From Evansella sp. LMS18 (GTDB taxonomy: Bacteria; Bacillota; Bacilli; Bacillales; Salisediminibacteriaceae): DNA of 64,000 nucleotides. The stretch covers positions 186,001 to 250,000 of the forward strand of contig NZ_CP093301.1 in assembly GCF_024362785.1 (NCBI RefSeq), written 5' to 3'. Made by a program: the position numbers and the translations under genes. The notes under the pieces are model-generated. The model did no database searches, had not been told where the DNA came from, and saw nothing but the letters and a program-made list of their open reading frames with translations. How positions within the stretch are numbered: the stretch's first letter is position 1; each line of letters starts with the position of its first letter. Positions 1 through 64,000 of this stretch are shown here, in pieces.

Positions 1-1651
1 TAGGGATTGTTTCCGTATGGCCGCAGTAATGGCATTGTAAAGACTGGGTTGTCCGGTGATAAGTAAGAGATATATCACAATGAGGGCATTCAGCTACATA
101 TCCACAGTCTCGACACATGATAAACGTAGAATACCCGCGGCGGTTTAAAAACAGGACAATTTGTTCGTTTCTTTCCAGTCTCTCCTTAATGCCGTCAATG
201 AGAGCATTGGAAAACATGGAACGGTTTCCTTCCCGGAGCTCCTGCCTCATGTCAGTAATTTTCACAGCCGGGAGTTTGACATCTTTCACCCGCCGCTCCA
301 TCGTAAGGAGATGGTACACTCCTTTTTTTGCCCGCGCGTAACTTTCCAGAGCAGGAGTGGCACTGCCTAGAATGACGGGGCAATTGTAAAATCTGCCTCT
401 TGTGATAGCGACTTCCCTTGCATGGTATCTTGGTGCTTCTTCCTGTTTATAGCTCGTCTCATGTTCTTCATCAATTATGATCATACCGAGATTCTCAAAA
501 GGGGCGAATATTGCCGATCTTGCCCCTACAGCTACTTTAACTTCTTTCTTCCTGATTCTGCGCCATTCATCGTACTTTTCCCCTTTCGAAAGAGCACTGT
601 GAAGAACAGCAACCTCAGAGCCAAAGCGTTCTTTAAAGCGGGTAACCATCTGTGGTGTCAGAGAGATTTCAGGAACTAATACGATCGCTTCCTTCCCCAT
701 GGAAAGAACTCTTTCTATGGACTGCAAATACACTTCCGTTTTACCGCTTCCTGTTACACCGTGGAGAAGGAACGTTTCGTGCCTTCCTTCCGTAACCGCC
801 TCATGTACCGGTCTGATGACCTGGTGCTGTTCCTCGGTAAGGGGCAGTGCTTGCGTAGTGTGGAATTCCCTTCCTTCATAAGGGTCCCTGAGGATTTCCG
901 CTTCTTCCTGAATCAGGACCCCTTTCTCCGCAAGAGATTTTACAGTACTTCTGGACGTTCCGCTTTTTTCAATTAAATCAACAACCGGTATTTCTTCGCT
1001 CTGTTCAATAAAATGCTGGATAAGCTCCCTCTGTTTTTTTGCATTCGCTGAAAGCGTGGACAGATAGTCTTTTAAACCCTCTCTTGAAAGAGCAGGCTTT
1101 ACTACGATGAGTTTTTTCCTTGTTTCCTGTGTCCCCACTACAGGATGAAGCTTGAGGATTCCTTGTTTTACCGATTTAAGGAGAAGTTTTGTTTCTTCAG
1201 GAGACATTTTTTTTAAAAGCTCATCCATATCTCTTACCGCTTCTTGCTGAAACAAAGGGCTCAGCTCTGGAGGAAGGGCGGATATGCTTGTACTTTCAGG
1301 AAGCCTGACTTCCTTTCTGTACTTTGCCCGCATAGCTGCAGGAAGCATTACCTTCAACACTGAAATATGGAAGGAAAGCGTGTCATCTCTTACCCATTCT
1401 GACAAGGAAAGAAGCTCTTTTGTCAGCGGGGGCTCCACGTCAACAAGGTCTTCGATTTCTTTTAATTTTTTTATGTTATATCCGCTGGTTTCACTAACAC
1501 CAAGAACGAACCCCTGCACTTTCCGGGGACCGAATGGCACAATCACACGAATTCCAGGAACTATGGAATCCTGAAACCGGGGGGGGATGAGATAATCAAA
1601 CTGCCTGTCCGTCTGATTAGCGGCAACATCCACGATAATTTTTGCAATCAT
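1..1651 (-). CDS. priA: Primosomal replication-restart helicase PriA (3' end outside window)
   Basis: PriA is the 3'-to-5' helicase that reloads the replication machinery at stalled forks. About 550 codons are visible of a family length near 800; the C-terminal end runs past base 1. Translation starts MIAKIIVDVA and shows an N-terminal DNA-binding region, a Walker A motif GVTGSGKTE near residues 298-306, a DEEH box, and near the window edge a zinc-binding region with CRDC, CPHC and CHYC cysteine pairs. Its ATG (1649-1651) overlaps the coaBC stop as ATGA, so the two genes are probably translationally coupled. The coaBC-priA order is standard for Bacillus. Identity is secure. Confidence 0.96.
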   Translation of the reverse strand, partial: MIAKIIVDVAANQTDRQFDYLIPPRFQDSIVPGIRVIVPFGPRKVQGFVLGVSETSGYNIKKLKEIEDLVDVEPPLTKELLSLSEWVRDDTLSFHISVLKVMLPAAMRAKYRKEVRLPESTSISALPPELSPLFQQEAVRDMDELLKKMSPEETKLLLKSVKQGILKLHPVVGTQETRKKLIVVKPALSREGLKDYLSTLSANAKKQRELIQHFIEQSEEIPVVDLIEKSGTSRSTVKSLAEKGVLIQEEAEILRDPYEGREFHTTQALPLTEEQHQVIRPVHEAVTEGRHETFLLHGVTGSGKTEVYLQSIERVLSMGKEAIVLVPEISLTPQMVTRFKERFGSEVAVLHSALSKGEKYDEWRRIRKKEVKVAVGARSAIFAPFENLGMIIIDEEHETSYKQEEAPRYHAREVAITRGRFYNCPVILGSATPALESYARAKKGVYHLLTMERRVKDVKLPAVKITDMRQELREGNRSMFSNALIDGIKERLERNEQIVLFLNRRGYSTFIMCRDCGYVAECPHCDISLTYHRTTQSLQCHYCGHTETIP

Positions 1652-2859
1652 CGTTTTTCCTCCGAGTGAATTACCATTGCCTCATCCAGAATCTTTTTGG
1701 CTGCCTCTGTTTTCGCAGTCATTGGTATGTGAATCACCTCTCCATTTCTTTTAAAGAGAGTTAATTCATTGGTATCCCCCTGAAAACCGGAACCTGGTGC
1801 TGTAATGGAGTTAGCCGCAATCATATCGACCCGCTTCGTTTCTATTTTTTTCTTCGCGTAAGTTTCTATATCGTCAGACTCGGCAGCAAAGCCTATGAGT
1901 GTTTGATGAACACGCTGTTCTCCGAGGGTCTTAAGAATGTCTTTCGTCCGTTCCATTTCAACGTTCAAATTCCCCTCTTTCTTTTTAAGTTTCTTGTCAT
2001 AAGTTAGTTTTGGCCGGTAATCAGCTACAGCTGCCGCTTTTATGACAATATCAGCATCAGGAAACCGGGAAGTTACCGCCTGGAACATTTCTTCAGCAGA
2101 TTCAACAGAAATCCTGTTTACCCCGTGAGGCGTATCCAGGCTGACAGGTCCGGAAACAAGCGTCACATCAGCTCCTCTTGCCGCTGCTTCTGCGGCAATA
2201 GCAAATCCCATTTTTCCGGAGGACCTGTTAGTGAAGAAACGGACCGGGTCCACAGTCTCCCTGGTTGGCCCAGCAGTAATGAGTATTTTCTTCCCTTGCC
2301 AGTCCGGGTTTTCAGCTTTGATGAAGTGATGCTTTACCATTTCAAGAAGATCCTCAGGCTCGGCCATTCTTCCTTTCCCTTCATAGCCGCAGGCAAGATA
2401 GCCCTCATTTGGTTCGATAAATGTGTATCCAAACGACCGCAGGGTTTCCATATTGTTCCTCACCGCAGGATGGTCGTACATATGTACATTCATAGCAGGA
2501 GCAAGCATCACAGGTGCTGTTGTTTTCAGTAGAATGGTAGTCACCATATCATCAGCAATACCGTTAGCCACTTTACCGATCACATTCGCTGTCGCAGGGG
2601 CAATCAGGACAAGATCAGCCCAATCCGCCACATCCACGTGTGCTATTTTTGAAGGGTCCTGCTCCTCAAATGTATTTGTATAAACCCGATCCCGGGAAAG
2701 CGCCTGGAATGTTAACGGCGTTACAAATTCCATTGCAGACTCTGTCATTGCCACTTTTACACTGAAGCCATTTTGTATAAGTTTACTGGTTAACGCCGCA
2801 GCTTTAAACACAGCGATTCCGCCTGTTACACACAGCAGCACATTTTTTGTTTTTTCCAC
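1648..2859 (-). CDS. coaBC: Bifunctional phosphopantothenoylcysteine decarboxylase / phosphopantothenate-cysteine ligase
   Basis: Carries out two successive steps of coenzyme A synthesis: ligation of cysteine to 4'-phosphopantothenate (CoaB) and decarboxylation to 4'-phosphopantetheine (CoaC). The 403-residue protein has the FMN-dependent CoaC half first: GGIA near residue 13, the active-site His around 74 in IAHVDVADW, the PAMN motif at 121-124, and the substrate-lid Cys in ACGYEGKGRM at about 157. CoaB begins near residue 190 with KKILITAGPTRE and contains the KLKKK motif. The start codon is GTG at 2857-2859, preceded by TGGAGG. It is downstream of rpoZ, separated by about 500 bp that contain a repeat element. 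Confidence 0.96.
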   Translation of the reverse strand: MEKTKNVLLCVTGGIAVFKAAALTSKLIQNGFSVKVAMTESAMEFVTPLTFQALSRDRVYTNTFEEQDPSKIAHVDVADWADLVLIAPATANVIGKVANGIADDMVTTILLKTTAPVMLAPAMNVHMYDHPAVRNNMETLRSFGYTFIEPNEGYLACGYEGKGRMAEPEDLLEMVKHHFIKAENPDWQGKKILITAGPTRETVDPVRFFTNRSSGKMGFAIAAEAAARGADVTLVSGPVSLDTPHGVNRISVESAEEMFQAVTSRFPDADIVIKAAAVADYRPKLTYDKKLKKKEGNLNVEMERTKDILKTLGEQRVHQTLIGFAAESDDIETYAKKKIETKRVDMIAANSITAPGSGFQGDTNELTLFKRNGEVIHIPMTAKTEAAKKILDEAMVIHSEEKR

Positions 2860-3358
2860 TATTTTCGCCTCCAGAAATTCCTCATAATCTCCTAATTTAC
2901 ACGATACCGAAAAAAACAGCGAATGACAATTAAAGAAATGCGCAAGCGACTCTGCTTTAACCGTGGTCCGACGCTGTCTTCCATAAGCGACACAAAGTCA
3001 CTTGAATTTTTACGTAAGTAAATGAATGTCATATTTAGACTTTGAATGTACATTACTTTTCGATTGCAGCGTAAGAAGGCGACTCTGGCGGGAAAAGCAT
3101 GAAAAGCTGAAAATCCATTTTTGACGGCGTTCAGCCGTTAAAAATTAGTTGAAGCCGCGCCCGCAGAACGCGTCCGTCTGTAGCGTAAATCGAATACCAA
3201 AGTAACACCTTAAGGTAACCTTCGTATTAAAGAAGAAAATCTTAAATGATGAATTCGATTCAAGTGCAAAAAAAGACTGTTTTCACTTACTGCGCATAGC
3301 AGATGTAGTGAATACAGCCCTGTTATTACGGATATTTAACTTCTGCCTTACAGCAAGT
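2860..3358. other. Gene-free interval between rpoZ and coaBC
   Basis: About 500 bp with no credible ORF on either strand. The only structure seen is the imperfect palindromic repeat at 3060-3193. The remainder is AT-rich, and no convincing promoter or terminator was picked out. In B. subtilis the rpoZ-coaBC gap is short, so the repeat probably accounts for much of the extra length. Confidence 0.6.
3060..3193. repeat. Imperfect palindromic intergenic repeat, copy 1
   Basis: The left arm starts TCGATTGCAGCG and the right arm ends TAGCGTAAATCGA; the outer 30 bases or so are imperfect inverted complements (GGCGACTCTGGCGGG opposite CCCGCAGAACGCGTCC). The core holds AAAAGCAT and AGCTGAA blocks also found in the copy at 9851-9959. 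From memory, similar GATTGTAGCG...GCGTCC...CTGTAGCG...AATC elements recur widely in Bacillaceae intergenic regions. They may be REP- or MITE-like, or encode a folded RNA. The function is unknown. Confidence 0.65.
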
Positions 3359-3565
3359 TTATTCCCCTTCTTGCTTGTAAGTAAGTTTTTCGGCGTCGAT
3401 TTCCTCTAATGCCATTCCTACAAAATTTACTGACTTGGATTTCTCTGTTTTCTGGTGCATTTCAGGATTCTCCCTGAGCTGTCTTGCACGGTGAGCCGAA
3501 ACAGTCACAAGAGTGTATTTTGAATCGATCTTTCTCATCAGTGAATCAATAGACGGGTTTAACAT
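3359..3565 (-). CDS. rpoZ: DNA-directed RNA polymerase omega subunit
   Basis: Small RNA polymerase subunit that helps assemble and stabilise the beta' subunit. The 68-residue product begins [20 protein letters not shown], matching the conserved omega N-terminus (P-S-I-D-L, then S-K-Y-LV, then A-KRAR-like HRARQL). Its length is normal for Bacillus omega. A strong GAGGAGTGATC ribosome site lies in front of the ATG. It follows gmk after 4 bp, consistent with the gmk-rpoZ operon found across Firmicutes. Confidence 0.94.
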
Positions 3566-3569
3566 AAGA

Positions 3570-4181
3570 TCACTCCTCTACAAGTTCTTTATATTTGTCA
3601 ATGAGACGTTCTTTCTTGCAGTTCTCTGCGGTTACAATCGCTTTTATACGTTCCACAGCGGCAGAGACCTCATCATTTTCCACCACATAATCGTATTTAT
3701 CCATCAGCTCAATTTCTTCTTTAGCAATGGTCATACGGCTGTCAATTAAATCCTTTGTTTCAGTGCCTCTTCCTTCAATTCGCTCCCTTAAAACCTTAAG
3801 GCTTGGAGGCATGAGAAAAATAAAGACACCTTCAGGAAAATTCTCTTTAACCTGAAGTGCTCCCTGTACTTCAATTTCAAGTATGACATCCTGGCCTCTT
3901 GCAATAACTTCCTCCACATAGTTACGTGGAGTACCATAATAATTATCCACATATTGTGCCCATTCCAGGAGTTCATTATTCTCAATCATGCGTTTAAATT
4001 CTTCTTTTGACTTAAAATAGTAGTTTACTCCGTCAGCTTCTCCTTCACGGGGAGATCTTGTTGTTGCGGATACAGAGTATTGTATATGTGTATCCTGTCT
4101 GCGCAGCTCTCCGCACACAGTTCCCTTCCCTACTCCGGACGGACCTGAAAGAACGATGAGCAGTCCCTTATCTCTTTTCAT
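3570..4181 (-). CDS. gmk: Guanylate kinase
   Basis: Converts GMP plus ATP to GDP plus ADP, feeding GTP and dGTP pools. In Firmicutes it is also a (p)ppGpp target. The 203-residue product has the P-loop GPSGVGKGT at about residues 13-21, the GMP-binding segment [19 protein letters not shown], and the C-terminal ERL..YKELVEE seen in Bacillus enzymes. Its length is normal. It sits between remA and rpoZ in the conserved order, with a terminator hairpin in the remA-gmk gap. Confidence 0.97.
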
Positions 4182-4271
4182 AAAAACCTCCAGCCTTCTT
4201 TATACCGTTTCTTTGTCACTCCATGTTTTATCATTTTTTTCATAAAAATTCAAGCCTATTCGCCCTGAAAG

Positions 4272-4306
4272 TAAAAACATCAATGCCATCGGCTTAACCG
4301 ATGGCA
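4272..4306 (-). terminator. Terminator-like hairpin downstream of remA
   Basis: On the minus strand, the perfect stem TGCCATCGG/CCGATGGCA around a TTAAG loop is followed by TTGATGTTTTT. It lies between remA and gmk, so it may end remA transcripts or act as a partial attenuator ahead of gmk. Confidence 0.7.
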
Positions 4307-4318
4307 TTATCTGTTCTC

Positions 4319-4579
4319 TTATTCTTCAGTGTCGTCTTCACGGCTGAACACTCGCTGGGCCACCGTTTCCGGCTGTACAGCAGATAGAATCACATGGTCG
4401 CTGTCGGCGATAATTACAGCTCTTGTTCTTCTGCCGTAAGTAGCGTCCACAAGCATGTTCCTGTCTCTTGCTTCTGTAATAATCCGTTTAATAGGTGCGG
4501 ATTCCGGACTGACAATGGAAATAATTCTGTTAGCAGATACGATATTTCCAAACCCGATATTTATTAATTTAATATCCAT
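4319..4579 (-). CDS. remA: Extracellular matrix regulator RemA (DUF370)
   Basis: RemA is a DNA-binding activator of biofilm matrix and osmoprotection genes in B. subtilis. The 86-residue protein begins [14 protein letters not shown] and contains the highly conserved [12 protein letters not shown] block typical of the DUF370 family. The acidic tail (SREDDTEE) is normal. The position between yicC and gmk matches ylzA/remA of B. subtilis. Whether the regulon is the same here cannot be judged. Confidence 0.93.
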
Positions 4580-4652
4580 AGTAATAGTCCCCCAAATTTC
4601 TCTATTTTTATTATTTTAACCTGAAGTAACAAATCAAAATTCAGCTGATAGT

Positions 4653-5534
4653 TTATTCAATATTTTGAACCTGTTCACGGATTTTTTCCAGTTCTGATTT
4701 TATTTCCACTACATGCTTGCTTATAGTGACATCATTAGACTTGGAACCAATGGTGTTCGTTTCACGGTTCAGTTCCTGAACGATAAAATCAAGCTTTCTT
4801 CCAACAACTTTTTCGCTGCTGATAATATCATTAAATTGCTTCAGATGGCTCTGTATCCTTGTAAGCTCTTCCTCTATATCACTTTTATCAGCGTAAACTG
4901 CAACCTCTGTAAGAACTCGTGACTCGTCAATCTCCAGGGCTGATCCGGTAAAATCACGAACCTTTTTCGTCAATCTCTCCAGATAATTTTTCTGGATAGC
5001 AGGCGCGAACTCTTTAAGCTCTTCCGCCTTATCAGAGAGACGCCCTATCCGTTTATGTACATCCTCATAAAGCTCCAGGCCTTCCTTCTTTCTCATCTCC
5101 ACGAGCTGAAGGACAGCATCCTCTGCCGCAGAAACAACAAGGCTCTTCAATCCTTCATCCACTTCATCCGATTCCTGGATTTCCACCACAGCGTCATTTG
5201 CCAGCATACTGTTCAGCGGGAAATCAGCGTTGCTGCCGAACTTCTCTTTCATTTCGGAGAATACAGAGTGATACTGGCTGAGCAGTTCCCAGTTAACAGC
5301 AAGCGTCCGGTTAACAATTCCTTCTCCGCTGATGTTTATAAATACATCCACTTTCCCTCGTTTTACGAAGCGGCTGATCGTTTTTTTCAACTGATCTTCG
5401 AGAAAGAAAAACTGCCGGGGCATTCTAATATTAATTTCGCAAAAACGGTGATTTACAGCCTTCATTTCCACTGTAACCTGACAATCGGCATTTTCCTTCA
5501 GGGAACGCCCGTATCCTGTCATACTCGTTATCAT
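4653..5534 (-). CDS. yloC: YicC/YloC family endoribonuclease
   Basis: YicC-type proteins are recently described endoribonucleases linked to sRNA and mRNA decay. The product begins MITSMTGYGR, the family signature, and ends with the conserved HVVEIKSELEKIREQVQNIE, including the EIK..EKIREQVQN motif. Long charged helices fill the middle. I place the start at the ATG encoding MITSMTGYGR (5534) because the signature begins there and GGATGTG lies just upstream; an in-frame ATG five codons earlier (5549) is the alternative. It is divergent from rqcH and upstream of remA. Confidence 0.9.
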   Translation of the reverse strand: MITSMTGYGRSLKENADCQVTVEMKAVNHRFCEINIRMPRQFFFLEDQLKKTISRFVKRGKVDVFINISGEGIVNRTLAVNWELLSQYHSVFSEMKEKFGSNADFPLNSMLANDAVVEIQESDEVDEGLKSLVVSAAEDAVLQLVEMRKKEGLELYEDVHKRIGRLSDKAEELKEFAPAIQKNYLERLTKKVRDFTGSALEIDESRVLTEVAVYADKSDIEEELTRIQSHLKQFNDIISSEKVVGRKLDFIVQELNRETNTIGSKSNDVTISKHVVEIKSELEKIREQVQNIE

Positions 5535-5856
5535 TTCTATCACATCCACATTACTATTTTATACGTTTTTCTGCTTTACAACAAGGGAAACAATAAGATT
5601 CGCCTAATAAAAGTGGATTTTTAAACTTTTTTCCAATACCTTCAAAGGGCTCTTTATGGATATAATTTACATATTATCTGACCAAAAAGTATTGCGCAAC
5701 ACATAACGAAAGATCTCATACTTACTTCATTTTTTGCTGGACAGGAAGGAGAAAAGGCATCTTCTATTATTGTAATAAGAATAGCTTTGCTATAATAAGG
5801 CTTGTATTATAAACATGTAAAAAGTTTAACCGCTTTTTTAAACTGGAGGTGCTTTA
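5535..5856. promoter_or_regulatory. Divergent promoter region between yicC and rqcH
   Basis: This AT-rich interval of about 320 bp separates the divergent yicC and rqcH genes and has no ORF. For rqcH, a TATAAT at 5791-5796 with a weak TTGTAA (5770-5775, only 15 bp spacing) is a possible promoter. No clear yicC promoter was identified. B. subtilis has a P-type ATPase gene (yloB) in this neighbourhood; none is present here. Confidence 0.4.
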
Positions 5857-7581
5857 ATGTCTTTTGATGGCATTGTCACACGGGCGGTTACAGAAGAGCT
5901 GCAGCAGCTCGTTTCCGGCCGGATCGTAAAAATACATCAGCCATATAAAACAGAACTTGTAATAACAGTAAGAGCAATGGGAAGAAACAGGCATATTTAC
6001 CTGTCTGCCAACCCAACATTTGCAAGGTTTCATATAACAGAAGAAAAATATGAAAATCCGAAAGAACCTCCAATGTTCTGCATGCTCCTGAGGAAACATC
6101 TTGAAGGAAGCATTCTGGAAAACATCGAACAAAAAGGACTTGAACGGATTGTCACCTTTTCATTCAAAGGCCGCAATGAGCTGGGTGATGTTTCTTATAA
6201 AAAACTGGTAATCGAATTAATGGGACGGCACAGCAATATTTTATTTGTGAATACGGAAGACAATATGATTATAGACAGTATAAAACATATTCCCCCTTCC
6301 CTTTCAACTTACAGGACTATCCTGCCTGGCCAGCAGTATAAAGAGCCTCCCCACCAGGATAAACTGAACCCGCTGGAAATTTCAGAAGACGAATTAAGAA
6401 GCAAATTAAATTTCTATCAGGGAAAAATGGACAAACAGTTAATCGACACGTTCAGCGGCCTTTCCCCGCAAATCATTCGGGAAATCCTTGCAAAAGCGCG
6501 GTTTTCCAACCAGGAGACATTGCCGCCAGCCTTCACGGAAGTACTGGAACCTGTTAAAAATAACGAGTATGTTCCCCATATGATTATGGACGATAATTCC
6601 GAAGCTTTCTCAGTTATTGAATTGAGCCATAAAAATGGGGAACGGAAATATTTTGAATCTGTCCATAAAATGCTCGACCGTTATTTTTACGGAAAAGCTG
6701 AAAGAGACCGTGTTAAACAGCAGGCAAATGACCTGGAGAAATTTCTGCGCAATGAATATAACAAGAACAACAAAAAAATCAAAAAGCTTAACAAGACACT
6801 TTCCGATGCTGATAAAGCACAGAAATACCAGCGTTACGGGGAGCTGTTAACCGCCCATATGCATCTTGTTAAAGAAGGGGATAAAGAGGTTGAGGTGACT
6901 GATTATTATGACCCTGACCAGAAGCAGGTGAATATACCTTTAGATCCGTATAAAACCCCTTCGGATAACGCACAGCAGTTCTTTAAAAAATACCATAAAC
7001 TGAAGAATTCCGTCGCAGTAGTGGAAGAACAGATTGAGAAGGCAAAAGAAGAGATGGCATATCTCGACCAGCTTATTCAGCAAGTGGAAACCGCCTCGCC
7101 TAAAGATATTGAAGGCATTCGCGAGGAGCTCGCGGAAGAAGGCTATATTAAAAAACGCATATCGAAAAAACAGAAGAAAAAGAATGATAAACCAACTCTC
7201 GAACATTATGTTTCCTCTGAAGGAATTGACATTTACGTGGGAAAAAACAATAAACAAAACGAGTATCTGACCAACCGGCTCGCAAGGCAAAATGACACCT
7301 GGCTCCATACGAAGGATATACCAGGCTCCCATGTTGTCATCCGCAGCCTGGAGTTTGGTGAAGAAACACTGAAGGAAGCAGCAAACTTAGCCGCATTTTT
7401 CAGCAAGGGCCGCCAGTCCGGCCAGGTGCCTGTTGATTACACATTGATTCGCCACGTGAAAAAACCAAGCGGCGCCAAGCCAGGTTATGTGACTTACGAC
7501 AACCAGACAACACTTTACGTCACCCCTGACGAAGACCTTGTTTTGAAGCTTAAAAATCGGAAGGCTGTACAGAATAACTAG
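5857..7581 (+). CDS. rqcH: Ribosome-associated quality control factor RqcH (NFACT family)
   Basis: RqcH binds stalled 50S-peptidyl-tRNA complexes and recruits alanyl-tRNA to add C-terminal poly-alanine degradation tails. The 574-residue protein has an NFACT-N domain starting MSFDGIVTRAVTEEL, the PPMFCMLLRKHLEG segment (about 71-84), a helical and coiled-coil middle (about 280-430), and an NFACT-R domain near 450-560 with NDTWLHTKDIPGSH and KPSGAKPGYVTY. At residues 96-97 it has Glu-Arg, where I recall B. subtilis RqcH having the functional Asp-Arg pair. It starts behind ACTGGAGGTG and ends at a strong terminator. Older names are FbpA and YloA. Of all genes here, only this and ylbP are on the plus strand. 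Confidence 0.95.
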   Translation: MSFDGIVTRAVTEELQQLVSGRIVKIHQPYKTELVITVRAMGRNRHIYLSANPTFARFHITEEKYENPKEPPMFCMLLRKHLEGSILENIEQKGLERIVTFSFKGRNELGDVSYKKLVIELMGRHSNILFVNTEDNMIIDSIKHIPPSLSTYRTILPGQQYKEPPHQDKLNPLEISEDELRSKLNFYQGKMDKQLIDTFSGLSPQIIREILAKARFSNQETLPPAFTEVLEPVKNNEYVPHMIMDDNSEAFSVIELSHKNGERKYFESVHKMLDRYFYGKAERDRVKQQANDLEKFLRNEYNKNNKKIKKLNKTLSDADKAQKYQRYGELLTAHMHLVKEGDKEVEVTDYYDPDQKQVNIPLDPYKTPSDNAQQFFKKYHKLKNSVAVVEEQIEKAKEEMAYLDQLIQQVETASPKDIEGIREELAEEGYIKKRISKKQKKKNDKPTLEHYVSSEGIDIYVGKNNKQNEYLTNRLARQNDTWLHTKDIPGSHVVIRSLEFGEETLKEAANLAAFFSKGRQSGQVPVDYTLIRHVKKPSGAKPGYVTYDNQTTLYVTPDEDLVLKLKNRKAVQNN

Positions 7582-7590
7582 AAGTGAAGG

Positions 7591-7617
7591 AGCCGCAGGT
7601 GTTGACCTGCGGCTTTT
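7591..7617 (+). terminator. Rho-independent terminator of rqcH
   Basis: A perfect stem GCCGCAGGT/ACCTGCGGC with loop GTTG is followed by TTTTT, 10 bp after the rqcH stop codon. Confidence 0.92.
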
Positions 7618-7689
7618 TGGTTTGGAAAATATATTATATGTTGTAATTCACCTGGGGAGGGACGTTTTACTATTGGGAGAATACGGTGG

Positions 7690-8223
7690 CTAATCTTGCA
7701 CTTCTTGAATGGGAACAACACTCTCTCATGGGATGCAAGACGACCTTGCACCACTTGAGGTCACCATTTCCTCTCTTTCAAGGGATGCAAGACGACCTTG
7801 CACCACTTGAGTTTCAGTTTCCTCTCTTTCAAGGGATGCAAGACGCTCTTGCACCACTTGAGTTCACCATTTCCTCTCTTTCAAGGGATGCAAGATGCTC
7901 TTGCACCACTTGAGGTCACCATTGACTCTCTTTCAAGGGATGCAAGACCCTCTTGCACCACTTGAGTTCACCCTTTCCTCTCTTTGAAGGGATGCAAGAC
8001 GACCTTGCACCACTTGAATTCACCATTTCCTCTCTTTGAAGGGATGCAAGACGCCCTTGCACCACTTGAATTCACCATTTCCTCTCTTTCAAGGGATGCA
8101 AGACGCCCTTGCACCACTTGAATTCACCATTGACTCTCTTTCAAGAAATGCAAGACCCTCTTGCACCACTTGAGTTCACCATTGACTCTCTTTCAAGGGA
8201 TGCAAGACCCTCTTGCACTGCTT
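7690..8223. repeat. 52-bp tandem repeat array, ten hairpin-forming units
   Basis: Units begin GGGATGCAAG at 7730, 7782, 7833, 7885, 7937, 7989, 8041, 8093, 8145 and 8197. The period is 52 bp (51 once), and a decayed unit sits at 7690-7729. Each unit contains TGCAAG-N5-CTTGCA, invariant in all ten copies, while the five loop bases vary (acgac, acgct, atgct, accct, acgcc). Outer TTCAAG/CTTGAA arms extend the dyad in several copies. A period of 52 is not a multiple of 3 and frames break, so the array does not code for protein. There are no unique spacers, so it is not CRISPR. It lies between the rqcH terminator and the 3' end of the fosB fusion. Confidence 0.93.
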
Positions 8224-8305
8224 GCATGCAAACGAATCACTCTCTTACATTCCTTATCGCTCGTGCTCAAAGACTCTACATTCCTCTACTTTATAAAATC
8301 CAGCT

Positions 8306-9202
8306 CTATAACTCTCTTGCAAATACAACCATATCCTCCGCTTTAATGCCGTCTTCAAAAACCGGCTCAGGGTAATTATTAAAAAATCCCCGCCTGATTT
8401 CAGCTATTCTGAAGCCTGCCTTCTGGTAAAATGCCAGATTACTAATGCTGGAGTTTGCTGTTCCCACAATCATCCTTTGGAAACCCTTCTCTTTATACAG
8501 CCTGCATCCTGCCTCAATAACTTTTTTACCTGTACCTTTCCCTCTGAACTCCGGGGCAAGGGCAATATTTTTAATTTCCACTGTATCTCCCGGATGGAAA
8601 ACAAACAGGACCACACCTGCCGTATCCCCGTTAAGGAGTATGGAGTACATTTCTCCCTCATAAATATATTGGTTTATGACCTCTTCACTTTCGTCGGCAA
8701 GAAGCAAGAAGTCAGTGAAACTCTTCCTGCTGCCTGCAGTCACTTCTTCTATCCTGACTTCAGCCTGCTGACTGTCCATATCCCCGAAAAACTCCATATG
8801 CTTTTTTTCCTGCTTGTAATAATCCAGCCTGTCTTTTAATGTTCCTGTATGGAATTCGAACTTATGACCGTCCGGGTCGGTAAAATAAACAGAACGCTTA
8901 TCTTTCTTATGGCGCGGCCTTCCAGTGAGGATATCCACGTTTAACTCTCTAAGTTTCTCATAATAAAAAAGAAAGTCCCCTTCTTCCACAGTAAATGCAA
9001 TATGTGTATAGGAATCTTTTATTTCATTCCTGGGAATCTCTTTTTCTTCGTTTAATGCAAGCCATATTCCGTTCAGATCGAAATAGGCTGTCGTCCTTCC
9101 TTTAACAAGGAGCTTAGCCCCGAAAACCTCTGAATAAAACTTCACTGACTGCTCCAGGTCAGATACAGAAAACAATAAATGATTTATCCCTTTTATAGAC
9201 AT
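8306..9202 (-). CDS. FosB-type bacillithiol transferase fused to a GNAT acetyltransferase
   Basis: Residues 1-139 are a clear FosB (fosfomycin-inactivating thiol transferase, glyoxalase fold): GINHLLFSVSDLEQSVKFY, IPRNEIKDSYTHIAF, YFTDPDGHKFEFHTG, DRLDYYKQEKKHMEFF. The expected divalent-metal ligands His8, His67 and Glu116 are all present. A normal FosB ends near residue 139; here the frame continues through a short linker into a complete GNAT domain (about 148-298) with the acetyl-CoA motif EFRGKGTGKK and a C-terminal half resembling B. subtilis YvbK (GTANSSISNLAFYQKAGFRI). The start follows GAGGTGCTGCA. It is co-oriented with a second GNAT gene 31 bp upstream. The FosB half should use bacillithiol, whose BshC enzyme is encoded at 58786-60411. 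The acetyl acceptor is unknown. Confidence 0.9.
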   Translation of the reverse strand: MSIKGINHLLFSVSDLEQSVKFYSEVFGAKLLVKGRTTAYFDLNGIWLALNEEKEIPRNEIKDSYTHIAFTVEEGDFLFYYEKLRELNVDILTGRPRHKKDKRSVYFTDPDGHKFEFHTGTLKDRLDYYKQEKKHMEFFGDMDSQQAEVRIEEVTAGSRKSFTDFLLLADESEEVINQYIYEGEMYSILLNGDTAGVVLFVFHPGDTVEIKNIALAPEFRGKGTGKKVIEAGCRLYKEKGFQRMIVGTANSSISNLAFYQKAGFRIAEIRRGFFNNYPEPVFEDGIKAEDMVVFAREL

Positions 9203-9233
9203 TGCAGCACCTCGTTGCTCCCGTTTTCATTTT

Positions 9234-9710
9234 TCAGCTCCTGAATTTCTGTGTCTTCCTTTTCTCATCGTTTCTTTCCGTAAATTTCCCGTTTGTAAAA
9301 ACATCTATTACTTTTTGCCAGAAAATCTGAGCCGGTTTATTATTTATCAACTGGAAGACTTCCCAGGCCCCTTGATGCATTGAAAAAATCTGCTGGGCGG
9401 CAGCTTTTCCAATTCCGGTTCTCCTGTATTTTTTCATCACAAAAAATTCAGCTACAGAGTATGTTCTTTCATCCCCTGAAAGCTCTGCCTTCACCAGGCC
9501 GAATCCGCTCAAACGCCCCTCAGAAATAATTAAGTAGGGAAAATGCTCTTCTTTAGTCCAATACTCATCGAGATAAGGGTACTCTTTAAACAGACCATCC
9601 TCCTCCACATGTGCTTCCACAAACTCTGAGAAATCATAAAAATAAAACTGCATCAGATTACTTATGATTTCTTTTTCCGAAATATCGGCTCTTCTGATTT
9701 CCATTTCCAT
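9234..9710 (-). CDS. GNAT family N-acetyltransferase
   Basis: This 158-residue single-domain acetyltransferase has the acetyl-CoA pyrophosphate-binding motif RRTGIGKAA near residues 96-104, after the beta-strand AEFFVMKKY, and an N-terminal MEIRRADISEKEII typical of the fold. The Tyr- and Phe-rich segment QFYFYDFSEF (21-30) recalls YhbS/YkkB-like enzymes, but the substrate cannot be inferred. The ATG at 9710 follows AGAGGTAGCC; an ATG two codons later would also serve. It is probably co-transcribed with the FosB-GNAT fusion 31 bp downstream, giving two acetyltransferase domains and one thiol transferase in one unit. Confidence 0.8.
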   Translation of the reverse strand: MEMEIRRADISEKEIISNLMQFYFYDFSEFVEAHVEEDGLFKEYPYLDEYWTKEEHFPYLIISEGRLSGFGLVKAELSGDERTYSVAEFFVMKKYRRTGIGKAAAQQIFSMHQGAWEVFQLINNKPAQIFWQKVIDVFTNGKFTERNDEKRKTQKFRS

Positions 9711-9850
9711 AACAGGCTACCTCTTTTTCATATTTTGGGTTGATGATATTTTTGTGGGTTCCGGAATATTTTTAAATTATTTCTCCACTTTTAAGCGAAT
9801 TAATCGCCCTTTATATGTTCTTTTATAAAAGGGTTCGTTGAAGGCCGATA

Positions 9851-9959
9851 TTGATTTTTCACTGTGTTTGATTGTAGCGAAAGGAGGCGAGACGCCTTCG
9901 GGAATAGCATTAGCTGAAGCAATGCCCGAGGCAAGCGAGCGTCCTGTAGTGAAAATCAA
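9851..9959. repeat. Imperfect palindromic intergenic repeat, copy 2
   Basis: Outer arms TTGATTTTTCACT (9851-9863) and AGTGAAAATCAA (9948-9959) are near-perfect inverted complements. Inside are GATTGTAGCG, AGGAGGCGA, GGGAATAGCAT, AGCTGAA, GCGTCC and CTGTAGTG, sharing order and wording with the element at 3060-3193. It belongs to the same Bacillaceae-type dispersed repeat family. Confidence 0.7.
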
Positions 9960-10057
9960 CATTAAAGATGAAACAGAGCTTTATAAAAAAGAAATTCACC
10001 AGTCTCCGAGGAAATACCTTCCATTCCCGCAAATTAATTTCAACATGCGTGAAGATA

Positions 10058-10091
10058 AAACAAAACACATGAAGCATACAGCTCCATGTGT
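10058..10091 (-). terminator. Terminator of the ABC exporter operon
   Basis: The minus-strand stem ACACATGGAGC/GCTTCATGTGT (11 bp with one G-U) around TGTAT is followed by TTTGTTTT, 11 bp after the exporter stop. Confidence 0.85.
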
Positions 10092-10102
10092 CTCATTAAT
10101 AA

Positions 10103-11935
10103 TTATCCCGCATTCAGTACTTTGAACTGGGCTTTTACGAGAGAATAGTATTCCCCTTTTTGCTTCATCAGCTCTTCATGGTTTCCCTGTTCGAGAATGT
10201 TGCCATGTTCAAGAACGATAATGTTATCTGCTTCCCTGATCGTTGACAACCTGTGGGCAATCATAATCGCCGTACGCCCATGAAGGAGTTTTTTCAATGC
10301 TTCCTGAATAACCTGTTCTGTTTCAGTGTCAATGGATGCTGTCGCTTCGTCTAAAATTAAAATTTGCGGGTCGGCAAGGAGTGCCCTTGCAAAGGAAATT
10401 AGCTGCCTTTCTCCAACAGAAAGAACATTTCCCCTTTCCTCCACTTCTGTTTCATAGCCGTTTTTCAGCTGGTTAATAAATTTATCCGCCCCTACTATTT
10501 TCGCCGCTTCCATTACTTCTTCGTCAGTCGCATCCGGACGGCCAAATTTAATATTATCCATTATTGTTCCGGAAAAAATAAATGTATCCTGAAGAACGAT
10601 GCTTACTTTTTCCCGCAGGCTGTCAAGTGTTACATCCCTTAAGTCATGTCCGTCAATCGTTACTTTACCTTTTGTAGGATCGTAAAAACGGGTGATTAAG
10701 TTTACGATGGTAGTCTTTCCGCTTCCGGTGTGTCCCACAAGGGCGACAGTGGTTCCAGCATGCATGGTCAGATCAATACCTTTAAGGGCTTTACGTTCTT
10801 CGTTGTAAGCAAATTCAACATTCTCAAACCGGATCTCACCTTTGATATTATCTAGCTTTTTCGCTTTAACTTTTTCAGGAACGGAAGGCCTTTCATCAAG
10901 AAACTCAAAAATACGCTCCGAGGAAGCCATACCTACAAGAAGCTGGTTATACACCTGGCCGAGGCGGGAGATAGGCTCCCAGAACATACCGATATAAATC
11001 GCAAAGGCGGCGAATTCACCTATCGTGATGTTCCCTCCCTGAATTAAAAACACACCATACCACAGAAGAACCGCAGTCCCGATGGCACCACTCATCTCTA
11101 CAAACGGACGGAACATGGCATTCTTCTGGGAAGCATTCCTCCATGCCTCATAGTTTTCATGGTTCATTTTGTTAAAAAATCCGATATTTTCTTTTTCCTG
11201 TGTGTAAGACTGTGTTACACGAATTCCCTGGATGCTTTCGTTCAGGTGTGAATTAATCATTGCCTGTTTTATCCTTACCGTCTGCCATGAGCGGCGGATT
11301 CTGCGTCGGAGTTTTGTAGAGATAAGGAACATGATCGGCAGTACAATCATGATTGCCAGCGTCAATTCAGGACTGATTATAAACAGGAGAACGATTATAC
11401 CAATCAGCATGATCAGGTCCATGAGCAGATTGATAACCCCATTCGTAAATAAGTCCTGCAGGGAGTTAACGTCATTGGTAATCCGGACAAGTATCGATCC
11501 TGCAGACCTTTGGTCAAAAAATCGGTGCGACAGTTTCTGTATATGGTCGAACAATGCTTTCCTCAAGTCAAAAATAATGTTCTGCCCGACTTTATTCATA
11601 TAATAAATCCGGATAATATTGCCGAGCCACGAGATGAGGTACATCCCTGCAAGGACCGCAACCATCAGCCACAGAAAATTAAGATCCTGCTGTTCTATAA
11701 TATTATCAAGCGCGTAACTGCCAATTAATATAGGTGCTATCAGGCGGACCGCCGTTGCCAGAAACATCCCGAGAATGGCCATTGGCAGCATGTTTTTCGC
11801 ATAAGGTTTCATATAACCGAATAACCTTGTCATCTGCATCCAGTTAAACTGCTTTTCAATAGCCTGGTCTGTGGAGTAATGGAACCTTTTCAGCGTCCGG
11901 TCTTCTGTGCTGCTGTTTTTTTCTTCTTGTGACAA
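10103..11935 (-). CDS. Heterodimeric ABC exporter, subunit with the canonical Walker B glutamate
   Basis: Membrane-plus-ATPase half of a type IV (B-family) multidrug or lipid exporter of the BmrCD/YheIH kind. Six transmembrane helices fill roughly the first 320 residues; the nucleotide-binding domain follows with Walker A GHTGSGKTT, Q-loop VLQDTF, signature LSVGERQ (non-canonical), Walker B ILILDEATASID with catalytic Glu, and H-loop IAHRLST. I choose the TTG start at 11933-11935, preceded by AAGGGGG; the longest open frame reaches 11998 and would overlap the upstream gene by 50 bp. It is downstream of its partner in a two-gene operon. The substrate cannot be told from sequence. Confidence 0.92.
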   Translation of the reverse strand: MSQEEKNSSTEDRTLKRFHYSTDQAIEKQFNWMQMTRLFGYMKPYAKNMLPMAILGMFLATAVRLIAPILIGSYALDNIIEQQDLNFLWLMVAVLAGMYLISWLGNIIRIYYMNKVGQNIIFDLRKALFDHIQKLSHRFFDQRSAGSILVRITNDVNSLQDLFTNGVINLLMDLIMLIGIIVLLFIISPELTLAIMIVLPIMFLISTKLRRRIRRSWQTVRIKQAMINSHLNESIQGIRVTQSYTQEKENIGFFNKMNHENYEAWRNASQKNAMFRPFVEMSGAIGTAVLLWYGVFLIQGGNITIGEFAAFAIYIGMFWEPISRLGQVYNQLLVGMASSERIFEFLDERPSVPEKVKAKKLDNIKGEIRFENVEFAYNEERKALKGIDLTMHAGTTVALVGHTGSGKTTIVNLITRFYDPTKGKVTIDGHDLRDVTLDSLREKVSIVLQDTFIFSGTIMDNIKFGRPDATDEEVMEAAKIVGADKFINQLKNGYETEVEERGNVLSVGERQLISFARALLADPQILILDEATASIDTETEQVIQEALKKLLHGRTAIMIAHRLSTIREADNIIVLEHGNILEQGNHEELMKQKGEYYSLVKAQFKVLNAG

Positions 11936-11948
11936 GCTGTCCACCCCC

Positions 11949-13700
11949 TTATCTTGCTTCCTGTAGGAACATATTTCTGTCTTTAAACTGAATATCATAT
12001 ATACGGCGGTAATGGCCGTCGAGGTTCACAAGCTCATCATGTGTGCCCCGTTCCACAATTTCACCGTTGTCCATAACAATAATTTCATCAGCATGCATTA
12101 AGGAAGAAATCCTGTGGGCTATGATAAATGTTGTTCTTCCCTTCATCACTTCTTTAAAAGCAGCCTGGATTTTTGCTTCTGTTTCCATGTCCACAGCGCT
12201 TGTAGCATCATCAAGAATCAAAATGCTGGGATCGATGCATATTGCCCTCGCAATAGCTATACGCTGTTTCTGGCCACCGGATAAGCCCATCCCCCGCTCG
12301 CCGAGAATAGTATCATAACCATTAGGCATATCCATAATAAAGTCGTGGGCCTGTGCCCGCTTGGCTGCATCCATGATTCTGTCCATGGAAGCATCAGGCA
12401 GACCATAGGAAATATTATCCTTTATCGAAGAAGAGAACAGGAATGATTCCTGAAGTACAACGCCGATATTGTGACGTACGGATTTTAAGGAATAGTCCTC
12501 CAGCCGATGTCCGTCTAAGAGTATTTCACCCCGGTTCGGTTCATAAAAACGAGATATTAACTGTGTAATCGAGGTTTTCCCTGAACCGGTCGCGCCGATT
12601 AAGCCGATAGTTTTACCTGGCGGCGCATCGAATGTAATATTTTTCAATGCAAGCTCGTCTTCACTGTCATAACGATGGGTAACATTTTTGAATTCAACAT
12701 GGCCATCGAGACGTTCTGCATGAATCGCCCCCGGCTTGTCAAAAACATCTTCTTTTTCATCAAGGACCTGAAGCAGCCTCTCACCGGATGCTTTTGACTG
12801 GGAAAACATATTAATGATAAAGCCAAGGTTCATAAGGGGTCCGATAATATACCAGATCAAGCTGAAAAAGGCAAAGAGTGCACCCGGGCTTAACTGGCCG
12901 TTAATTACGAGCCAGCCGCCGTAACCTAGCAGGACGACAACACATACATGCCCAATAAGTTCCATTACCGGGAAAAACCTAGCCCAGATTCCCGAAGTGT
13001 AAATATACTTATCTTTGTAGTCATTGTTTTTGTCATCAAATCTGCCAATCTCATAATTTTCCTTGGACAGTGACTTAACCGTATTCATCCCGCTTATATT
13101 TTCCTGCACTTTTGTAGTCATATTTGCAAACGACTTACGAATGCTTGTAAAGGCAGGGTGTACTTTTTTATCAAACCGGTACACAGTCACCACGAGAAAA
13201 GGCATAGCCGCAAGTGTAACTAACGCCAGGCTTGGGCTGTAAAAAAACATGATCCCTAAACTCAGGCCGACAAGCATTACCAGGTTGATAAGCTGTGCGC
13301 ATCCGAAGGACAAAAAGAAACGGAATCCCTCTACATCAGCCGTCAACCGTGACATAAGGTCCCCCGTTCTTGCGTTATCGTAATACCTGAAAGGCAGAAA
13401 CTGCAGTTTACGGTACAATGCGTTACGAAGTTCAAAAACCGACTTAATACCAAAAAGGTCTCCTAAGTATTGATGAAAATAGACGGCAACACCTTTCAAT
13501 GCCATTAAAAGTAAAAATCCGATTGATACATAAGGAACGAGATGGAAGTTCTGATCTATAACTACCGTATCTATCGTTATCTGAAGGATAACTGGATAGA
13601 CAACTGTAATCCCTGTAACAGCCAGCAATGTTAAGATCGAGATAATAAAAAACCGTTTAAACGGCCAGTAAAATTCCTTTAAACGCTTAAATGTATTCAA
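11949..13700 (-). CDS. Heterodimeric ABC exporter, subunit with a degenerate ATP site
   Basis: Partner of the downstream exporter gene. It has an N-terminal six-helix membrane domain (about 1-310) and an ATPase domain with Walker A GATGSGKTS, signature LSGGQKQR, Walker B ILILDDATSAVD and H-loop IAHRISS. The residue after Walker B is Asp instead of the catalytic Glu. Combined with the partner's altered signature, this predicts one active and one degenerate ATP site, as in BmrC/BmrD and TM287/288. The start is the TTG at 13698-13700 behind AAGGAGGTG; an upstream in-frame GTG lies inside that ribosome site. The TTG overlaps the stop of a 12-codon ORF (TTGA). Confidence 0.92.
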   Translation of the reverse strand: MNTFKRLKEFYWPFKRFFIISILTLLAVTGITVVYPVILQITIDTVVIDQNFHLVPYVSIGFLLLMALKGVAVYFHQYLGDLFGIKSVFELRNALYRKLQFLPFRYYDNARTGDLMSRLTADVEGFRFFLSFGCAQLINLVMLVGLSLGIMFFYSPSLALVTLAAMPFLVVTVYRFDKKVHPAFTSIRKSFANMTTKVQENISGMNTVKSLSKENYEIGRFDDKNNDYKDKYIYTSGIWARFFPVMELIGHVCVVVLLGYGGWLVINGQLSPGALFAFFSLIWYIIGPLMNLGFIINMFSQSKASGERLLQVLDEKEDVFDKPGAIHAERLDGHVEFKNVTHRYDSEDELALKNITFDAPPGKTIGLIGATGSGKTSITQLISRFYEPNRGEILLDGHRLEDYSLKSVRHNIGVVLQESFLFSSSIKDNISYGLPDASMDRIMDAAKRAQAHDFIMDMPNGYDTILGERGMGLSGGQKQRIAIARAICIDPSILILDDATSAVDMETEAKIQAAFKEVMKGRTTFIIAHRISSLMHADEIIVMDNGEIVERGTHDELVNLDGHYRRIYDIQFKDRNMFLQEAR

Positions 13701-13735
13701 GCGGCCCACCTCCTTGTATTGATATTTTTGCTCAT
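13697..13735 (-). CDS. Putative 12-residue leader peptide coupled to the ABC exporter
   Basis: ATG at 13733-13735 opens a 12-codon frame, MSKNINTRRWAA, preceded by a strong AAAGGAGACC ribosome site at normal spacing. Its TGA stop overlaps the TTG start of the exporter gene, and the exporter's own AAGGAGGTG lies inside it. The arrangement predicts that translating the peptide controls access to the exporter start. B. subtilis bmrCD is also governed by a translated leader (BmrB), although this peptide is shorter and not recognisably related. The ORF is seen directly; its function is inferred. Confidence 0.55.
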   Translation of the reverse strand: MSKNINTRRWAA

Positions 13736-14098
13736 GCTGTGGTCTCCTTTAATTTTTCTTTAACTTTTAAAATTCTGTAAATTGACAAGATACCAAACCT
13801 TTTAAAAAAAGATAACATTACTAATATATCGGTTTCCGAAATTTTTTACGAACCTTTATTTACGTTTTATAGACCCGTATAACCGTATATGGAGACAATA
13901 TGGAGCATTAACCCATTGAATTTCCAGTTTTTCTTCTTTTTACGTATGTTTAAATAAATTTACATGTAAACATGGAGTCTTATGGAGCAGAGAAAGACAA
14001 AAGAGACAACAGATAAATTTCTGTCGTCCCTTTCCCAGGTTTTTTTCCCTATATTATGTAATGTCTGTAATGCAAGGAGTATCGGCTGCCACCAGGCT
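13736..14098. promoter_or_regulatory. Regulatory interval upstream of the ABC exporter
   Basis: About 360 bp, very AT-rich. It holds the methyltransferase/pyr operon terminator (13993-14028), a perfect palindrome TTTACATGTAAA at 13959-13970 that could be an operator, and a small TTCGG-AAA-CCGA hairpin near 13830. Several TATAAA and TTATAC blocks lie near 13860-13890, but none pairs convincingly with a -35 box. Confidence 0.4.
13993..14028 (-). terminator. Terminator at the end of the pyr/methyltransferase operon
   Basis: The minus-strand stem GACGACAGA/TCTGTTGTC (9 bp with one G-U) is followed by TCTTTTGTCTTT, about 70 bp after the methyltransferase stop. Confidence 0.7.
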
Positions 14099-14755
14099 TT
14101 ATTTCACCCCGAAACTCAGCAGAGATATGTTTTCGAGATATGTTTTCTGGCGAATTTGTTTAAAGCGATGGTCATTGAGCAGACTTTCAAGGTCTTCATC
14201 ATTAAAACTCAGCCGCTTTTCAGTAACCTTGCCCCATTGCTTAAGAGCATTTTCTTCTTCTTTTTCAAGCTGCCACTGCTCTGCAAGCTTATGGGCCATC
14301 TCCACGTTAAGTATTTCTGATGGATTAACCAGTGCGAGCAGACCGCCTGGCTTAAGGACTCTGTACATCTCCTTTAACGCAGGATCCGGATCAGGCAGTA
14401 GAAATACTACACATGTAGAGAGGACAATATCGAACTTGTTTTCAGAAAAAGGAAGTTTCTCCGCATCTGCTGTTTTAAAAACAGGATTGTCTAAAAGGGG
14501 CTCCCTTTCCGCTAATTCAGCCGCACGATTAACCATCCCTTCAGAGATATCCACTCCGTAAATTTTGGTAGTGGAGTCCGCCCCGCGAAGCAGCAGCCTC
14601 CCCGTTCCGCAGCCTACATCAAGAACAGATTTCCCTTCCCAGGTCCCTGTTTCTTTAAGAAGTTCTTCATGGACTTTTACAAGCCAGGAGCTGCATGCCA
14701 TCCTGTCAAAGAAATCAACCAGATCATCAAACTCTTTTCCTGAAAACTTCCGCAA
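14099..14755 (-). CDS. Class I SAM-dependent methyltransferase
   Basis: This 218-residue protein has the SAM-binding motif I VLDVGCGTG at 44-52, an acidic residue at the end of strand 2 (IYGVDIS), motif II-like KFDIVLSTCVVFLLPDP, and the MYRVLKPGGLLALVNPS strand typical of UbiE/Methyltransf_11 proteins. It starts 6 bp after the pyrE stop, so it is likely co-transcribed with the pyr operon, although it has no obvious role in pyrimidine synthesis. B. subtilis has sulfate-assimilation genes at this point, so this is a lineage-specific addition. The substrate is unknown. Confidence 0.85.
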   Translation of the reverse strand: MRKFSGKEFDDLVDFFDRMACSSWLVKVHEELLKETGTWEGKSVLDVGCGTGRLLLRGADSTTKIYGVDISEGMVNRAAELAEREPLLDNPVFKTADAEKLPFSENKFDIVLSTCVVFLLPDPDPALKEMYRVLKPGGLLALVNPSEILNVEMAHKLAEQWQLEKEEENALKQWGKVTEKRLSFNDEDLESLLNDHRFKQIRQKTYLENISLLSFGVK

Positions 14756-14761
14756 AGTGCT

Positions 14762-15399
14762 TCACCCCGTATTCGTTTTACTGAACCACCCTTGTGGATC
14801 ACTGCTCCATTTAGCAAGGGTTTCATATTCCTCTTCGGTAATTTTCTTTTCATCCAATGCTAATTTTAATAGAACAGAATAATTCGTCAAGGAATGTGCC
14901 GGTATGCCCGCCTCCATAAATGCTTCTGCGGCTGTTTCAAATTCGTATGTGAAAATGGAACATACACCGAGAACATCTCCATCTGCTTCCTCTATTGCTG
15001 CTGCAGCCTGGAGGGAAGATCCCCCTGTTGAAATTAAATCTTCAATTACAACAACTTTTTGTCCCGCTTTAAGGGTTCCTTCTATTTTATTTCCTTTCCC
15101 GTGGCCCTTTGCTTTTGACCTGACATAGACCATCGGAAGGGAAAGCCTTTCAGCTGCCCAGGCAGCATGTGGAATCCCTGCTGTCGCAGTACCGGCAATC
15201 ACTTCAGCTTCCGGATATTTTTCTTTAATTAAAGCAGCAAATTCATCTGCAATTAATTCACGGACTGATGGATAGGACATCGTCAGCCGGTTGTCGCAAT
15301 ATATCGGGGAACGGAGTCCTGAACTCCATGTGAACGGCTCCTTTGGATTAAGTGAAACAGCATTGATATTTAAAAGTTCTTTCGCGATAGTTTCTGGTT

Positions 15400-15403
<4 letters not shown>
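14762..15403 (-). CDS. pyrE: Orotate phosphoribosyltransferase
   Basis: Transfers phosphoribose from PRPP to orotate, giving OMP. The product begins [18 protein letters not shown] and carries the PRPP-binding motif [14 protein letters not shown] and the flexible-loop [15 protein letters not shown]. Length (213) is normal. I use the ATG at 15401-15403, which overlaps the pyrF stop as ATGA and matches the usual N-terminus; an upstream ATG at 15421 adds six residues. The gene is the last pyrimidine gene of the operon. Confidence 0.95.
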
Positions 15404-17802
<2,399 letters not shown>

Positions 17803-17806
<4 letters not shown>

Positions 17807-20800
17807 ACGCCAGCACCTTCCCTTATTTTTTTCGGCGACCCAACAGCTTCTGCAGAGAAGGAGATTGTTTCCATTACTCTCAGCAATGCTTCTGCCGTAT
17901 CCATCGAAGTGAGGCAGACAATCCCGTGTTCCACCGCTTCCCGCCTGATTCTGAACCCATCCCTGGCAGGCTGCTTTCCTTTTGTCAATGTGTTGATAAT
18001 AAACTGTGCCTGGCCCTTTTCTATGACATCAAGCATGTCAGGGGAATTCCCCCCAATCTTTGAAACTACTGTTACAGGGATGTTTTCAGCAGCGATTCTT
18101 TTCGCTGTTCCTTCCGTTGCGAGCAGATGGTAGCCGATTCTGTGGAATCGTTTCGCCAGCTCCACTGCTTCCCCTTTATCTTTATCAGCAGTAGTGAAGA
18201 GTACGGAACCATAGGCTGGTATTTTCATGCCGGATGCAATCAGCCCTTTATACAGTGCTTTTTCAAGTGTATAATCTCTTCCCATTACTTCACCGGTTGA
18301 TTTCATTTCCGGTCCCAGAGTGATGTCTACACTGCGCAGTTTTGCGAAAGAGAACACAGGCACTTTCACGGATACCTGCTCAGGTTCAGGAAGGCAGCCT
18401 GTTTGATATCCCTGGTCTGCAAGGCTTTCCCCAAGAATTGCCTTCGTTGCGATGTTAGCCATATTTACACCAGTAATCTTGCTTAAAAACGGCACTGTTC
18501 TGCTGGATCTTGGGTTCACTTCAATTACATAGATATTGTTGCGGTGAATAACAAACTGAATGTTCAGCAGGCCGATAATATTGAATCCTCTTGCAAGCCT
18601 GATCGTATAGTCGATAATCTGGTTTTTCAGTTTTTTACTGATATTCTGTGTCGGATATACGGCAATGGAGTCTCCTGAGTGCACGCCGGCACGTTCAATA
18701 TGTTCCATAATTCCAGGGATCAGCACTGTTTCTCCGTCTGATACAGCATCCACTTCAATTTCTTTACCTGTGAGATACCGGTCAATCAATACAGGATGCT
18801 TCTCATTAATTTTTACAGCCCTGTCCATATATTTAAGAAGATCCTGTTCGTTATAGACAATTTCCATTGCTCTCCCACCGAGTACGTAGGAAGGCCTTAC
18901 CAGTACAGGGTAGCCGATGCCGTTTGCGATTCCCACTGCTTCTGATACAGAGGTTGCTGTTTTTCCTTCCGGCTGTGGTATGTCAAGGTCCATGAGCATA
19001 TGTTCAAATTTATCTCTGTCCTCTGCCCGGTCCATATTTTCCAGAGAAGTACCGAGAAGTTTAACTCCTCTTTCCTCCAGTTCTGAAGCTAGGTTAAGCG
19101 CCGTCTGCCCCCCGAACTGCACGATTACTCCCAATGGCTTTTCATGCTCGACAACATGCATGACATCCTCCACTGTGAGCGGTTCAAAGTAAAGCTTGTC
19201 GGAAATCTGGAAGTCCGTTGAAACTGTCTCTGGATTATTATTAATGATAATTGCTTCATAGCCCGCTTCCCGGATCGCTTTCACCGTATGGACGGTTGCA
19301 TAGTCAAACTCGATTCCCTGCCCGATGCGGATTGGGCCTGAACCAAGTACGAGAACGGAAGGTTTTTCTGTGAGAACCGACTCGTTCTCCTCTTCGTATG
19401 TGCCGTAATAATAAGGTGTTTCTGATGCAAACTCTGCTGCACACGTGTCTACCATTTTATAAACCGGAATGATATTGTGTTCTTTCCTGTAGTCGGAAAC
19501 CTCCAGTTCATTAATTCCCAGGATTGCTGCGATTTCCGGGTCTGAGAAGCCAAGGCTTTTTGCTTCCCGGAGCACTTCTGTATCCCACGGGTTTTCCGCC
19601 AAATCTTTTTCCATATCAATTATTCTCTTAATCTGGTAAAGGAAGAAGCGGTCGATTTTCGTCATAGAATATAACTCTTCCATATCATAACCAAGACGGA
19701 AAGCTTCCGCAGTTAAAATTAACCGCTCGTCGTCTGCCTCAACTAAACGTTTCCTCAGCTCTTCATGGCTGAAATGTTTTCCCTGTTTAAAACTTATGTG
19801 CTGCAGGTCAACCTCTGTCGATCTGATTGCTTTTAATAAAGATTCCGGAAGATTTCTCCCGATTGCCATCACTTCACCAGTAGCTTTCATCTGGGTGCCA
19901 AGCTTTCGGTTTGCTGAATCAAACTTATCAAACGGCCATCTCGGAATCTTGGTAACTACATAATCAAGGGCCGGTTCGAAGCTCGCGTAAGTGGTAAGGG
20001 TAACCGGGTTTTTACATTCATCGAGCTGGTAGCCAACTGCGATTTTCGCTGACAGCTTGGCAATCGGGTAGCCCGTTGCTTTAGAAGCAAGGGCAGAAGA
20101 ACGGCTTACCCGTGGATTAACCTCAATGATAAAGTAGTTCTCGCTGTATGGATCGAGAGCGAACTGAACGTTGCAGCCCCCTTCGATTCCGAGAGCCCGG
20201 ATGATCTTCAGGGAGGAATTCCTTAAGATCTGATATTCCCTGTCTGTCAGTGTCTGGCTCGGGGCAACTACTATGGAATCTCCTGTATGTATGCCTACAG
20301 GGTCAATGTTCTCCATGTTACAAACGACGATCGCCTGGTCATTTTTATCCCGCATGACCTCATATTCAACCTCTTTAAATCCTGCGATGCTTTTTTCAAT
20401 CAGGCACTGGTTCACCGGACTGCTGCTCAGGCCGCCTGTTACAATTTCCTTCAGCTGTTCTTCGTCGTATACAAGGCCGCCCCCTGTTCCACCAAGAGTG
20501 TATGCAGGGCGCACAATGACCGGATAACCGATTTCATCGACAAATCTTCTCGCTTCTTCCAGACTGTGGACAATCTCACTTGCAGGGACAGGCTCATTTA
20601 ATTCATTCATGAGGCTGCGGAACAAATCTCTGTCTTCCGCCTGCTTAATCGCCTTCAAATCTGTACCGAGAAGCTCAATTCCGTATTCATCCAGAAGACC
20701 TGACTCGGAAAGCTCCACCGCCATGTTCAGTCCTGTCTGGCCGCCGAGCGTTGCCAGGATGCCGTCAGGCTGTTCCTGCCTGATAACACGGCTTACAAAC

Positions 20801-21015
20801 TGCAGTGTAAGGGGTTCAATATATACTCTGTCTGCAATCGTTTCGTCCGTCATAATTGTCGCGGGGTTGGAATTGATAAGAACAACTTCGTAGCCTTCTT
20901 CCATAAGCGCCTGGCACGCCTGTGTGCCGGCATAATCAAATTCCGCTGCCTGGCCGATAACAATAGGGCCAGAACCGATGACAAGTATTTTCTTAATATC
21001 TGTACGTTTAGGCAT
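17803..21015 (-). CDS. carB: Carbamoyl-phosphate synthase, large subunit
   Basis: Makes carbamoyl phosphate from bicarbonate, ammonia (from CarA) and two ATP. The product has about 1070 residues, the usual length, with two homologous ATP-grasp halves: the first opens with [20 protein letters not shown] and the second with [20 protein letters not shown]-terminal MGS-like allosteric domain ([13 protein letters not shown]..) ends the protein. I place the start at the ATG of MPKRTDIKK (21013-21015), preceded by AAGGGGATC and overlapping carA by 8 bp. The open frame extends 52 codons upstream, but that stretch lies inside carA and is not conserved-looking. Confidence 0.96.
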
Positions 21016-22102
21016 GAATGATCCCCTTCCTTGCTGCATGATCTTTAAGCATCTGGCGAAATTCTTTGAATAATCCATTCGCATCTTCCGGGCCTGGTGA
21101 AGCTTCCGGATGGTACTGCACGCTGAATGCAGGGACTTCTTTATGGCGGATACCTTCAACCGACCCGTCATTTACGTTAATATGCGTTATTTCAAGCTCA
21201 GTGTCAGCGAGGCTTTCCGGCAGGACCGTGTACCCGTGATTCTGGGCTGTTATAGCAATCTGGCCGGTTCTTAAGTCCTTAACTGGGTGGTTGCTTCCCC
21301 GGTGGCCGAATTTCATTTTCGCTGTCTTTGCTCCGGAAGCCAATGCGAGGAGCTGGTGGCCTAAGCAAATACCGAAGATTGGGATTTCACCAGTTAATTC
21401 TCTGACTGTTTTTATAGCCTCAGGCACATCCTGAGGGTTTCCCGGACCGTTACTCAGCACGATACCATCGGGCTGGAAAAGACGTATTTCTTCAGCTGTC
21501 GTGTTGTGTGGCACGACCATGACTTCATAACCTTCCGCCACCAGATTTTTAACTATCCCTTTTTTCACTCCGTAATCGATGAGAACTACCCGCTCCTTCG
21601 TTCCCGGGTTAACAAAACGTGTTTTTGTAGAAACTCTTTCTACCTGATCTGTCGGAAAACTCGCCTGCTGCAGATAAGAAATTATTTCTTCTGTATCCGC
21701 GTCAGCAGAACACAGCCGCCCTTTTAAGGTGCCAGTCTCGCGAATCATTTTTGTCAGTTTTCTCGTATCAATTCCTTCAAGCCCTGGGATGTCAAAATGT
21801 TTCAGCCATTCATCCAGTGAAAGATTTGAACGGAAGTGGCTTGGATAAGCGGAGGCCTCTTTGACGATCAGGCCGTGAATATTCGGTATAATACTTTCAA
21901 AGTCATCCCGGTTTATACCGTAATTTCCGATCAACGGATATGTCATTGTAACAATCTGGCCGCAATACGAAGGGTCTGACATGATTTCCTGGTAACCTGT
22001 CATCCCTGTGTTAAATACTACTTCCCCTTCACTTTCCTTTTCGCTTCCGATTGCCTTTCCTTCAAACACCGCTCCATTTTCAAGAACTAGTAATCTCTTC
22101 AT
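21008..22102 (-). CDS. carA: Carbamoyl-phosphate synthase, small (glutaminase) subunit
   Basis: Hydrolyses glutamine and channels ammonia to CarB. The 364-residue protein has the N-terminal CPSase_sm domain ([17 protein letters not shown].., [20 protein letters not shown]) and a class I glutaminase with VLSNGPGNP, the catalytic Cys in GICLGHQLL and the His/Glu pair in [11 protein letters not shown]. The start overlaps the pyrC stop by 4 bp. Confidence 0.96.
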
Positions 22103-23400
22103 GACATAACCTCCTCATTCTTCCACGCTGTCTTCCCTGCTGCCACTGTCTGAACAGGCCATGCAGTAAGCAGTTCATTCTTAAAAGGTGTATTTTTTCC
22201 TTTGGAGTAAAACTCCTCAGGATTAACCCGGGCAGTATGCTCAAGATTTATAATTGTAAAATCTGCTGCGTTTCCTTCTTCCAGTCTTCCGTATGGCAGA
22301 TTAAATGCATCCGCAGGCTTCTCAGTCAGCCACTGGATTAATTCGTGAAGCTCGCAGACTCCCTTTTTCACCAATTTTGTGTAAAGGAGCGGGAATGCAA
22401 TTTCAAGACCGACAATTCCAAACGGCGCTTCTTCAACAGGTAGTTCCTTCTCTTCTTTTGTATGTGGTGCATGGTCAGTTGCAATGAAATCGATCGTTCC
22501 GTCAAGGAGACCTTCGATCAATGCTTCTCTGTCCTCCCGTCTTCTGAGAGGCGGGTTCATTTTATAATTAGCGTCTGCACCAGGGATATCGTCCTCGCAT
22601 AATATCAGATGATGAGGAGTTACTTCAGCAGTCACTTTTATCCCCGCTCGCTTCGCATCCCTGATCACCCTCACTGACTCTTTCGTGCTTACGTGGCACA
22701 CGTGATAGTGTGCACCGGCAGCTTCAGCAAGTAGAACGTCTCTTGCAATGTGCACTGATTCTGCCGCAGATAAAATTCCTGGTATATTATGTTTCTTTGA
22801 AAACTCGCCTTCGTGGACCGCTCCGCCGTACAGGAGGCTGTTATCTTCGCAATGGGCAACAACCGCTTTGCTCACTTTAGCCGCTGCAAGCATCGCCTCG
22901 TACATTTTCCCAGCTTCCTGGACACCGACCCCGTCGTCTGTAAAAGCGAATGCTCCAAGTTCCGCCAGGCTCTCCATATCTGTGAGGTTCTTTCCTGCCT
23001 GCCTTTCGGTAATAGATGCATACGGCAGAACCCTCACATGTCCTTTTTCTTTCATTGCTTCAGATATTGCTGTGAAGTGTTCAGGTGTATCAGGGACAGG
23101 CCTTGTGTTCGGCATAGCAGCGATGGTGGTAAAACCGCCCCTGGCTGCGGCCATTGTACCCGTTTCAATTGTTTCTTTCTTTTCTCCCCCAGGCTCACGG
23201 AGATGCACATGAAGGTCAACAAATCCAGGAGTGATGAGCATCCCGTTGAGATCGACAACTTCATCGAATTTAACTGTGATTTCAGACTCACCTTTGTAGA
23301 TTTTTTCGATTTCCCCTGATTCTGAGTTCACTGCGATAGAGATTGTTTCTCTTTCTCCTTTTTCGTTAAAGAACCATCCATTTTTATATAATGCGCGCAT
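22099..23400 (-). CDS. pyrC: Dihydroorotase
   Basis: Cyclises carbamoyl aspartate to dihydroorotate. The 433-residue amidohydrolase has the HxH metal motif in [18 protein letters not shown], further metal histidines in AVVAHCEDN and [11 protein letters not shown], and the catalytic Asp in [14 protein letters not shown]. It begins inside the pyrB 3' end (17-bp overlap), as expected in this tightly packed operon. Confidence 0.96.
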
Positions 23401-24292
23401 GCTGTTTTTCCCCCTTCAGATTAAGTAAGCTGGCCAGTACGGCCTTTCTTGCTAATACACCATTTTTCATTTGCTTAAATATTCTCGAACGGTTACATTC
23501 CACCAGTTCATCAGCGATTTCCACATCACGGTTCACAGGTGCAGGGTGCATAATGATTGCCTCAGGAAGCATCCTTTTTTCCCTCTCAACGGTCAGCCCG
23601 TATTTCGTATGATATTCTTCTTTCGATAAGCCTTCTTCGTTCTGATGGCGCTCTGTCTGGATTCTGAGCATCATCATCACATGGGCTTTTTCCACCGCTT
23701 CGTCCATTGTTACGACGTTGCCTTTTGTAATGGCCGGGTCCATCCATTCTTCCGGACCGGTGAAAAATACATTTGCGCCTAATTTTCTAAGTATGTCAGC
23801 ATTCGTGCGGGCCACTCTGCTGTGCCTGATGTCACCGGAAATCACGATGTTAACGCCCTGGAAGATGACGAATTCCTGCTGGATTGTCAGGAGATCGAGC
23901 AGGGACTGTGTCGGGTGGTCCCCTGCTCCATCGCCGGCATTAATAACAGGGATCGAGATATTCTCAAGCTCTTTATAATAAGCCTCCTGGCTGGACCGGA
24001 TGATTACCGCTTTACAGCCTATGGCTTCCAGGGTTCTTACAGTATCGTATAGTGTTTCACCTTTTTGAACGCTCGATGTCTCTTCATCAAGGGTAATTGC
24101 ATGAAGCCCAAGTTCGTTCTGAGCTACCTCAAAGCTGCATTTCGTCCTTGTGCTCGGTTCAAAAAACAGGTTTGCAACTGTCACAGGCGGATACTGCTGC
24201 TGAAAAAAGGTATCTTCCATCTGTTTTGCCATATTTAAAATTTCTTCGAGCTCATTAATCGTTAAATCGTTTAATGTTCTTAAGTGTTTCAT
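23384..24292 (-). CDS. pyrB: Aspartate carbamoyltransferase catalytic subunit
   Basis: Condenses carbamoyl phosphate and aspartate, the committed step of pyrimidine synthesis. The 302-residue protein has the carbamoyl-phosphate loop [28 protein letters not shown] and the aspartate-binding [11 protein letters not shown]. No regulatory PyrI gene is present, as is normal in Bacillus. The upstream gap of about 210 bp carries PyrR attenuator 3. Confidence 0.96.
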
Positions 24293-24344
24293 ATCTTGAC
24301 CCTCTCCTAACTGGTGGATTTCTCAGCGTCTGGAAGTCAGGGTA

Positions 24345-24482
24345 TAAAAAAGCACCCTGATTTTATACATTCAGGGTGCCCACTGTTCTGCTTTCCGCAG
24401 AACGATATGCTTAAAGAAGAGGGAGCTTTCCATGCCCCCTGTCCTTCAGCATCGTGTTCACCCTTCCAAGCCTCACGGGACT
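24345..24482 (-). promoter_or_regulatory. PyrR attenuator 3 (pyrP-pyrB gap)
   Basis: On the minus strand, the PyrR-binding loop sequence AGTCCCGTGAGGCT lies at 24469-24482. It is followed by competing helices and then an intrinsic terminator, stem GCACCCTGA/TCAGGGTGC (24352-24379) plus TTTTTT. When UMP-bound PyrR holds the binding loop, the terminator should form and reduce expression of pyrB and downstream genes. Position and motif match the third attenuator of the B. subtilis pyr operon. Confidence 0.93.
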
Positions 24483-24503
24483 TAGTTAAAGGATGATTTC
24501 ATA

Positions 24504-25820
24504 TTAAGCTGCTTCTCTATCCTGCTTTTTAGTCTCACTTTCAAAAATCTCGTCCGGGTCTGCGACTTTCTCTCTGCCTGGAAGAGTAAGGTTAAGAATG
24601 ATCCCGATCACTGTAGCAAGAGCCATTCCTGCGATTTGGATGTTCTCATTGACCTGGATGAATGCTCCGCCAATCCCGATAACAAGGATTACTGAAGAGA
24701 TGATCAGGTTACGTTTTTTACCGATGTCCACTTTGTTATCAATCATCATTCTTAATCCGCTGGAAGCGATGATACCGAACAGAAGGATTGATACACCGCC
24801 CATTACCGCTGTAGGAATTGTCGTAATGAGAGCAGACACCTTTCCGACAAAGCCGAACAGTACAGCTGTCACTGCAGCTCCCCCGATCACGTAGACGCTG
24901 AACACTCTCGTAAGTGCTACAACTCCGATATTTTCCCCATAGGTGGTGTTCGGAGGCCCGCCAAGGAACGAGCTGATAATCGTTGCAATTCCATCCCCGA
25001 AGATGGAACGGTGAAGTCCTGGCTTTTCCACAAAGTTTCTGCCAACTACTTTACTTAATACCATCTGATCTCCGATGTGTTCAGATAGTGTTACTACAGC
25101 AATCGGCACCATGATCAGGAAGATTTCCCATGAAAATGACGGGCTGTATGTTACGAACGGGATGATGAAATCCGGTGCCTGAATCCAGTTTGCTTCCCTT
25201 ACTGCTGCAAGGTCAACCAATCCCTGGGTATAGGCGATTGTATAACCTGCTACAATTCCAATCAGGATTGGTATAAGTCCAAAGAATCCTTTAAAGAACA
25301 CCGACGCTATAATAGTGACAAGCAATGTCCCAAGGGCTACCGCAAAGTGTATACCGCTGTATGCTTCAGTCACAGGGTCGTTCATCGCCATGTCGATAGC
25401 GACTCCTGCAAGTCCCAGACCGATAACCATGATAACCGGCCCTACAACAATCGGCGGGAGGAGGTTCATCAGCCAGCGCACTCCTGTGTATTTAATGATT
25501 ACCGCTACAATTCCGTACAGTAATCCGGCAAAGAAGCTTCCGATCATTACTCCTTCAGGCCCACCGATGCTCATACCCGCTATAATCGGCATAATGAAGG
25601 CGAATGAAGATCCGAGATAAGCCGGCACCTGGCCTTTTGTTATAAGGAGATATGCAAGTGTTCCAAGACCGCTGGAAACAAGCGCTACTGCAGGGCTTAA
25701 CCCTGTGAGAAGCGGTACAAGGATCGTAGCGCCGAACATAGCGAAAAGGTGCTGGATGCTTAATATAATCCATTTATCAATTCGTGGAATTTCGTTTACC
25801 TCAATTGTTTTTTGTTTCAT
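24504..25820 (-). CDS. pyrP: Uracil permease
   Basis: Nucleobase:cation symporter-2 family transporter importing uracil. The 438-residue product, starting MKQKTIEVNEIPRIDKW, is highly hydrophobic with about 12-14 membrane segments and contains LSIQHLFAMFGATILVP and the substrate-site regions SEHIGDQMVLSKVVGRNF and GGPPNTTYGENIG. The ATG at 25820 sits behind GGAGGAGG; the open frame extends 21 codons further up, but these have no ribosome site. It lies between two PyrR attenuators, as in B. subtilis. Confidence 0.95.
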   Translation of the reverse strand: MKQKTIEVNEIPRIDKWIILSIQHLFAMFGATILVPLLTGLSPAVALVSSGLGTLAYLLITKGQVPAYLGSSFAFIMPIIAGMSIGGPEGVMIGSFFAGLLYGIVAVIIKYTGVRWLMNLLPPIVVGPVIMVIGLGLAGVAIDMAMNDPVTEAYSGIHFAVALGTLLVTIIASVFFKGFFGLIPILIGIVAGYTIAYTQGLVDLAAVREANWIQAPDFIIPFVTYSPSFSWEIFLIMVPIAVVTLSEHIGDQMVLSKVVGRNFVEKPGLHRSIFGDGIATIISSFLGGPPNTTYGENIGVVALTRVFSVYVIGGAAVTAVLFGFVGKVSALITTIPTAVMGGVSILLFGIIASSGLRMMIDNKVDIGKKRNLIISSVILVIGIGGAFIQVNENIQIAGMALATVIGIILNLTLPGREKVADPDEIFESETKKQDREAA

Positions 25821-25851
25821 GTTAATTCCTCCTCCAGCTATTTTGGACATC

Positions 25852-25972
25852 AAAAAACCTCTTTGCAGGCAAAGAGGCAACATCGCTTCCGCATGCCGGT
25901 ATGCACAGACTTCTTTTCTGAAGGCCTGCTCCGGTCCGGGAGGAGTATACCCCTTGTCAGCCTCACGGGACT
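25852..25972 (-). promoter_or_regulatory. PyrR attenuator 2 (pyrR-pyrP gap)
   Basis: The minus-strand PyrR-binding loop AGTCCCGTGAGGCT is at 25959-25972, just after the pyrR stop. A terminator stem CCTCTTT/AAAGAGG (25858-25877) followed by TTTTTTG precedes pyrP. This is the same layout as the other two attenuators. Confidence 0.93.
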
Positions 25973-25975
25973 GTA

Positions 25976-27717
<1,742 letters not shown>

Positions 27718-27719
27718 TT

Positions 27720-28181
27720 TTATGACTTCCCTTGCTCTTTTTCTTCTTTTATCACATGGATAATCAGCATAATTACCCCGACTACAAGGGCAGAATCAGC
27801 CACGTTAAAAATAGGGTAATTATAATTGAAAATATATACGTCAAGAAAATCTACAACTTCACCGAAAAGTACACGGTCAATAAAATTACCGATAGCTCCG
27901 CCTAAAACAAGGCCCAGGGAAATTCCGAACAAACGGTTTTGCCTTCCATACACCTGGATGTAATAGACAACAACTCCAACCACTATGATGGTGGCGATAT
28001 AAAAGAGCCACATCTGCCCCTGAAGAATTCCGAACGCCGCCCCTGCATTTCTGTGGGAGGTAAGATAAAAGAACCCTTCAATAATCGGGATACTTTCTCT
28101 TATTTCCATATTCTGTACTACGAGCCATTTCGTAAACTGATCTATTACTAAAACACTAAAAGCAATTAAATAAAAGATCAC
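27720..28181 (-). CDS. lspA: Lipoprotein signal peptidase (signal peptidase II)
   Basis: Aspartic protease of the membrane that removes signal peptides from diacylglyceryl-modified prolipoproteins. The 153-residue product has four membrane segments and the catalytic Asp motifs GGAIGNFIDRV and FNVADSALVVG, plus the conserved TSHRNAGAAFG. The start is the GTG at 28179-28181, preceded by GGGGGAG; the open frame extends 20 codons upstream without a ribosome site. Confidence 0.95.
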   Translation of the reverse strand: MIFYLIAFSVLVIDQFTKWLVVQNMEIRESIPIIEGFFYLTSHRNAGAAFGILQGQMWLFYIATIIVVGVVVYYIQVYGRQNRLFGISLGLVLGGAIGNFIDRVLFGEVVDFLDVYIFNYNYPIFNVADSALVVGVIMLIIHVIKEEKEQGKS

Positions 28182-28429
28182 GTATTCTCCCCCATTCAAA
28201 ACATATATCCTTATGCATTTTAGCATACAGGGCCTGCACAAACAATTGATATATAGGCAGGCAAGTTTTATTTTTGGGTTTATTTTGGCGTGTGAGGGAA
28301 AATTCTCATGCAGACGGCGTTAAAATTTGAGGCGTCTGCTTTGTGAAATATCTTTCCCTAGTTTCGGTGTTCTATTAGTTATTGGCGTAGGGATTGGCGC
28401 GGGGTTTGGCGCGGGGTTTGTGGATCCAG

Positions 28430-29400
28430 GAAGCACGGGTTCAGGAAGCATGGGGTCAGGAACGTTGGTGCGAGGTCGGGGAGCGGGTCCAGGAACGCTG
28501 GCCCGAGGTAGGGGAGCTTCTTTTTTCACTTGTTTACTACGGTTTACTCACGTTTTTATCCTGGCACCTGTGGACCGGGTGCACTCGTACCCGGTTCGTT
28601 GGTGCCTCGTTGAGCAGCTTCTTTTTTCGCACGCTGACTCCCGTATACTCATGTTTTTATCCTGGCACTTTGGTTCCAGGTACCTCGGTTCCAGGAACGT
28701 TGGTGCCACGTTGAGCAGCTTCTTTTTTCGCACGCTGACTCCCGTTTCCTCATGTTTTTATCCTGGCACTTTGGTTCCAGGAACCCCGGTTCCAGGAACG
28801 TTGGTGCCACGTTGAACAGCTTCTTTTTTCGTCCGCTTACTCCCGTTTCCTCATGTTTTTATCCTGGCACTTTGGTTCCAGGTACCCAGGTTTCAGGAAC
28901 GTTGGTGCCACGTTGAGAAGCTTCTTTTTTCGTCCGCTTACTCCCGTTTCCTCATGTTTTTATCCTGGCACTTTGGTGCCAGGAACGTTGGTGCCATGTT
29001 GAGAAGCTTCTTTTTTCGTCCGTTTACTCCTGTTTACTCATGTTTTTATCCTGGCACTTTGGTTCCAGGTACCTCGGTTCCAGGAACGTTGGTGCCACGT
29101 TGAGCAGCTTCTTTTTTCGCACGCTTACTCCCGTTTCCTCATGTTTTTATCCTGGCACTTTGGTTCCAGGAACCCCGGTTCCAGGAACGTTGGTGCCATG
29201 TTGAGAAGCTTCTTTTTTCGTCCGCTTACTCCCGTTTACTCATGTTTTTATCCTGGCACCTTGGTTCCAGGTACCCAGGTGCCAAGAACCAAGGTGCCAC
29301 GTTGAGCAGCTTCTTTTTTCGTCCGCTTACTCCTGTTTACTCATGTTTTTATCCTGGCACTTCGGTTCCAGGAACCCAGGTGCCAGGTTGCCGAAATACC
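28430..29400. repeat. 101-bp tandem repeat array, nine hairpin-forming units
   Basis: Units, indexed by GTTTTTATCCTGGCAC, begin at 28552, 28653, 28754, 28855, 28956, 29042, 29143, 29244 and 29345: period 101 bp, once 86 because one unit lost 15 bp. A decayed unit occupies about 28430-28551. Each complete unit has TGGCAC...GTGCCA arms with inner GGTTCC/GGAAC pairing; the unit at 29244 has a perfect 14-bp stem, TGGCACCTTGGTTC with GAACCAAGGTGCCA. Several plus-strand ORFs read through it only because of composition. It occupies the lspA-ileS interval, where B. subtilis has ylyA. The remaining stretches 28182-28429 and 29401-29482 show nothing recognisable. Confidence 0.92.
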
Positions 29401-29482
29401 AACACCTGATTCAAAGGTTAAGGTTAACCCTCACCACCTACCCGCATGCGCATCCAACCATCTAACCCCCACCTCCCCACCA

Positions 29483-29517
29483 CAAAAAAAACTGCACCTT
29501 TACAGTGCAGTTTTTTC
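29483..29517 (-). terminator. Terminator of ileS
   Basis: The perfect stem ACTGCAC/GTGCAGT with loop TGTAAAG is followed on the minus strand by TTTTTTTT, 5 bp after the ileS stop. The other strand also carries a T-run, so it may work in both directions. Confidence 0.92.
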
Positions 29518-29521
29518 AAAA

Positions 29522-32281
29522 TTATTCGTAATGGTTAGCAACAATGTCAGCGCAGCTGCTGCAGAGGGCCGGGTGTTTTTCGTCGTCTCCGACTGTAGTT
29601 GATACAACCCAGCAGCGTTCGCATTTTTCTCCTTCTGCGAATACTACGTTTACCGATAAATGATCGTATGCTTTTGCTTCTGCAGGCGCATCGTCTTTAG
29701 AGGCAACTTTAGCACTTGAAGTAATAAACAGTTTGTTCAGTCCGTCAATATTATCGAGGAGTTCTTTTGCTTTTCCTTCAGCAAAAATCTGAACTTCTGC
29801 TTCCAGGCTTTTCTTAATGCCTTTATCTTTGCGTGCTTCCTCTAATGCTTTAAGGACATCGTCGCGAAGTTCCATGAAGTAATCCCACTTGTCTGTAAGT
29901 TCGCTGGCGTTGTCAAACTCTTTTGTTTCCGGCATGTCTGTCAGCTGGACACTGTCTTCTTCCACACCAGGGATGAGCTTCCATACTTCATCTGTAGTAT
30001 GAGAAAGAATTGGTGACATTAACTTAGTAAGCGCAACAAGTGTCTCATACATTACTGTCTGGATGCCGCGGCGGTCTGGGTGGTCCGCATGCTGGATGTA
30101 CAATGTATCCTTGGCGATATCCATATAGAAAGAGCTTAGCTCTATTGTACAGAAGTTGTGCACTTTGTTATATACATTGGCAAATTGGTATTCGTCATAG
30201 CCCTTCTTCGCGTCACGTACAAGATTATTCAGCTTAACCAGCATGTAACGGTCAAGTTCTGAAAGATTTTCATAGCTTACTGTGTTTTCTGCCGGGTTAA
30301 AATCGTGCAGGTTTCCAAGCATGAATCGGAATGTGTTTCTGATTTTTCTGTACACTTCAGCAACCTGCTTAAGAATATTATCGGAAACACGCACATCAGC
30401 CTGGTAATCTACAGAAGCTACCCATAGACGGAGAATATCTGCTCCCAGCTGTTTCATAACCTTATCAGGCACGATGACGTTACCAACAGACTTACTCATT
30501 TTTCTGCCTTCGCCGTCCAGTGTAAAACCATGGCTCAATACCGATTTATACGGAGCTTTTCCAGTAACAGCTACAGCTGTGGACAGAGAAGAGTTAAACC
30601 AGCCCCGGTACTGGTCTGAACCTTCCAGGTACATATCTGCCGGTCGCTGAAGATCATCTCTTTCAACCAGAACAGACTGGTGGGATGAACCAGAGTCAAA
30701 CCAGACATCCATAATATCCGTTTCTTTTGTGAAAGTTCCGTTCGGGCTGTGTTCGGACGTAAAGCCTTCAGGAAGAAGATCTTTCGCTTCTCTTTCAAAC
30801 CAGATGTTAGAACCGTGCTCACGGAATAAACCAGAGACGTGGTCAATTGTCTCATCTGTAATAATCGGCTCGCCGTTTTCACCGTAGAAAATCGGAATCG
30901 GCACTCCCCACGCACGCTGGCGGGAAATACACCAGTCTCCCCGGTCACGAACCATATTATAAAGTCTTGTTTCACCCCATTTAGGTATCCAGTTTACCCC
31001 GTTGATTTCACGAAGAAGATCTTCGCGGAAATCTTTGATGGAAGCAAACCACTGGGAAGTTGCCCGGAAAATTACCGGCTTTTTCGTTCTCCAGTCATGT
31101 GGATAAGAGTGAGTCATGAAATTAAGTTTCAGGAGCGCCCCAACTTCCTGCAGCTTCTCCGTGATTGGTTTGTTTGCTGTATCATAGAAAAGACCTTCGA
31201 ACATTGGTGCTTCAGAAGTAAAGACACCTTTATCATCGACTGGAGTCAAAACATCGAGGCCGTATTTCTGGCCGATAATGTAATCATCTTCCCCGTGGCC
31301 AGGTGCAGTATGGACACAGCCTGTTCCTGCTTCAAGCGTTACATGCTCTCCAAGCATAACCAGGGATTCACGATCATAAAACGGGTGCTTAGCAACAGTT
31401 TTATCGAGCTCAGAACCTTTTATGGTTTTCAGAACTTCAAGGTTTTCCCATTCCAGCTCTTTCTCAAGATCTTCAAGAAGCCCTTGTGCAACAATGTATT
31501 TTTCCCCGCTGACTTTAACAACCGCATAGTCCAGCTCAGGATGGACAGCAATTCCTAAGTTTGCCGGAATCGTCCATGGTGTTGTTGTCCAGATTACATA
31601 TTTTTCGTCGCCATCCAGAACACCTTTTCCGTCTTTTACTTCAAATGTCACATAAATAGACGGGGAGCGTTTGTCCTGGTACTCGATTTCCGCTTCCGCT
31701 AAAGCTGATTCAGAAGAAGGAGACCAGTAAACAGGCTTCTTGCCTTTATAAATGTAACCCTTTTTGGCCATATCACCGAAAACCTTTATTTGCTGCGCCT
31801 CATACTCAGGGTGAAGGGTAACATAAGGGTTTTCCCAGTCACCGCGAACACCGAGACGTTTAAACTGCTCCCTCTGGCTGTCGATCTGCCCGAGAGCATA
31901 TTCTTCACATTTCTGGCGGAACTCCGCGACGCTTAATTTCTTTCGGTCGACTTTCCCCTTCTTTGTGAGAGCTGTTTCGATTGGCAGTCCGTGTGTATCC
32001 CATCCAGGGACGTATGGAGCATGGAAGCCTGCCATGGATTTATAGCGGACGATGAAATCTTTTAAAACTTTATTAAGGGCGTGGCCCATGTGGATATCAC
32101 CGTTCGCATACGGAGGTCCGTCGTGAAGTACGAAAAGCGGGCGCCCTTCCGTTCTGTTCTGTACTTTCTCATATATCTTTTGTTCTTCCCATTCCTGTTG
32201 CATTCCTGGTTCCCGATTAGGCAGGTTTCCGCGCATCGGAAACTCTGTCTTCGGCATAAGCAGCGTGTCTTTGTAGTCCAT
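29522..32281 (-). CDS. ileS: Isoleucyl-tRNA synthetase
   Basis: Charges tRNA-Ile with isoleucine and edits valine. The 919-residue class I synthetase has the HIGH-type motif HMGH at 64-67 within [25 protein letters not shown], an inserted CP1 editing domain, the KMSKS loop ([10 protein letters not shown]), and a C-terminal zinc finger with CERC and CSSC. Length is typical of the bacterial type 1 enzyme. It is preceded by a T-box leader with an ATC specifier, giving a direct regulatory match. Confidence 0.97.
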
Positions 32282-32385
32282 TTGCCGCTTCCTCCTTTTA
32301 TGTTTTCAATTGTTTGTCAGGCAGCTATCTTTGACAGGTTACATGGGAAATAGCTGACCCCGTTTTTTCTTCAGAGCCTGGAAAA

Positions 32386-32605
32386 TAAAAAAACCTTCTC
32401 ATCCTGTAAGGGACGAGAAGGAAACCCGCGGTACCACCCTCATAAACAACCCTGTTTAAAAGTTGTTCACTCAGGATTTCTTAACGTGAAATCAGCCGGC
32501 ACAGCCTACTAAGCAGATAAGCCGTTCAGTGCGCAACTCAAGGGTGATTTTCCATCTGCTTGCTTCGTCAGGCTTTCACCGTCCCTGACTCGCTGGAGAA
32601 GTATT
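32386..32605 (-). ncRNA. T-box riboswitch leader of ileS
   Basis: The minus-strand T-box motif AGGGTGGTACCGCGGG is at 32425-32440. It is followed by the terminator stem CCTTCTCGTCC/GGATGAGAAGG and seven T residues (32386-32421). Stem I begins near 32597 with an AGCGAGTCAGGGACGGTG AG-box region. The specifier appears to be ATC (32548-32546), an isoleucine codon followed by A, matching the downstream gene. Uncharged tRNA-Ile should stabilise the antiterminator. Confidence 0.94.
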
Positions 32606-32702
32606 GCAAATGTACTGTCCCTGTCAAAGTTTTTCATATAAATTCCAGTTTACCCAGATATAAAATAATTAATAAGTATAGCAAATTAAAAAATCTTATT
32701 AA

Positions 32703-32732
32703 AGTATATGACAAGTGCAATCAATGCGTCAA
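32703..32732 (-). promoter_or_regulatory. Probable sigma-A promoter of ileS
   Basis: Minus strand TTGACG (32727-32732), 18-bp spacer, TATACT (32703-32708). The -35 box begins 2 bp after the divIVA stop. Transcription would start near 32695, upstream of the whole T-box stem I. A TTGACA at 32622-32627 is less likely because its start point would remove the AG-box. Confidence 0.65.
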
Positions 32733-32733
32733 G

Positions 32734-33240
32734 TTACCCGTTAACATTCTCGTAGGACTCTTCTTCCTCTTCCTCATTGCTTTTGCTCAGGTCGTCCCAG
32801 TCATCAGTGTTAAGCATTTCCAGCTGTGCTTCCAGGAGCATTCTGAAGCGTGTGCGGTACACGGAGGCCTGTTTCTTCAATTCCTCAATTTCAAGGGTTA
32901 TTTTCCGTGATTTAGAGAGTGATTCATTAATAATGCGGTCGGCATTTTTCTCCGCCTCTTTAATGATCAGCTTAGCTTCTTTGTCAGCGCTTCGCTTCAC
33001 ATCTTCAGCTGTTTCCTGTGCGATGAGGATAGATTTATTAAGCGTAGTTTCAATGGATGAAAAATGGCTTAATTTCTCTTCCAGCTCATCGACACGATCG
33101 GCCAGGTCTTTTTTTTCACGAATTACTAATTCATAGTCTTTGATAATCTGATCAAGAAACTCGTTTACTTCGTCTTCATCATAACCGCGAAAGCCGCGGG
33201 TGAATTCCTTATTATGGATATCCAATGGTGTTAAAGGCAT
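32734..33240 (-). CDS. divIVA: Septum-site/polarity protein DivIVA
   Basis: Coiled-coil scaffold that recognises negatively curved membrane at septa and poles and recruits MinJ/MinCD and sporulation partners. The 168-residue protein begins MPLTPLDIHNKEFTRGFRGY, with the membrane-inserting Phe17-Arg18 pair, then DEDEVNEFLDQI. Heptad-rich coiled coils fill about residues 30-145 and the tail is acidic. It starts behind GGAGGTGGC. The position between ylmH and ileS is standard. Confidence 0.95.
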   Translation of the reverse strand: MPLTPLDIHNKEFTRGFRGYDEDEVNEFLDQIIKDYELVIREKKDLADRVDELEEKLSHFSSIETTLNKSILIAQETAEDVKRSADKEAKLIIKEAEKNADRIINESLSKSRKITLEIEELKKQASVYRTRFRMLLEAQLEMLNTDDWDDLSKSNEEEEEESYENVNG

Positions 33241-33402
33241 GTTCTGCCACCTCCAATTAGTTTATTAGGCTATGTCAAAAAGCTGTCAAAAGGAGAGACC
33301 GGAACAGTCCCGCCTGCATTTAACTGGAAATACAGCAAGTACATAGTTTATAGTATGTATAATTTCGACATGCTTGTGCTGCCTTCCTGCTGTGCCGACA
33401 AA

Positions 33403-34179
33403 TTAACGGGGGAAACCTAACGTTATTCTCCATTTCCCTTTCTTAGTCTGTCCGTCTATTGAAATGACATGGCATCTGCCTTTGCCTCTGAGAGAGATAA
33501 CATCCTTTACCTCCACTTGGCTGCTCGGATCTTCCTCAGTCTTCCAGTTAAGTTTTACGTCACCGTTCTGTACGAAAGGTTTTACTTTAGAACGGGATAT
33601 ATTAAATGCTTCTGCAAGTACTGTATCAAGGCGAAGTGACGAAACCGTTGCTTCGGAAAATGAGAACTCCTGCTCCACCTTGACAATATCCTTTTCATTT
33701 AAGATTTTTTCAAGGGATACTTTTGTTTTTCCGGCGGATGTAAAGTTCCATGTTACAAAATCGGCAACCTCGTCAGCAAGGGCCACCTGAAACCTTGTCC
33801 CATCCGTTAAAATATCACCGAACTTTTCCCTTTTCAGGCCTACGTTCATTAAAGCACCGAGGACCTTTCTGTGTTCAAGCTGGGCGAACTTCACCGGATA
33901 ATTAATTTCGTATACTGAAAGTTCGAAGTCTCCATTTCCAGGTTCAAAATAATCCGGATAGAGCAGTCCCCGTTTTCTTTCCGCCTGTTCATGGCCGCCC
34001 CAGAAAGAAATTCTGATGTCGTCGTTCTGACCAATCAGCGACATGGCAATCTCCTGCTGGCGCGGATCAAGGAAATCAGTGAGCTTGGGACGGAACTGAT
34101 CAGAGGCTATGGATTTCCACTCTAGTACCTGGTCTACGAATGGATGCTCTTCTTTTCGGTAATGTTCATATAAACTCAA
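33403..34179 (-). CDS. ylmH: YlmH, S4-domain RNA-binding protein
   Basis: The 258-residue protein has a YlmH-specific N-terminal region (RDPRQQEIA-like DPRQQEIAMSLIG, ISFWGGHEQAERKRGLLYPDYF) and a C-terminal S4 domain (about 180-245: SSLRLDTVLAEAFNISRSKV, then QNGDVKLNW). YlmH has been reported to assist alanine tailing on stalled 50S subunits, functioning like RqcP. If that holds here, this window encodes two RQC factors, RqcH and YlmH. Confidence 0.92.
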   Translation of the reverse strand: MSLYEHYRKEEHPFVDQVLEWKSIASDQFRPKLTDFLDPRQQEIAMSLIGQNDDIRISFWGGHEQAERKRGLLYPDYFEPGNGDFELSVYEINYPVKFAQLEHRKVLGALMNVGLKREKFGDILTDGTRFQVALADEVADFVTWNFTSAGKTKVSLEKILNEKDIVKVEQEFSFSEATVSSLRLDTVLAEAFNISRSKVKPFVQNGDVKLNWKTEEDPSSQVEVKDVISLRGKGRCHVISIDGQTKKGKWRITLGFPR

Positions 34180-34196
34180 GTTATTTCCTCCTGTTT

Positions 34197-34463
34197 CTAG
34201 CGCAGCATGTCAAAGATGAACCCCACACCGTACATGGCAAAGTTAAGGGCAAAAATAGCCACGATTGGTGAGATATCAATCATGCCAAGAGGCGGGATGA
34301 TCGACCGGAATGGCTGAAGGTACGGCTCCACCAGACGGCCTACCATTCTTCCGAAAGAAGTTTCCCTTGCGTTCGGAAACCATGACATAAATATATAAAT
34401 AATACAGAGTATCAAGTAAATCTGTATTGCCATCAAGACTAATGATTCAATAGTTCCTATCAA
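34197..34463 (-). CDS. ylmG: YggT/YlmG family membrane protein
   Basis: This 88-residue protein has two membrane segments (about 5-25 and 62-82) separated by the conserved amphipathic loop FSWFPNARE-like FMSWFPNARETSFGRMVGRLVEPYLQPFRS. The exact role is unclear; homologues are linked to cell division and membrane or osmotic functions. It lies between sepF and ylmH as in B. subtilis. Confidence 0.92.
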   Translation of the reverse strand: MIGTIESLVLMAIQIYLILCIIYIFMSWFPNARETSFGRMVGRLVEPYLQPFRSIIPPLGMIDISPIVAIFALNFAMYGVGFIFDMLR

Positions 34464-34489
34464 AACTGCTCACCTTCTTTTAAGTATGT

Positions 34490-34924
34490 TTACTCCTGCA
34501 TCATTTCGGAGATTGAGCCAGTTACATCCACATTATCTGGAGTACAGAGGAAAATATTCATTCCGAGTTTCTGAATATCCCCACCAATGGCATATACAGT
34601 GCCGCTGATGAAATCCACTATTCTCTTAGCCTGTTCACGTGGAAGGCGCTGCAGATTAATTACTACGCTCTTTCGGTTTTTCAGATGGTCGGCTATTTCC
34701 TGTACTTCATCATAACTGTGGGGTTCCAGGAGCATCACCTTTGCCTGATTCTGAATGCTGGTGAGGCTGACTACATTTTTCTTTTCCTTTTCAAAGCGGG
34801 CAGGTGCCTGTTGTTCAGTTTCCCTGTATTCTTTCTGTTCCGGAAAATCGTCTGTTTCAACTTCTGTTTCAGCATATTCGTCTTCCAGTTCGAAAAACTT
34901 CTTAAACTTTCTTTTCATGCTCAT
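34490..34924 (-). CDS. sepF: Cell division protein SepF
   Basis: Membrane-bound FtsZ-bundling protein that overlaps FtsA in function. The roughly 144-residue product has an N-terminal amphipathic helix ([13 protein letters not shown]), a variable acidic linker, and a C-terminal SepF domain ([63 protein letters not shown]). The ATG at 34922-34924 follows GAGGTGA; an upstream in-frame GTG lies within that ribosome site. Confidence 0.94.
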
Positions 34925-34952
34925 TTTTATCACCTCAGCGTTTCTTTTGAGA

Positions 34953-35636
34953 TTATTTTTCCTTGCCTACAAGTGCTGAACCAATCCGGACGAATGTTGC
35001 ACCTTCTTCCACAGCTACAACATAATCATTTGACATGCCCATGGAGAGTTCATGACATGGAGCATGAGGCAGCTCCATTGCTTCGATTTCCTCTTTTAAT
35101 TCCCTGAGTCTTCTGAAATAGGGGCGGACTTCCTCCGCGTCTTCCACGAATGGAGCCATTGTCATTAATCCTGTGACTTCTATGGAAGGAAACTCAGCAA
35201 GTTGCCTGATGAATGATACTGTCTCCTCGGGCTTAAGCCCTGCTTTACTTTCTTCACCTGAAACATTGACTTGCACAAAACATTTCACTTTTTCATTTTC
35301 AGGGGCGCGCTTTTCAATCTCTTTAGCGAGTGATAGCCTGTCCAGAGAATGAATATAATTAAACTGGTTTATCATATGTTTTACTTTTTTTGATTGCAGG
35401 CTGCCGATAAAATGCCAGGTCCCTCTTTCTCCAAGAGTTTCCCATTTTTCAACGCCTTCGTCCACCCTGTTTTCTCCCAGATGAACGACCCCTGCATCGA
35501 GGGCTTCCTTAGCTCTTTCCATGGAAACATATTTAGTTACTGCGATTATTTTAATATTTTCCTTTTCTCTGTTTGATCTTTCGCAGGCTGCATCAATTTC
35601 TTTTTCTATTTCTGTTAAACGATCTTTTACAGACAC
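34953..35636 (-). CDS. ylmE: YggS-family pyridoxal-phosphate homeostasis protein
   Basis: PLP-binding protein without known catalytic activity that affects B6 vitamer and amino-acid balance. The 227-residue product has a PLP lysine in [35 protein letters not shown] and LSMGMSNDY. The start is probably the GTG at 35634-35636 behind GGAAGGAG. The longest open frame reaches 35699 but has no ribosome site. Confidence 0.92.
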
Positions 35637-36017
35637 ATTGATACTCCTTCCAATATTCTGGACATGATATGTACTTAATGATATACATATAATAATCATA
35701 ATGAAACTTTAGCCTTCAGGCAATGAAAATAAAGCGAAACTGCCTTTTTTTTCTACAAAATCCTGTTTTAAACTTACATTTTTTTAATTTATGCTATATT
35801 TTGCTGTTGATAATTCTTTTTACAGGACGTTCCTGCGGTTAATTGGCGCAGGTGCAGAGTGCCTGCTTCAATCTGCGCAACTTAGAATTAAAAAGGGACC
35901 TTATAAAGTGAACCTTCAATCAGTGGGGGTTTTTATTCATCCCCCACTGATTGTTAGTTGAACCAATCGGGACAGTTTACCGCCAAAGTTAAAACCTCTG
36001 CCTGTAAGGGAGAGGTT
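35637..36017. other. Gene-free interval where ylmD would be expected
   Basis: About 380 bp between ylmC and ylmE. In B. subtilis this slot holds ylmD (a multicopper-like purine nucleoside/peptidoglycan-editing family gene). Here there is no ORF, only the hairpin repeat at 35900-35972 and the ylmC terminator at 35990-36020. Confidence 0.6.
35900..35972 (+). repeat. Hairpin repeat, partial copy A of the spoIIGA-sigE element
   Basis: Contains CAATCAGTGGGGG and CCCCCACTGATTG as a perfect 13-bp stem around TTTTTATTCAT, preceded by TTATAAAGTGAACCTT and followed by TTAGTTGAACCAATCGGGA. It is about 90% identical, in inverted orientation, to 38188-38260. The CGTCCGTTATCTCCC half present in the other copy is missing here. 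Confidence 0.85.
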
Positions 36018-36020
36018 TTA
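35990..36020 (-). terminator. Terminator overlapping the ylmC stop codon
   Basis: The minus-strand stem TTAAAACCTCT/AGAGGTTTTAA is followed by CTTT. The TAA stop of ylmC lies within the upstream arm. Confidence 0.65.
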
Positions 36021-36293
36021 ATCTTTATCCTGATCGCTGGATGATCCACCTGCCTGGCCTGGACCATGGTTTCTGACGAGAATGACATCTGAGCCAATTT
36101 TAACGATATTCTTCCAGGGGACTGTTACTTCCTGCTCCCGGTTCAAAAAACCCATCATTCGGCCTCCGCCAATGATAATCGCTTCCACTTTCCCTGTTTC
36201 CAGATTAATATCTATATCTGTAATATGGCCCAGAAGTTTTCCGTCCGCCAGATTTACTATATCCTTCGATTGGATATCAGAAATTTTCAGCAT
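36018..36293 (-). CDS. ylmC: YlmC/YmxH family PRC-barrel protein
   Basis: This 91-residue PRC-barrel protein begins MLKISDIQSKDIVNL, with DGKLLGHITDIDINLETGKVEAIIIGG and VPWKNIVKIGSDVILV. The family is found in sporulating Firmicutes and often follows sigG; its function is poorly known. The ATG at 36293 follows GGGGGGAGGG. The C-terminal tail (GGSSSDQDKD) is variable. The open frame extends 20 codons further upstream without support. Confidence 0.9.
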   Translation of the reverse strand: MLKISDIQSKDIVNLADGKLLGHITDIDINLETGKVEAIIIGGGRMMGFLNREQEVTVPWKNIVKIGSDVILVRNHGPGQAGGSSSDQDKD

Positions 36294-36372
36294 GCAGTTC
36301 CCTCCCCCCTGTTCTCTACATTCTATGCCTCCCTTGTTCAACTTATTTCTCAATTCCTTATTTCTTTAGTAA

Positions 36373-36417
36373 ACAGAAAAGCCTTCTTCTGTAATTCCCT
36401 GCAACAGAAGAAGGCTT
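36373..36417 (-). terminator. Terminator downstream of sigG
   Basis: A perfect 14-bp stem AAGCCTTCTTCTGT/ACAGAAGAAGGCTT with loop TGCAGGGAATT is followed by TTCTG on the minus strand. It lies 23 bp after the sigG stop. Confidence 0.85.
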
Positions 36418-36439
36418 CGCATCATTATCTTAATTTCCT

Positions 36440-37225
36440 CTATTCCTTGGCATGCTTGTTCATTTGCTGAATGGCCGCTTTTTCCAGGCGGGAAACCTGT
36501 GCCTGGGAAATCCCTATTTCATCCGCGACCTCCATTTGAGTTTTTCCCTGAAAAAATCTCATGTTCAATATAAGCTTTTCACGGTCATTAAGTCGGATCA
36601 TTGCTTCTTTTAAAGCAATTTCCTCAATCCACTGAACATCTTTTTGCTTATCATCGCTGATTTGGTCCATCACATAAATTGGATCGCCGCCGTCGTTATA
36701 AATAGGCTCAAATAATGAAACAGGATCCTGTATAGCATCCAAAGCAAAGACAATATCTTCTTTCGGAACATCCAGCACCTTAGCAATTTCCTGAACTGTC
36801 GGTTCCCGTTCCCTTGTTTTTTCACTCATGAGACTGTCCCTGACCTGTAAAGCCTTGTATGCGATATCTCTAAGTGACCTTGAAACTCTGATTGGATTAT
36901 TATCCCTCAAATATCTTCTGATTTCACCGATAATCATGGGGACAGCATAAGTGGAGAATTTTACGTTCTGCCCAAGGTCAAAGTTATCGATGGATTTCAT
37001 AAGCCCAATGCATCCAACCTGGAACAGATCGTCCACATACTCGCCCCGGTTATTAAACCTCTGTATTACACTCAGGACAAGGCGCAGATTCCCATTTACA
37101 AGCTTTTCCCGTGCAGTAATATCGCCATTCTGCATTTGTTCGAAAAGCACTCTCATTTCTTTGTTTTTCAACACAGGTAACTTTGATGTGTCCACTCCGC
37201 AGATTTCAACTTTATTTCGAGTCAA
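36440..37225 (-). CDS. sigG: RNA polymerase sporulation-specific sigma factor SigG
   Basis: Late forespore sigma factor. The 261-residue product starts at TTG (37223-37225) as (M)TRNKVEICGVDTSKLPVLKN, which matches SigG exactly at its N-terminus and follows GGGAGG. Region 2 (NLRLVLSVIQRFNNRGEYVDDLFQVGCIGLMKSIDNFDL.., FSTYAVPMIIGEIRRYLRDN) and region 4 (EVADEIGISQAQVSRLEK) are intact. A forespore-type promoter lies in the 125-bp gap after sigE, so transcription need not depend on read-through. Confidence 0.97.
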   Translation of the reverse strand: MTRNKVEICGVDTSKLPVLKNKEMRVLFEQMQNGDITAREKLVNGNLRLVLSVIQRFNNRGEYVDDLFQVGCIGLMKSIDNFDLGQNVKFSTYAVPMIIGEIRRYLRDNNPIRVSRSLRDIAYKALQVRDSLMSEKTREREPTVQEIAKVLDVPKEDIVFALDAIQDPVSLFEPIYNDGGDPIYVMDQISDDKQKDVQWIEEIALKEAMIRLNDREKLILNMRFFQGKTQMEVADEIGISQAQVSRLEKAAIQQMNKHAKE

Positions 37226-37261
37226 TGCTTTCCCTCCCACCAGGAGCTGATGTTCAAAAAT

Positions 37262-37290
37262 CAGTATCTCCCCGGGAGGGAAAATTATGC
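37262..37290 (-). promoter_or_regulatory. Candidate sigma-F/sigma-G promoter of sigG
   Basis: Minus strand GCATA (37286-37290), 14-bp spacer, GGAGATACTG (37262-37271). The -10 fits the sigma-F pattern GGnnAnAYTR completely and the -35 fits GYATA; ATACTG also resembles the sigma-G -10. The spacer is about 1 bp short of the usual value. It is located 37 bp upstream of the sigG TTG start. Confidence 0.6.
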
Positions 37291-37350
37291 AGACTTTCCA
37301 GTTCAAAAAATTCAATTGGCCGGCAAACCGCTGTTATATCAATGAAAAAG

Positions 37351-38070
37351 CTATAACATTTTATTAAATTCTTTTCTGAGTCTTTTTATGATTCGTTTTT
37401 CCAGTCTTGAAATATAGGACTGTGAAATTCCCAGCATATCCGCTACATCTTTTTGTGTTTTTTCTTCCCCGCCTGCCAGTCCAAAACGAAGCTCCATGAT
37501 CTGCTTTTCCCTGTCATTCAGCGTATCCAGTGCTTTAACAAGCAGCTTTCTGTCAACCTTGTCTTCAATTCCTTTCGTAATGATATCTTCTTCCGTTCCT
37601 AAAACATCAGAGAGCAATAGTTCATTTCCATCCCAGTCAATATTCAGAGGCTCATCGAAGGACACCTCAGATCGTATTTTATTATTCCTCCTCAGGTACA
37701 TGAGTATCTCATTTTCAATACAGCGGGAAGCATAAGTAGCAAGCTTGATTTTCTTTTCAGGGTCAAAGGTATTGACCGCTTTTATAAGGCCGATTGTTCC
37801 AATACTGATAAGATCCTCGATATTAATCCCTGTATTCTCAAATTTCCTCGCAATATATACGACCAGCCTTAAGTTACGTTCTATAAGAATGGAGCGGACC
37901 GCTTCATCCCCATTTGGAAGCCGTTCAAGCAGATCTGCTTCCTCTTCCTTCGTTAAAGGCGGAGGAAGGGCCTCGCTCCCGCCTATGTAAAATACTTCAT
38001 CAGATTTAATCTTTAGTTTGATTAAAATCCGGTACCACCAAAGCCTCAGCCTCATTTTCCATTTCTTCAT
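37351..38070 (-). CDS. sigE: RNA polymerase sporulation-specific sigma factor SigE (pro-sigma-E)
   Basis: Mother-cell sigma factor made as an inactive precursor. The 239-residue product, the same length as in B. subtilis, begins [20 protein letters not shown], the basic/hydrophobic pro-sequence removed by SpoIIGA near the [14 protein letters not shown] junction (about residues 26-30). Regions 2 and 4 are intact ([40 protein letters not shown]). The ATG at 38070 follows AAAGGGGGAAGC. It is co-transcribed with spoIIGA, with a structured repeat between them. Confidence 0.97.
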
Positions 38071-38099
38071 GTTGCTTCCCCCTTTAGTAAATTGCACTG

Positions 38100-38260
38100 T
38101 TTATCCCGATGTAACCGTCCGTAAATCTCCCGCCTCAAAACATGAGTGGAAGCGGAGATGTTCAGGGGGAGATAACGGACGCTAACATCCCGATTGGTTC
38201 GACTAACAATCAGTAGGGGATGAATAACCCCCCCACTGATTGAAGGGTCACTTTATGAAG
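38100..38260 (-). repeat. About 160-bp structured element filling the spoIIGA-sigE gap (copy B)
   Basis: On the minus strand the element begins at the spoIIGA stop codon with TCATAAAGTGACCCTTC, forms a hairpin CAATCAGTGGGG/CCCCTACTGATTG, continues GTCGAACCAATCGGGATG, and then has a second inverted pair, CGTCCGTTATCTCCC with GGGAGATTTACGGACG, around a CCGCTTCC-containing loop. It supplies the TAA of spoIIGA and ends about 30 bp before sigE. A partial inverted copy is at 35900-35972. From memory, related sequences recur across Bacillaceae. Confidence 0.75.
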
Positions 38261-39164
38261 TCAGCTTTTTCTTTTGCATCATCTTAGGGTGCAGTAAACA
38301 ATCAAAATCCTGCCGGTCAGATAACTTCGTGCTGCTCATGCCTATCAGCACATGCTTCATACTATAAGACCGGCCACTTTCATAGACAGTAACGTTGTCC
38401 GGTTTGACAGCCCACATAAAGTGTTGCGTCTCTCCAACAGTTCTGTACGGAAGTAATGTAAGCTTGCCCTCGAACTGTTCCGGAAGTTCCTCGTATGCCA
38501 GGTGAGATTTATTAATGAAACTCACAACAGATGGAGGAAACTGATCACCCGCTTCATTCATATCAATAATCATTACAGGGCGCTTTGTGACAGGGTCCTC
38601 CAGCCTGTTTCCACTATCCACAAAGCCTTTTAATTGAAAAGTCATTCCAGCCGCACTCACTGTAACAGGATATATTTCATCGTATTTCATCTTCTCAGTT
38701 TCAACTGCTTCCAGCCTCTGTTTCGAATAAAAGTAAACGATCGGAAAACCAAGAACAACAAACAGCCAGCTTACAGGGGAGCCGAGACCGCTTGTATAAG
38801 TTGCAAAAGTTCCCTTCACGAAGGCAGTGTCTGCCTGGAGAAAAAAATGCAGTCCGAGTAACCCACCTCCTGCTGCAAAGTTTACGAAATAAAACATGAA
38901 CCAAGCCTGTAAAAAGTGTTTTAACCGATGGAAACCAAAAGCCAGGTAAACAATGACAAGAGAATAGCAAACCTTAATCAGCGGATTAACAGCCAGTGAT
39001 TCCAGTGGGGTAAAAAGAATCAACACGTATATGGATGCGAACAATGCTCCAAAAAATAAACGGGCCTTACTTACTTTTCTTTTTAATACAGTGGCGGTCA
39101 ATAATAATAGCATCAAGTCTATCAAAAAGTTCAGCAGCCAGATTATATCAAGATAAATGTGCAA
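38253..39164 (-). CDS. spoIIGA: Sigma-E processing peptidase SpoIIGA
   Basis: Membrane aspartic protease that cleaves pro-sigma-E after SpoIIR signalling. It has five hydrophobic segments in the first 155 residues (HIYLDIIWLLNFLIDLMLLL onwards) and a cytosolic aspartyl-protease-like domain with the DSGN catalytic motif (GFVDSGNRLEDP), PVMIIDM and HPKM near the C-terminus. I prefer the TTG at 39164, giving (M)HIYLDIIWLLNF, which aligns with the MKIYLDVIWLLNF of B. subtilis and has GGATGGTGG upstream; the ATG at 39176 is the alternative. Confidence 0.95.
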   Translation of the reverse strand: MHIYLDIIWLLNFLIDLMLLLLTATVLKRKVSKARLFFGALFASIYVLILFTPLESLAVNPLIKVCYSLVIVYLAFGFHRLKHFLQAWFMFYFVNFAAGGGLLGLHFFLQADTAFVKGTFATYTSGLGSPVSWLFVVLGFPIVYFYSKQRLEAVETEKMKYDEIYPVTVSAAGMTFQLKGFVDSGNRLEDPVTKRPVMIIDMNEAGDQFPPSVVSFINKSHLAYEELPEQFEGKLTLLPYRTVGETQHFMWAVKPDNVTVYESGRSYSMKHVLIGMSSTKLSDRQDFDCLLHPKMMQKKKLTS

Positions 39165-39195
39165 AACAGCCACCATCCAAAGGAATTTGAAACTA

Positions 39196-39228
39196 AGTAT
39201 AGCTTATGCATAAATTTAAGTCTGTCAC
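39196..39228 (-). promoter_or_regulatory. Probable spoIIG promoter, sigma-A type with long spacer
   Basis: Minus strand GTGACA (39223-39228), 21-bp spacer, TATACT (39196-39201), with the start site expected 25 bp before spoIIGA. B. subtilis spoIIG is known for an overlong 22-bp spacer that needs Spo0A~P to engage sigma-A, so the unusual spacing here is a functional match and not a defect. Confidence 0.65.
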
Positions 39229-39251
39229 TATTTGCCAGGGATCAGCTACTT

Positions 39252-39282
39252 ATTTTGACTGTTTTTCTTTCATCTTGTCACG
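39252..39282 (-). promoter_or_regulatory. Candidate Spo0A boxes upstream of spoIIG
   Basis: Minus strand ACAGTCAAA (39252-39260) and, inverted, CGTGACAAG (39274-39282) each match six positions of the 0A-box TTTGTCAAA or its complement. They lie 24-55 bp upstream of the -35 region, where Spo0A~P would be expected. Confidence 0.4.
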
Positions 39283-39374
39283 CCTGCAAAGTAATAGTTC
39301 AGGAGATTAGTAGGGTACTATGAAGAATGATTTTTTCGGGGGTTAATATATACCGGGCGATAGATCTTCCCGGC

Positions 39375-39440
39375 AGTAAAGAAAACTCGCCGATTGGCGA
39401 GCCTTAAGTCGAAGACAGAGGCGTAGTTGCACTTATACTA
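39375..39440 (-). repeat. Terminator-like conserved intergenic element
   Basis: The minus strand reads AAGTGCAACTACGCCTCTG, TCTTCGACTTAAG, then the stem CTCGCC-AATC-GGCGAG followed by TTTTCTTT. I recall this combination of GTGCAACTACGCCTCTG plus a GGCGAGTTTTCTTT hairpin as recurrent in Bacillaceae intergenic regions. It could act as a second terminator after ftsZ. Confidence 0.6.
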
Positions 39441-39504
39441 TAGCCCTAAAAATTTTCTCTGCGCCGAATCAACTTCCCTGCTAAAATTTTATACTTTCAT
39501 ATAG

Positions 39505-39547
39505 TGCAAAAAAGAGAGCTTCCCAGTACATCACTGGGTTGCTCTCT
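39505..39547 (-). terminator. Terminator of ftsZ
   Basis: The minus-strand stem AGAGAGC-AA-CCCAGT/ACTGGG-AA-GCTCTCT with loop GATGT is followed by TTTTTTGC, 24 bp after the ftsZ stop. Confidence 0.92.
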
Positions 39548-39571
39548 TCTGTTCAGTAATTTCCGTATAAC

Positions 39572-40720
39572 TTAATTTCTTTTCCTGCGATTGCGCAGGA
39601 ACGTAGGAATATCAAGCGTATCATGTTCATCTTCCGCAGGCTGCGGCTTTTGAGGAGCCTGCTGGTTTGAGGAGGATTCCTGCTGAGGTTCCTGCCTCAT
39701 TGATGATGAAGGCTTGTTCCTTTGCATTGTAGAAGGCTGGCGCTTTGGAGCAGGCTTTTCAGCCGGCTTATCGTCAAACCCTGTTGCAATTACTGTTACT
39801 ACTATTTCATCTTTAAGGTTCTCATTGATGACAGAGCCGAAGATCATATTTACTTCGCTGTCGGATGCTGTTGAAACTATCTCAGCAGCTTCGTGAACTT
39901 CAAACAGGCTGAGGTTTGCTCCACCTGTAATATTCATTAATACTCCCTGTGCTCCATCAATTGATGTTTCAAGCAGAGGAGATGAAATTGCTTTTTTCGC
40001 AGCTTCCGCAGCTCTGTTTTCTCCTGTGGCTACACCGATCCCCATCAAAGCAGAACCTTTTTCGCTCATGATCGTTTTCACATCAGCAAAATCAAGGTTA
40101 ATCAGGCCGGGAACAGCAATAAGATCCGAAATACCCTGAACACCCTGGCGGAGAACATTATCTGCCTCACGGAATGCCTCAAGCATCGGAGTGTTCTTGT
40201 CCACAATTTCTAGAAGACGGTCGTTCGGAATAACGATCAGAGTATCCACTTTTTCTTTCAGAGAGGAAATACCGCCGCCTGCCTGAGTCATTCTTTTTCT
40301 TCCTTCGAAAGTAAACGGGCGTGTCACAACCCCTACTGTCAATGCGCCAAGTTCCTTTGCTATTTCCGCAATAACAGGAGCTGCGCCAGTACCAGTTCCG
40401 CCTCCCATTCCGGCAGTAATGAACACCATGTCCGCGCCGCCAAGAACTTCTTCAATTTGCTCACGGCTCTCTTCAGCAGCCTTTTTACCAACATCAGGGT
40501 TAGCACCTGCTCCGAGACCTCTTGTAAGCTTACCGCCTAATTGCAGTTTCGTTTCAGCTTTCGAAAGATTCAGTGCCTGTGCATCCGTGTTTACAGCTAT
40601 AAAGTCAACACCCTGAAGACCATTTTCAATCATACGGTTAACAGCGTTGCTTCCGCCGCCGCCAACCCCGATTACTTTTATAGTTGCTAATTGATCTGAA
40701 TCCATTTCAAATTCCAACAT
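39572..40720 (-). CDS. ftsZ: Cell division GTPase FtsZ
   Basis: Tubulin-like GTPase forming the Z-ring. The 382-residue product begins [23 protein letters not shown], with the GTP tubulin signature [11 protein letters not shown]7-loop [11 protein letters not shown], a Gln/Pro-rich linker and the conserved C-terminal tail [13 protein letters not shown] that binds FtsA, SepF and others. The ATG at 40720 follows TTGGGGGAAC; 18 upstream codons in frame overlap nothing useful. It is 46 bp from ftsA. Confidence 0.97.
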
Positions 40721-40766
40721 TTTTTGTTCCCCCAATCCATCATGGTTCACCAAACAAATTTGTGTT

Positions 40767-42071
40767 CTATTCAAAAAATACTTTAAACCAATTCGATACT
40801 TTTTTCTTCACTCCAGGCCCTTCCTTTGGCTGTTTCTTCTTCGGGGCTGATTTTTCTTTGCGTTCATTTCGTTCCTTCGTTTCAACCTGGTTGTCTGCTT
40901 CAGAGATGTTGCTTACTCCTGAAGCAACTTCCTTACCCTGAATTCTGATGTTTCTGTGTGCAAAGGTGATCAGGCCAACTCCGTTTGTATACTGTGGCTC
41001 CCGAACGCCTATGTAATCCGGTATCGCAATACGGACATTTTTCTGCAGTACATCTCTTGCAAGTTCAAGAACACCTGGAATCTTCGCTGTCCCACCGGTA
41101 AGAACGTAGCCCCCCGGCAGTTCCGAATATCCCATTCTCTGAATTTCTTTCAGAGCAAGCTGGAGAATTTCTTCAATCCTTGGTTCAATTATATTAGCAA
41201 GCTGCCATTGTGAAAACTCCTGCTTCTGGTCGCTGCCAATCTCCGAAACTTCAAACGTTTCATCATCGGAGGCATATTCAATAAAAGCATGTCCGTTTTC
41301 TATTTTCACTTTCTCCGCTTCGTCCGTAGAAGTACGTAAACCAACGGAAATATCATTCGTAATATGGCTTCCGCCAACAGGGATTTGTTTAGTTCCCTGA
41401 AGTGTTCCATTTTCGAAAACGGAAACAGTCGTGGAACCACCGCCCATATCAATCAGGGCAACTCCCAGGCTTCTTTCATCCTTTGAAAGTGCAATTGATC
41501 CTGCAGCTAATGGCTGAAGGGCAATATCTGCCACATGCAGCCCTGCTTTCTCAACACATCTCAATACATTATGTAACATTGTCCTGGAACCAGTAATTAT
41601 CGTTCCTTCCATTTCAAGACGGACGCCTATCATCCCACGGGGGTCATTGATTTCGTCCAGCCCGTCTACGATAAACTGCTTTGGTATTACGTCAATAATT
41701 TCTCTTTCGGGAGGGATGGATACCACCTGCGCGGCATCTATAACTCTTGTAATATCTTCGTCCCCTATCTCCCGGTCTTCACTGGATACGGCAACAACAC
41801 CATGACAAGGCTGCAATTGTATATGGTTACCTGTTACTCCAACAATAACATTCTGAATGGAAAGACCTATCATTCTTTCAGCCTTTTCAACTGCATTCCT
41901 TATTGACTGGACTGTAGCATCTATATCCACGATGGAACCCTTTTTGATTCCTTCAGAGCTTGTTTCTCCGACTCCAATGATGTTCAGCGTTCCATTGATC
42001 ATTTCACCTATAACAACGCGAACACATGATGTGCCGATATCTAATGTGACGTATGTGTCATGGTTGTTCAT
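40767..42071 (-). CDS. ftsA: Cell division protein FtsA
   Basis: Actin-like membrane anchor for FtsZ. The 434-residue product begins [23 protein letters not shown] (ATPase phosphate-1 loop), has a 1C domain, [17 protein letters not shown] (phosphate-2) and [15 protein letters not shown] (adenosine motif). It ends in a basic linker and an amphipathic membrane helix [13 protein letters not shown]. The ATG at 42071 is behind GTAGGAGGTGCC. Confidence 0.97.
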
Positions 42072-42205
42072 TGGCTGGCACCTCCTACCTGCATTCAATT
42101 CTATCTACTAGCATAACATATGAATCATACGGGAGTTATGAAATGTATTCAACATTCAAGTCCCATTCCCTCTTTTTTTCGGCGCTTTTTAACCGAAAAC
42201 TGAAG

Positions 42206-42583
42206 TTAAATCTCTTCATCCTGCGTTTCTTTCTTTATTTTACGCTTTTCCAGCCATTTATTCAGCAGAATTCTTCTGATTAAGGCGATGTTATGGAACA
42301 GCCTTACCCCAAAAGCAAAAACGGCGGCTAAATATAAGTCTACACCAAGATGGACACCCAGAAAAGCTAAACCCGCAGCTAAAAGAATATTAGTAAAAAA
42401 ACCAGTTAAAAAGACTTTATCTTCGAAAACATCCTCCAGATGCGCCCGTATTCCTCCAATTAAAGTGTCAAGCGCCGCAAGAACAGCAATTGACAAATAA
42501 CTTGAATACTGATCAGGAACTCTGAATTCAGTAAAAAGCCCAAGGAGGATACCGATCAAAAGCCCCATGACAGGAAGCCACAT
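42206..42583 (-). CDS. sbp: Small basic membrane protein Sbp (DUF1290)
   Basis: This 125-residue protein has three hydrophobic segments (about 1-18, 30-45, 60-95) and a basic C-terminal stretch ending KKETQDEEI. It matches Sbp/DUF1290, a small protein of unknown role found next to ftsA in B. subtilis and relatives. The 134-bp gap to ftsA shows no strong terminator. Confidence 0.88.
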   Translation of the reverse strand: MWLPVMGLLIGILLGLFTEFRVPDQYSSYLSIAVLAALDTLIGGIRAHLEDVFEDKVFLTGFFTNILLAAGLAFLGVHLGVDLYLAAVFAFGVRLFHNIALIRRILLNKWLEKRKIKKETQDEEI

Positions 42584-42584
42584 T

Positions 42585-43283
42585 TTAAGAGTCCTCCTTT
42601 ATCAGTTCCATATGGCGCACTCTCATTGGTTTATCATACGCTGGCAAAACTAACTCTGTAACAGTGCTTGATTCGAGTGACAGATTTTCATAAGAAAACA
42701 TTTCCCTTGAGGAGGAAGACATCATCGCATAATGGAGCCCTTCCGGATCGTCAGTAATCACTCTTACTCTCAAGGGAAACTGGGTAACCCGGCTGCTGTT
42801 GACTAACGTCACCCCGTTCGCCTCCCTGATTGCAGAAGTGGAAACTACTCTCTGGCTGGCTACAGCTATTTCAGAGGCGCCGTTAATGTTTAATTCATTA
42901 ATCAGCATTCTTAGCAGATACGGAGGTACAGACCTTATTGCCCCCCCGTCAAAGTTTTCATCGAAGACAGGGGAGATTTCCAGTATAACGCCTGGACCGC
43001 TCACCTCAGTGAGCCCAGCTCTGTACTTCAGTTCCTCCATTGCAGACTCCATAACTTCTTCCACATCTCCACCCTGCTGGAGCTGAGAGAGATGTTCAAG
43101 CTGTTTTGCAATCTCCTCATTCAGCTCCTGCTGCCTTTCTTTTTCACTGGTCAGGGCCTGCTGGAGCTCCATGATGTTTCTCGTATCCCGGACTTCCACT
43201 TCTTTCGTGCTCTGAAACAGGACAGCGACCATAAAACCGAGGACAGCAGTGACTATAGTAAATGTATATATGCGCCCTTTCAC
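42585..43283 (-). CDS. ylxX: DUF881 family protein YlxX
   Basis: The 232-residue product has one N-terminal membrane helix, a coiled coil (about 30-75, LQQALTSEKERQQELNEEIA) and an extracytoplasmic DUF881 domain (GPGVILEISP, LLRMLINELNINGASEIAVASQRV, plus a C-terminal PLRVRVITDDP). The start is the GTG at 43281-43283 behind GCGGGTGA, four bp after the ylxW stop. It is part of the divIB-ylxW-ylxX-sbp run; its division role is only suggested by location. Confidence 0.88.
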   Translation of the reverse strand: MKGRIYTFTIVTAVLGFMVAVLFQSTKEVEVRDTRNIMELQQALTSEKERQQELNEEIAKQLEHLSQLQQGGDVEEVMESAMEELKYRAGLTEVSGPGVILEISPVFDENFDGGAIRSVPPYLLRMLINELNINGASEIAVASQRVVSTSAIREANGVTLVNSSRVTQFPLRVRVITDDPEGLHYAMMSSSSREMFSYENLSLESSTVTELVLPAYDKPMRVRHMELIKEDS

Positions 43284-43287
43284 GCTA

Positions 43288-44010
43288 TCACCCGCTTTCA
43301 GCAGTATCAGAGTAGTATGGCTCAAGCACCACTTCTCTCTGCTTCTCAATCCTCACATCAATATTTTCACTCACCAGCTGGTCAGTGACGCCTCCAGCCA
43401 TGTTCAATGCGCTGTTTAATGTTTCACTGTCCCCTATCGCAGTAATTTCAAAGGGAGCAAAAGAGACTCGCCCGTCTACTTCTATAACCGGTCCAATACA
43501 TTGAATGTACGAACGGTGGCTGATTCGGAAGCCATTAACAGCAACAGCTTCCGCCCCTGTCACCAGCAGTTCATCGATAACCTTCTGAATATGCTGTTCA
43601 TGGACAATATAGTTATTCGGGTTCTCCCCGTCAGGTATGTAGTCTGCATCGTGAAGAGTTATACTTATTCCCTCACCTGCCACCCCTACTGTCCCTGTGA
43701 CCATACGGAGCCTTTCTATATCTTCCACAAGATTAAAATATCTTCGCTGGTTATTTGCCGCTTCTTCCTCGATCTCAGAAATGCGCGCCTGGATATCCCG
43801 CAATTCCTCCCCAAGCTGTTTATTCGCTTCCTGTTCATCAAGAATTTCATTTCTCAGCTCGTCCTCCGCTTTCCATTGAGAACTGGATATGTATGCGGAA
43901 GAAGACTGGCTTTCATTTGCTTCATTAGCAAACTGGTAGCTTAGTGCGGCAATAAACCCGGTAACTAATAAAACAAATGAAAAAATTACATGTTTACCCT
44001 TCACTCTCAC
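43288..44010 (-). CDS. ylxW: DUF881 family protein YlxW
   Basis: Paralogue of the downstream ylxX: an N-terminal membrane helix (KHVIFSFVLLVTGFIAALSY), a coiled coil (about 45-100) and a DUF881 domain (GEGISITLHDADY, HIQKVIDELLVTGAEAVAVNG, CIGPVIEVDGRVSFAPF). The start is probably the GTG at 44008-44010, about 9 nt after GGAGG, overlapping divIB by 17 bp; an ATG at 44043 is the longer alternative. Confidence 0.87.
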   Translation of the reverse strand: MRVKGKHVIFSFVLLVTGFIAALSYQFANEANESQSSSAYISSSQWKAEDELRNEILDEQEANKQLGEELRDIQARISEIEEEAANNQRRYFNLVEDIERLRMVTGTVGVAGEGISITLHDADYIPDGENPNNYIVHEQHIQKVIDELLVTGAEAVAVNGFRISHRSYIQCIGPVIEVDGRVSFAPFEITAIGDSETLNSALNMAGGVTDQLVSENIDVRIEKQREVVLEPYYSDTAESG

Positions 44011-44776
44011 CTTCTTCTTCCTCCCCCGTTTCAAAACTTTCAAAATAAGGGTTCATACGCATATGAACGATACCTTCGCTGCCTGGTTCAAGCTGTTCAA
44101 CTACTGAAGGGTACGGGGCTATCCTTTCAGAAAACCTGCGGACAGTAGAATGGACCGTAAATCCGTCATTCATGTAAACTACTACTCTTGTCGGATCGTT
44201 TTCGGCAGGAGACAGGTGAATTTCAGAGATTCTGTTTTTCATTGCGTCAGATACAGAAGAAAGTTCCTCCGCCATCTGCTCCTTGAGCTCTGAATCGGAA
44301 AAACCAACTAATATTGGCGCATCGTACGGAGATACAGAAAGGGATATATCCCCAGTCAGCAGCTCTCCCGTCTCAAGTAATGGAAAAAACTCCTCATTCT
44401 CCTTTATATAAGCAACCCTGTCGTATTCCTCTACATGAATCTCTACTGTATTCGGCCACTGACGGGATAATTCAGCTTCAGCTATCTGCGGGTGGGTAAG
44501 TATTTTTGAGGCAACCTCCTCGCTGTTTAAGCGCCACATGCTTACTTCCGGAATCAATTCAGAGTTTTCAACAATCCAGTCCTCCGGGACATATTGTGCC
44601 CCGATTACCTCAACTGCTCTCACGTGGCTGAAGGAAGACTGAAAATAAGCAACCAGTGTCATTAACAGGAAGAAAGCAGAAACATACAGGATCATTCTTC
44701 GGTTTGCCCTCTGACGCCGGCGCTCTTTTAACGTTGGAATTCTTTCTTCTAACTCGACAATATTTTTATCATTCAT
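43994..44776 (-). CDS. divIB: Cell division protein DivIB (FtsQ)
   Basis: Bitopic division protein that stabilises FtsL and DivIC. The 260-residue product has a basic cytoplasmic head (LKERRRQRANRR), one membrane helix (MILYVSAFFLLMTLVAYF), a POTRA domain (VRAVEVIGAQYVPEDWIVE..SRQWPNTVEIHVEEY) and an acidic tail EEEEGESEG. The ATG at 44776 follows GGAGGAAAG. It is 269 bp from murB, a gap with no ORF. Confidence 0.94.
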   Translation of the reverse strand: MNDKNIVELEERIPTLKERRRQRANRRMILYVSAFFLLMTLVAYFQSSFSHVRAVEVIGAQYVPEDWIVENSELIPEVSMWRLNSEEVASKILTHPQIAEAELSRQWPNTVEIHVEEYDRVAYIKENEEFFPLLETGELLTGDISLSVSPYDAPILVGFSDSELKEQMAEELSSVSDAMKNRISEIHLSPAENDPTRVVVYMNDGFTVHSTVRRFSERIAPYPSVVEQLEPGSEGIVHMRMNPYFESFETGEEEEGESEG

Positions 44777-45045
44777 CTGTCTTTCCTCCATTGTATAGCA
44801 TGGCGCAGTTTGAGAAAACCTGATTTTTACACTAATCGACAAAAAATTAAAAAACTTGTCCGCCTTTTGTTTATTTGTGCCCCAGCAAGAAATGATCTTT
44901 AACTATGCCTTCCGCATTTACCCACCAGTTCTGTTATCCACAGCCTGGGTACAGCCTGCTTCCGGAAAACCCGGCTGACAGGAAACTACAATGATTTCCC
45001 GCCAGTCTCAGCTGTTGATATAAGCTTTTCAGTGGTGCTGCAATT

Positions 45046-45954
45046 TTAATGATCCCCTACCTGTTCAACTTCTGTTTCCATTTTGACGCCAAATTTCTCA
45101 TGGATGGTAGTCTGTACGTGTTTAATCAGGTCCATAACATCTTTTGCAGTCGCGTCTCCATTGTTAACGATAAAGTTTGCATGAATGTCCGAAATCTGTG
45201 CCCCGCCAACGGAATATCCTTTCAGCCCTGCTTCTTCAATAAGCCTTCCTGCATATTTAGGGAGAGGGTTTCTGAATACACTACCGCACGTAGGGTGTTT
45301 AAAAGGCTGTGACTCCCTGCGGTAATCTTTATTAGCCTGCATTTCTTTCGTTATTTTTTCTTTATCGCCTTTTTGAATATTAAATTCTGCTTCCACACAA
45401 ATTCCGTCCTCTTTCTGCAGGCGGGAAGTTCTGTAGGAATAGTCCATCTCTTCATTTGTGTACCATTTAAAGCTCCCGTCAGGAAGAAGAATAAGAGCTC
45501 TTTTTAATATTTTTGATATATCTGAACCATGTGCCCCGGCGTTCATGAAAACAGCTCCGCCTATTGTCCCTGGAATTCCACCTGCAAACTCGAAACCTGA
45601 AAATCCTTGCTTACTGATCAGTGTAGTAAGTTTAATTACGGAGTATCCGGCGGTTACTCTCAATAGTTTTTCATCTTTAATTTCGTAATGAGCGAAGTTT
45701 TCACCGAATTTAATGACTACCCCATTTATACCTTTATCGGAAACGAGCAGATTCGAACCTTTTCCGACAACGAGCCATGGCACTCCGGCAGCAATGATCT
45801 CCTTCATGGCAGTCTGCAGGTTTTCCGCTGTATCTGGTTCGTAAAAAATCCTGGCAGGCCCGCCAATTTTCCACGTCGTGTGATTTTTCAAAGGTTCGTT
45901 TTCTTTTATTTTCCCAACATTAAGTTCTTCCAGTTTCCTTAATAAGTTTTCCAT
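45046..45954 (-). CDS. murB: UDP-N-acetylenolpyruvoylglucosamine reductase
   Basis: FAD enzyme completing UDP-MurNAc formation. The 302-residue product has the FAD-binding VGKGSNLLVSDKGINGVVI, the GFEFAGGIPGTIGGAVFMNAGAHG region and the catalytic Ser in CGSVFRNP. Start at the ATG at 45954, five nt after GGAGG. It lies directly downstream of spoVE and its terminator with no murG between, and must have its own promoter. Confidence 0.96.
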   Translation of the reverse strand: MENLLRKLEELNVGKIKENEPLKNHTTWKIGGPARIFYEPDTAENLQTAMKEIIAAGVPWLVVGKGSNLLVSDKGINGVVIKFGENFAHYEIKDEKLLRVTAGYSVIKLTTLISKQGFSGFEFAGGIPGTIGGAVFMNAGAHGSDISKILKRALILLPDGSFKWYTNEEMDYSYRTSRLQKEDGICVEAEFNIQKGDKEKITKEMQANKDYRRESQPFKHPTCGSVFRNPLPKYAGRLIEEAGLKGYSVGGAQISDIHANFIVNNGDATAKDVMDLIKHVQTTIHEKFGVKMETEVEQVGDH

Positions 45955-46162
45955 CATTACCTCCATCAAAGGTTGTTTTTAACCAAGGTGTTTATTTCAT
46001 TCTTTTATAAAAATCCAATACGGCTGAGTTGGAATGTTATAAGATTCATCTCTTTGAAGCTAATACGTCATGACTCATAATAAAATTTCATGTCTCTTAC
46101 TATTATAGCGCAAAAATCAGTGTCCTGATGACTATAATCTGAAGGTTTTTTCAATATAACCA

Positions 46163-46193
46163 AACAAAAAAGCAACTGCTGAAAAGCAGAAGC
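46163..46193 (-). terminator. Terminator downstream of spoVE
   Basis: The minus-strand hairpin GCTTCTGCT..AGCAGTTGC is followed by TTTTTTG, 17 bp after the spoVE stop. It separates the mraY-murD-spoVE unit from murB. Confidence 0.75.
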
Positions 46194-46209
46194 AAAAAGG
46201 ACCACATTC

Positions 46210-47307
46210 TTATCTCATATGGCGGCTTATATTCAGCAGAACACCTATTGAAGTAAGCATCAAAGTAAGAGAAGAACCTCCATAACTCAGAAGTGGAAGC
46301 GTAATGCCAGTAACCGGCATCAGTCCGATTACTACTCCAATGTTTATCATTACCTGAATAGCGATCATACCAATAATCCCCACTGCAAGAAAAGTTCCGT
46401 ACATATCAGGGGCATACAAGGCAATGCGCAGGCCTCTCCAAAGCAGAACCGCAAAGCAGGCAAGCACAAAAGCGCCTCCAAGAAAGCCCAGTTCTTCCGC
46501 CAGAATGGCAAAAATAAAATCCGTCTGAGGTTCCGGCAGATAAAAATATTTTTGCCTGCTGGCACCAAGCCCCAGTCCTAACAACCCGCCTGGACCTATA
46601 GCGTATAAGGACTGGATAATCTGAAAACCACTCCCTAAAGGGTCCTGCCATGGATCGAGAAAGGAAACGATCCTCTGAAGCCGGTACGGGGCAGAAAGAA
46701 TAAGCCCGGTTAAGCCTGCCAGGCCAAGCAGTCCGAGAAAAACGAAATGCTTGATCCGGGCTCCTCCGGTAAATACCATAACCACCCCTGTAAGTACCAT
46801 GACCATTCCGGTTCCAAGGTCAGGCTGCAGCATAATAAGGGCAAATGCCACGATTACAAGCCCAAGTGTAGGGACCAGCCCATGCTTCACTGTAGTAATA
46901 TGTTTTTGTTTTTCTGATAAAAACTTCGCAAGATAAAAAATCATCGCCATCTTCATAAATTCAGATGGCTGGATAGAAAAAGCTCCGACTCCAAGCCAGC
47001 TTCTTGCTCCGCCCCTCACAAGCCCTACTCCAGGTATAAGCACGATAATAAGGAGCAGGAAACAGACAATGACGAGAGCCTTTGTCATTCTTCTCCATGT
47101 CCAGTAATCCACATTCATCATAAACAGCATAGCTGCCACACCAAGCACTGCAAAAAATAACTGCCGCTTTAAGAAGAAAAAGCTGTCGTTAAAATTATAT
47201 TCAGCCCAGACAGCACTTGCACTGTACACCATAATCAAACCTGCTGATAACAAACAGACTGTAGCTGCAATTAGTAAGATATCAGGTGCAGATTTTGTTT
47301 TAGGCAA
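46210..47307 (-). CDS. spoVE: SEDS peptidoglycan polymerase SpoVE (FtsW/RodA family)
   Basis: Polytopic lipid II polymerase used for spore cortex, or FtsW for division. The 365-residue protein has about ten membrane helices and SEDS motifs GGARSWLGVGAFSIQPSEFMK, MLQPDLGTGMV, EELGFLGG and GLMPVTGITLPLLSYGGSS. Position after murD fits spoVE. In B. subtilis spoVE is sigma-E driven; TCATGTT (47377-47383) and CATAAAGAT (47355-47363) upstream weakly resemble that promoter. FtsW cannot be excluded from sequence alone. Confidence 0.92.
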   Translation of the reverse strand: MPKTKSAPDILLIAATVCLLSAGLIMVYSASAVWAEYNFNDSFFFLKRQLFFAVLGVAAMLFMMNVDYWTWRRMTKALVIVCFLLLIIVLIPGVGLVRGGARSWLGVGAFSIQPSEFMKMAMIFYLAKFLSEKQKHITTVKHGLVPTLGLVIVAFALIMLQPDLGTGMVMVLTGVVMVFTGGARIKHFVFLGLLGLAGLTGLILSAPYRLQRIVSFLDPWQDPLGSGFQIIQSLYAIGPGGLLGLGLGASRQKYFYLPEPQTDFIFAILAEELGFLGGAFVLACFAVLLWRGLRIALYAPDMYGTFLAVGIIGMIAIQVMINIGVVIGLMPVTGITLPLLSYGGSSLTLMLTSIGVLLNISRHMR

Positions 47308-47385
47308 TAGAGAACACCTCGGTTTCCATTAAGTAAATACTTCTCTATTACCTATCTTTATGAATGGATGGGACAAACATGACAA

Positions 47386-48747
47386 CTACTGTATTAAGTT
47401 TTTCACAGCACCAACAAAGTGGTCTCCCCGCTCTTCAAAGGTCCTGAACTGATCCCAGGATGCGCACGCTGGAGAAAGAAGAATGATATCTCCTGGAGAG
47501 GACTGTGCGTAAGCTGCCGGCACTGCCTCAGAAAGCACCGAAGTTTTTTCAACTGCCGGCACACCTGCCTCTGCCGCTGCATCAGCTATCTTTGCGGCTG
47601 TCTCCCCATAAGTAATAACGGCTTTAACATTCTGTCTTAAGTACGGAACCAACCCGGTGAAAGGAACGCCTCTGTCAAGGCCTCCTGCAATCAAAACAAC
47701 CGATTTTCCTTCAAATGCTTTTAAAGAGGTTATTGCGGCAGGAACATTCGTTGCTTTTGAATTATTATAAAAGCTTCTTCCTTCGTACTCTGTCACAAAC
47801 TGGAGACGGTGCTCAACACCGCTGAACATTCGCAGAACATCCTTCATTCTGTCCTTCAAAGCACCTGATAAATAAGCTGCTGCTGCCGCTGCAAGGCCGT
47901 TTGCAATATTATGTTCCCCAGGAAGAGACATTTCCTCTGCTTTGATAAGTCTTTCGCCGAACACCTCAAGCCAGCCATCCCTGATACATGCCCCTTCTTC
48001 TAAAACAGTCTTCGTTGAGAAAGGAACTTTTCTGGCAGGGGTGCGTCCAGCGAGCCCGCTCACCGTCTCATCGTCAGCATTGTAAATAAAGAAATCATTT
48101 TCTTTCTGATTGGCAAAAACTTTTGCTTTTGCCTCTATGTATTCACTCATAGAACCATGATAATCGAGATGGGCCTCCACAATGTTCAGGAGAATGGAGA
48201 TCTTTGGACGAAATTCCTTCGTCCCAAGCAGCTGAAAACTTGAAAGCTCTGTTACCATTATATTTTCACTGGTAGCATTCTGTGCCACCTCACAGGCAAC
48301 CTCGCCTATATTTCCTGCTATTAACGGCTCTCGTTTTCCGCCTTTAAGCATCTCAAATAAATAAGTGGTAGTTGTTGTCTTACCGTTGGAACCAGTGATA
48401 CCGATAATTTCCGCCTCACTCACCTCATAAGCAAGTTCCATTTCTGTTATAACAGGTATCCCTTTCTGTTCCGCGGCTGACACGAGAGGATTATCGTAAC
48501 GTATACCCGGGTTTTTCACCACATAGTCAAGCTCATCATGAACAAGCTCCACCGGATGGGAACCGCATACTACGTTGGCCCCCTTTTCCTTCAGCTGCTG
48601 TGCTTCTTTATTTTTTTCAAAAGGCTCCCGGTCGTTCACTGTAACTTCTGCGCCCAGATCCAGCAGGAGTTCAGCAGCAGCCGTACCGCTTTTGGCAAGG
48701 CCGAGCACAAGAATTCTTTTACCCTGGAATTTTGTTGTCTTTTTCAT
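47386..48747 (-). CDS. murD: UDP-N-acetylmuramoylalanine-D-glutamate ligase
   Basis: Adds D-Glu to UDP-MurNAc-L-Ala. The 453-residue product begins [21 protein letters not shown], with a Rossmann domain, ATPase P-loop IIGITGSNGKTTTT, NIVEAHLDYHGSMSEY and the C-terminal RLQFV..YNNSKATN. The ATG at 48745-48747 overlaps the mraY stop (TAATG). The P-loop here is normal, in contrast with the MurF-like neighbour. Confidence 0.96.
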   Translation of the reverse strand: MKKTTKFQGKRILVLGLAKSGTAAAELLLDLGAEVTVNDREPFEKNKEAQQLKEKGANVVCGSHPVELVHDELDYVVKNPGIRYDNPLVSAAEQKGIPVITEMELAYEVSEAEIIGITGSNGKTTTTTYLFEMLKGGKREPLIAGNIGEVACEVAQNATSENIMVTELSSFQLLGTKEFRPKISILLNIVEAHLDYHGSMSEYIEAKAKVFANQKENDFFIYNADDETVSGLAGRTPARKVPFSTKTVLEEGACIRDGWLEVFGERLIKAEEMSLPGEHNIANGLAAAAAAYLSGALKDRMKDVLRMFSGVEHRLQFVTEYEGRSFYNNSKATNVPAAITSLKAFEGKSVVLIAGGLDRGVPFTGLVPYLRQNVKAVITYGETAAKIADAAAEAGVPAVEKTSVLSEAVPAAYAQSSPGDIILLSPACASWDQFRTFEERGDHFVGAVKNLIQ

Positions 48748-49733
48748 TAGATGAACACCTCTAAGTAAACTAAATAAACGCCGATAACAGCGAGCAGGAA
48801 TCCTACAAGCCAGAATGTAACAACAACACGCCATTCACTCCAGCCGGACAGCTCGTAATGGTGATGAAGCGGACTCATTTTAAATACCCGCTTACCTGTT
48901 GTTTTAAACGCTATAACCTGAATGATAACAGAAAGAGTTTCGATGACGAAAACTCCGCCAATTACGATAAGCAGCAGTTCCATTTTTGTAAGAATGGCAA
49001 TCATGGCAAGTGCTCCGCCAAGGGCAAGAGACCCTGTATCACCCATAAAAACTTTTGCCGGATGCGCATTAAAAACTAAAAATCCTAAGACCGCACCGAC
49101 TACCGCCACGGAAAAAATAGAGACGGTGTATAAAGACAGAGAATAAGCGATGATAGCAAAGGCACCAAAGGCAATAGCCGATGTCCCTGCCACAAGGCCG
49201 TCCAGCCCGTCTGTGAGGTTAACCGCATTGGATGCCCCTACAAGCATGACGATAATTAAAGGAAGATAAAGCCAGCCTATATCAAGGGAAAATCCTGTTC
49301 CAGGTACAATGATTTCTGTAGAGAGATCTGTCTGAAATAGCAGAACTGCATAAACGATTGCAGCAATCGCTACCTGGCCAAGGAACTTTTGTTTCGAAGT
49401 AAGGCCGAGGTTTCTTTTCTTAACTACTTTGATAAAATCATCAAGAAATCCTAATAGACCGAAACCAAAAGTAACAAAGATAAGAAGAAGAATTTCCACA
49501 TCCACAGAATGGAAAAATCCTGCGATGACCAAAGCGGAAATAATAAGTGAAAACATGATCATAATACCGCCCATCGTTGGTGTTCCGCTTTTCTTCTGGT
49601 GGGACTTCGGGCCTTCATCCCGGATACTCTGGCCGAATTTCAGCCTTCTTAAAAAAGGTATAAAAATTGGTGAAACTGCTACAGTGATGATAAAAGATAA
49701 TATTAGTGTATATAATAAGCCTTGTTCCAGCAT
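48747..49733 (-). CDS. mraY: Phospho-N-acetylmuramoyl-pentapeptide transferase MraY
   Basis: Transfers phospho-MurNAc-pentapeptide to undecaprenyl phosphate, making lipid I. The 328-residue product has about ten membrane helices, the substrate motif [16 protein letters not shown], catalytic Asp motifs FLDDFIKV and [10 protein letters not shown], and HHHYEL near the C-terminus. The ATG at 49733 follows AAAGGAG. It is separated from the MurF-like gene by 159 bp. Confidence 0.96.
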
Positions 49734-49892
49734 AACAGGAACTCCTTTCTGTACTGCGCCCGGTTGAAATACCCGGTATTCTGTGATTACTGCCTCCGGA
49801 AACAACAAACTTGAAGCCTTTTTGCAGGCTCCACTGTTCATTCGAAGGCTTTGTTAAAGCTCTGCTGATGAGTGCGTTTCAAGGTACTCGCG

Positions 49893-50555
49893 CTATTTGG
49901 AAAAAGAAAAGCTTTCCAGCTTCTCTGCAGCTGCTTCTGCAGGCAGGCCCAAATGCACGCAAACGGCAACAGCGTATGCTGCATATTTAATATGCTGTAG
50001 TTCCGAGCTGTTTATTTGAAACCGAAGCCTGATGCCTTCAATCGAAAATTCACTGTTGTCAGGACCTGTCTCTTCCACCGAATGTATTTTAAAGAGACAG
50101 CCATCTGAAAAACCCGCTTTGACAGCGTCTGCCTTCCATTCCCGGTCAAGAAGAGGATCGTCCCCGTCTAAAATAAGACTTGCTGAAGCCTTCATCAAGT
50201 TTTCAGCCAGGGAAATGATACCCTTTGTTTGATTTTTATCACCGGCGCCCTCGACCCCTGTAATAACATTGAAGCCCGGCTGAAGAACCTGGAAAAGCTC
50301 AGCTGCTGTTTCCTCGTCCTGGGGATCTGTTTCAAAGATATAAACATCTGTGCCTTCCGGGAGCTGAAGAAGGGACAGAAAAGCAGCAGCAGGATCAGAC
50401 ACACTGCCTGCTGTCGCTTCTGTTTTAAAATGATTCTCAAGCATCGCTTCAATCAGCTTAATAACAGTGGTTCTTTTCCCACTCCCGGTTACAGCGATTA
50501 CCACAGGCTCCAGGTCGATAAGATAATCTCTTGCCATATCTCTGAAACCCTTCAT
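49893..50555 (-). CDS. Truncated MurF-like Mur-ligase protein, probably catalytically inactive
   Basis: The 220-residue protein corresponds only to the central ATPase domain of Mur ligases, in the position of murF. Real MurF is about 450 residues with N- and C-terminal domains; both are absent and there is no room for the C-domain before mraY. The P-loop, expected as TGSNGKTTT, reads TGSGKRTTV: Asn is lost and Arg is inserted before Thr. The NNEIG-type switch and the metal His of NVGEAH are gone (ITGVEGAGDK), although LILDGDDPLL still resembles the NADDP motif. The ATG overlaps the murE stop (TAATG), so it is coupled to murE. No frameshift was found. It may be a pseudo-enzyme or a decaying gene; functional murF is presumably elsewhere, next to ddl as in B. 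subtilis. Confidence 0.75.
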   Translation of the reverse strand: MKGFRDMARDYLIDLEPVVIAVTGSGKRTTVIKLIEAMLENHFKTEATAGSVSDPAAAFLSLLQLPEGTDVYIFETDPQDEETAAELFQVLQPGFNVITGVEGAGDKNQTKGIISLAENLMKASASLILDGDDPLLDREWKADAVKAGFSDGCLFKIHSVEETGPDNSEFSIEGIRLRFQINSSELQHIKYAAYAVAVCVHLGLPAEAAAEKLESFSFSK

Positions 50556-52024
50556 TACTGTCTCGCCTCCGCTGCCGCTTCCCTTGCAGTTTCTCTGTCA
50601 TCAAAATGGTAATTCACTTTACCTATTGTCTGGTATGTTTCATGGCCTTTCCCGGCAATCAGGATAATCTCATCTTTTTCTGCTCTTCGGACTGCCTCAT
50701 AAATAGCTTCCCTGCGATTTTCAATTACTGTATAAGAAGAACCGCTCATACCCGCTTTCATATGTTCAATGATCACAGCAGGGTCCTCTGAACGAGGATT
50801 ATCGGAAGTTAAGTACACAAAGTCAGCCAGCTGTTCTGCTATTTTTGCCATTTCAGGCCGTTTTGTTTTATCTCTGTCTCCACCGCAGCCAACGACAACC
50901 GAAACCTTCCCTTTCGCAAATTCCCTTATGGTCTCAAGAACGTTCTGAAGGCTGTCTGGTGTATGTGCATAGTCGACTATAACATGGAAGTCTTCTTCGA
51001 GGGCAACTCTTTCAAACCTTCCTGCCACACCCTCTACGGACGATAAACTTCCGGCAATAGTCTTTATGCCGACACCGGTTACATACGCAGCCGCTGCTGC
51101 TGCGAGGGCATTGTATACAGAGAACCGCCCAGTCATTTTTAAGGTGATTTCCTCACGTTCTTCTCCGATAGTCAGATCAAAAGCTGTCCCCCGCTCTGTT
51201 ATCCTTATGTTTTCTGCTTTCATATCTGCATCATTATCAATGCCGTATGTTAAAAGGGGCGCAGCAGTCATGGTCTGAATCAAACCGGCCGTTTTATCAT
51301 CTGCATTAATTACTGCTCTAGGCTGCCTTCCTTCTTCATAGCCGTTTCCAAGCTGTGCAAAAAGCAAGCCTTTAGCTCTGGCATAATTGTCCATTGTTTC
51401 GTGGAAATCAAGATGATCCTGCGACAAGTTTGTAAAAACAGCCACATCAAATTGGGCACCATGTGTCCTCCCAAGCTCCAGGGCATGGGAGGAAACCTCC
51501 ATAGCCACTGCCTCCACACCTTCATCAACCATACTGGCAAAACTTTTTTGTAAAGTGAGAGATTCAGGTGTTGTGTTCGCAGTGGTAACTTCCTTACCTG
51601 CATACCTCATATACATCGTGCCTATGATTCCCGTATTTATTTTGTGATCTGTAAGTATCTTTTCAATTAAGTGGGTAACCGTAGTTTTCCCATTTGTTCC
51701 TGTCACGCCGATCAGATGGAGCTTTGTTGTAGGATAACCGTAGAATGCTGCCGATAAAAGAGCCATTGCCCTTTTTGAGTCTTTCACCTTAATTACCGGA
51801 ACACTGACAGAAACATCCTCTTCGGCTATTATCGCAGCTGCGCCTTTTTCGGCAGCCTGCTGTGCATAATCGTGTCCATCCACCGTATAGCCTTTAACAC
51901 AAAAGAAAAGCCCCCCTTCAGTAACTTCCCGGGAGTCCATATATAATTCCTTAATGAGGGGGTCCTCATTGCTCTTAGTCTCATAGGAAGGGAGTCTTCC
52001 TAATAGTTTGCTCAACTGCATCAT
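50555..52024 (-). CDS. murE: UDP-N-acetylmuramoyl-tripeptide synthetase (meso-DAP adding) MurE
   Basis: Adds meso-diaminopimelate to UDP-MurNAc-L-Ala-D-Glu. The 489-residue protein has an intact P-loop GVTGTNGKTTV, TTPESLTLQKSFASM, the carbamylated-Lys region ARAKGLLF and the DNPRSEDP motif characteristic of DAP-specific MurE. The wall is therefore inferred to be DAP-type. The stop codon overlaps the MurF-like ATG. Confidence 0.97.
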   Translation of the reverse strand: MMQLSKLLGRLPSYETKSNEDPLIKELYMDSREVTEGGLFFCVKGYTVDGHDYAQQAAEKGAAAIIAEEDVSVSVPVIKVKDSKRAMALLSAAFYGYPTTKLHLIGVTGTNGKTTVTHLIEKILTDHKINTGIIGTMYMRYAGKEVTTANTTPESLTLQKSFASMVDEGVEAVAMEVSSHALELGRTHGAQFDVAVFTNLSQDHLDFHETMDNYARAKGLLFAQLGNGYEEGRQPRAVINADDKTAGLIQTMTAAPLLTYGIDNDADMKAENIRITERGTAFDLTIGEEREEITLKMTGRFSVYNALAAAAAAYVTGVGIKTIAGSLSSVEGVAGRFERVALEEDFHVIVDYAHTPDSLQNVLETIREFAKGKVSVVVGCGGDRDKTKRPEMAKIAEQLADFVYLTSDNPRSEDPAVIIEHMKAGMSGSSYTVIENRREAIYEAVRRAEKDEIILIAGKGHETYQTIGKVNYHFDDRETAREAAAEARQ

Positions 52025-52103
52025 TTTATCCCTCTTTCCTGCCTGTTCACATGCTGCCCCTGTTTTTTTGAAAATGGAGCATTTTTAACTCATAACTTTC
52101 ATT

Positions 52104-54041
52104 TTACTGTTCCTCTTCTTTTTTGTCACCCATATATATTCTGATTACTGAACCGGCTTTTATCCTGACTCCCGGCTCCGGGGACTGAACAAGTACTTCC
52201 TTGCCTTCTCCCGACACATCAAGCTTCAGCTCATAGTAAGCCTCATGGATATCCTTCATCGTTCTTCCGATAAGATCCGGTACTTCCACAAGAGGTTCGT
52301 CATTCCACATTCTCTCTTTCTCTATTTGTTCCGCCCTTCTTTCAACACCAAGGGCACGAAGGCCGTCTTCCATAATATTCCCTACAATAGGCGCAGCAAC
52401 AGTTCCACCAAATTGCACTGTGTTTTTCGGGTTGTCCACAGCAACGTAGACAACAATCTGTGGATCATCTGCAGGAGCGAATCCGATAAAGGAAACGATG
52501 TGGTTGTTTTCCAGGTATCTTCCGCCCTGCGCTTTCTGGGCAGTACCTGTCTTCCCGCCAACACGATAGCCATCTACATAAGCTCCTCTTCCTGTTCCTT
52601 TAGCTACAACATGTTCAAGGGCTCTCCTGATTTCGGCAGATGTTTCCTCCGAGATCACCTGTTTTTTCAGAACCGGCGAGGTATTTGCAATCACTTCTTC
52701 CGTGGCCGGATTAACCCACTCTTTCGCAAGATAAGGCTGATACAGATTACCGCCATTTACCGCTGCTGCCACTGCAGCAACCTGCTGTATCGGAGTTACC
52801 GACACCCCCTGGCCGAACGCGGTGGTTGCAAGCTCCAGCGGCCCCACATTTTCCAGGTCAAACAGTATCCCTTTCCCTTCCCCTTGCAAATCTATGCCTG
52901 TTTTGCTTCCAAATCCAAAATCGTTAATATATTTAAATAAAGTATCTTTGCCAAGACGTTCACCTAAAACAACAAAACCCGGGTTACATGAATTCTGGAC
53001 AACTTCAAGAAAGGTTTGTGAACCATGGCCTCCTTTTTTCCAGCAGCGGAGCCGGTGGCCTGAAACTTCTATATGCCCAGGATCGTGGAAATTATCTTTA
53101 TCAAGATCTACTTTCCCTTCTTCGAGGGCGGCAGCAAGCGTGATGATCTTGAAGGTGGATCCTGGCTCATACTGGCTCCAGACCGGCTTATTCTGATTGT
53201 AAATTTCAGGAGGCACTTCTTTAAATCGTTCCGGATCGTAATCGGGGCGGGAAGACATTCCGAGAATTTCTCCTGTATTCGGGTCCATTGCAATTGCCAT
53301 CGCTCCGTCAGGATTGTATGTAGCTTCTGCAATATCCAGTTCCCTTTCTATTATCGTCTGAATCCTCGTATCTATTGTTAATTTTAAGTGTTGGCCGTCC
53401 ACCGGCTCTGTATACTCGTCGGCTAAATTCGGCATTCTTCTCCCCTTAGCATCTGAGTAGAAAGAGACGAACCCTGGCTGGCCAGAAAGCTGTTCATCAT
53501 AATAGAGTTCAAGTCCTGTCAGCCCCTGATTATCTATTCCCGCAAAGCCCAGCACATGGGATAAGTACTTCCCAAATGGATAGTGGCGTTTATTATCTTC
53601 CGCAATATAAACACCGTCCAGCTTTAAATCCCTGACTTTCTGCGCCAGTTCATTGCTCATTTTTCTGCCCTCAGGATTCATTCGCACGATCGAAGCTTTT
53701 TTTGTAACTAATTCATACGCCTTTTTTTCATCCATCGATAATACTTGGGCAAGTTCCCCTGCCACTTCTGCCGGCTCTTTTACCTGGCGGGGCACTACCA
53801 ATACAGATGGCGCACTTATATTAGTAGCAAGAGGTATTCCGTTCCGGTCCAGAATCTCCCCTCTTTTCGCTTCGAATGGGATATTACGGCTCCAGGAGTC
53901 CTCCGCCCGGGATGAGATATCATCTCCTATTACAAGTTGTACGTAAGCGAGTCTTATTATCATTACCATAAAAACCACAAGACCGGCACACAGGGCAAAA
54001 ATAAGTCTTTTTCTAACTGTTACGTTGGATACACGTTTCAT
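52104..54041 (-). CDS. spoVD: Sporulation penicillin-binding protein SpoVD
   Basis: Class B PBP, a transpeptidase for spore cortex, working with SpoVE. The 645-residue product has a signal-anchor helix (LIFALCAGLVVFMVMIIRLAY), a dimerisation domain, transpeptidase motifs STFK, SCN and KTGTAQK, and one C-terminal PASTA domain (VEVPDLIGRTMKDIHE). The single PASTA and GRGAYVDGYRVGGKTG fit SpoVD. The ATG at 54041 follows CGGGGGGTTC. A hairpin before the gene separates it from pbpB. Confidence 0.95.
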   Translation of the reverse strand: MKRVSNVTVRKRLIFALCAGLVVFMVMIIRLAYVQLVIGDDISSRAEDSWSRNIPFEAKRGEILDRNGIPLATNISAPSVLVVPRQVKEPAEVAGELAQVLSMDEKKAYELVTKKASIVRMNPEGRKMSNELAQKVRDLKLDGVYIAEDNKRHYPFGKYLSHVLGFAGIDNQGLTGLELYYDEQLSGQPGFVSFYSDAKGRRMPNLADEYTEPVDGQHLKLTIDTRIQTIIERELDIAEATYNPDGAMAIAMDPNTGEILGMSSRPDYDPERFKEVPPEIYNQNKPVWSQYEPGSTFKIITLAAALEEGKVDLDKDNFHDPGHIEVSGHRLRCWKKGGHGSQTFLEVVQNSCNPGFVVLGERLGKDTLFKYINDFGFGSKTGIDLQGEGKGILFDLENVGPLELATTAFGQGVSVTPIQQVAAVAAAVNGGNLYQPYLAKEWVNPATEEVIANTSPVLKKQVISEETSAEIRRALEHVVAKGTGRGAYVDGYRVGGKTGTAQKAQGGRYLENNHIVSFIGFAPADDPQIVVYVAVDNPKNTVQFGGTVAAPIVGNIMEDGLRALGVERRAEQIEKERMWNDEPLVEVPDLIGRTMKDIHEAYYELKLDVSGEGKEVLVQSPEPGVRIKAGSVIRIYMGDKKEEEQ

Positions 54042-54155
54042 ACCGAACCCCCCGTTATGGGCAAAATTTAGGTTCCTCTCCTGCATGGAGAAAACCACTG
54101 CGGCAGTTTTTACAGGGATATGAGATGTAAAAACACTCCGGCTTGGTTCAGACAT

Positions 54156-54192
54156 ATGAAAACAAAGGACAGGATAGAACCTGTCCTTTGTT
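54156..54192 (-). terminator. Hairpin between pbpB and spoVD
   Basis: A perfect 13-bp stem AACAAAGGACAGG/CCTGTCCTTTGTT with loop TTCTAT is followed by TTCAT. The T-run is short, so termination may be partial. spoVD in B. subtilis has its own sporulation promoter. Confidence 0.7.
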
Positions 54193-54225
54193 ATTTACAT
54201 GCATATACGTAATTTAAAAGCTTCA

Positions 54226-56457
54226 CTAATCCATGAAAAACTCTTCTTCCTCGTCGTTTCCATCTTCCTCAGCTTCTTCATTTTCTTCCACTGATTCTTC
54301 CAGGTCATCCTCAGCTTCTTCTTCCCGTTCTCCAGGGACAGAAAGAGCGGCCTTAATCCGGTCGGCACCTGCAAGGCTGGTTCCAGGGTCCGGTGTCTGG
54401 GAATAAACAAAACCATTCCCGGATGTTTCAGCAGTAATCCCGGTAAGCTCCTGGAAAGCAAATAAATATCTCTGTGGCCAGTCATTCATGTCAGGCATCA
54501 GGATTTCTTCGCTATCTGTCATTAACAGCACTTTTTCACCGTTAAGAATTCCCATGCCCGGGTTAGGAAACTGCCCTGTAATCTCAGTACCCTCTCCGAT
54601 AAGGAATGGTTTCAGGCCAGCATCTTTAAGGTGCTCTGCAGCCTCTTCTGCAGCTGCGCCTGTGAAGTCTTCAAGTATATTTGCCTCATCTTCGTTATTT
54701 CCGATTGTTTCTGTAGGAGCGATATTTAAATACTGAAGACTCTGGTTCATTACCGATTTGAATATCATTGACACAGGAAGGTTTCCAGGTTCATCAAGAT
54801 CCAGCTTCGGCCGGTCAACAGCCACGTACACAATGACTTCCGGGTCCTCTGCAGGCGCCATGCCCAGGAAGGAATAAATAAAATTACCGTGCCCTGTCAT
54901 GTATCCTGGTCCGTCCTCACGGATAATTTCAGCCGTTCCGGTTTTTCCCGCAACATTGAATCCTTCTATTGCATAGGGCCTGCCTGTACCGTCTTCATCT
55001 GAAACAACTGTTTCCATAAGCTCCAGCACCTGGCTGGCAGTCTCTTCAGAAACCGGATTGCCAGCAGCTTCTGGTTCTCCTTCCACAATCATCTCTCCGC
55101 TGTCGCTATTCACTATTTTGTCGATAATGTAAGGCTTCATCATCGTTCCATTATTCGCAATCGCTGTAGCTGCCTGCACCTGCTGAATCGGGGTTACTGC
55201 ACTACCCTGGCCAAAAGAAGTCGTGGCAGCGTCACTGCGCCATTGCCTTGCAATCTGGCTGTTTGCTTCATTAGGCAGTTCAATCCCGGTAGGTGAGTTA
55301 AATCCAAACTTGTCTATATACTCATATAATTTATCAGGACCAAGCTTATCCAGGGCAAGGATGGACATAGCCACGTTCGATGAACGCCGGAAGCCCTCAT
55401 CATAACTGATTTCTCCCCACCCTCCTCTATAGTGGTCCCTGATCGAATGGTCGCCAAGTTCATAGGAACCTGACTTGAATAAATCGTCCCCGTTATATAC
55501 ACCTTCTTCAATGGCCGCAGCAACAGTGAATATCTTCATCGTAGAGCCAGGTTCGTACCTGGAGGAAATATTATAGTTGGTGTAATTCTCGATGGATTCA
55601 TACTGGTTCGGATTGAAGCTGGGGCGGTTGGACATGCCAAGTATCTCGCCGGTCTTCGCATTGGCAACCACAGTCATAACCCGTTCCGGGCTGAACTCTT
55701 CTTCCACCTGGTTCATTGTCTGTTCAATTGCCATCTGGATTCGCGTGTCCAGCGTCAAATAAACATCGTTCCCATTTTCAGGGGGATCAATAATTTCATC
55801 AGCGTTTGGAAGCCTGCGGTTCCTGCCGTCCTTCTGATAGGAAATGCTGCCCTCTTCTTCCTGCAAATAGTCATTCAGGCTGCTTTCCAGTCCCATTCTC
55901 GCCTCGGACATATCACGTTCTGTATAGCCAAGAATGTGGGAAGCAAACATTTGTTTAGGATAGTATCTCCTTGGATCAGTCCTCAGCTGGATTCCTGACA
56001 GCTCAAGCGCTTCGATTTCTTCTTTCGTTTCATAACTTAAAAACTTCGCCTTTGGACCAAGCTCCACCTGCACCCGGCCGTTTTCAATCCCCGAAGTGAG
56101 GTAGCCTTCAATAACAGACTGTTCGATGTCGAGTACAGTGCTCAGTTTTCTTGCGGTCTCCGCAGGATCCTCCACCCGGTCGCTATATCTATCATCCAGA
56201 ATAGCAACTACTGAGTACGAGGTAACTTCTTCTGCCAGGGCATCCCCATTCCTGTCAAAAATGGTGCCTCGCTTCCCCTCCAGAACTCTCGTCTGGGACC
56301 ATCTTTGTTCAATAATCTCCTGCAAATCATGCCCCTGGACTTCCTTGGCAGCCTGGATATAAATAAATCTTGTAAAAAGAAGCGCTGTTCCGAGTATGAC
56401 TACCACAAACACGAACAGCGCTCTTTTGGTCACTAAAGGGCTCTTTCTCTCTTCCAT
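54226..56457 (-). CDS. pbpB: Division penicillin-binding protein PBP2B
   Basis: Class B transpeptidase essential for septum formation. The 743-residue protein has a membrane anchor (ALFVFVVVILGTALLFTRF), the active-site STMK, SSN and KTGTAEI motifs, and two C-terminal PASTA repeats (ANILEDFTGAAAEEAAEHLK and MPDMNDWPQRYLFAFQE). After the PASTA repeats comes a strongly acidic tail of about 35 residues (EREEEAEDDLEE onwards) that I do not recall from B. subtilis PBP2B. The ATG at 56457 is chosen for the GGGGG upstream. Confidence 0.95.
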   Translation of the reverse strand: MEERKSPLVTKRALFVFVVVILGTALLFTRFIYIQAAKEVQGHDLQEIIEQRWSQTRVLEGKRGTIFDRNGDALAEEVTSYSVVAILDDRYSDRVEDPAETARKLSTVLDIEQSVIEGYLTSGIENGRVQVELGPKAKFLSYETKEEIEALELSGIQLRTDPRRYYPKQMFASHILGYTERDMSEARMGLESSLNDYLQEEEGSISYQKDGRNRRLPNADEIIDPPENGNDVYLTLDTRIQMAIEQTMNQVEEEFSPERVMTVVANAKTGEILGMSNRPSFNPNQYESIENYTNYNISSRYEPGSTMKIFTVAAAIEEGVYNGDDLFKSGSYELGDHSIRDHYRGGWGEISYDEGFRRSSNVAMSILALDKLGPDKLYEYIDKFGFNSPTGIELPNEANSQIARQWRSDAATTSFGQGSAVTPIQQVQAATAIANNGTMMKPYIIDKIVNSDSGEMIVEGEPEAAGNPVSEETASQVLELMETVVSDEDGTGRPYAIEGFNVAGKTGTAEIIREDGPGYMTGHGNFIYSFLGMAPAEDPEVIVYVAVDRPKLDLDEPGNLPVSMIFKSVMNQSLQYLNIAPTETIGNNEDEANILEDFTGAAAEEAAEHLKDAGLKPFLIGEGTEITGQFPNPGMGILNGEKVLLMTDSEEILMPDMNDWPQRYLFAFQELTGITAETSGNGFVYSQTPDPGTSLAGADRIKAALSVPGEREEEAEDDLEESVEENEEAEEDGNDEEEEFFMD

Positions 56458-56492
56458 ATACCCTGCCCCCATTCAAACTCCTGCTGGTAAAA

Positions 56493-56858
56493 TTATTCAT
56501 TCTGGTGGGTAAATCTTACGTTCTCCTCATTCAGAACCATTCCCATGTCTTTAGCTTCGGATAAAATACGCTCCGGATCCGACAGTTCCATCACTTGCAG
56601 GCTCAGCGCTTCATTGACTCCTGTCTGCTGGCTGATTTCCACCTCAGTCTGCTGGATTTGGTGGTTCGTCATATAAATGGATGCATAATTAGATAAAATT
56701 AAACACAGGACAAACACAAAAGCCGCGGAAGCCACTATGTAAATCAGCTTCTCTCCCTTTGTCACTCTCCCTTTATAAACCCTTTTTGTTACAGTTCTTC
56801 TCTCTCGCTGCGGCTGTACAGAAGTGTATGGAGCCTGTTTTTGTACAAGTGGACTCAT
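56493..56858 (-). CDS. ftsL: Cell division protein FtsL
   Basis: Bitopic division protein of 121 residues: basic cytoplasmic head (RERRTVTKRVYKGRVTKGEK), one membrane helix (LIYIVASAAFVFVLCLILSN, about 37-57) and an external leucine-zipper-like coiled coil (IQQTEVEISQQTGVNEALSL, then DPERILSEAKDMGM). The order rsmH-ftsL-pbpB is conserved. Confidence 0.93.
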   Translation of the reverse strand: MSPLVQKQAPYTSVQPQRERRTVTKRVYKGRVTKGEKLIYIVASAAFVFVLCLILSNYASIYMTNHQIQQTEVEISQQTGVNEALSLQVMELSDPERILSEAKDMGMVLNEENVRFTHQNE

Positions 56859-56873
56859 ATATCATACCCCCGG

Positions 56874-57812
56874 TTATTTTTTCTCAGCAATCCTCAGCTT
56901 TGCGGAAGATGCCCGATTATTATTTTCTAATTCTCTTTCATCGGCAAGTATAGGTTTTCTGTTTATTAATGTCAGTTCCGGTTCAAACGACTCAGGAATT
57001 ACAGGTAAATCTTTCGGCAGTTCCTCCGGAGTGCTTCTCCGTTTAAATACCTGCTTGCATATTCTGTCTTCTAAAGAATGAAAGGTTATTACCGCTATCC
57101 TCCCTCCTGAGCTTGTCCTGTCAATTGCATCATTTAAAGCTTTTTCAAAGACATTCAATTCATCATTTACAGCGATTCGGATCGCCTGGAATGTTCTTTT
57201 AGCCGGGTGTCCGCCTTTCCGTCTGGCTGGTGCCGGAATAGCTTCTTTAATAACCTCAACCAGCTCAAAAGTGGTTTTTACCGGTTCAGTTTCCCGTCTC
57301 TTTTCAATTTTTCTTGCAATCTGTTTCGCGAACCGTTCTTCCCCGTACCTGGCAATAATCCGTACGAGATCCTCGAAGGCCCATTCATTTACTACCTCGT
57401 ATGCAGACAAGGACTGCCCCCGGTCCATCCGCATATCTAAAGGAGCATCAAACCGGTAGCTGAAGCCTCGTTCCGGCTCATCAAACTGAGGGGACGAAAC
57501 TCCAAGATCGAAGACGAAGCCATCCACTTTTTCAATTTGAAGTTCGTCGAGCTTCTCATTAAGATATTCAAAATTACTATGGACAAAGATAACTTTGTCT
57601 TTATACGGAGCGAGGCGTTCCTTCGCAAAACTCAGCGCTTTTTCATCCTGGTCGAAAGCGATCAGCCTGCCATTATCACCAAGCTCAGAGAGAATCCTTT
57701 CACTGTGTCCCCCTCCCCCGAGGGTACAGTCTACATAAACCCCGCCAGGATCTATATTCAGGCCCTTCACTGTCTCTTCTTTAAGAACCGTTTCATGTTC
57801 AAACAAATACAT
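56874..57812 (-). CDS. rsmH: 16S rRNA m4C1402 methyltransferase RsmH (MraW)
   Basis: N4-methylates C1402 in 16S rRNA. The 312-residue protein begins [20 protein letters not shown], with the SAM motif [37 protein letters not shown] and the C-terminal LKIAEK-like LRIAEKK. The ATG at 57812 follows GGAGGAA; a longer open frame runs into mraZ and is not used. Confidence 0.96.
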
Positions 57813-57831
57813 TTCCTCCTGTCTGTGAGTA

Positions 57832-58263
57832 TTACAGTTCAAAATCCACAATACCTTCTGCAATCTCTCCGAAGGATTCCTCAGATTCCGCAAAATATTC
57901 TTCCCAAATAGATTTACTCCAGATTTCCACCCGATTGGAAACCCCGATTACAACACATTCTTTTTCAAGACTGGCATATGTACGCAAAGTTGGCGCTATA
58001 TTTACTCTTCCTTGTTTATCAAGCCCGCATTCAGCTGCTCCGGAAAAGAAAAAACGCGTAAACGCTCTGGCATCTTTTTTAGTAAAGGGGAGCGTTTTAA
58101 GCTTTTGCTCTAATTGTTTCCATTCCTGTTCCGGATAAACAAACAGGCATTTGTCCATTCCCCTTGTAACGACGAAGGTGGTTCCAAGTTCTTCGCGAAA
58201 TTTTGCAGGGATAATCATCCTGCCTTTCTCATCAATATTATGATGATACTCGCCCATGAACAT
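57832..58263 (-). CDS. mraZ: Transcriptional regulator MraZ
   Basis: AbrB-fold DNA-binding protein regulating the dcw operon, itself the first gene. The 143-residue product begins [24 protein letters not shown] and has two SpoVT/AbrB-like repeats, the second around [19 protein letters not shown]. Strong AGGAGGTGG precedes the ATG. Possible operators lie just upstream (58281-58316). Confidence 0.96.
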
Positions 58264-58280
58264 GAAACTCCACCTCCTAT

Positions 58281-58316
58281 CCCCACTTTATAACACTAAT
58301 TTACCACATCCCCCCA
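58281..58316 (-). promoter_or_regulatory. Candidate MraZ operator repeats
   Basis: On the minus strand TGGGG (58312-58316), a 5-bp spacer and TGGTA (58302-58306) follow the TGGGN-N5 spacing known for MraZ, and another TGGGG is at 58281-58285. They lie 18-53 bp upstream of mraZ, which would allow autoregulation. The match is short and GC-rich. Confidence 0.4.
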
Positions 58317-58653
58317 CTATAAACCACTTGGAAATGCAAAAAAGTTAAAAAAAGAAAAGAAAACCCTGCAGACAGCAGAATTTCCTTTCGTATACTTGCA
58401 ATTTTAAGTTAATTGTTAAGTAAATGGAATGAGCTCCTCCATATTGAAAAAAACGGCTGATCGAGTGGGTGCGGACCTACTAGATGTAAAAAAAGATGCT
58501 CGATGGAGGGGAGGGGTGGAGCCTTCCAACCGGAAAAAGGGGCTTGATGTAAGGGGGGCGCGCCGTTACTAGCATAAAATCGGGTGATTCCAAGGGTATA
58601 ACAGGCCATTAGCGGAACCTATAACTTGCTTAAAAGTAAGGAAATTAATGAAA

Positions 58654-58704
58654 TAGCGGAATGAGAATCCGATTAGCCAGCACTTACGGATCCTCATTCC
58701 GCTA
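58654..58704. repeat. Long hairpin (18-bp arms) between bshC and mraZ
   Basis: Arms TAGCGGAATGAGAATCCG (58654-58671) and CGGATCCTCATTCCGCTA (58687-58704) are inverted complements with one mismatch, around a 15-nt loop. There is no T-run on either side, so it is not a typical terminator. The sequence resembles dispersed Bacillaceae repeat elements. Confidence 0.75.
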
Positions 58705-58785
58705 AATCAAAAAAGAGGCCTTACGGGAGGGGCATTGCTTTAACTTCAGTACATCACGCAGACGTCCCCTCCCCTTTGGAACCTT

Positions 58786-60411
58786 TTAGAGATAAACAAA
58801 CAAATGTTTTCCCGCTAAGGCTTCCTGCTTTCTTATATTTTTAAGGACTCTGAGCAGTAAATCCGTTCCATACATATTCAGATATGGATAGATATTTAAG
58901 TGGCGTTCCTGCAGGTTTCCGTCCGGCTTAAGCTCTGCTTCTGTCTCATCATATTTAATCAGCACTGCTTCATGCTGCTTCTGTATCAGCTTCTCCATGT
59001 CGCTCTTATACCGGTTAAGAGCAGCCGCAGCTATCTTAGCGTGCTTTTTATGGAGCTGATCCGCTTCGCGACCGACAGATGAAAAAACAGCGGAGATATC
59101 ACCCATCGTCTCATGCAGCGTTTCTTCCGCTCTGCTGAATACTTCTTCGACATTTATCGTTTTCTGTTCATTGAACCATGCTTCCTTTTCTTCCTGGACC
59201 CCATCTTTCAACACAGCTTCCGGAGCAAGGTTTATGGAGGCAAGGTTTTTCTCTACTCTTCGGGTAATGAAGCTTATATGTACTCTCGGGTAAATTAACG
59301 GCATTTTTATTCCCATGCTCCGGAATGCCTGCTTCAGCACTCCCCAGTATTTCATCTCGCCTGGACCTGCAATAAAAGCCGCAACAGGGAGAAGCATATC
59401 CTGCATGATAGGCCGGGTAACAACGTTGTTGCTGAACAGCCATGGTTTCTTATTGCATAACTCCATCAGCTCCTCCGTTGTCCATTCTTTCGCACCATTT
59501 TTTTCACGGAACAGGCCTCCCTGGTTTTCCATGAGATATCTCTGGCCTTGCTCATGGATAAAAATATGAGAGTTATGAGGATCCTTTTCTATCGGAGTTC
59601 CGAATCCAGCTCTTTCAAATGAACTTGCCCCTTCGTAAAACGCTTCCCTGATCGTGCCATTATTCTTTAGCATTTGTAAAAAGAAAGGTTTTTCAATCTC
59701 CCTGATTTCGGGATCATCCGAATCCATAAGAACCAGGCCTGTCCCTTCAAAGATTTTGTGAATCAAGAGAGCAAACCAGTCTACATATGTATATTCATCT
59801 TTAAATTCATCTAAAAGAGTACTGTATATTTCTTTTGTGTATTCTGTTTCAGGAAGGCATCTCAATGCCTCATTAATAAGCCGCTCTGCTTCCTCCCGTG
59901 AGATTTTCCGTTTGGATACAGGGATTTTAACATTGTTTTTCTCCGGAATAACGAACTTTCTGGCTGACTGCCTGTCTGGAAAATAAAAGTGGTTCACTTC
60001 ATCTATGTCATGATCTTCCCCGGCTATCCAGAAGACGGGTATAACCGGAACGCCTTGTTTTTCTTCCAGCCTTTCCGCTTCCGCCAGAATGGAAAGTACC
60101 TTATTAACCGTGTAGACAGGGCCGGTTAACAGTCCCGCCTGCTGTCCCCCCACTACTGCAACTGCATCCTTTTCCGCCAGACGGCTTATTTGCCTGAAGG
60201 TGTTCTCACAGGCAGTATATCTTTTATTAAAACTGTGGAGCACTTTCACAAGTGACTGGCGGTTAAATGTCCTGGAGCTAAGTTCTTTCAGGCGCTCTTT
60301 TCTGCCTTCGTCTGTTAATGGGTAATCATAGAATTCCAGTATCTCCTGATCGTTATTTATGTATTTTTCTATAAAGGGCTGCGAGTCAGTTTCCTTCACT
60401 TCTATCTTCAT
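58786..60411 (-). CDS. bshC: Bacillithiol biosynthesis protein BshC (putative cysteine adding enzyme)
   Basis: Last enzyme of bacillithiol synthesis, proposed to add cysteine to GlcN-malate. The 541-residue product has the Rossmann-like GGQQAGLLTGPVYTVNK, IAGEDHDIDEVNHFYFP, a long coiled-coil region (about 405-490) and IYPYLNMYGTDLLLRVL near the C-terminus. It lies upstream of mraZ as in B. subtilis (yllA). It matters here because the FosB domain at 8306-9202 uses bacillithiol. Confidence 0.95.
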   Translation of the reverse strand: MKIEVKETDSQPFIEKYINNDQEILEFYDYPLTDEGRKERLKELSSRTFNRQSLVKVLHSFNKRYTACENTFRQISRLAEKDAVAVVGGQQAGLLTGPVYTVNKVLSILAEAERLEEKQGVPVIPVFWIAGEDHDIDEVNHFYFPDRQSARKFVIPEKNNVKIPVSKRKISREEAERLINEALRCLPETEYTKEIYSTLLDEFKDEYTYVDWFALLIHKIFEGTGLVLMDSDDPEIREIEKPFFLQMLKNNGTIREAFYEGASSFERAGFGTPIEKDPHNSHIFIHEQGQRYLMENQGGLFREKNGAKEWTTEELMELCNKKPWLFSNNVVTRPIMQDMLLPVAAFIAGPGEMKYWGVLKQAFRSMGIKMPLIYPRVHISFITRRVEKNLASINLAPEAVLKDGVQEEKEAWFNEQKTINVEEVFSRAEETLHETMGDISAVFSSVGREADQLHKKHAKIAAAALNRYKSDMEKLIQKQHEAVLIKYDETEAELKPDGNLQERHLNIYPYLNMYGTDLLLRVLKNIRKQEALAGKHLFVYL

Positions 60412-60521
60412 TTATTCATTCAACCTTTCACTTAGTCATGATGGTGAAGAGGAGTTATTTCGTCTCACGCAATAATCTGTTTCATTATATCAGACTTCAG
60501 AGTCTCTACCAACGTTCCTGC

Positions 60522-60923
60522 TTAGGCTGCAGCGAAAGCGTAGATGCTGGTAAACAGCCCGTACACGACAAGCGCAAAATATACGAGAAGAAATACAAAG
60601 AACTGAAATCTCCACACTCCTTTAATAACCTTCCTGATATAGATATCTTCATATACCTTCCAGTGCATGATTGTAAAAATAACAGCAGTAGCAAGGAAAA
60701 AAAGTATAAATACCCAAAGCAGATGAACACCCCATATTTCCAGAATGAGAAAATAAACAGCCGCCATAAACAGCAAAGCCGTGCAGTCAACTGCCAGTTT
60801 TAAAGAGAAAACCTTATTTCTTGTAGTTTTTACAGCAGCTAAATAAACAAAATACAAACCAAGCAACGGAATAGTCACAAGTGTCGCCGCAGTAACAGCG
60901 AATATTTCGCTAATATTGTTCAC
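60522..60923 (-). CDS. DUF3397-family membrane protein
   Basis: This 133-residue protein has four predicted membrane helices (about 8-30, 42-62, 66-87, 108-130) with short loops. Its size, topology and location between panE and bshC fit DUF3397 proteins of Bacillaceae. No catalytic motif is visible and the function is unknown. The start overlaps the panE stop by 4 bp, so it is co-expressed with panE. Confidence 0.75.
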   Translation of the reverse strand: MNNISEIFAVTAATLVTIPLLGLYFVYLAAVKTTRNKVFSLKLAVDCTALLFMAAVYFLILEIWGVHLLWVFILFFLATAVIFTIMHWKVYEDIYIRKVIKGVWRFQFFVFLLVYFALVVYGLFTSIYAFAAA

Positions 60924-61813
60924 TTTGCATCTCCTCTCCCATGAATACCTGTAATTGATCTGTGTAAAAACGACGTTACAGGCAGTTCCAGGCCTTGCTC
61001 CGCCGCAAGTTGCATCATATAACCGGTAATCGCTTCTGTTTCTGTCTTTCTCCCGTTTTTTACGTCCTGGAGCATAGAGGATTCATTATCTCCCGTCCTC
61101 GTAATAACTGCTTCCACTGTCTCCCATTCATTTTCTTCAAGTCCCAGTACACTGACTCCCTCACTAAAAATTGCTTTGACGTTTTTCGCCCACTCCGGGT
61201 TTGTCAGCAACTCGCCATTTTTTACCCCGTAAAGTGCAGTCAGTGGGTTGACTGAGAGATTAACAAGTAATTTCCTCTTTAGCATTAACTGTATATCGCT
61301 GGCCTCGTATACAGGAAAGGAATCAGGTATAGTAAGCTGTGCTGCGAGATTATGGTTAGAACCTCGCCAGAACCCAATATGTATATCTCCTTTACCTGTA
61401 TGTTTCACACAATTATGTCCTGTTTTCAGCGCTCCGTGAGTTACTATCCCTGCATAAAGGTCTGAGAGAAGTGCTTTTTCCGCTTTCTCCATGTGCCCCA
61501 TGCCATTCTGAAGGAACAATACAGGAGGGAGCCCTTCAACATCCCGCCACTTTGCCAGAAAACTATCGAGCACCGTTTGCTTTAAAGTGATTATCCATAA
61601 ATCACAATCCATATATTCTGTGGAAGTATGCGGCCCGGCATTTACGTACACGGTTTCAGTCCCGTTCCCTGTTTCCAGTTTCAGCCCCTCACTATTCAGG
61701 ATATCCGCCTGTTCTCTCGTCCTCGTTATTATATGTATCTGATGCCCGGTTAAAGAAAGGTACCCTCCGGTAAGCAGCCCCACAGCACCTCCACCGATTA
61801 TAGCTACTCTCAA
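60920..61813 (-). CDS. panE: 2-dehydropantoate 2-reductase
   Basis: NADPH-dependent reduction of ketopantoate to pantoate, on the pathway to pantothenate and CoA. The 297-residue product begins (M)RVAIIGGGAVGLLTGGYLS (dinucleotide fold), has the catalytic Lys region KRKLLVNLSVNPLTALYGV and the Glu/Ser segment NESSMLQDVKNGRKTE. The start is TTG at 61811-61813 behind AGAGGAGGTGA. It corresponds to ylbQ. Confidence 0.93.
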   Translation of the reverse strand: MRVAIIGGGAVGLLTGGYLSLTGHQIHIITRTREQADILNSEGLKLETGNGTETVYVNAGPHTSTEYMDCDLWIITLKQTVLDSFLAKWRDVEGLPPVLFLQNGMGHMEKAEKALLSDLYAGIVTHGALKTGHNCVKHTGKGDIHIGFWRGSNHNLAAQLTIPDSFPVYEASDIQLMLKRKLLVNLSVNPLTALYGVKNGELLTNPEWAKNVKAIFSEGVSVLGLEENEWETVEAVITRTGDNESSMLQDVKNGRKTETEAITGYMMQLAAEQGLELPVTSFLHRSITGIHGRGDAK

Positions 61814-61993
61814 TCCCTCACCTCCTCTAAGGTCTGTTAGTTGTAATTATTTTAGCATATAACTATATATTGACAGAGTATATAAATTTAATTTATTTTC
61901 TTTTTATGCTTTTTTAAATTATAATAATATATAGATAATTTATTTTCTTAGTATTTCATTGTCAAAATACGATCTAGCAGTGGAGGGGTATTC

Positions 61994-62482
61994 ATGGAAA
62001 ATTACGAGGTTGTCCGTTTACATGTAAACTTTAAAACATTAGAAGAATTCGAGAATTTCCGGGAATATGGACAGCAGGAGCTGTCAATGAAGGAAGACCT
62101 CGAGGGCAATATTATTGAAAATGACAGCGAGTCTCCCTTTTATGGAGTATATTTCGGTAACAAGCTCGTCGCCAGAATGAGCTTATATAAAATAGACAAG
62201 AAGTTTGACGCATATTTTGATCCTAAACAGGATTATTACGAGCTGTGGAAACTCGAAGTCCTGCCCGCATACCAGGGTAAAGGGATCGGAAAGAACCTGG
62301 TAGATTTCGCAAAAAGCCTTGGGTTGCCGGTAAAAACCAACGCAAGACAGCGCTCCGACGCCTTCTGGGAAAAAATGGGCTTCGAACCCCTTTCTTATGT
62401 CGAAGAGAGAGACCGGGGAGAAAATCCTTATGTCTGGTTCCCTGAGGGAGTCTCTGAACAGCACGCAGACAAAGAAGAGTAA
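61994..62482 (+). CDS. ylbP: GNAT acetyltransferase YlbP
   Basis: This 162-residue GNAT protein has LWKLEVLPAYQGKGIGKNLVDFAKS (acetyl-CoA motif near 90-102) and the conserved NARQRSDAFWEKMGFEPL. Length and neighbourhood (between rsfA and panE, opposite orientation to both) match ylbP. The substrate is unknown. The start follows GTGGAGGGG. The 180-bp divergent gap with panE is very AT-rich; a TTGACA at 61870-61875 is a possible -35. Confidence 0.9.
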   Translation: MENYEVVRLHVNFKTLEEFENFREYGQQELSMKEDLEGNIIENDSESPFYGVYFGNKLVARMSLYKIDKKFDAYFDPKQDYYELWKLEVLPAYQGKGIGKNLVDFAKSLGLPVKTNARQRSDAFWEKMGFEPLSYVEERDRGENPYVWFPEGVSEQHADKEE

Positions 62483-62542
62483 TTCAGAATTTCCCTATTG
62501 AATCCACTGGAACAGCAGGGAATTCAGAGGAAAGAAAAAATA

Positions 62543-62572
62543 AAGCATCCACCAACAAGTTGGTGGATGCTT
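62543..62572. terminator. Bidirectional terminator between ylbP and rsfA
   Basis: A perfect 14-bp stem AAGCATCCACCAAC/GTTGGTGGATGCTT is flanked by T-rich tracts on both sides (ATTATTTT on plus, TATTTTTTCTTT on minus). It serves the convergent ylbP and rsfA genes. Confidence 0.93.
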
Positions 62573-62573
62573 A

Positions 62574-63128
62574 TTATTTTGCTGTAACTTGAGCCTGTGT
62601 CCGTTTCGCTGCACGTTCAACTACATTGATCATTAACTGATAGTCGTTTTTAACAATCTCATGTTCCTGTTTTAACCGTGCCAGCTCTGTTTGCAGTTCC
62701 TCATTTTCTTTTTTTATTTTTTGTATACTTTTCCCCGTCCCCACCTGAGTTCCATCATAAAGGGACCGTATTTTTTCCCTTCTCTCAGAGAGCATCTGAA
62801 TCACTTCATCCAGAAGCTGCACAAGAGACTTTTCTTCCGTTTCTGCTTCCCCATTGTGCAGCTGTTCCGTTTTTAAAATATTAGCTTTTTCCGCCAGCCC
62901 ATTCTTTTTAACTTGTTTACGCTGTTTTTTTGCAAGCTGGATAGCTGATTCGTATTTTTTCCTTATTGTTGAATTCCAGCGAAAGCCGCATGCCGCCGGA
63001 GTACGTGACAGTCTGTCGCCAACCTCTTCAAACGCGGAAAGCTGAGTACTGCCTTCTCTTATGTGCCTAAGCACCACCTCAGCCAGCAGCAGATCCTCAT
63101 CCTGATTCCATGCATCCTGCCTGACCAA
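62574..63128 (-). CDS. rsfA: RsfA-family prespore transcription regulator
   Basis: Modulator of sigma-F-dependent genes in B. subtilis. The 184-residue product has an N-terminal Myb/SANT-like domain ([20 protein letters not shown], then [21 protein letters not shown]) followed by a basic linker and a C-terminal coiled coil (about 130-175). The start is TTG at 63128, nine nt after GGAGGG. It corresponds to ylbO. Upstream CATACTA near 63210 resembles a forespore -10, but no matching -35 is clear. Confidence 0.88.
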
Positions 63129-63333
63129 TAAACCATCCCTCCTTCTTTGTTTTTTCCCTTAATATGTATGCAATTAGTAGAAAAGATAGAATCATTGTCC
63201 TTATTTAGTATGAACCATATCAGTTCAGGACATCCTTCTGGATAGTGAGGGAGGAGAGGAGCAGAGGAAGTGCCCGCCTGCAATCCAGGCAGGTAAGCGC
63301 TAAAATCTAACCCCTTATCTTGACGGCAGCCCT

Positions 63334-64000
63334 CTAATTTTTGTTAAGAAACTTTTTCACAGCTTCATGATGTTCTTCTGAAACCCATAGCTTTGCACAA
63401 GCTTCTACTTCTTTGTCTATTAATTTAAATAATCTTTCCCTCTCTGGTTCCGGGAATAATGTTTTTTTATATTCTCTGACGACTTTCGCATCCAGCCACT
63501 GGGAAGACCATTGGTCAACATCTTCGAGAGAATTCATTTTTTTAGATACAAACTTCAATGTTTCCGCTTCTTCCATCGTATACTGCCTCGCTGTACCAAG
63601 CATTTCAAGCGCTGTTTCATAGCCTACTCTCATTTTAAGAAGTGAGGCTCCGCCCCAGCCAGTAGCAATGTGCAATTTACCCTGAATAAATGCAACCTTC
63701 CCGTTTCTGCCGGAAAAACGAAAATCAGCTGCAGAAGCAAGCTCCGCACCTCCTCCCACAGCTGTACCGTTTAGATATACTGCCGTTATCACGGGAAACG
63801 AAGCGATTTTTTTCAGCACTTCACTCATCGGGCGGAGCATTGATAAAGCTTCCTCTTCCGAATAAAGAGAGTGAAAGCTTCCAAGATCGCCTCCGCCGCA
63901 AAAAGCGTCACCAGCCCCTCTTATCAGGAGTACTTTTAATTTCTCATCATGTTTAAATTCTTCCAGATGCCTGGAAAGGCTTTCAATCACTTCGAAATCA
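63334..64000 (-). CDS. Enoyl-CoA hydratase/isomerase family protein (5' end outside window)
   Basis: The frame is open to base 64000 (...DFEVIESLSRHLEEF), so about 35-40 N-terminal residues are missing; the first in-window GTG is internal. Crotonase-fold features: oxyanion-hole strands RGAGDAFCGGGDLGSFHSLY and AVYLNGTAVGGGAELASAADF, then FIQGKLHIATGWGGASLL. The Glu and Gly of GGGAELA are conserved. The acyl substrate cannot be assigned. A downstream hairpin (CCTGC/GCAGG near 63280) has no T-run. Confidence 0.88.
   Translation of the reverse strand, partial: DFEVIESLSRHLEEFKHDEKLKVLLIRGAGDAFCGGGDLGSFHSLYSEEEALSMLRPMSEVLKKIASFPVITAVYLNGTAVGGGAELASAADFRFSGRNGKVAFIQGKLHIATGWGGASLLKMRVGYETALEMLGTARQYTMEEAETLKFVSKKMNSLEDVDQWSSQWLDAKVVREYKKTLFPEPERERLFKLIDKEVEACAKLWVSEEHHEAVKKFLNKN

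What the first reader, a model, noticed from the sequence alone, without database searches (positions are those of the whole stretch)
49893..50555. Stand-alone MurF-like central domain with a broken P-loop, coupled to murE
The gene sits exactly where murF sits in many Firmicute dcw clusters, but encodes only 220 residues, all central-domain. The P-loop reads TGSGKRTTV instead of TGSNGKTTT, and the metal-binding NVGEAH segment has become GVEGAGDK. Yet the reading frame is intact, starts on a TAATG overlap with murE, and keeps fold-level residues. A decaying gene would be expected to show stops or frameshifts. This suggests a retained pseudo-ligase, perhaps a scaffold or regulator of MurE/MraY.
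Basis: partly seen in the sequence, partly recalled or inferred. Interest (0 to 1): 0.7.

Follow-up and report, generated by a model that had tools for sequence, protein, structure and literature searches.

The report
Retained inactive MurF remnant beside murE
A cell-wall enzyme gene has lost the parts it would need to do its chemistry, yet this bacterium and its relatives keep an intact, selected version of it in the same place, which suggests the protein has a second, non-enzymatic job.

Summary
The 220-residue ORF (49893-50555, minus), overlapping murE by TAATG, is only the MurF central domain; nucleotide, metal and ligase motifs are gone. It is not a decaying pseudogene: against its one close relative dN/dS is 0.158 (bootstrap 0.091-0.252), below all 1500 neutral simulations.

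The murE-[x]-mraY slot holds an open frame in all 35 held genomes of the GTDB family. Three are ordinary MurF, their genomes' only full-scoring MurF. The other 32 are degenerate, with different domains lost, and each genome has another MurF or MurF-like candidate. Of 80 named Bacillaceae loci, 13 keep only the N-terminal domain in the slot. Degenerate retained forms lie in three lineages of a quick tree. Where murG of the same operon was displaced (9 genomes), no remnant was detected.

Best reading: MurF catalysis moved elsewhere, and the operon copy stayed as a non-catalytic protein, probably for contacts within the MurE/MraY/MurG assembly. Lost motifs and selection are shown; the partner is inferred. 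No domain is common to all retained forms, a real difficulty. My paper searches listed no description.

The parts
49893..50555 (-). x: MurF central-domain-only ORF without the catalytic motifs (220 aa)
50463..50489 (-). degenerate P-loop TGSGKRTTV (residues 23-31)
50235..50258 (-). GVEGAGDK in place of the NIGESH segment (residues 100-107)
50127..50141 (-). EWKAD (residues 139-143): W140 and D143 invariant in 11 of 11 g1/g4 slot proteins, variable in ordinary MurFs
50566..50570 (-). GGAGG, Shine-Dalgarno-like, 10 nt before the x start, inside the end of murE
50555..52024 (-). murE, normal (NCBIfam 637 bits), overlapping x by TAATG
48747..49724 (-). mraY, taking the MLEQ start seen in relatives; 168 nt after the x stop (ORF listing gives an earlier in-frame ATG at 49841)

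Best explanation
x descends from the murF that ordinarily sits between murE and mraY. MurF catalysis was taken over by another gene: a ddl-linked MurF in this genome, and in 12 relatives probably a ~530-aa MurF-like protein (five of the 12 read: hydrophobic N-terminus, intact ligase motifs). The operon copy was then kept as a non-catalytic protein under purifying selection. Shown here: ancestry, loss of catalytic motifs, selection, retention. Inferred: that it is inactive and made; that it works through protein-protein contacts, most likely in the assembly that hands UDP-MurNAc-peptide from MurE to MraY/MurG; and that active MurF already had this second role. In the window's lineage only the central domain remains.
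For: Open frame in the slot in 35 of 35 held family genomes, 32 of them degenerate. dN/dS 0.158 (0.091-0.252) for the window protein, 0.04-0.26 in two other genera; minimum of 1500 neutral simulations 0.34. Constraint has switched: 18 of 205 columns are invariant in 11 g1/g4 proteins, only 2 of them (P93, F170) among the 61 invariant in 55 ordinary MurFs; the g2/g5/g6/g7 class has its own consensus motifs, DEGFQ in place of GDMLELG, and GEKAFW. Ordinary slot murF is the only over-cut-off MurF in 22 of 22 genomes checked; the 63 others checked (32 degenerate, 13 N-only, 18 without a slot ORF) all have another MurF or MurF-like candidate, 48 over the cut-off and 15 under it. Control: displaced murG left no detected remnant in 9 of 9 genomes. 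Passages of PMC6420597 report MurE-MurF binding to MurG and a two-hybrid MurF-MraY contact. Precedent: angiosperm MurE homologue PAP11 is a component of plastid RNA polymerase (passages of PMC12681378); PDB 9epc chain Q, which I take to be PAP11, aligns at Z 21.5.
Against: No single domain is common to all retained forms: N-only in some Bacillaceae, centre-only here, N plus C around a shrunken centre in g2/g5. That fits one shared interface poorly. x evolves fast: mean pairwise identity in g1/g4 is 33.5% against 70.0% for (partial) MurE and 83.8% for MraY. 28 of 80 named loci have no such ORF, so it is not generally required. The window's dN/dS rests on one pair. The nine murG-displaced genomes are related, so they are fewer than nine independent events. 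No interaction or expression was measured or modelled.
Confidence: 0.5

Rival explanations
1. A ligand-binding regulator: the remnant still binds a nucleotide or UDP-MurNAc-peptide and tunes MurE, MraY or the ddl-linked MurF according to precursor level.
For: Complete Mur central-domain fold predicted (pLDDT 94.1). The g2/g5/g6/g7 class keeps the D and H of the N-domain DGH motif in 20 of 20.
Against: The window protein lacks the N-domain. P-loops differ between lineages; 1 of 32 (G006) keeps a TGxxGKT match. N-only forms lack DTR and DGH (alignment, by eye).
Confidence: 0.17
2. An operon spacer: a translated, foldable ORF is needed between murE and mraY for expression balance, and selection acts only against misfolding.
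For: TAATG coupling to murE; the 13 N-only frames end 2-17 nt before the MraY match. Different domains survive in different lineages.
Against: In the window 168 nt separate x from the MLEQ start of mraY. Invariant polar residues E118, D130, D132, D143, K190, H201 seem more than foldability needs. 28 of 80 named loci have no such ORF.
Confidence: 0.15
3. A relic still decaying after MurF moved: slow erosion with no present function.
For: Fast divergence, lost domains, loss of the ORF in several lineages.
Against: dN/dS 0.158 with an upper bound of 0.252; neutral simulations 0.34 or more. 32 of 32 degenerate copies have open frames. murG was removed without a detected remnant.
Confidence: 0.08
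4. A still-catalytic ligase or ATPase with another substrate.
For: E75 of the EMG motif and parts of the loop are kept; G006 has TGSFGKT.
Against: C-terminal domain absent, GESH His and the invariant Lys of the central domain absent, P-loop Gly-Lys replaced by Lys-Arg.
Confidence: 0.04

Closest known systems
MurF (UDP-MurNAc-tripeptide:D-Ala-D-Ala ligase), dcw-encoded
   Same: Slot between murE and mraY; central-domain fold (VIA Z 27.1 to PaMurF 4cvm; Foldseek top hit 8f5d, MurE-MurF complex); sequence homology (TIGR01143 1.1e-17).
   Different: N- and C-terminal domains absent; P-loop, GESH His and invariant Lys lost; 64.1 bits against a cut-off of 288.6.
MurE-MurF fusion and Mur-enzyme complexes (Bordetella, Caulobacter, Thermotoga)
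   Same: MurF associated with MurE, MurG and MraY (PMC6420597, passages seen).
   Different: There MurF is an enzyme; here the partner would be inactive and reduced, and no contact was tested.
PAP11, the MurE homologue in plastid RNA polymerase
   Same: A Mur ligase homologue serving as a component of a complex (PMC12681378, passages seen).
   Different: MurE-derived, in plants, a different complex; no relation beyond the fold is claimed.
MurT of MurT/GatD
   Same: Mur-ligase central-domain fold (VIA Z 23.1 to 9sq9).
   Different: MurT works in an amidotransferase complex (recalled); sequence model and gene position place x with MurF.

Membership tests
MurF ligase (TIGR01143) | full-length match over the curated cut-off (288.6 bits) | tested here: not met
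   64.1 bits, positions 61-284 of 418
MurF ligase (TIGR01143) | P-loop TGSxGKT | tested here: not met
   TGSGKRT in the window; TGxxGKT in 1 of 32 degenerate slot proteins
MurF ligase (TIGR01143) | GESH His and invariant Lys of the central domain | tested here: not met
   alignment columns 259 (gap) and 273 (I114)
MurF ligase (TIGR01143) | C-terminal domain with DAYNASP and GDMLELG | tested here: not met
   absent
MurF ligase (TIGR01143) | ligase activity | not testable with these tools
   needs purified protein
descent from the dcw murF (homology, not function) | same slot and MurF-specific similarity | tested here: met
   in VIA the top 8 rows are MurF, but two other MurFs (2am1 Z 22.6, 3zl8 Z 21.9) lie among MurC, MurE and MurT
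pseudogene | broken frame or dN/dS near 1 | tested here: not met
non-catalytic pseudoenzyme | enzyme fold, catalytic residues lost, retained under selection | tested here: met
   lack of activity is inferred from sequence
non-catalytic pseudoenzyme | a demonstrated non-catalytic function | not testable with these tools
   no interaction data

The most novel reading that the evidence does not exclude
MurF in Bacillaceae carried an ancestral second, structural role in the MurE-MraY-MurG assembly. When catalysis moved to another MurF, several lineages independently reduced the operon copy to an inactive scaffold, each keeping a different part, so comparing the remnants would map the scaffold surfaces.
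Probability: 0.3. Interest if true: 0.8.

Novelty: new variant of a known kind. Interest (0 to 1): 0.6.

Why it matters
Whether the cytoplasmic Mur enzymes work as one physical complex is an open question, and essential enzymes cannot easily be deleted to test it. A natural MurF without catalytic motifs, kept under selection beside a separate active-looking MurF, would separate structure from catalysis. Deleting it in a harmless relative would test a non-catalytic role directly. These proteins are also easily missed: Pfam recognised none of six relatives submitted and NCBIfam none of two N-only ones out of three.

Tried and rejected
Pseudogene: rejected. Stand-alone N-domain elsewhere in the genome: one N-domain query in G000 and G004 found the ddl-linked MurF, plus one weak hit each (E 0.55 and 0.35) not followed up. 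RNA element in 46000-58500: no Rfam match at gathering score. Promoter/terminator scan of 49500-50800: 3 promoter-like sites (1.6 expected), 3 terminator-like sites (1.2 expected), one of them between x and mraY on the coding strand (49833-49812); not pursued. Single-sequence structure prediction was poor (pLDDT 43.9), so the fold rests on an alignment that contains 33 ordinary MurFs, which steers the model. Paper searches showed no such protein in their listings (only listings and abstract starts seen): murF with pseudoenzyme, dcw cluster/Bacillaceae, paralog, scaffold/MurG, gene order, catalytically inactive Mur ligase, truncated/Evansella, transmembrane; one search was swamped by muscle MuRF1. 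The 8f5d paper was not found under its title phrase. One shared interface in a single domain: not supported. dN/dS was computed for 13 slot pairs; three gave no value (dS saturated: G031-G033, G017-G019, G020-G021) and two had dS above 2 (G011-G013, G025-G026) and were not relied on.

Full report
OBSERVATION. The ORF at 49893-50555 (minus, 220 aa) starts with ATG inside the TAATG overlap with murE and has GGAGG 10 nt upstream. Against NCBIfam's murF it scores 64.1 bits (1.1e-17) over positions 61-284 of 418, far below the 288.6 cut-off. Pfam gives 23.1 bits against a cut-off of 24. An AlphaFold2 model with 36 aligned sequences (window, L097, L098 and 33 ordinary MurFs) reached pLDDT 94.1 and pTM 0.91; without an alignment it failed (pLDDT 43.9). 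The model matches MurF central domains best: Foldseek top hit 8f5d; in VIA the top eight rows are MurF, led by 4cvm (Z 27.1, rmsd 2.2, 220 aligned), though two other MurFs fall among MurC, MurE and MurT.

ANOTHER MURF EXISTS. The genome (4.90 Mb, one contig) has a full-length murF at C1:2671741-2673012, 467 bits, next to ddl.

THE SLOT IN RELATIVES. I compared all 35 genomes that the tool holds for the GTDB family (8 genera). The slot between murE and mraY holds an open frame in 35 of 35; start codons were not checked one by one. Three are ordinary MurF (G017, G019, G034; 397-427 bits) and their genomes have no other over-cut-off MurF. The other 32 are degenerate. Nine g1/g4 genomes and G018 have N plus central domains without the C domain. 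G000 (window) and G004 have the centre only. Eleven g6/g7 genomes have full length with GDY- or GDE-type loops and DEGFQ- or DDGFQ-type sequence (DDGFR in one) instead of GDMLELG. Nine g2/g5 genomes have N and C domains around a shrunken centre. A TGxxGKT motif survives in 1 of 32 (G006), whose EMG Glu, GESH and C domain are gone. Of 61 columns invariant in 55 ordinary MurFs, the 32 keep 12 to 23.

NAMED ORGANISMS. An MraY scan returned 80 named loci. Their slots hold ordinary murF in 35, a short ORF (open frames of 149-176 codons) in 13, and family-type degenerate forms in 4; the remaining 28 have no ORF over 150 aa and no match to a MurF profile better than E 0.23. All 13 short ORFs match the MurF N-terminal domain (profile of 32 ordinary MurFs, E 1.4e-11 to 2.7e-23; hhalign probability 99.7%). 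Of three submitted, NCBIfam missed two and Pfam all. Through identical slot proteins (by eye) or contig length, G027 is Salipaludibacillus neizhouensis, G010 Alkalicoccus daliensis, and G005 the MAG 'Bacillus sp. S6C1421'. That the window's genus is Evansella is recall, not a result.

WHO DOES THE CATALYSIS. I examined 50 of the 76 non-family named loci. The 19 ordinary-slot genomes each have exactly one over-cut-off murF, the slot one (I compared the printed coordinates). The 31 others (13 N-only, 18 without a slot ORF) have one elsewhere in 28 (two in G080), and in 3 only sub-cut-off candidates (G037, G071, G081). In the family, 20 of 32 degenerate-slot genomes have an over-cut-off murF elsewhere. 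The remaining 12 have none, but each has a ~530-aa MurF-like protein (528-540 aa, 236-248 bits); in G003 a 375-aa protein scores as high. I read five of the twelve: hydrophobic N-terminus (judged by eye) plus intact MurF-type centre and C domain; the one whose neighbours I checked (G020) lies next to ddl. That it is the acting MurF there is inference.

HOW OFTEN. On an MraY+MurE tree (111 rows, quick method, SH-aLRT only), degenerate retained forms lie in three lineages: a 31-row clade with the family's g1, g2, g4, g5, g6 and g7; G018 within g3 beside ordinary G017 and G019; and N-only forms within a 33-row Bacillaceae clade (13 N-only, 20 without). Starred branches separate the first clade, g3, and the rest, and ordinary MurFs occur in the last two; so if lost motifs are not regained, the loss happened three times or more. 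The branch of the 33-row clade itself has support 94, not starred, and two long rows were joined; a careful tree was not run.

SELECTION. Nei-Gojobori dN/dS for x between G000 and G004 is 0.158 (bootstrap 0.091-0.252; dS 0.395), against murE 0.100 and mraY 0.110 with overlapping intervals. In g6 pairs with usable dS it is 0.115-0.262, in g2 pairs 0.041-0.065, in ten pairs of N-only ORFs 0.196-0.474 with upper bootstrap limits up to 0.76. Neutral simulations at the window pair's divergence gave 0.34 or higher in 1500 of 1500; 9-20% of them had no stop. In 11 g1/g4 proteins, 18 of 205 full columns are invariant; 2 of the 18 coincide with active-MurF invariants. Most of the 18 are shared with the ordinary g3 MurF G017, so they are largely kept ancestral residues rather than new ones.

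A MATCHED CONTROL. In the window, murG is absent from its usual place between spoVE and murB; the only murG match lies at C1:2975607-2976650. Nine genomes with this state (window, G002, G003, G004, G007, G017, G018, G020, G021) have spoVE-murB gaps of 211-553 bp, no MurG match better than E 0.17 and no open frame over 75 codons there. G001 and G006 served as positive controls, with murG in place. So displaced dcw genes can vanish here; displaced murF did not within this family. The nine are related, so they are fewer than nine independent events. Outside the family the slot ORF is often missing (28 of 80).

MECHANISM. Shown: origin, loss of catalytic motifs, selection, retention. Inferred: inactivity, expression, and contacts with Mur-pathway partners. 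Support from print is indirect: passages of PMC6420597 on MurE-MurF binding MurG and a MurF-MraY two-hybrid signal, and passages of PMC12681378 on a MurE homologue as a component of plastid RNA polymerase. Against a simple scaffold: no domain is common to all retained forms. A regulator or a spacer role is not excluded.

VERDICT. A real, selected MurF derivative without catalytic motifs, and a wider family pattern; function unproven.

Noticed in passing
window 45970-46209: dcw murG is missing between spoVE and murB; the genome's only murG match is a distant, lower-scoring copy (257.8 bits). Eight more family genomes share this state without a detected remnant; G001 has both copies.
   Followed up: partly
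L090, L092, L093, L094, L096: A ~530-aa MurF-like protein with a hydrophobic N-terminal part and intact ligase motifs (five read) is present in all 12 of 35 family genomes that lack an over-cut-off murF; next to ddl in the one checked. Hits of similar length (530 and 543 aa, not read) are the best in G071 and G081.
   Followed up: partly
L103, L117, L118, L120, L124, L125, L136, L140, L148, L153, L155, L164, L168 (about 5465-5998): Stand-alone MurF N-terminal-domain ORFs of about 150 aa between murE and mraY; of three submitted Pfam found none and NCBIfam one weakly.
   Followed up: yes
window 49812-49833: A terminator-like stem-loop on the coding strand between x and mraY; only a consensus match (3 found in the region, 1.2 expected).
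   Followed up: no
L091 and L024 (375 and 374 aa): MurF-like proteins without an N-terminal domain; L091 lies beside a ddl-like gene.
   Followed up: no
L097 3373-4897: murE appears split in two frames in this MAG, perhaps a sequencing error.
   Followed up: no
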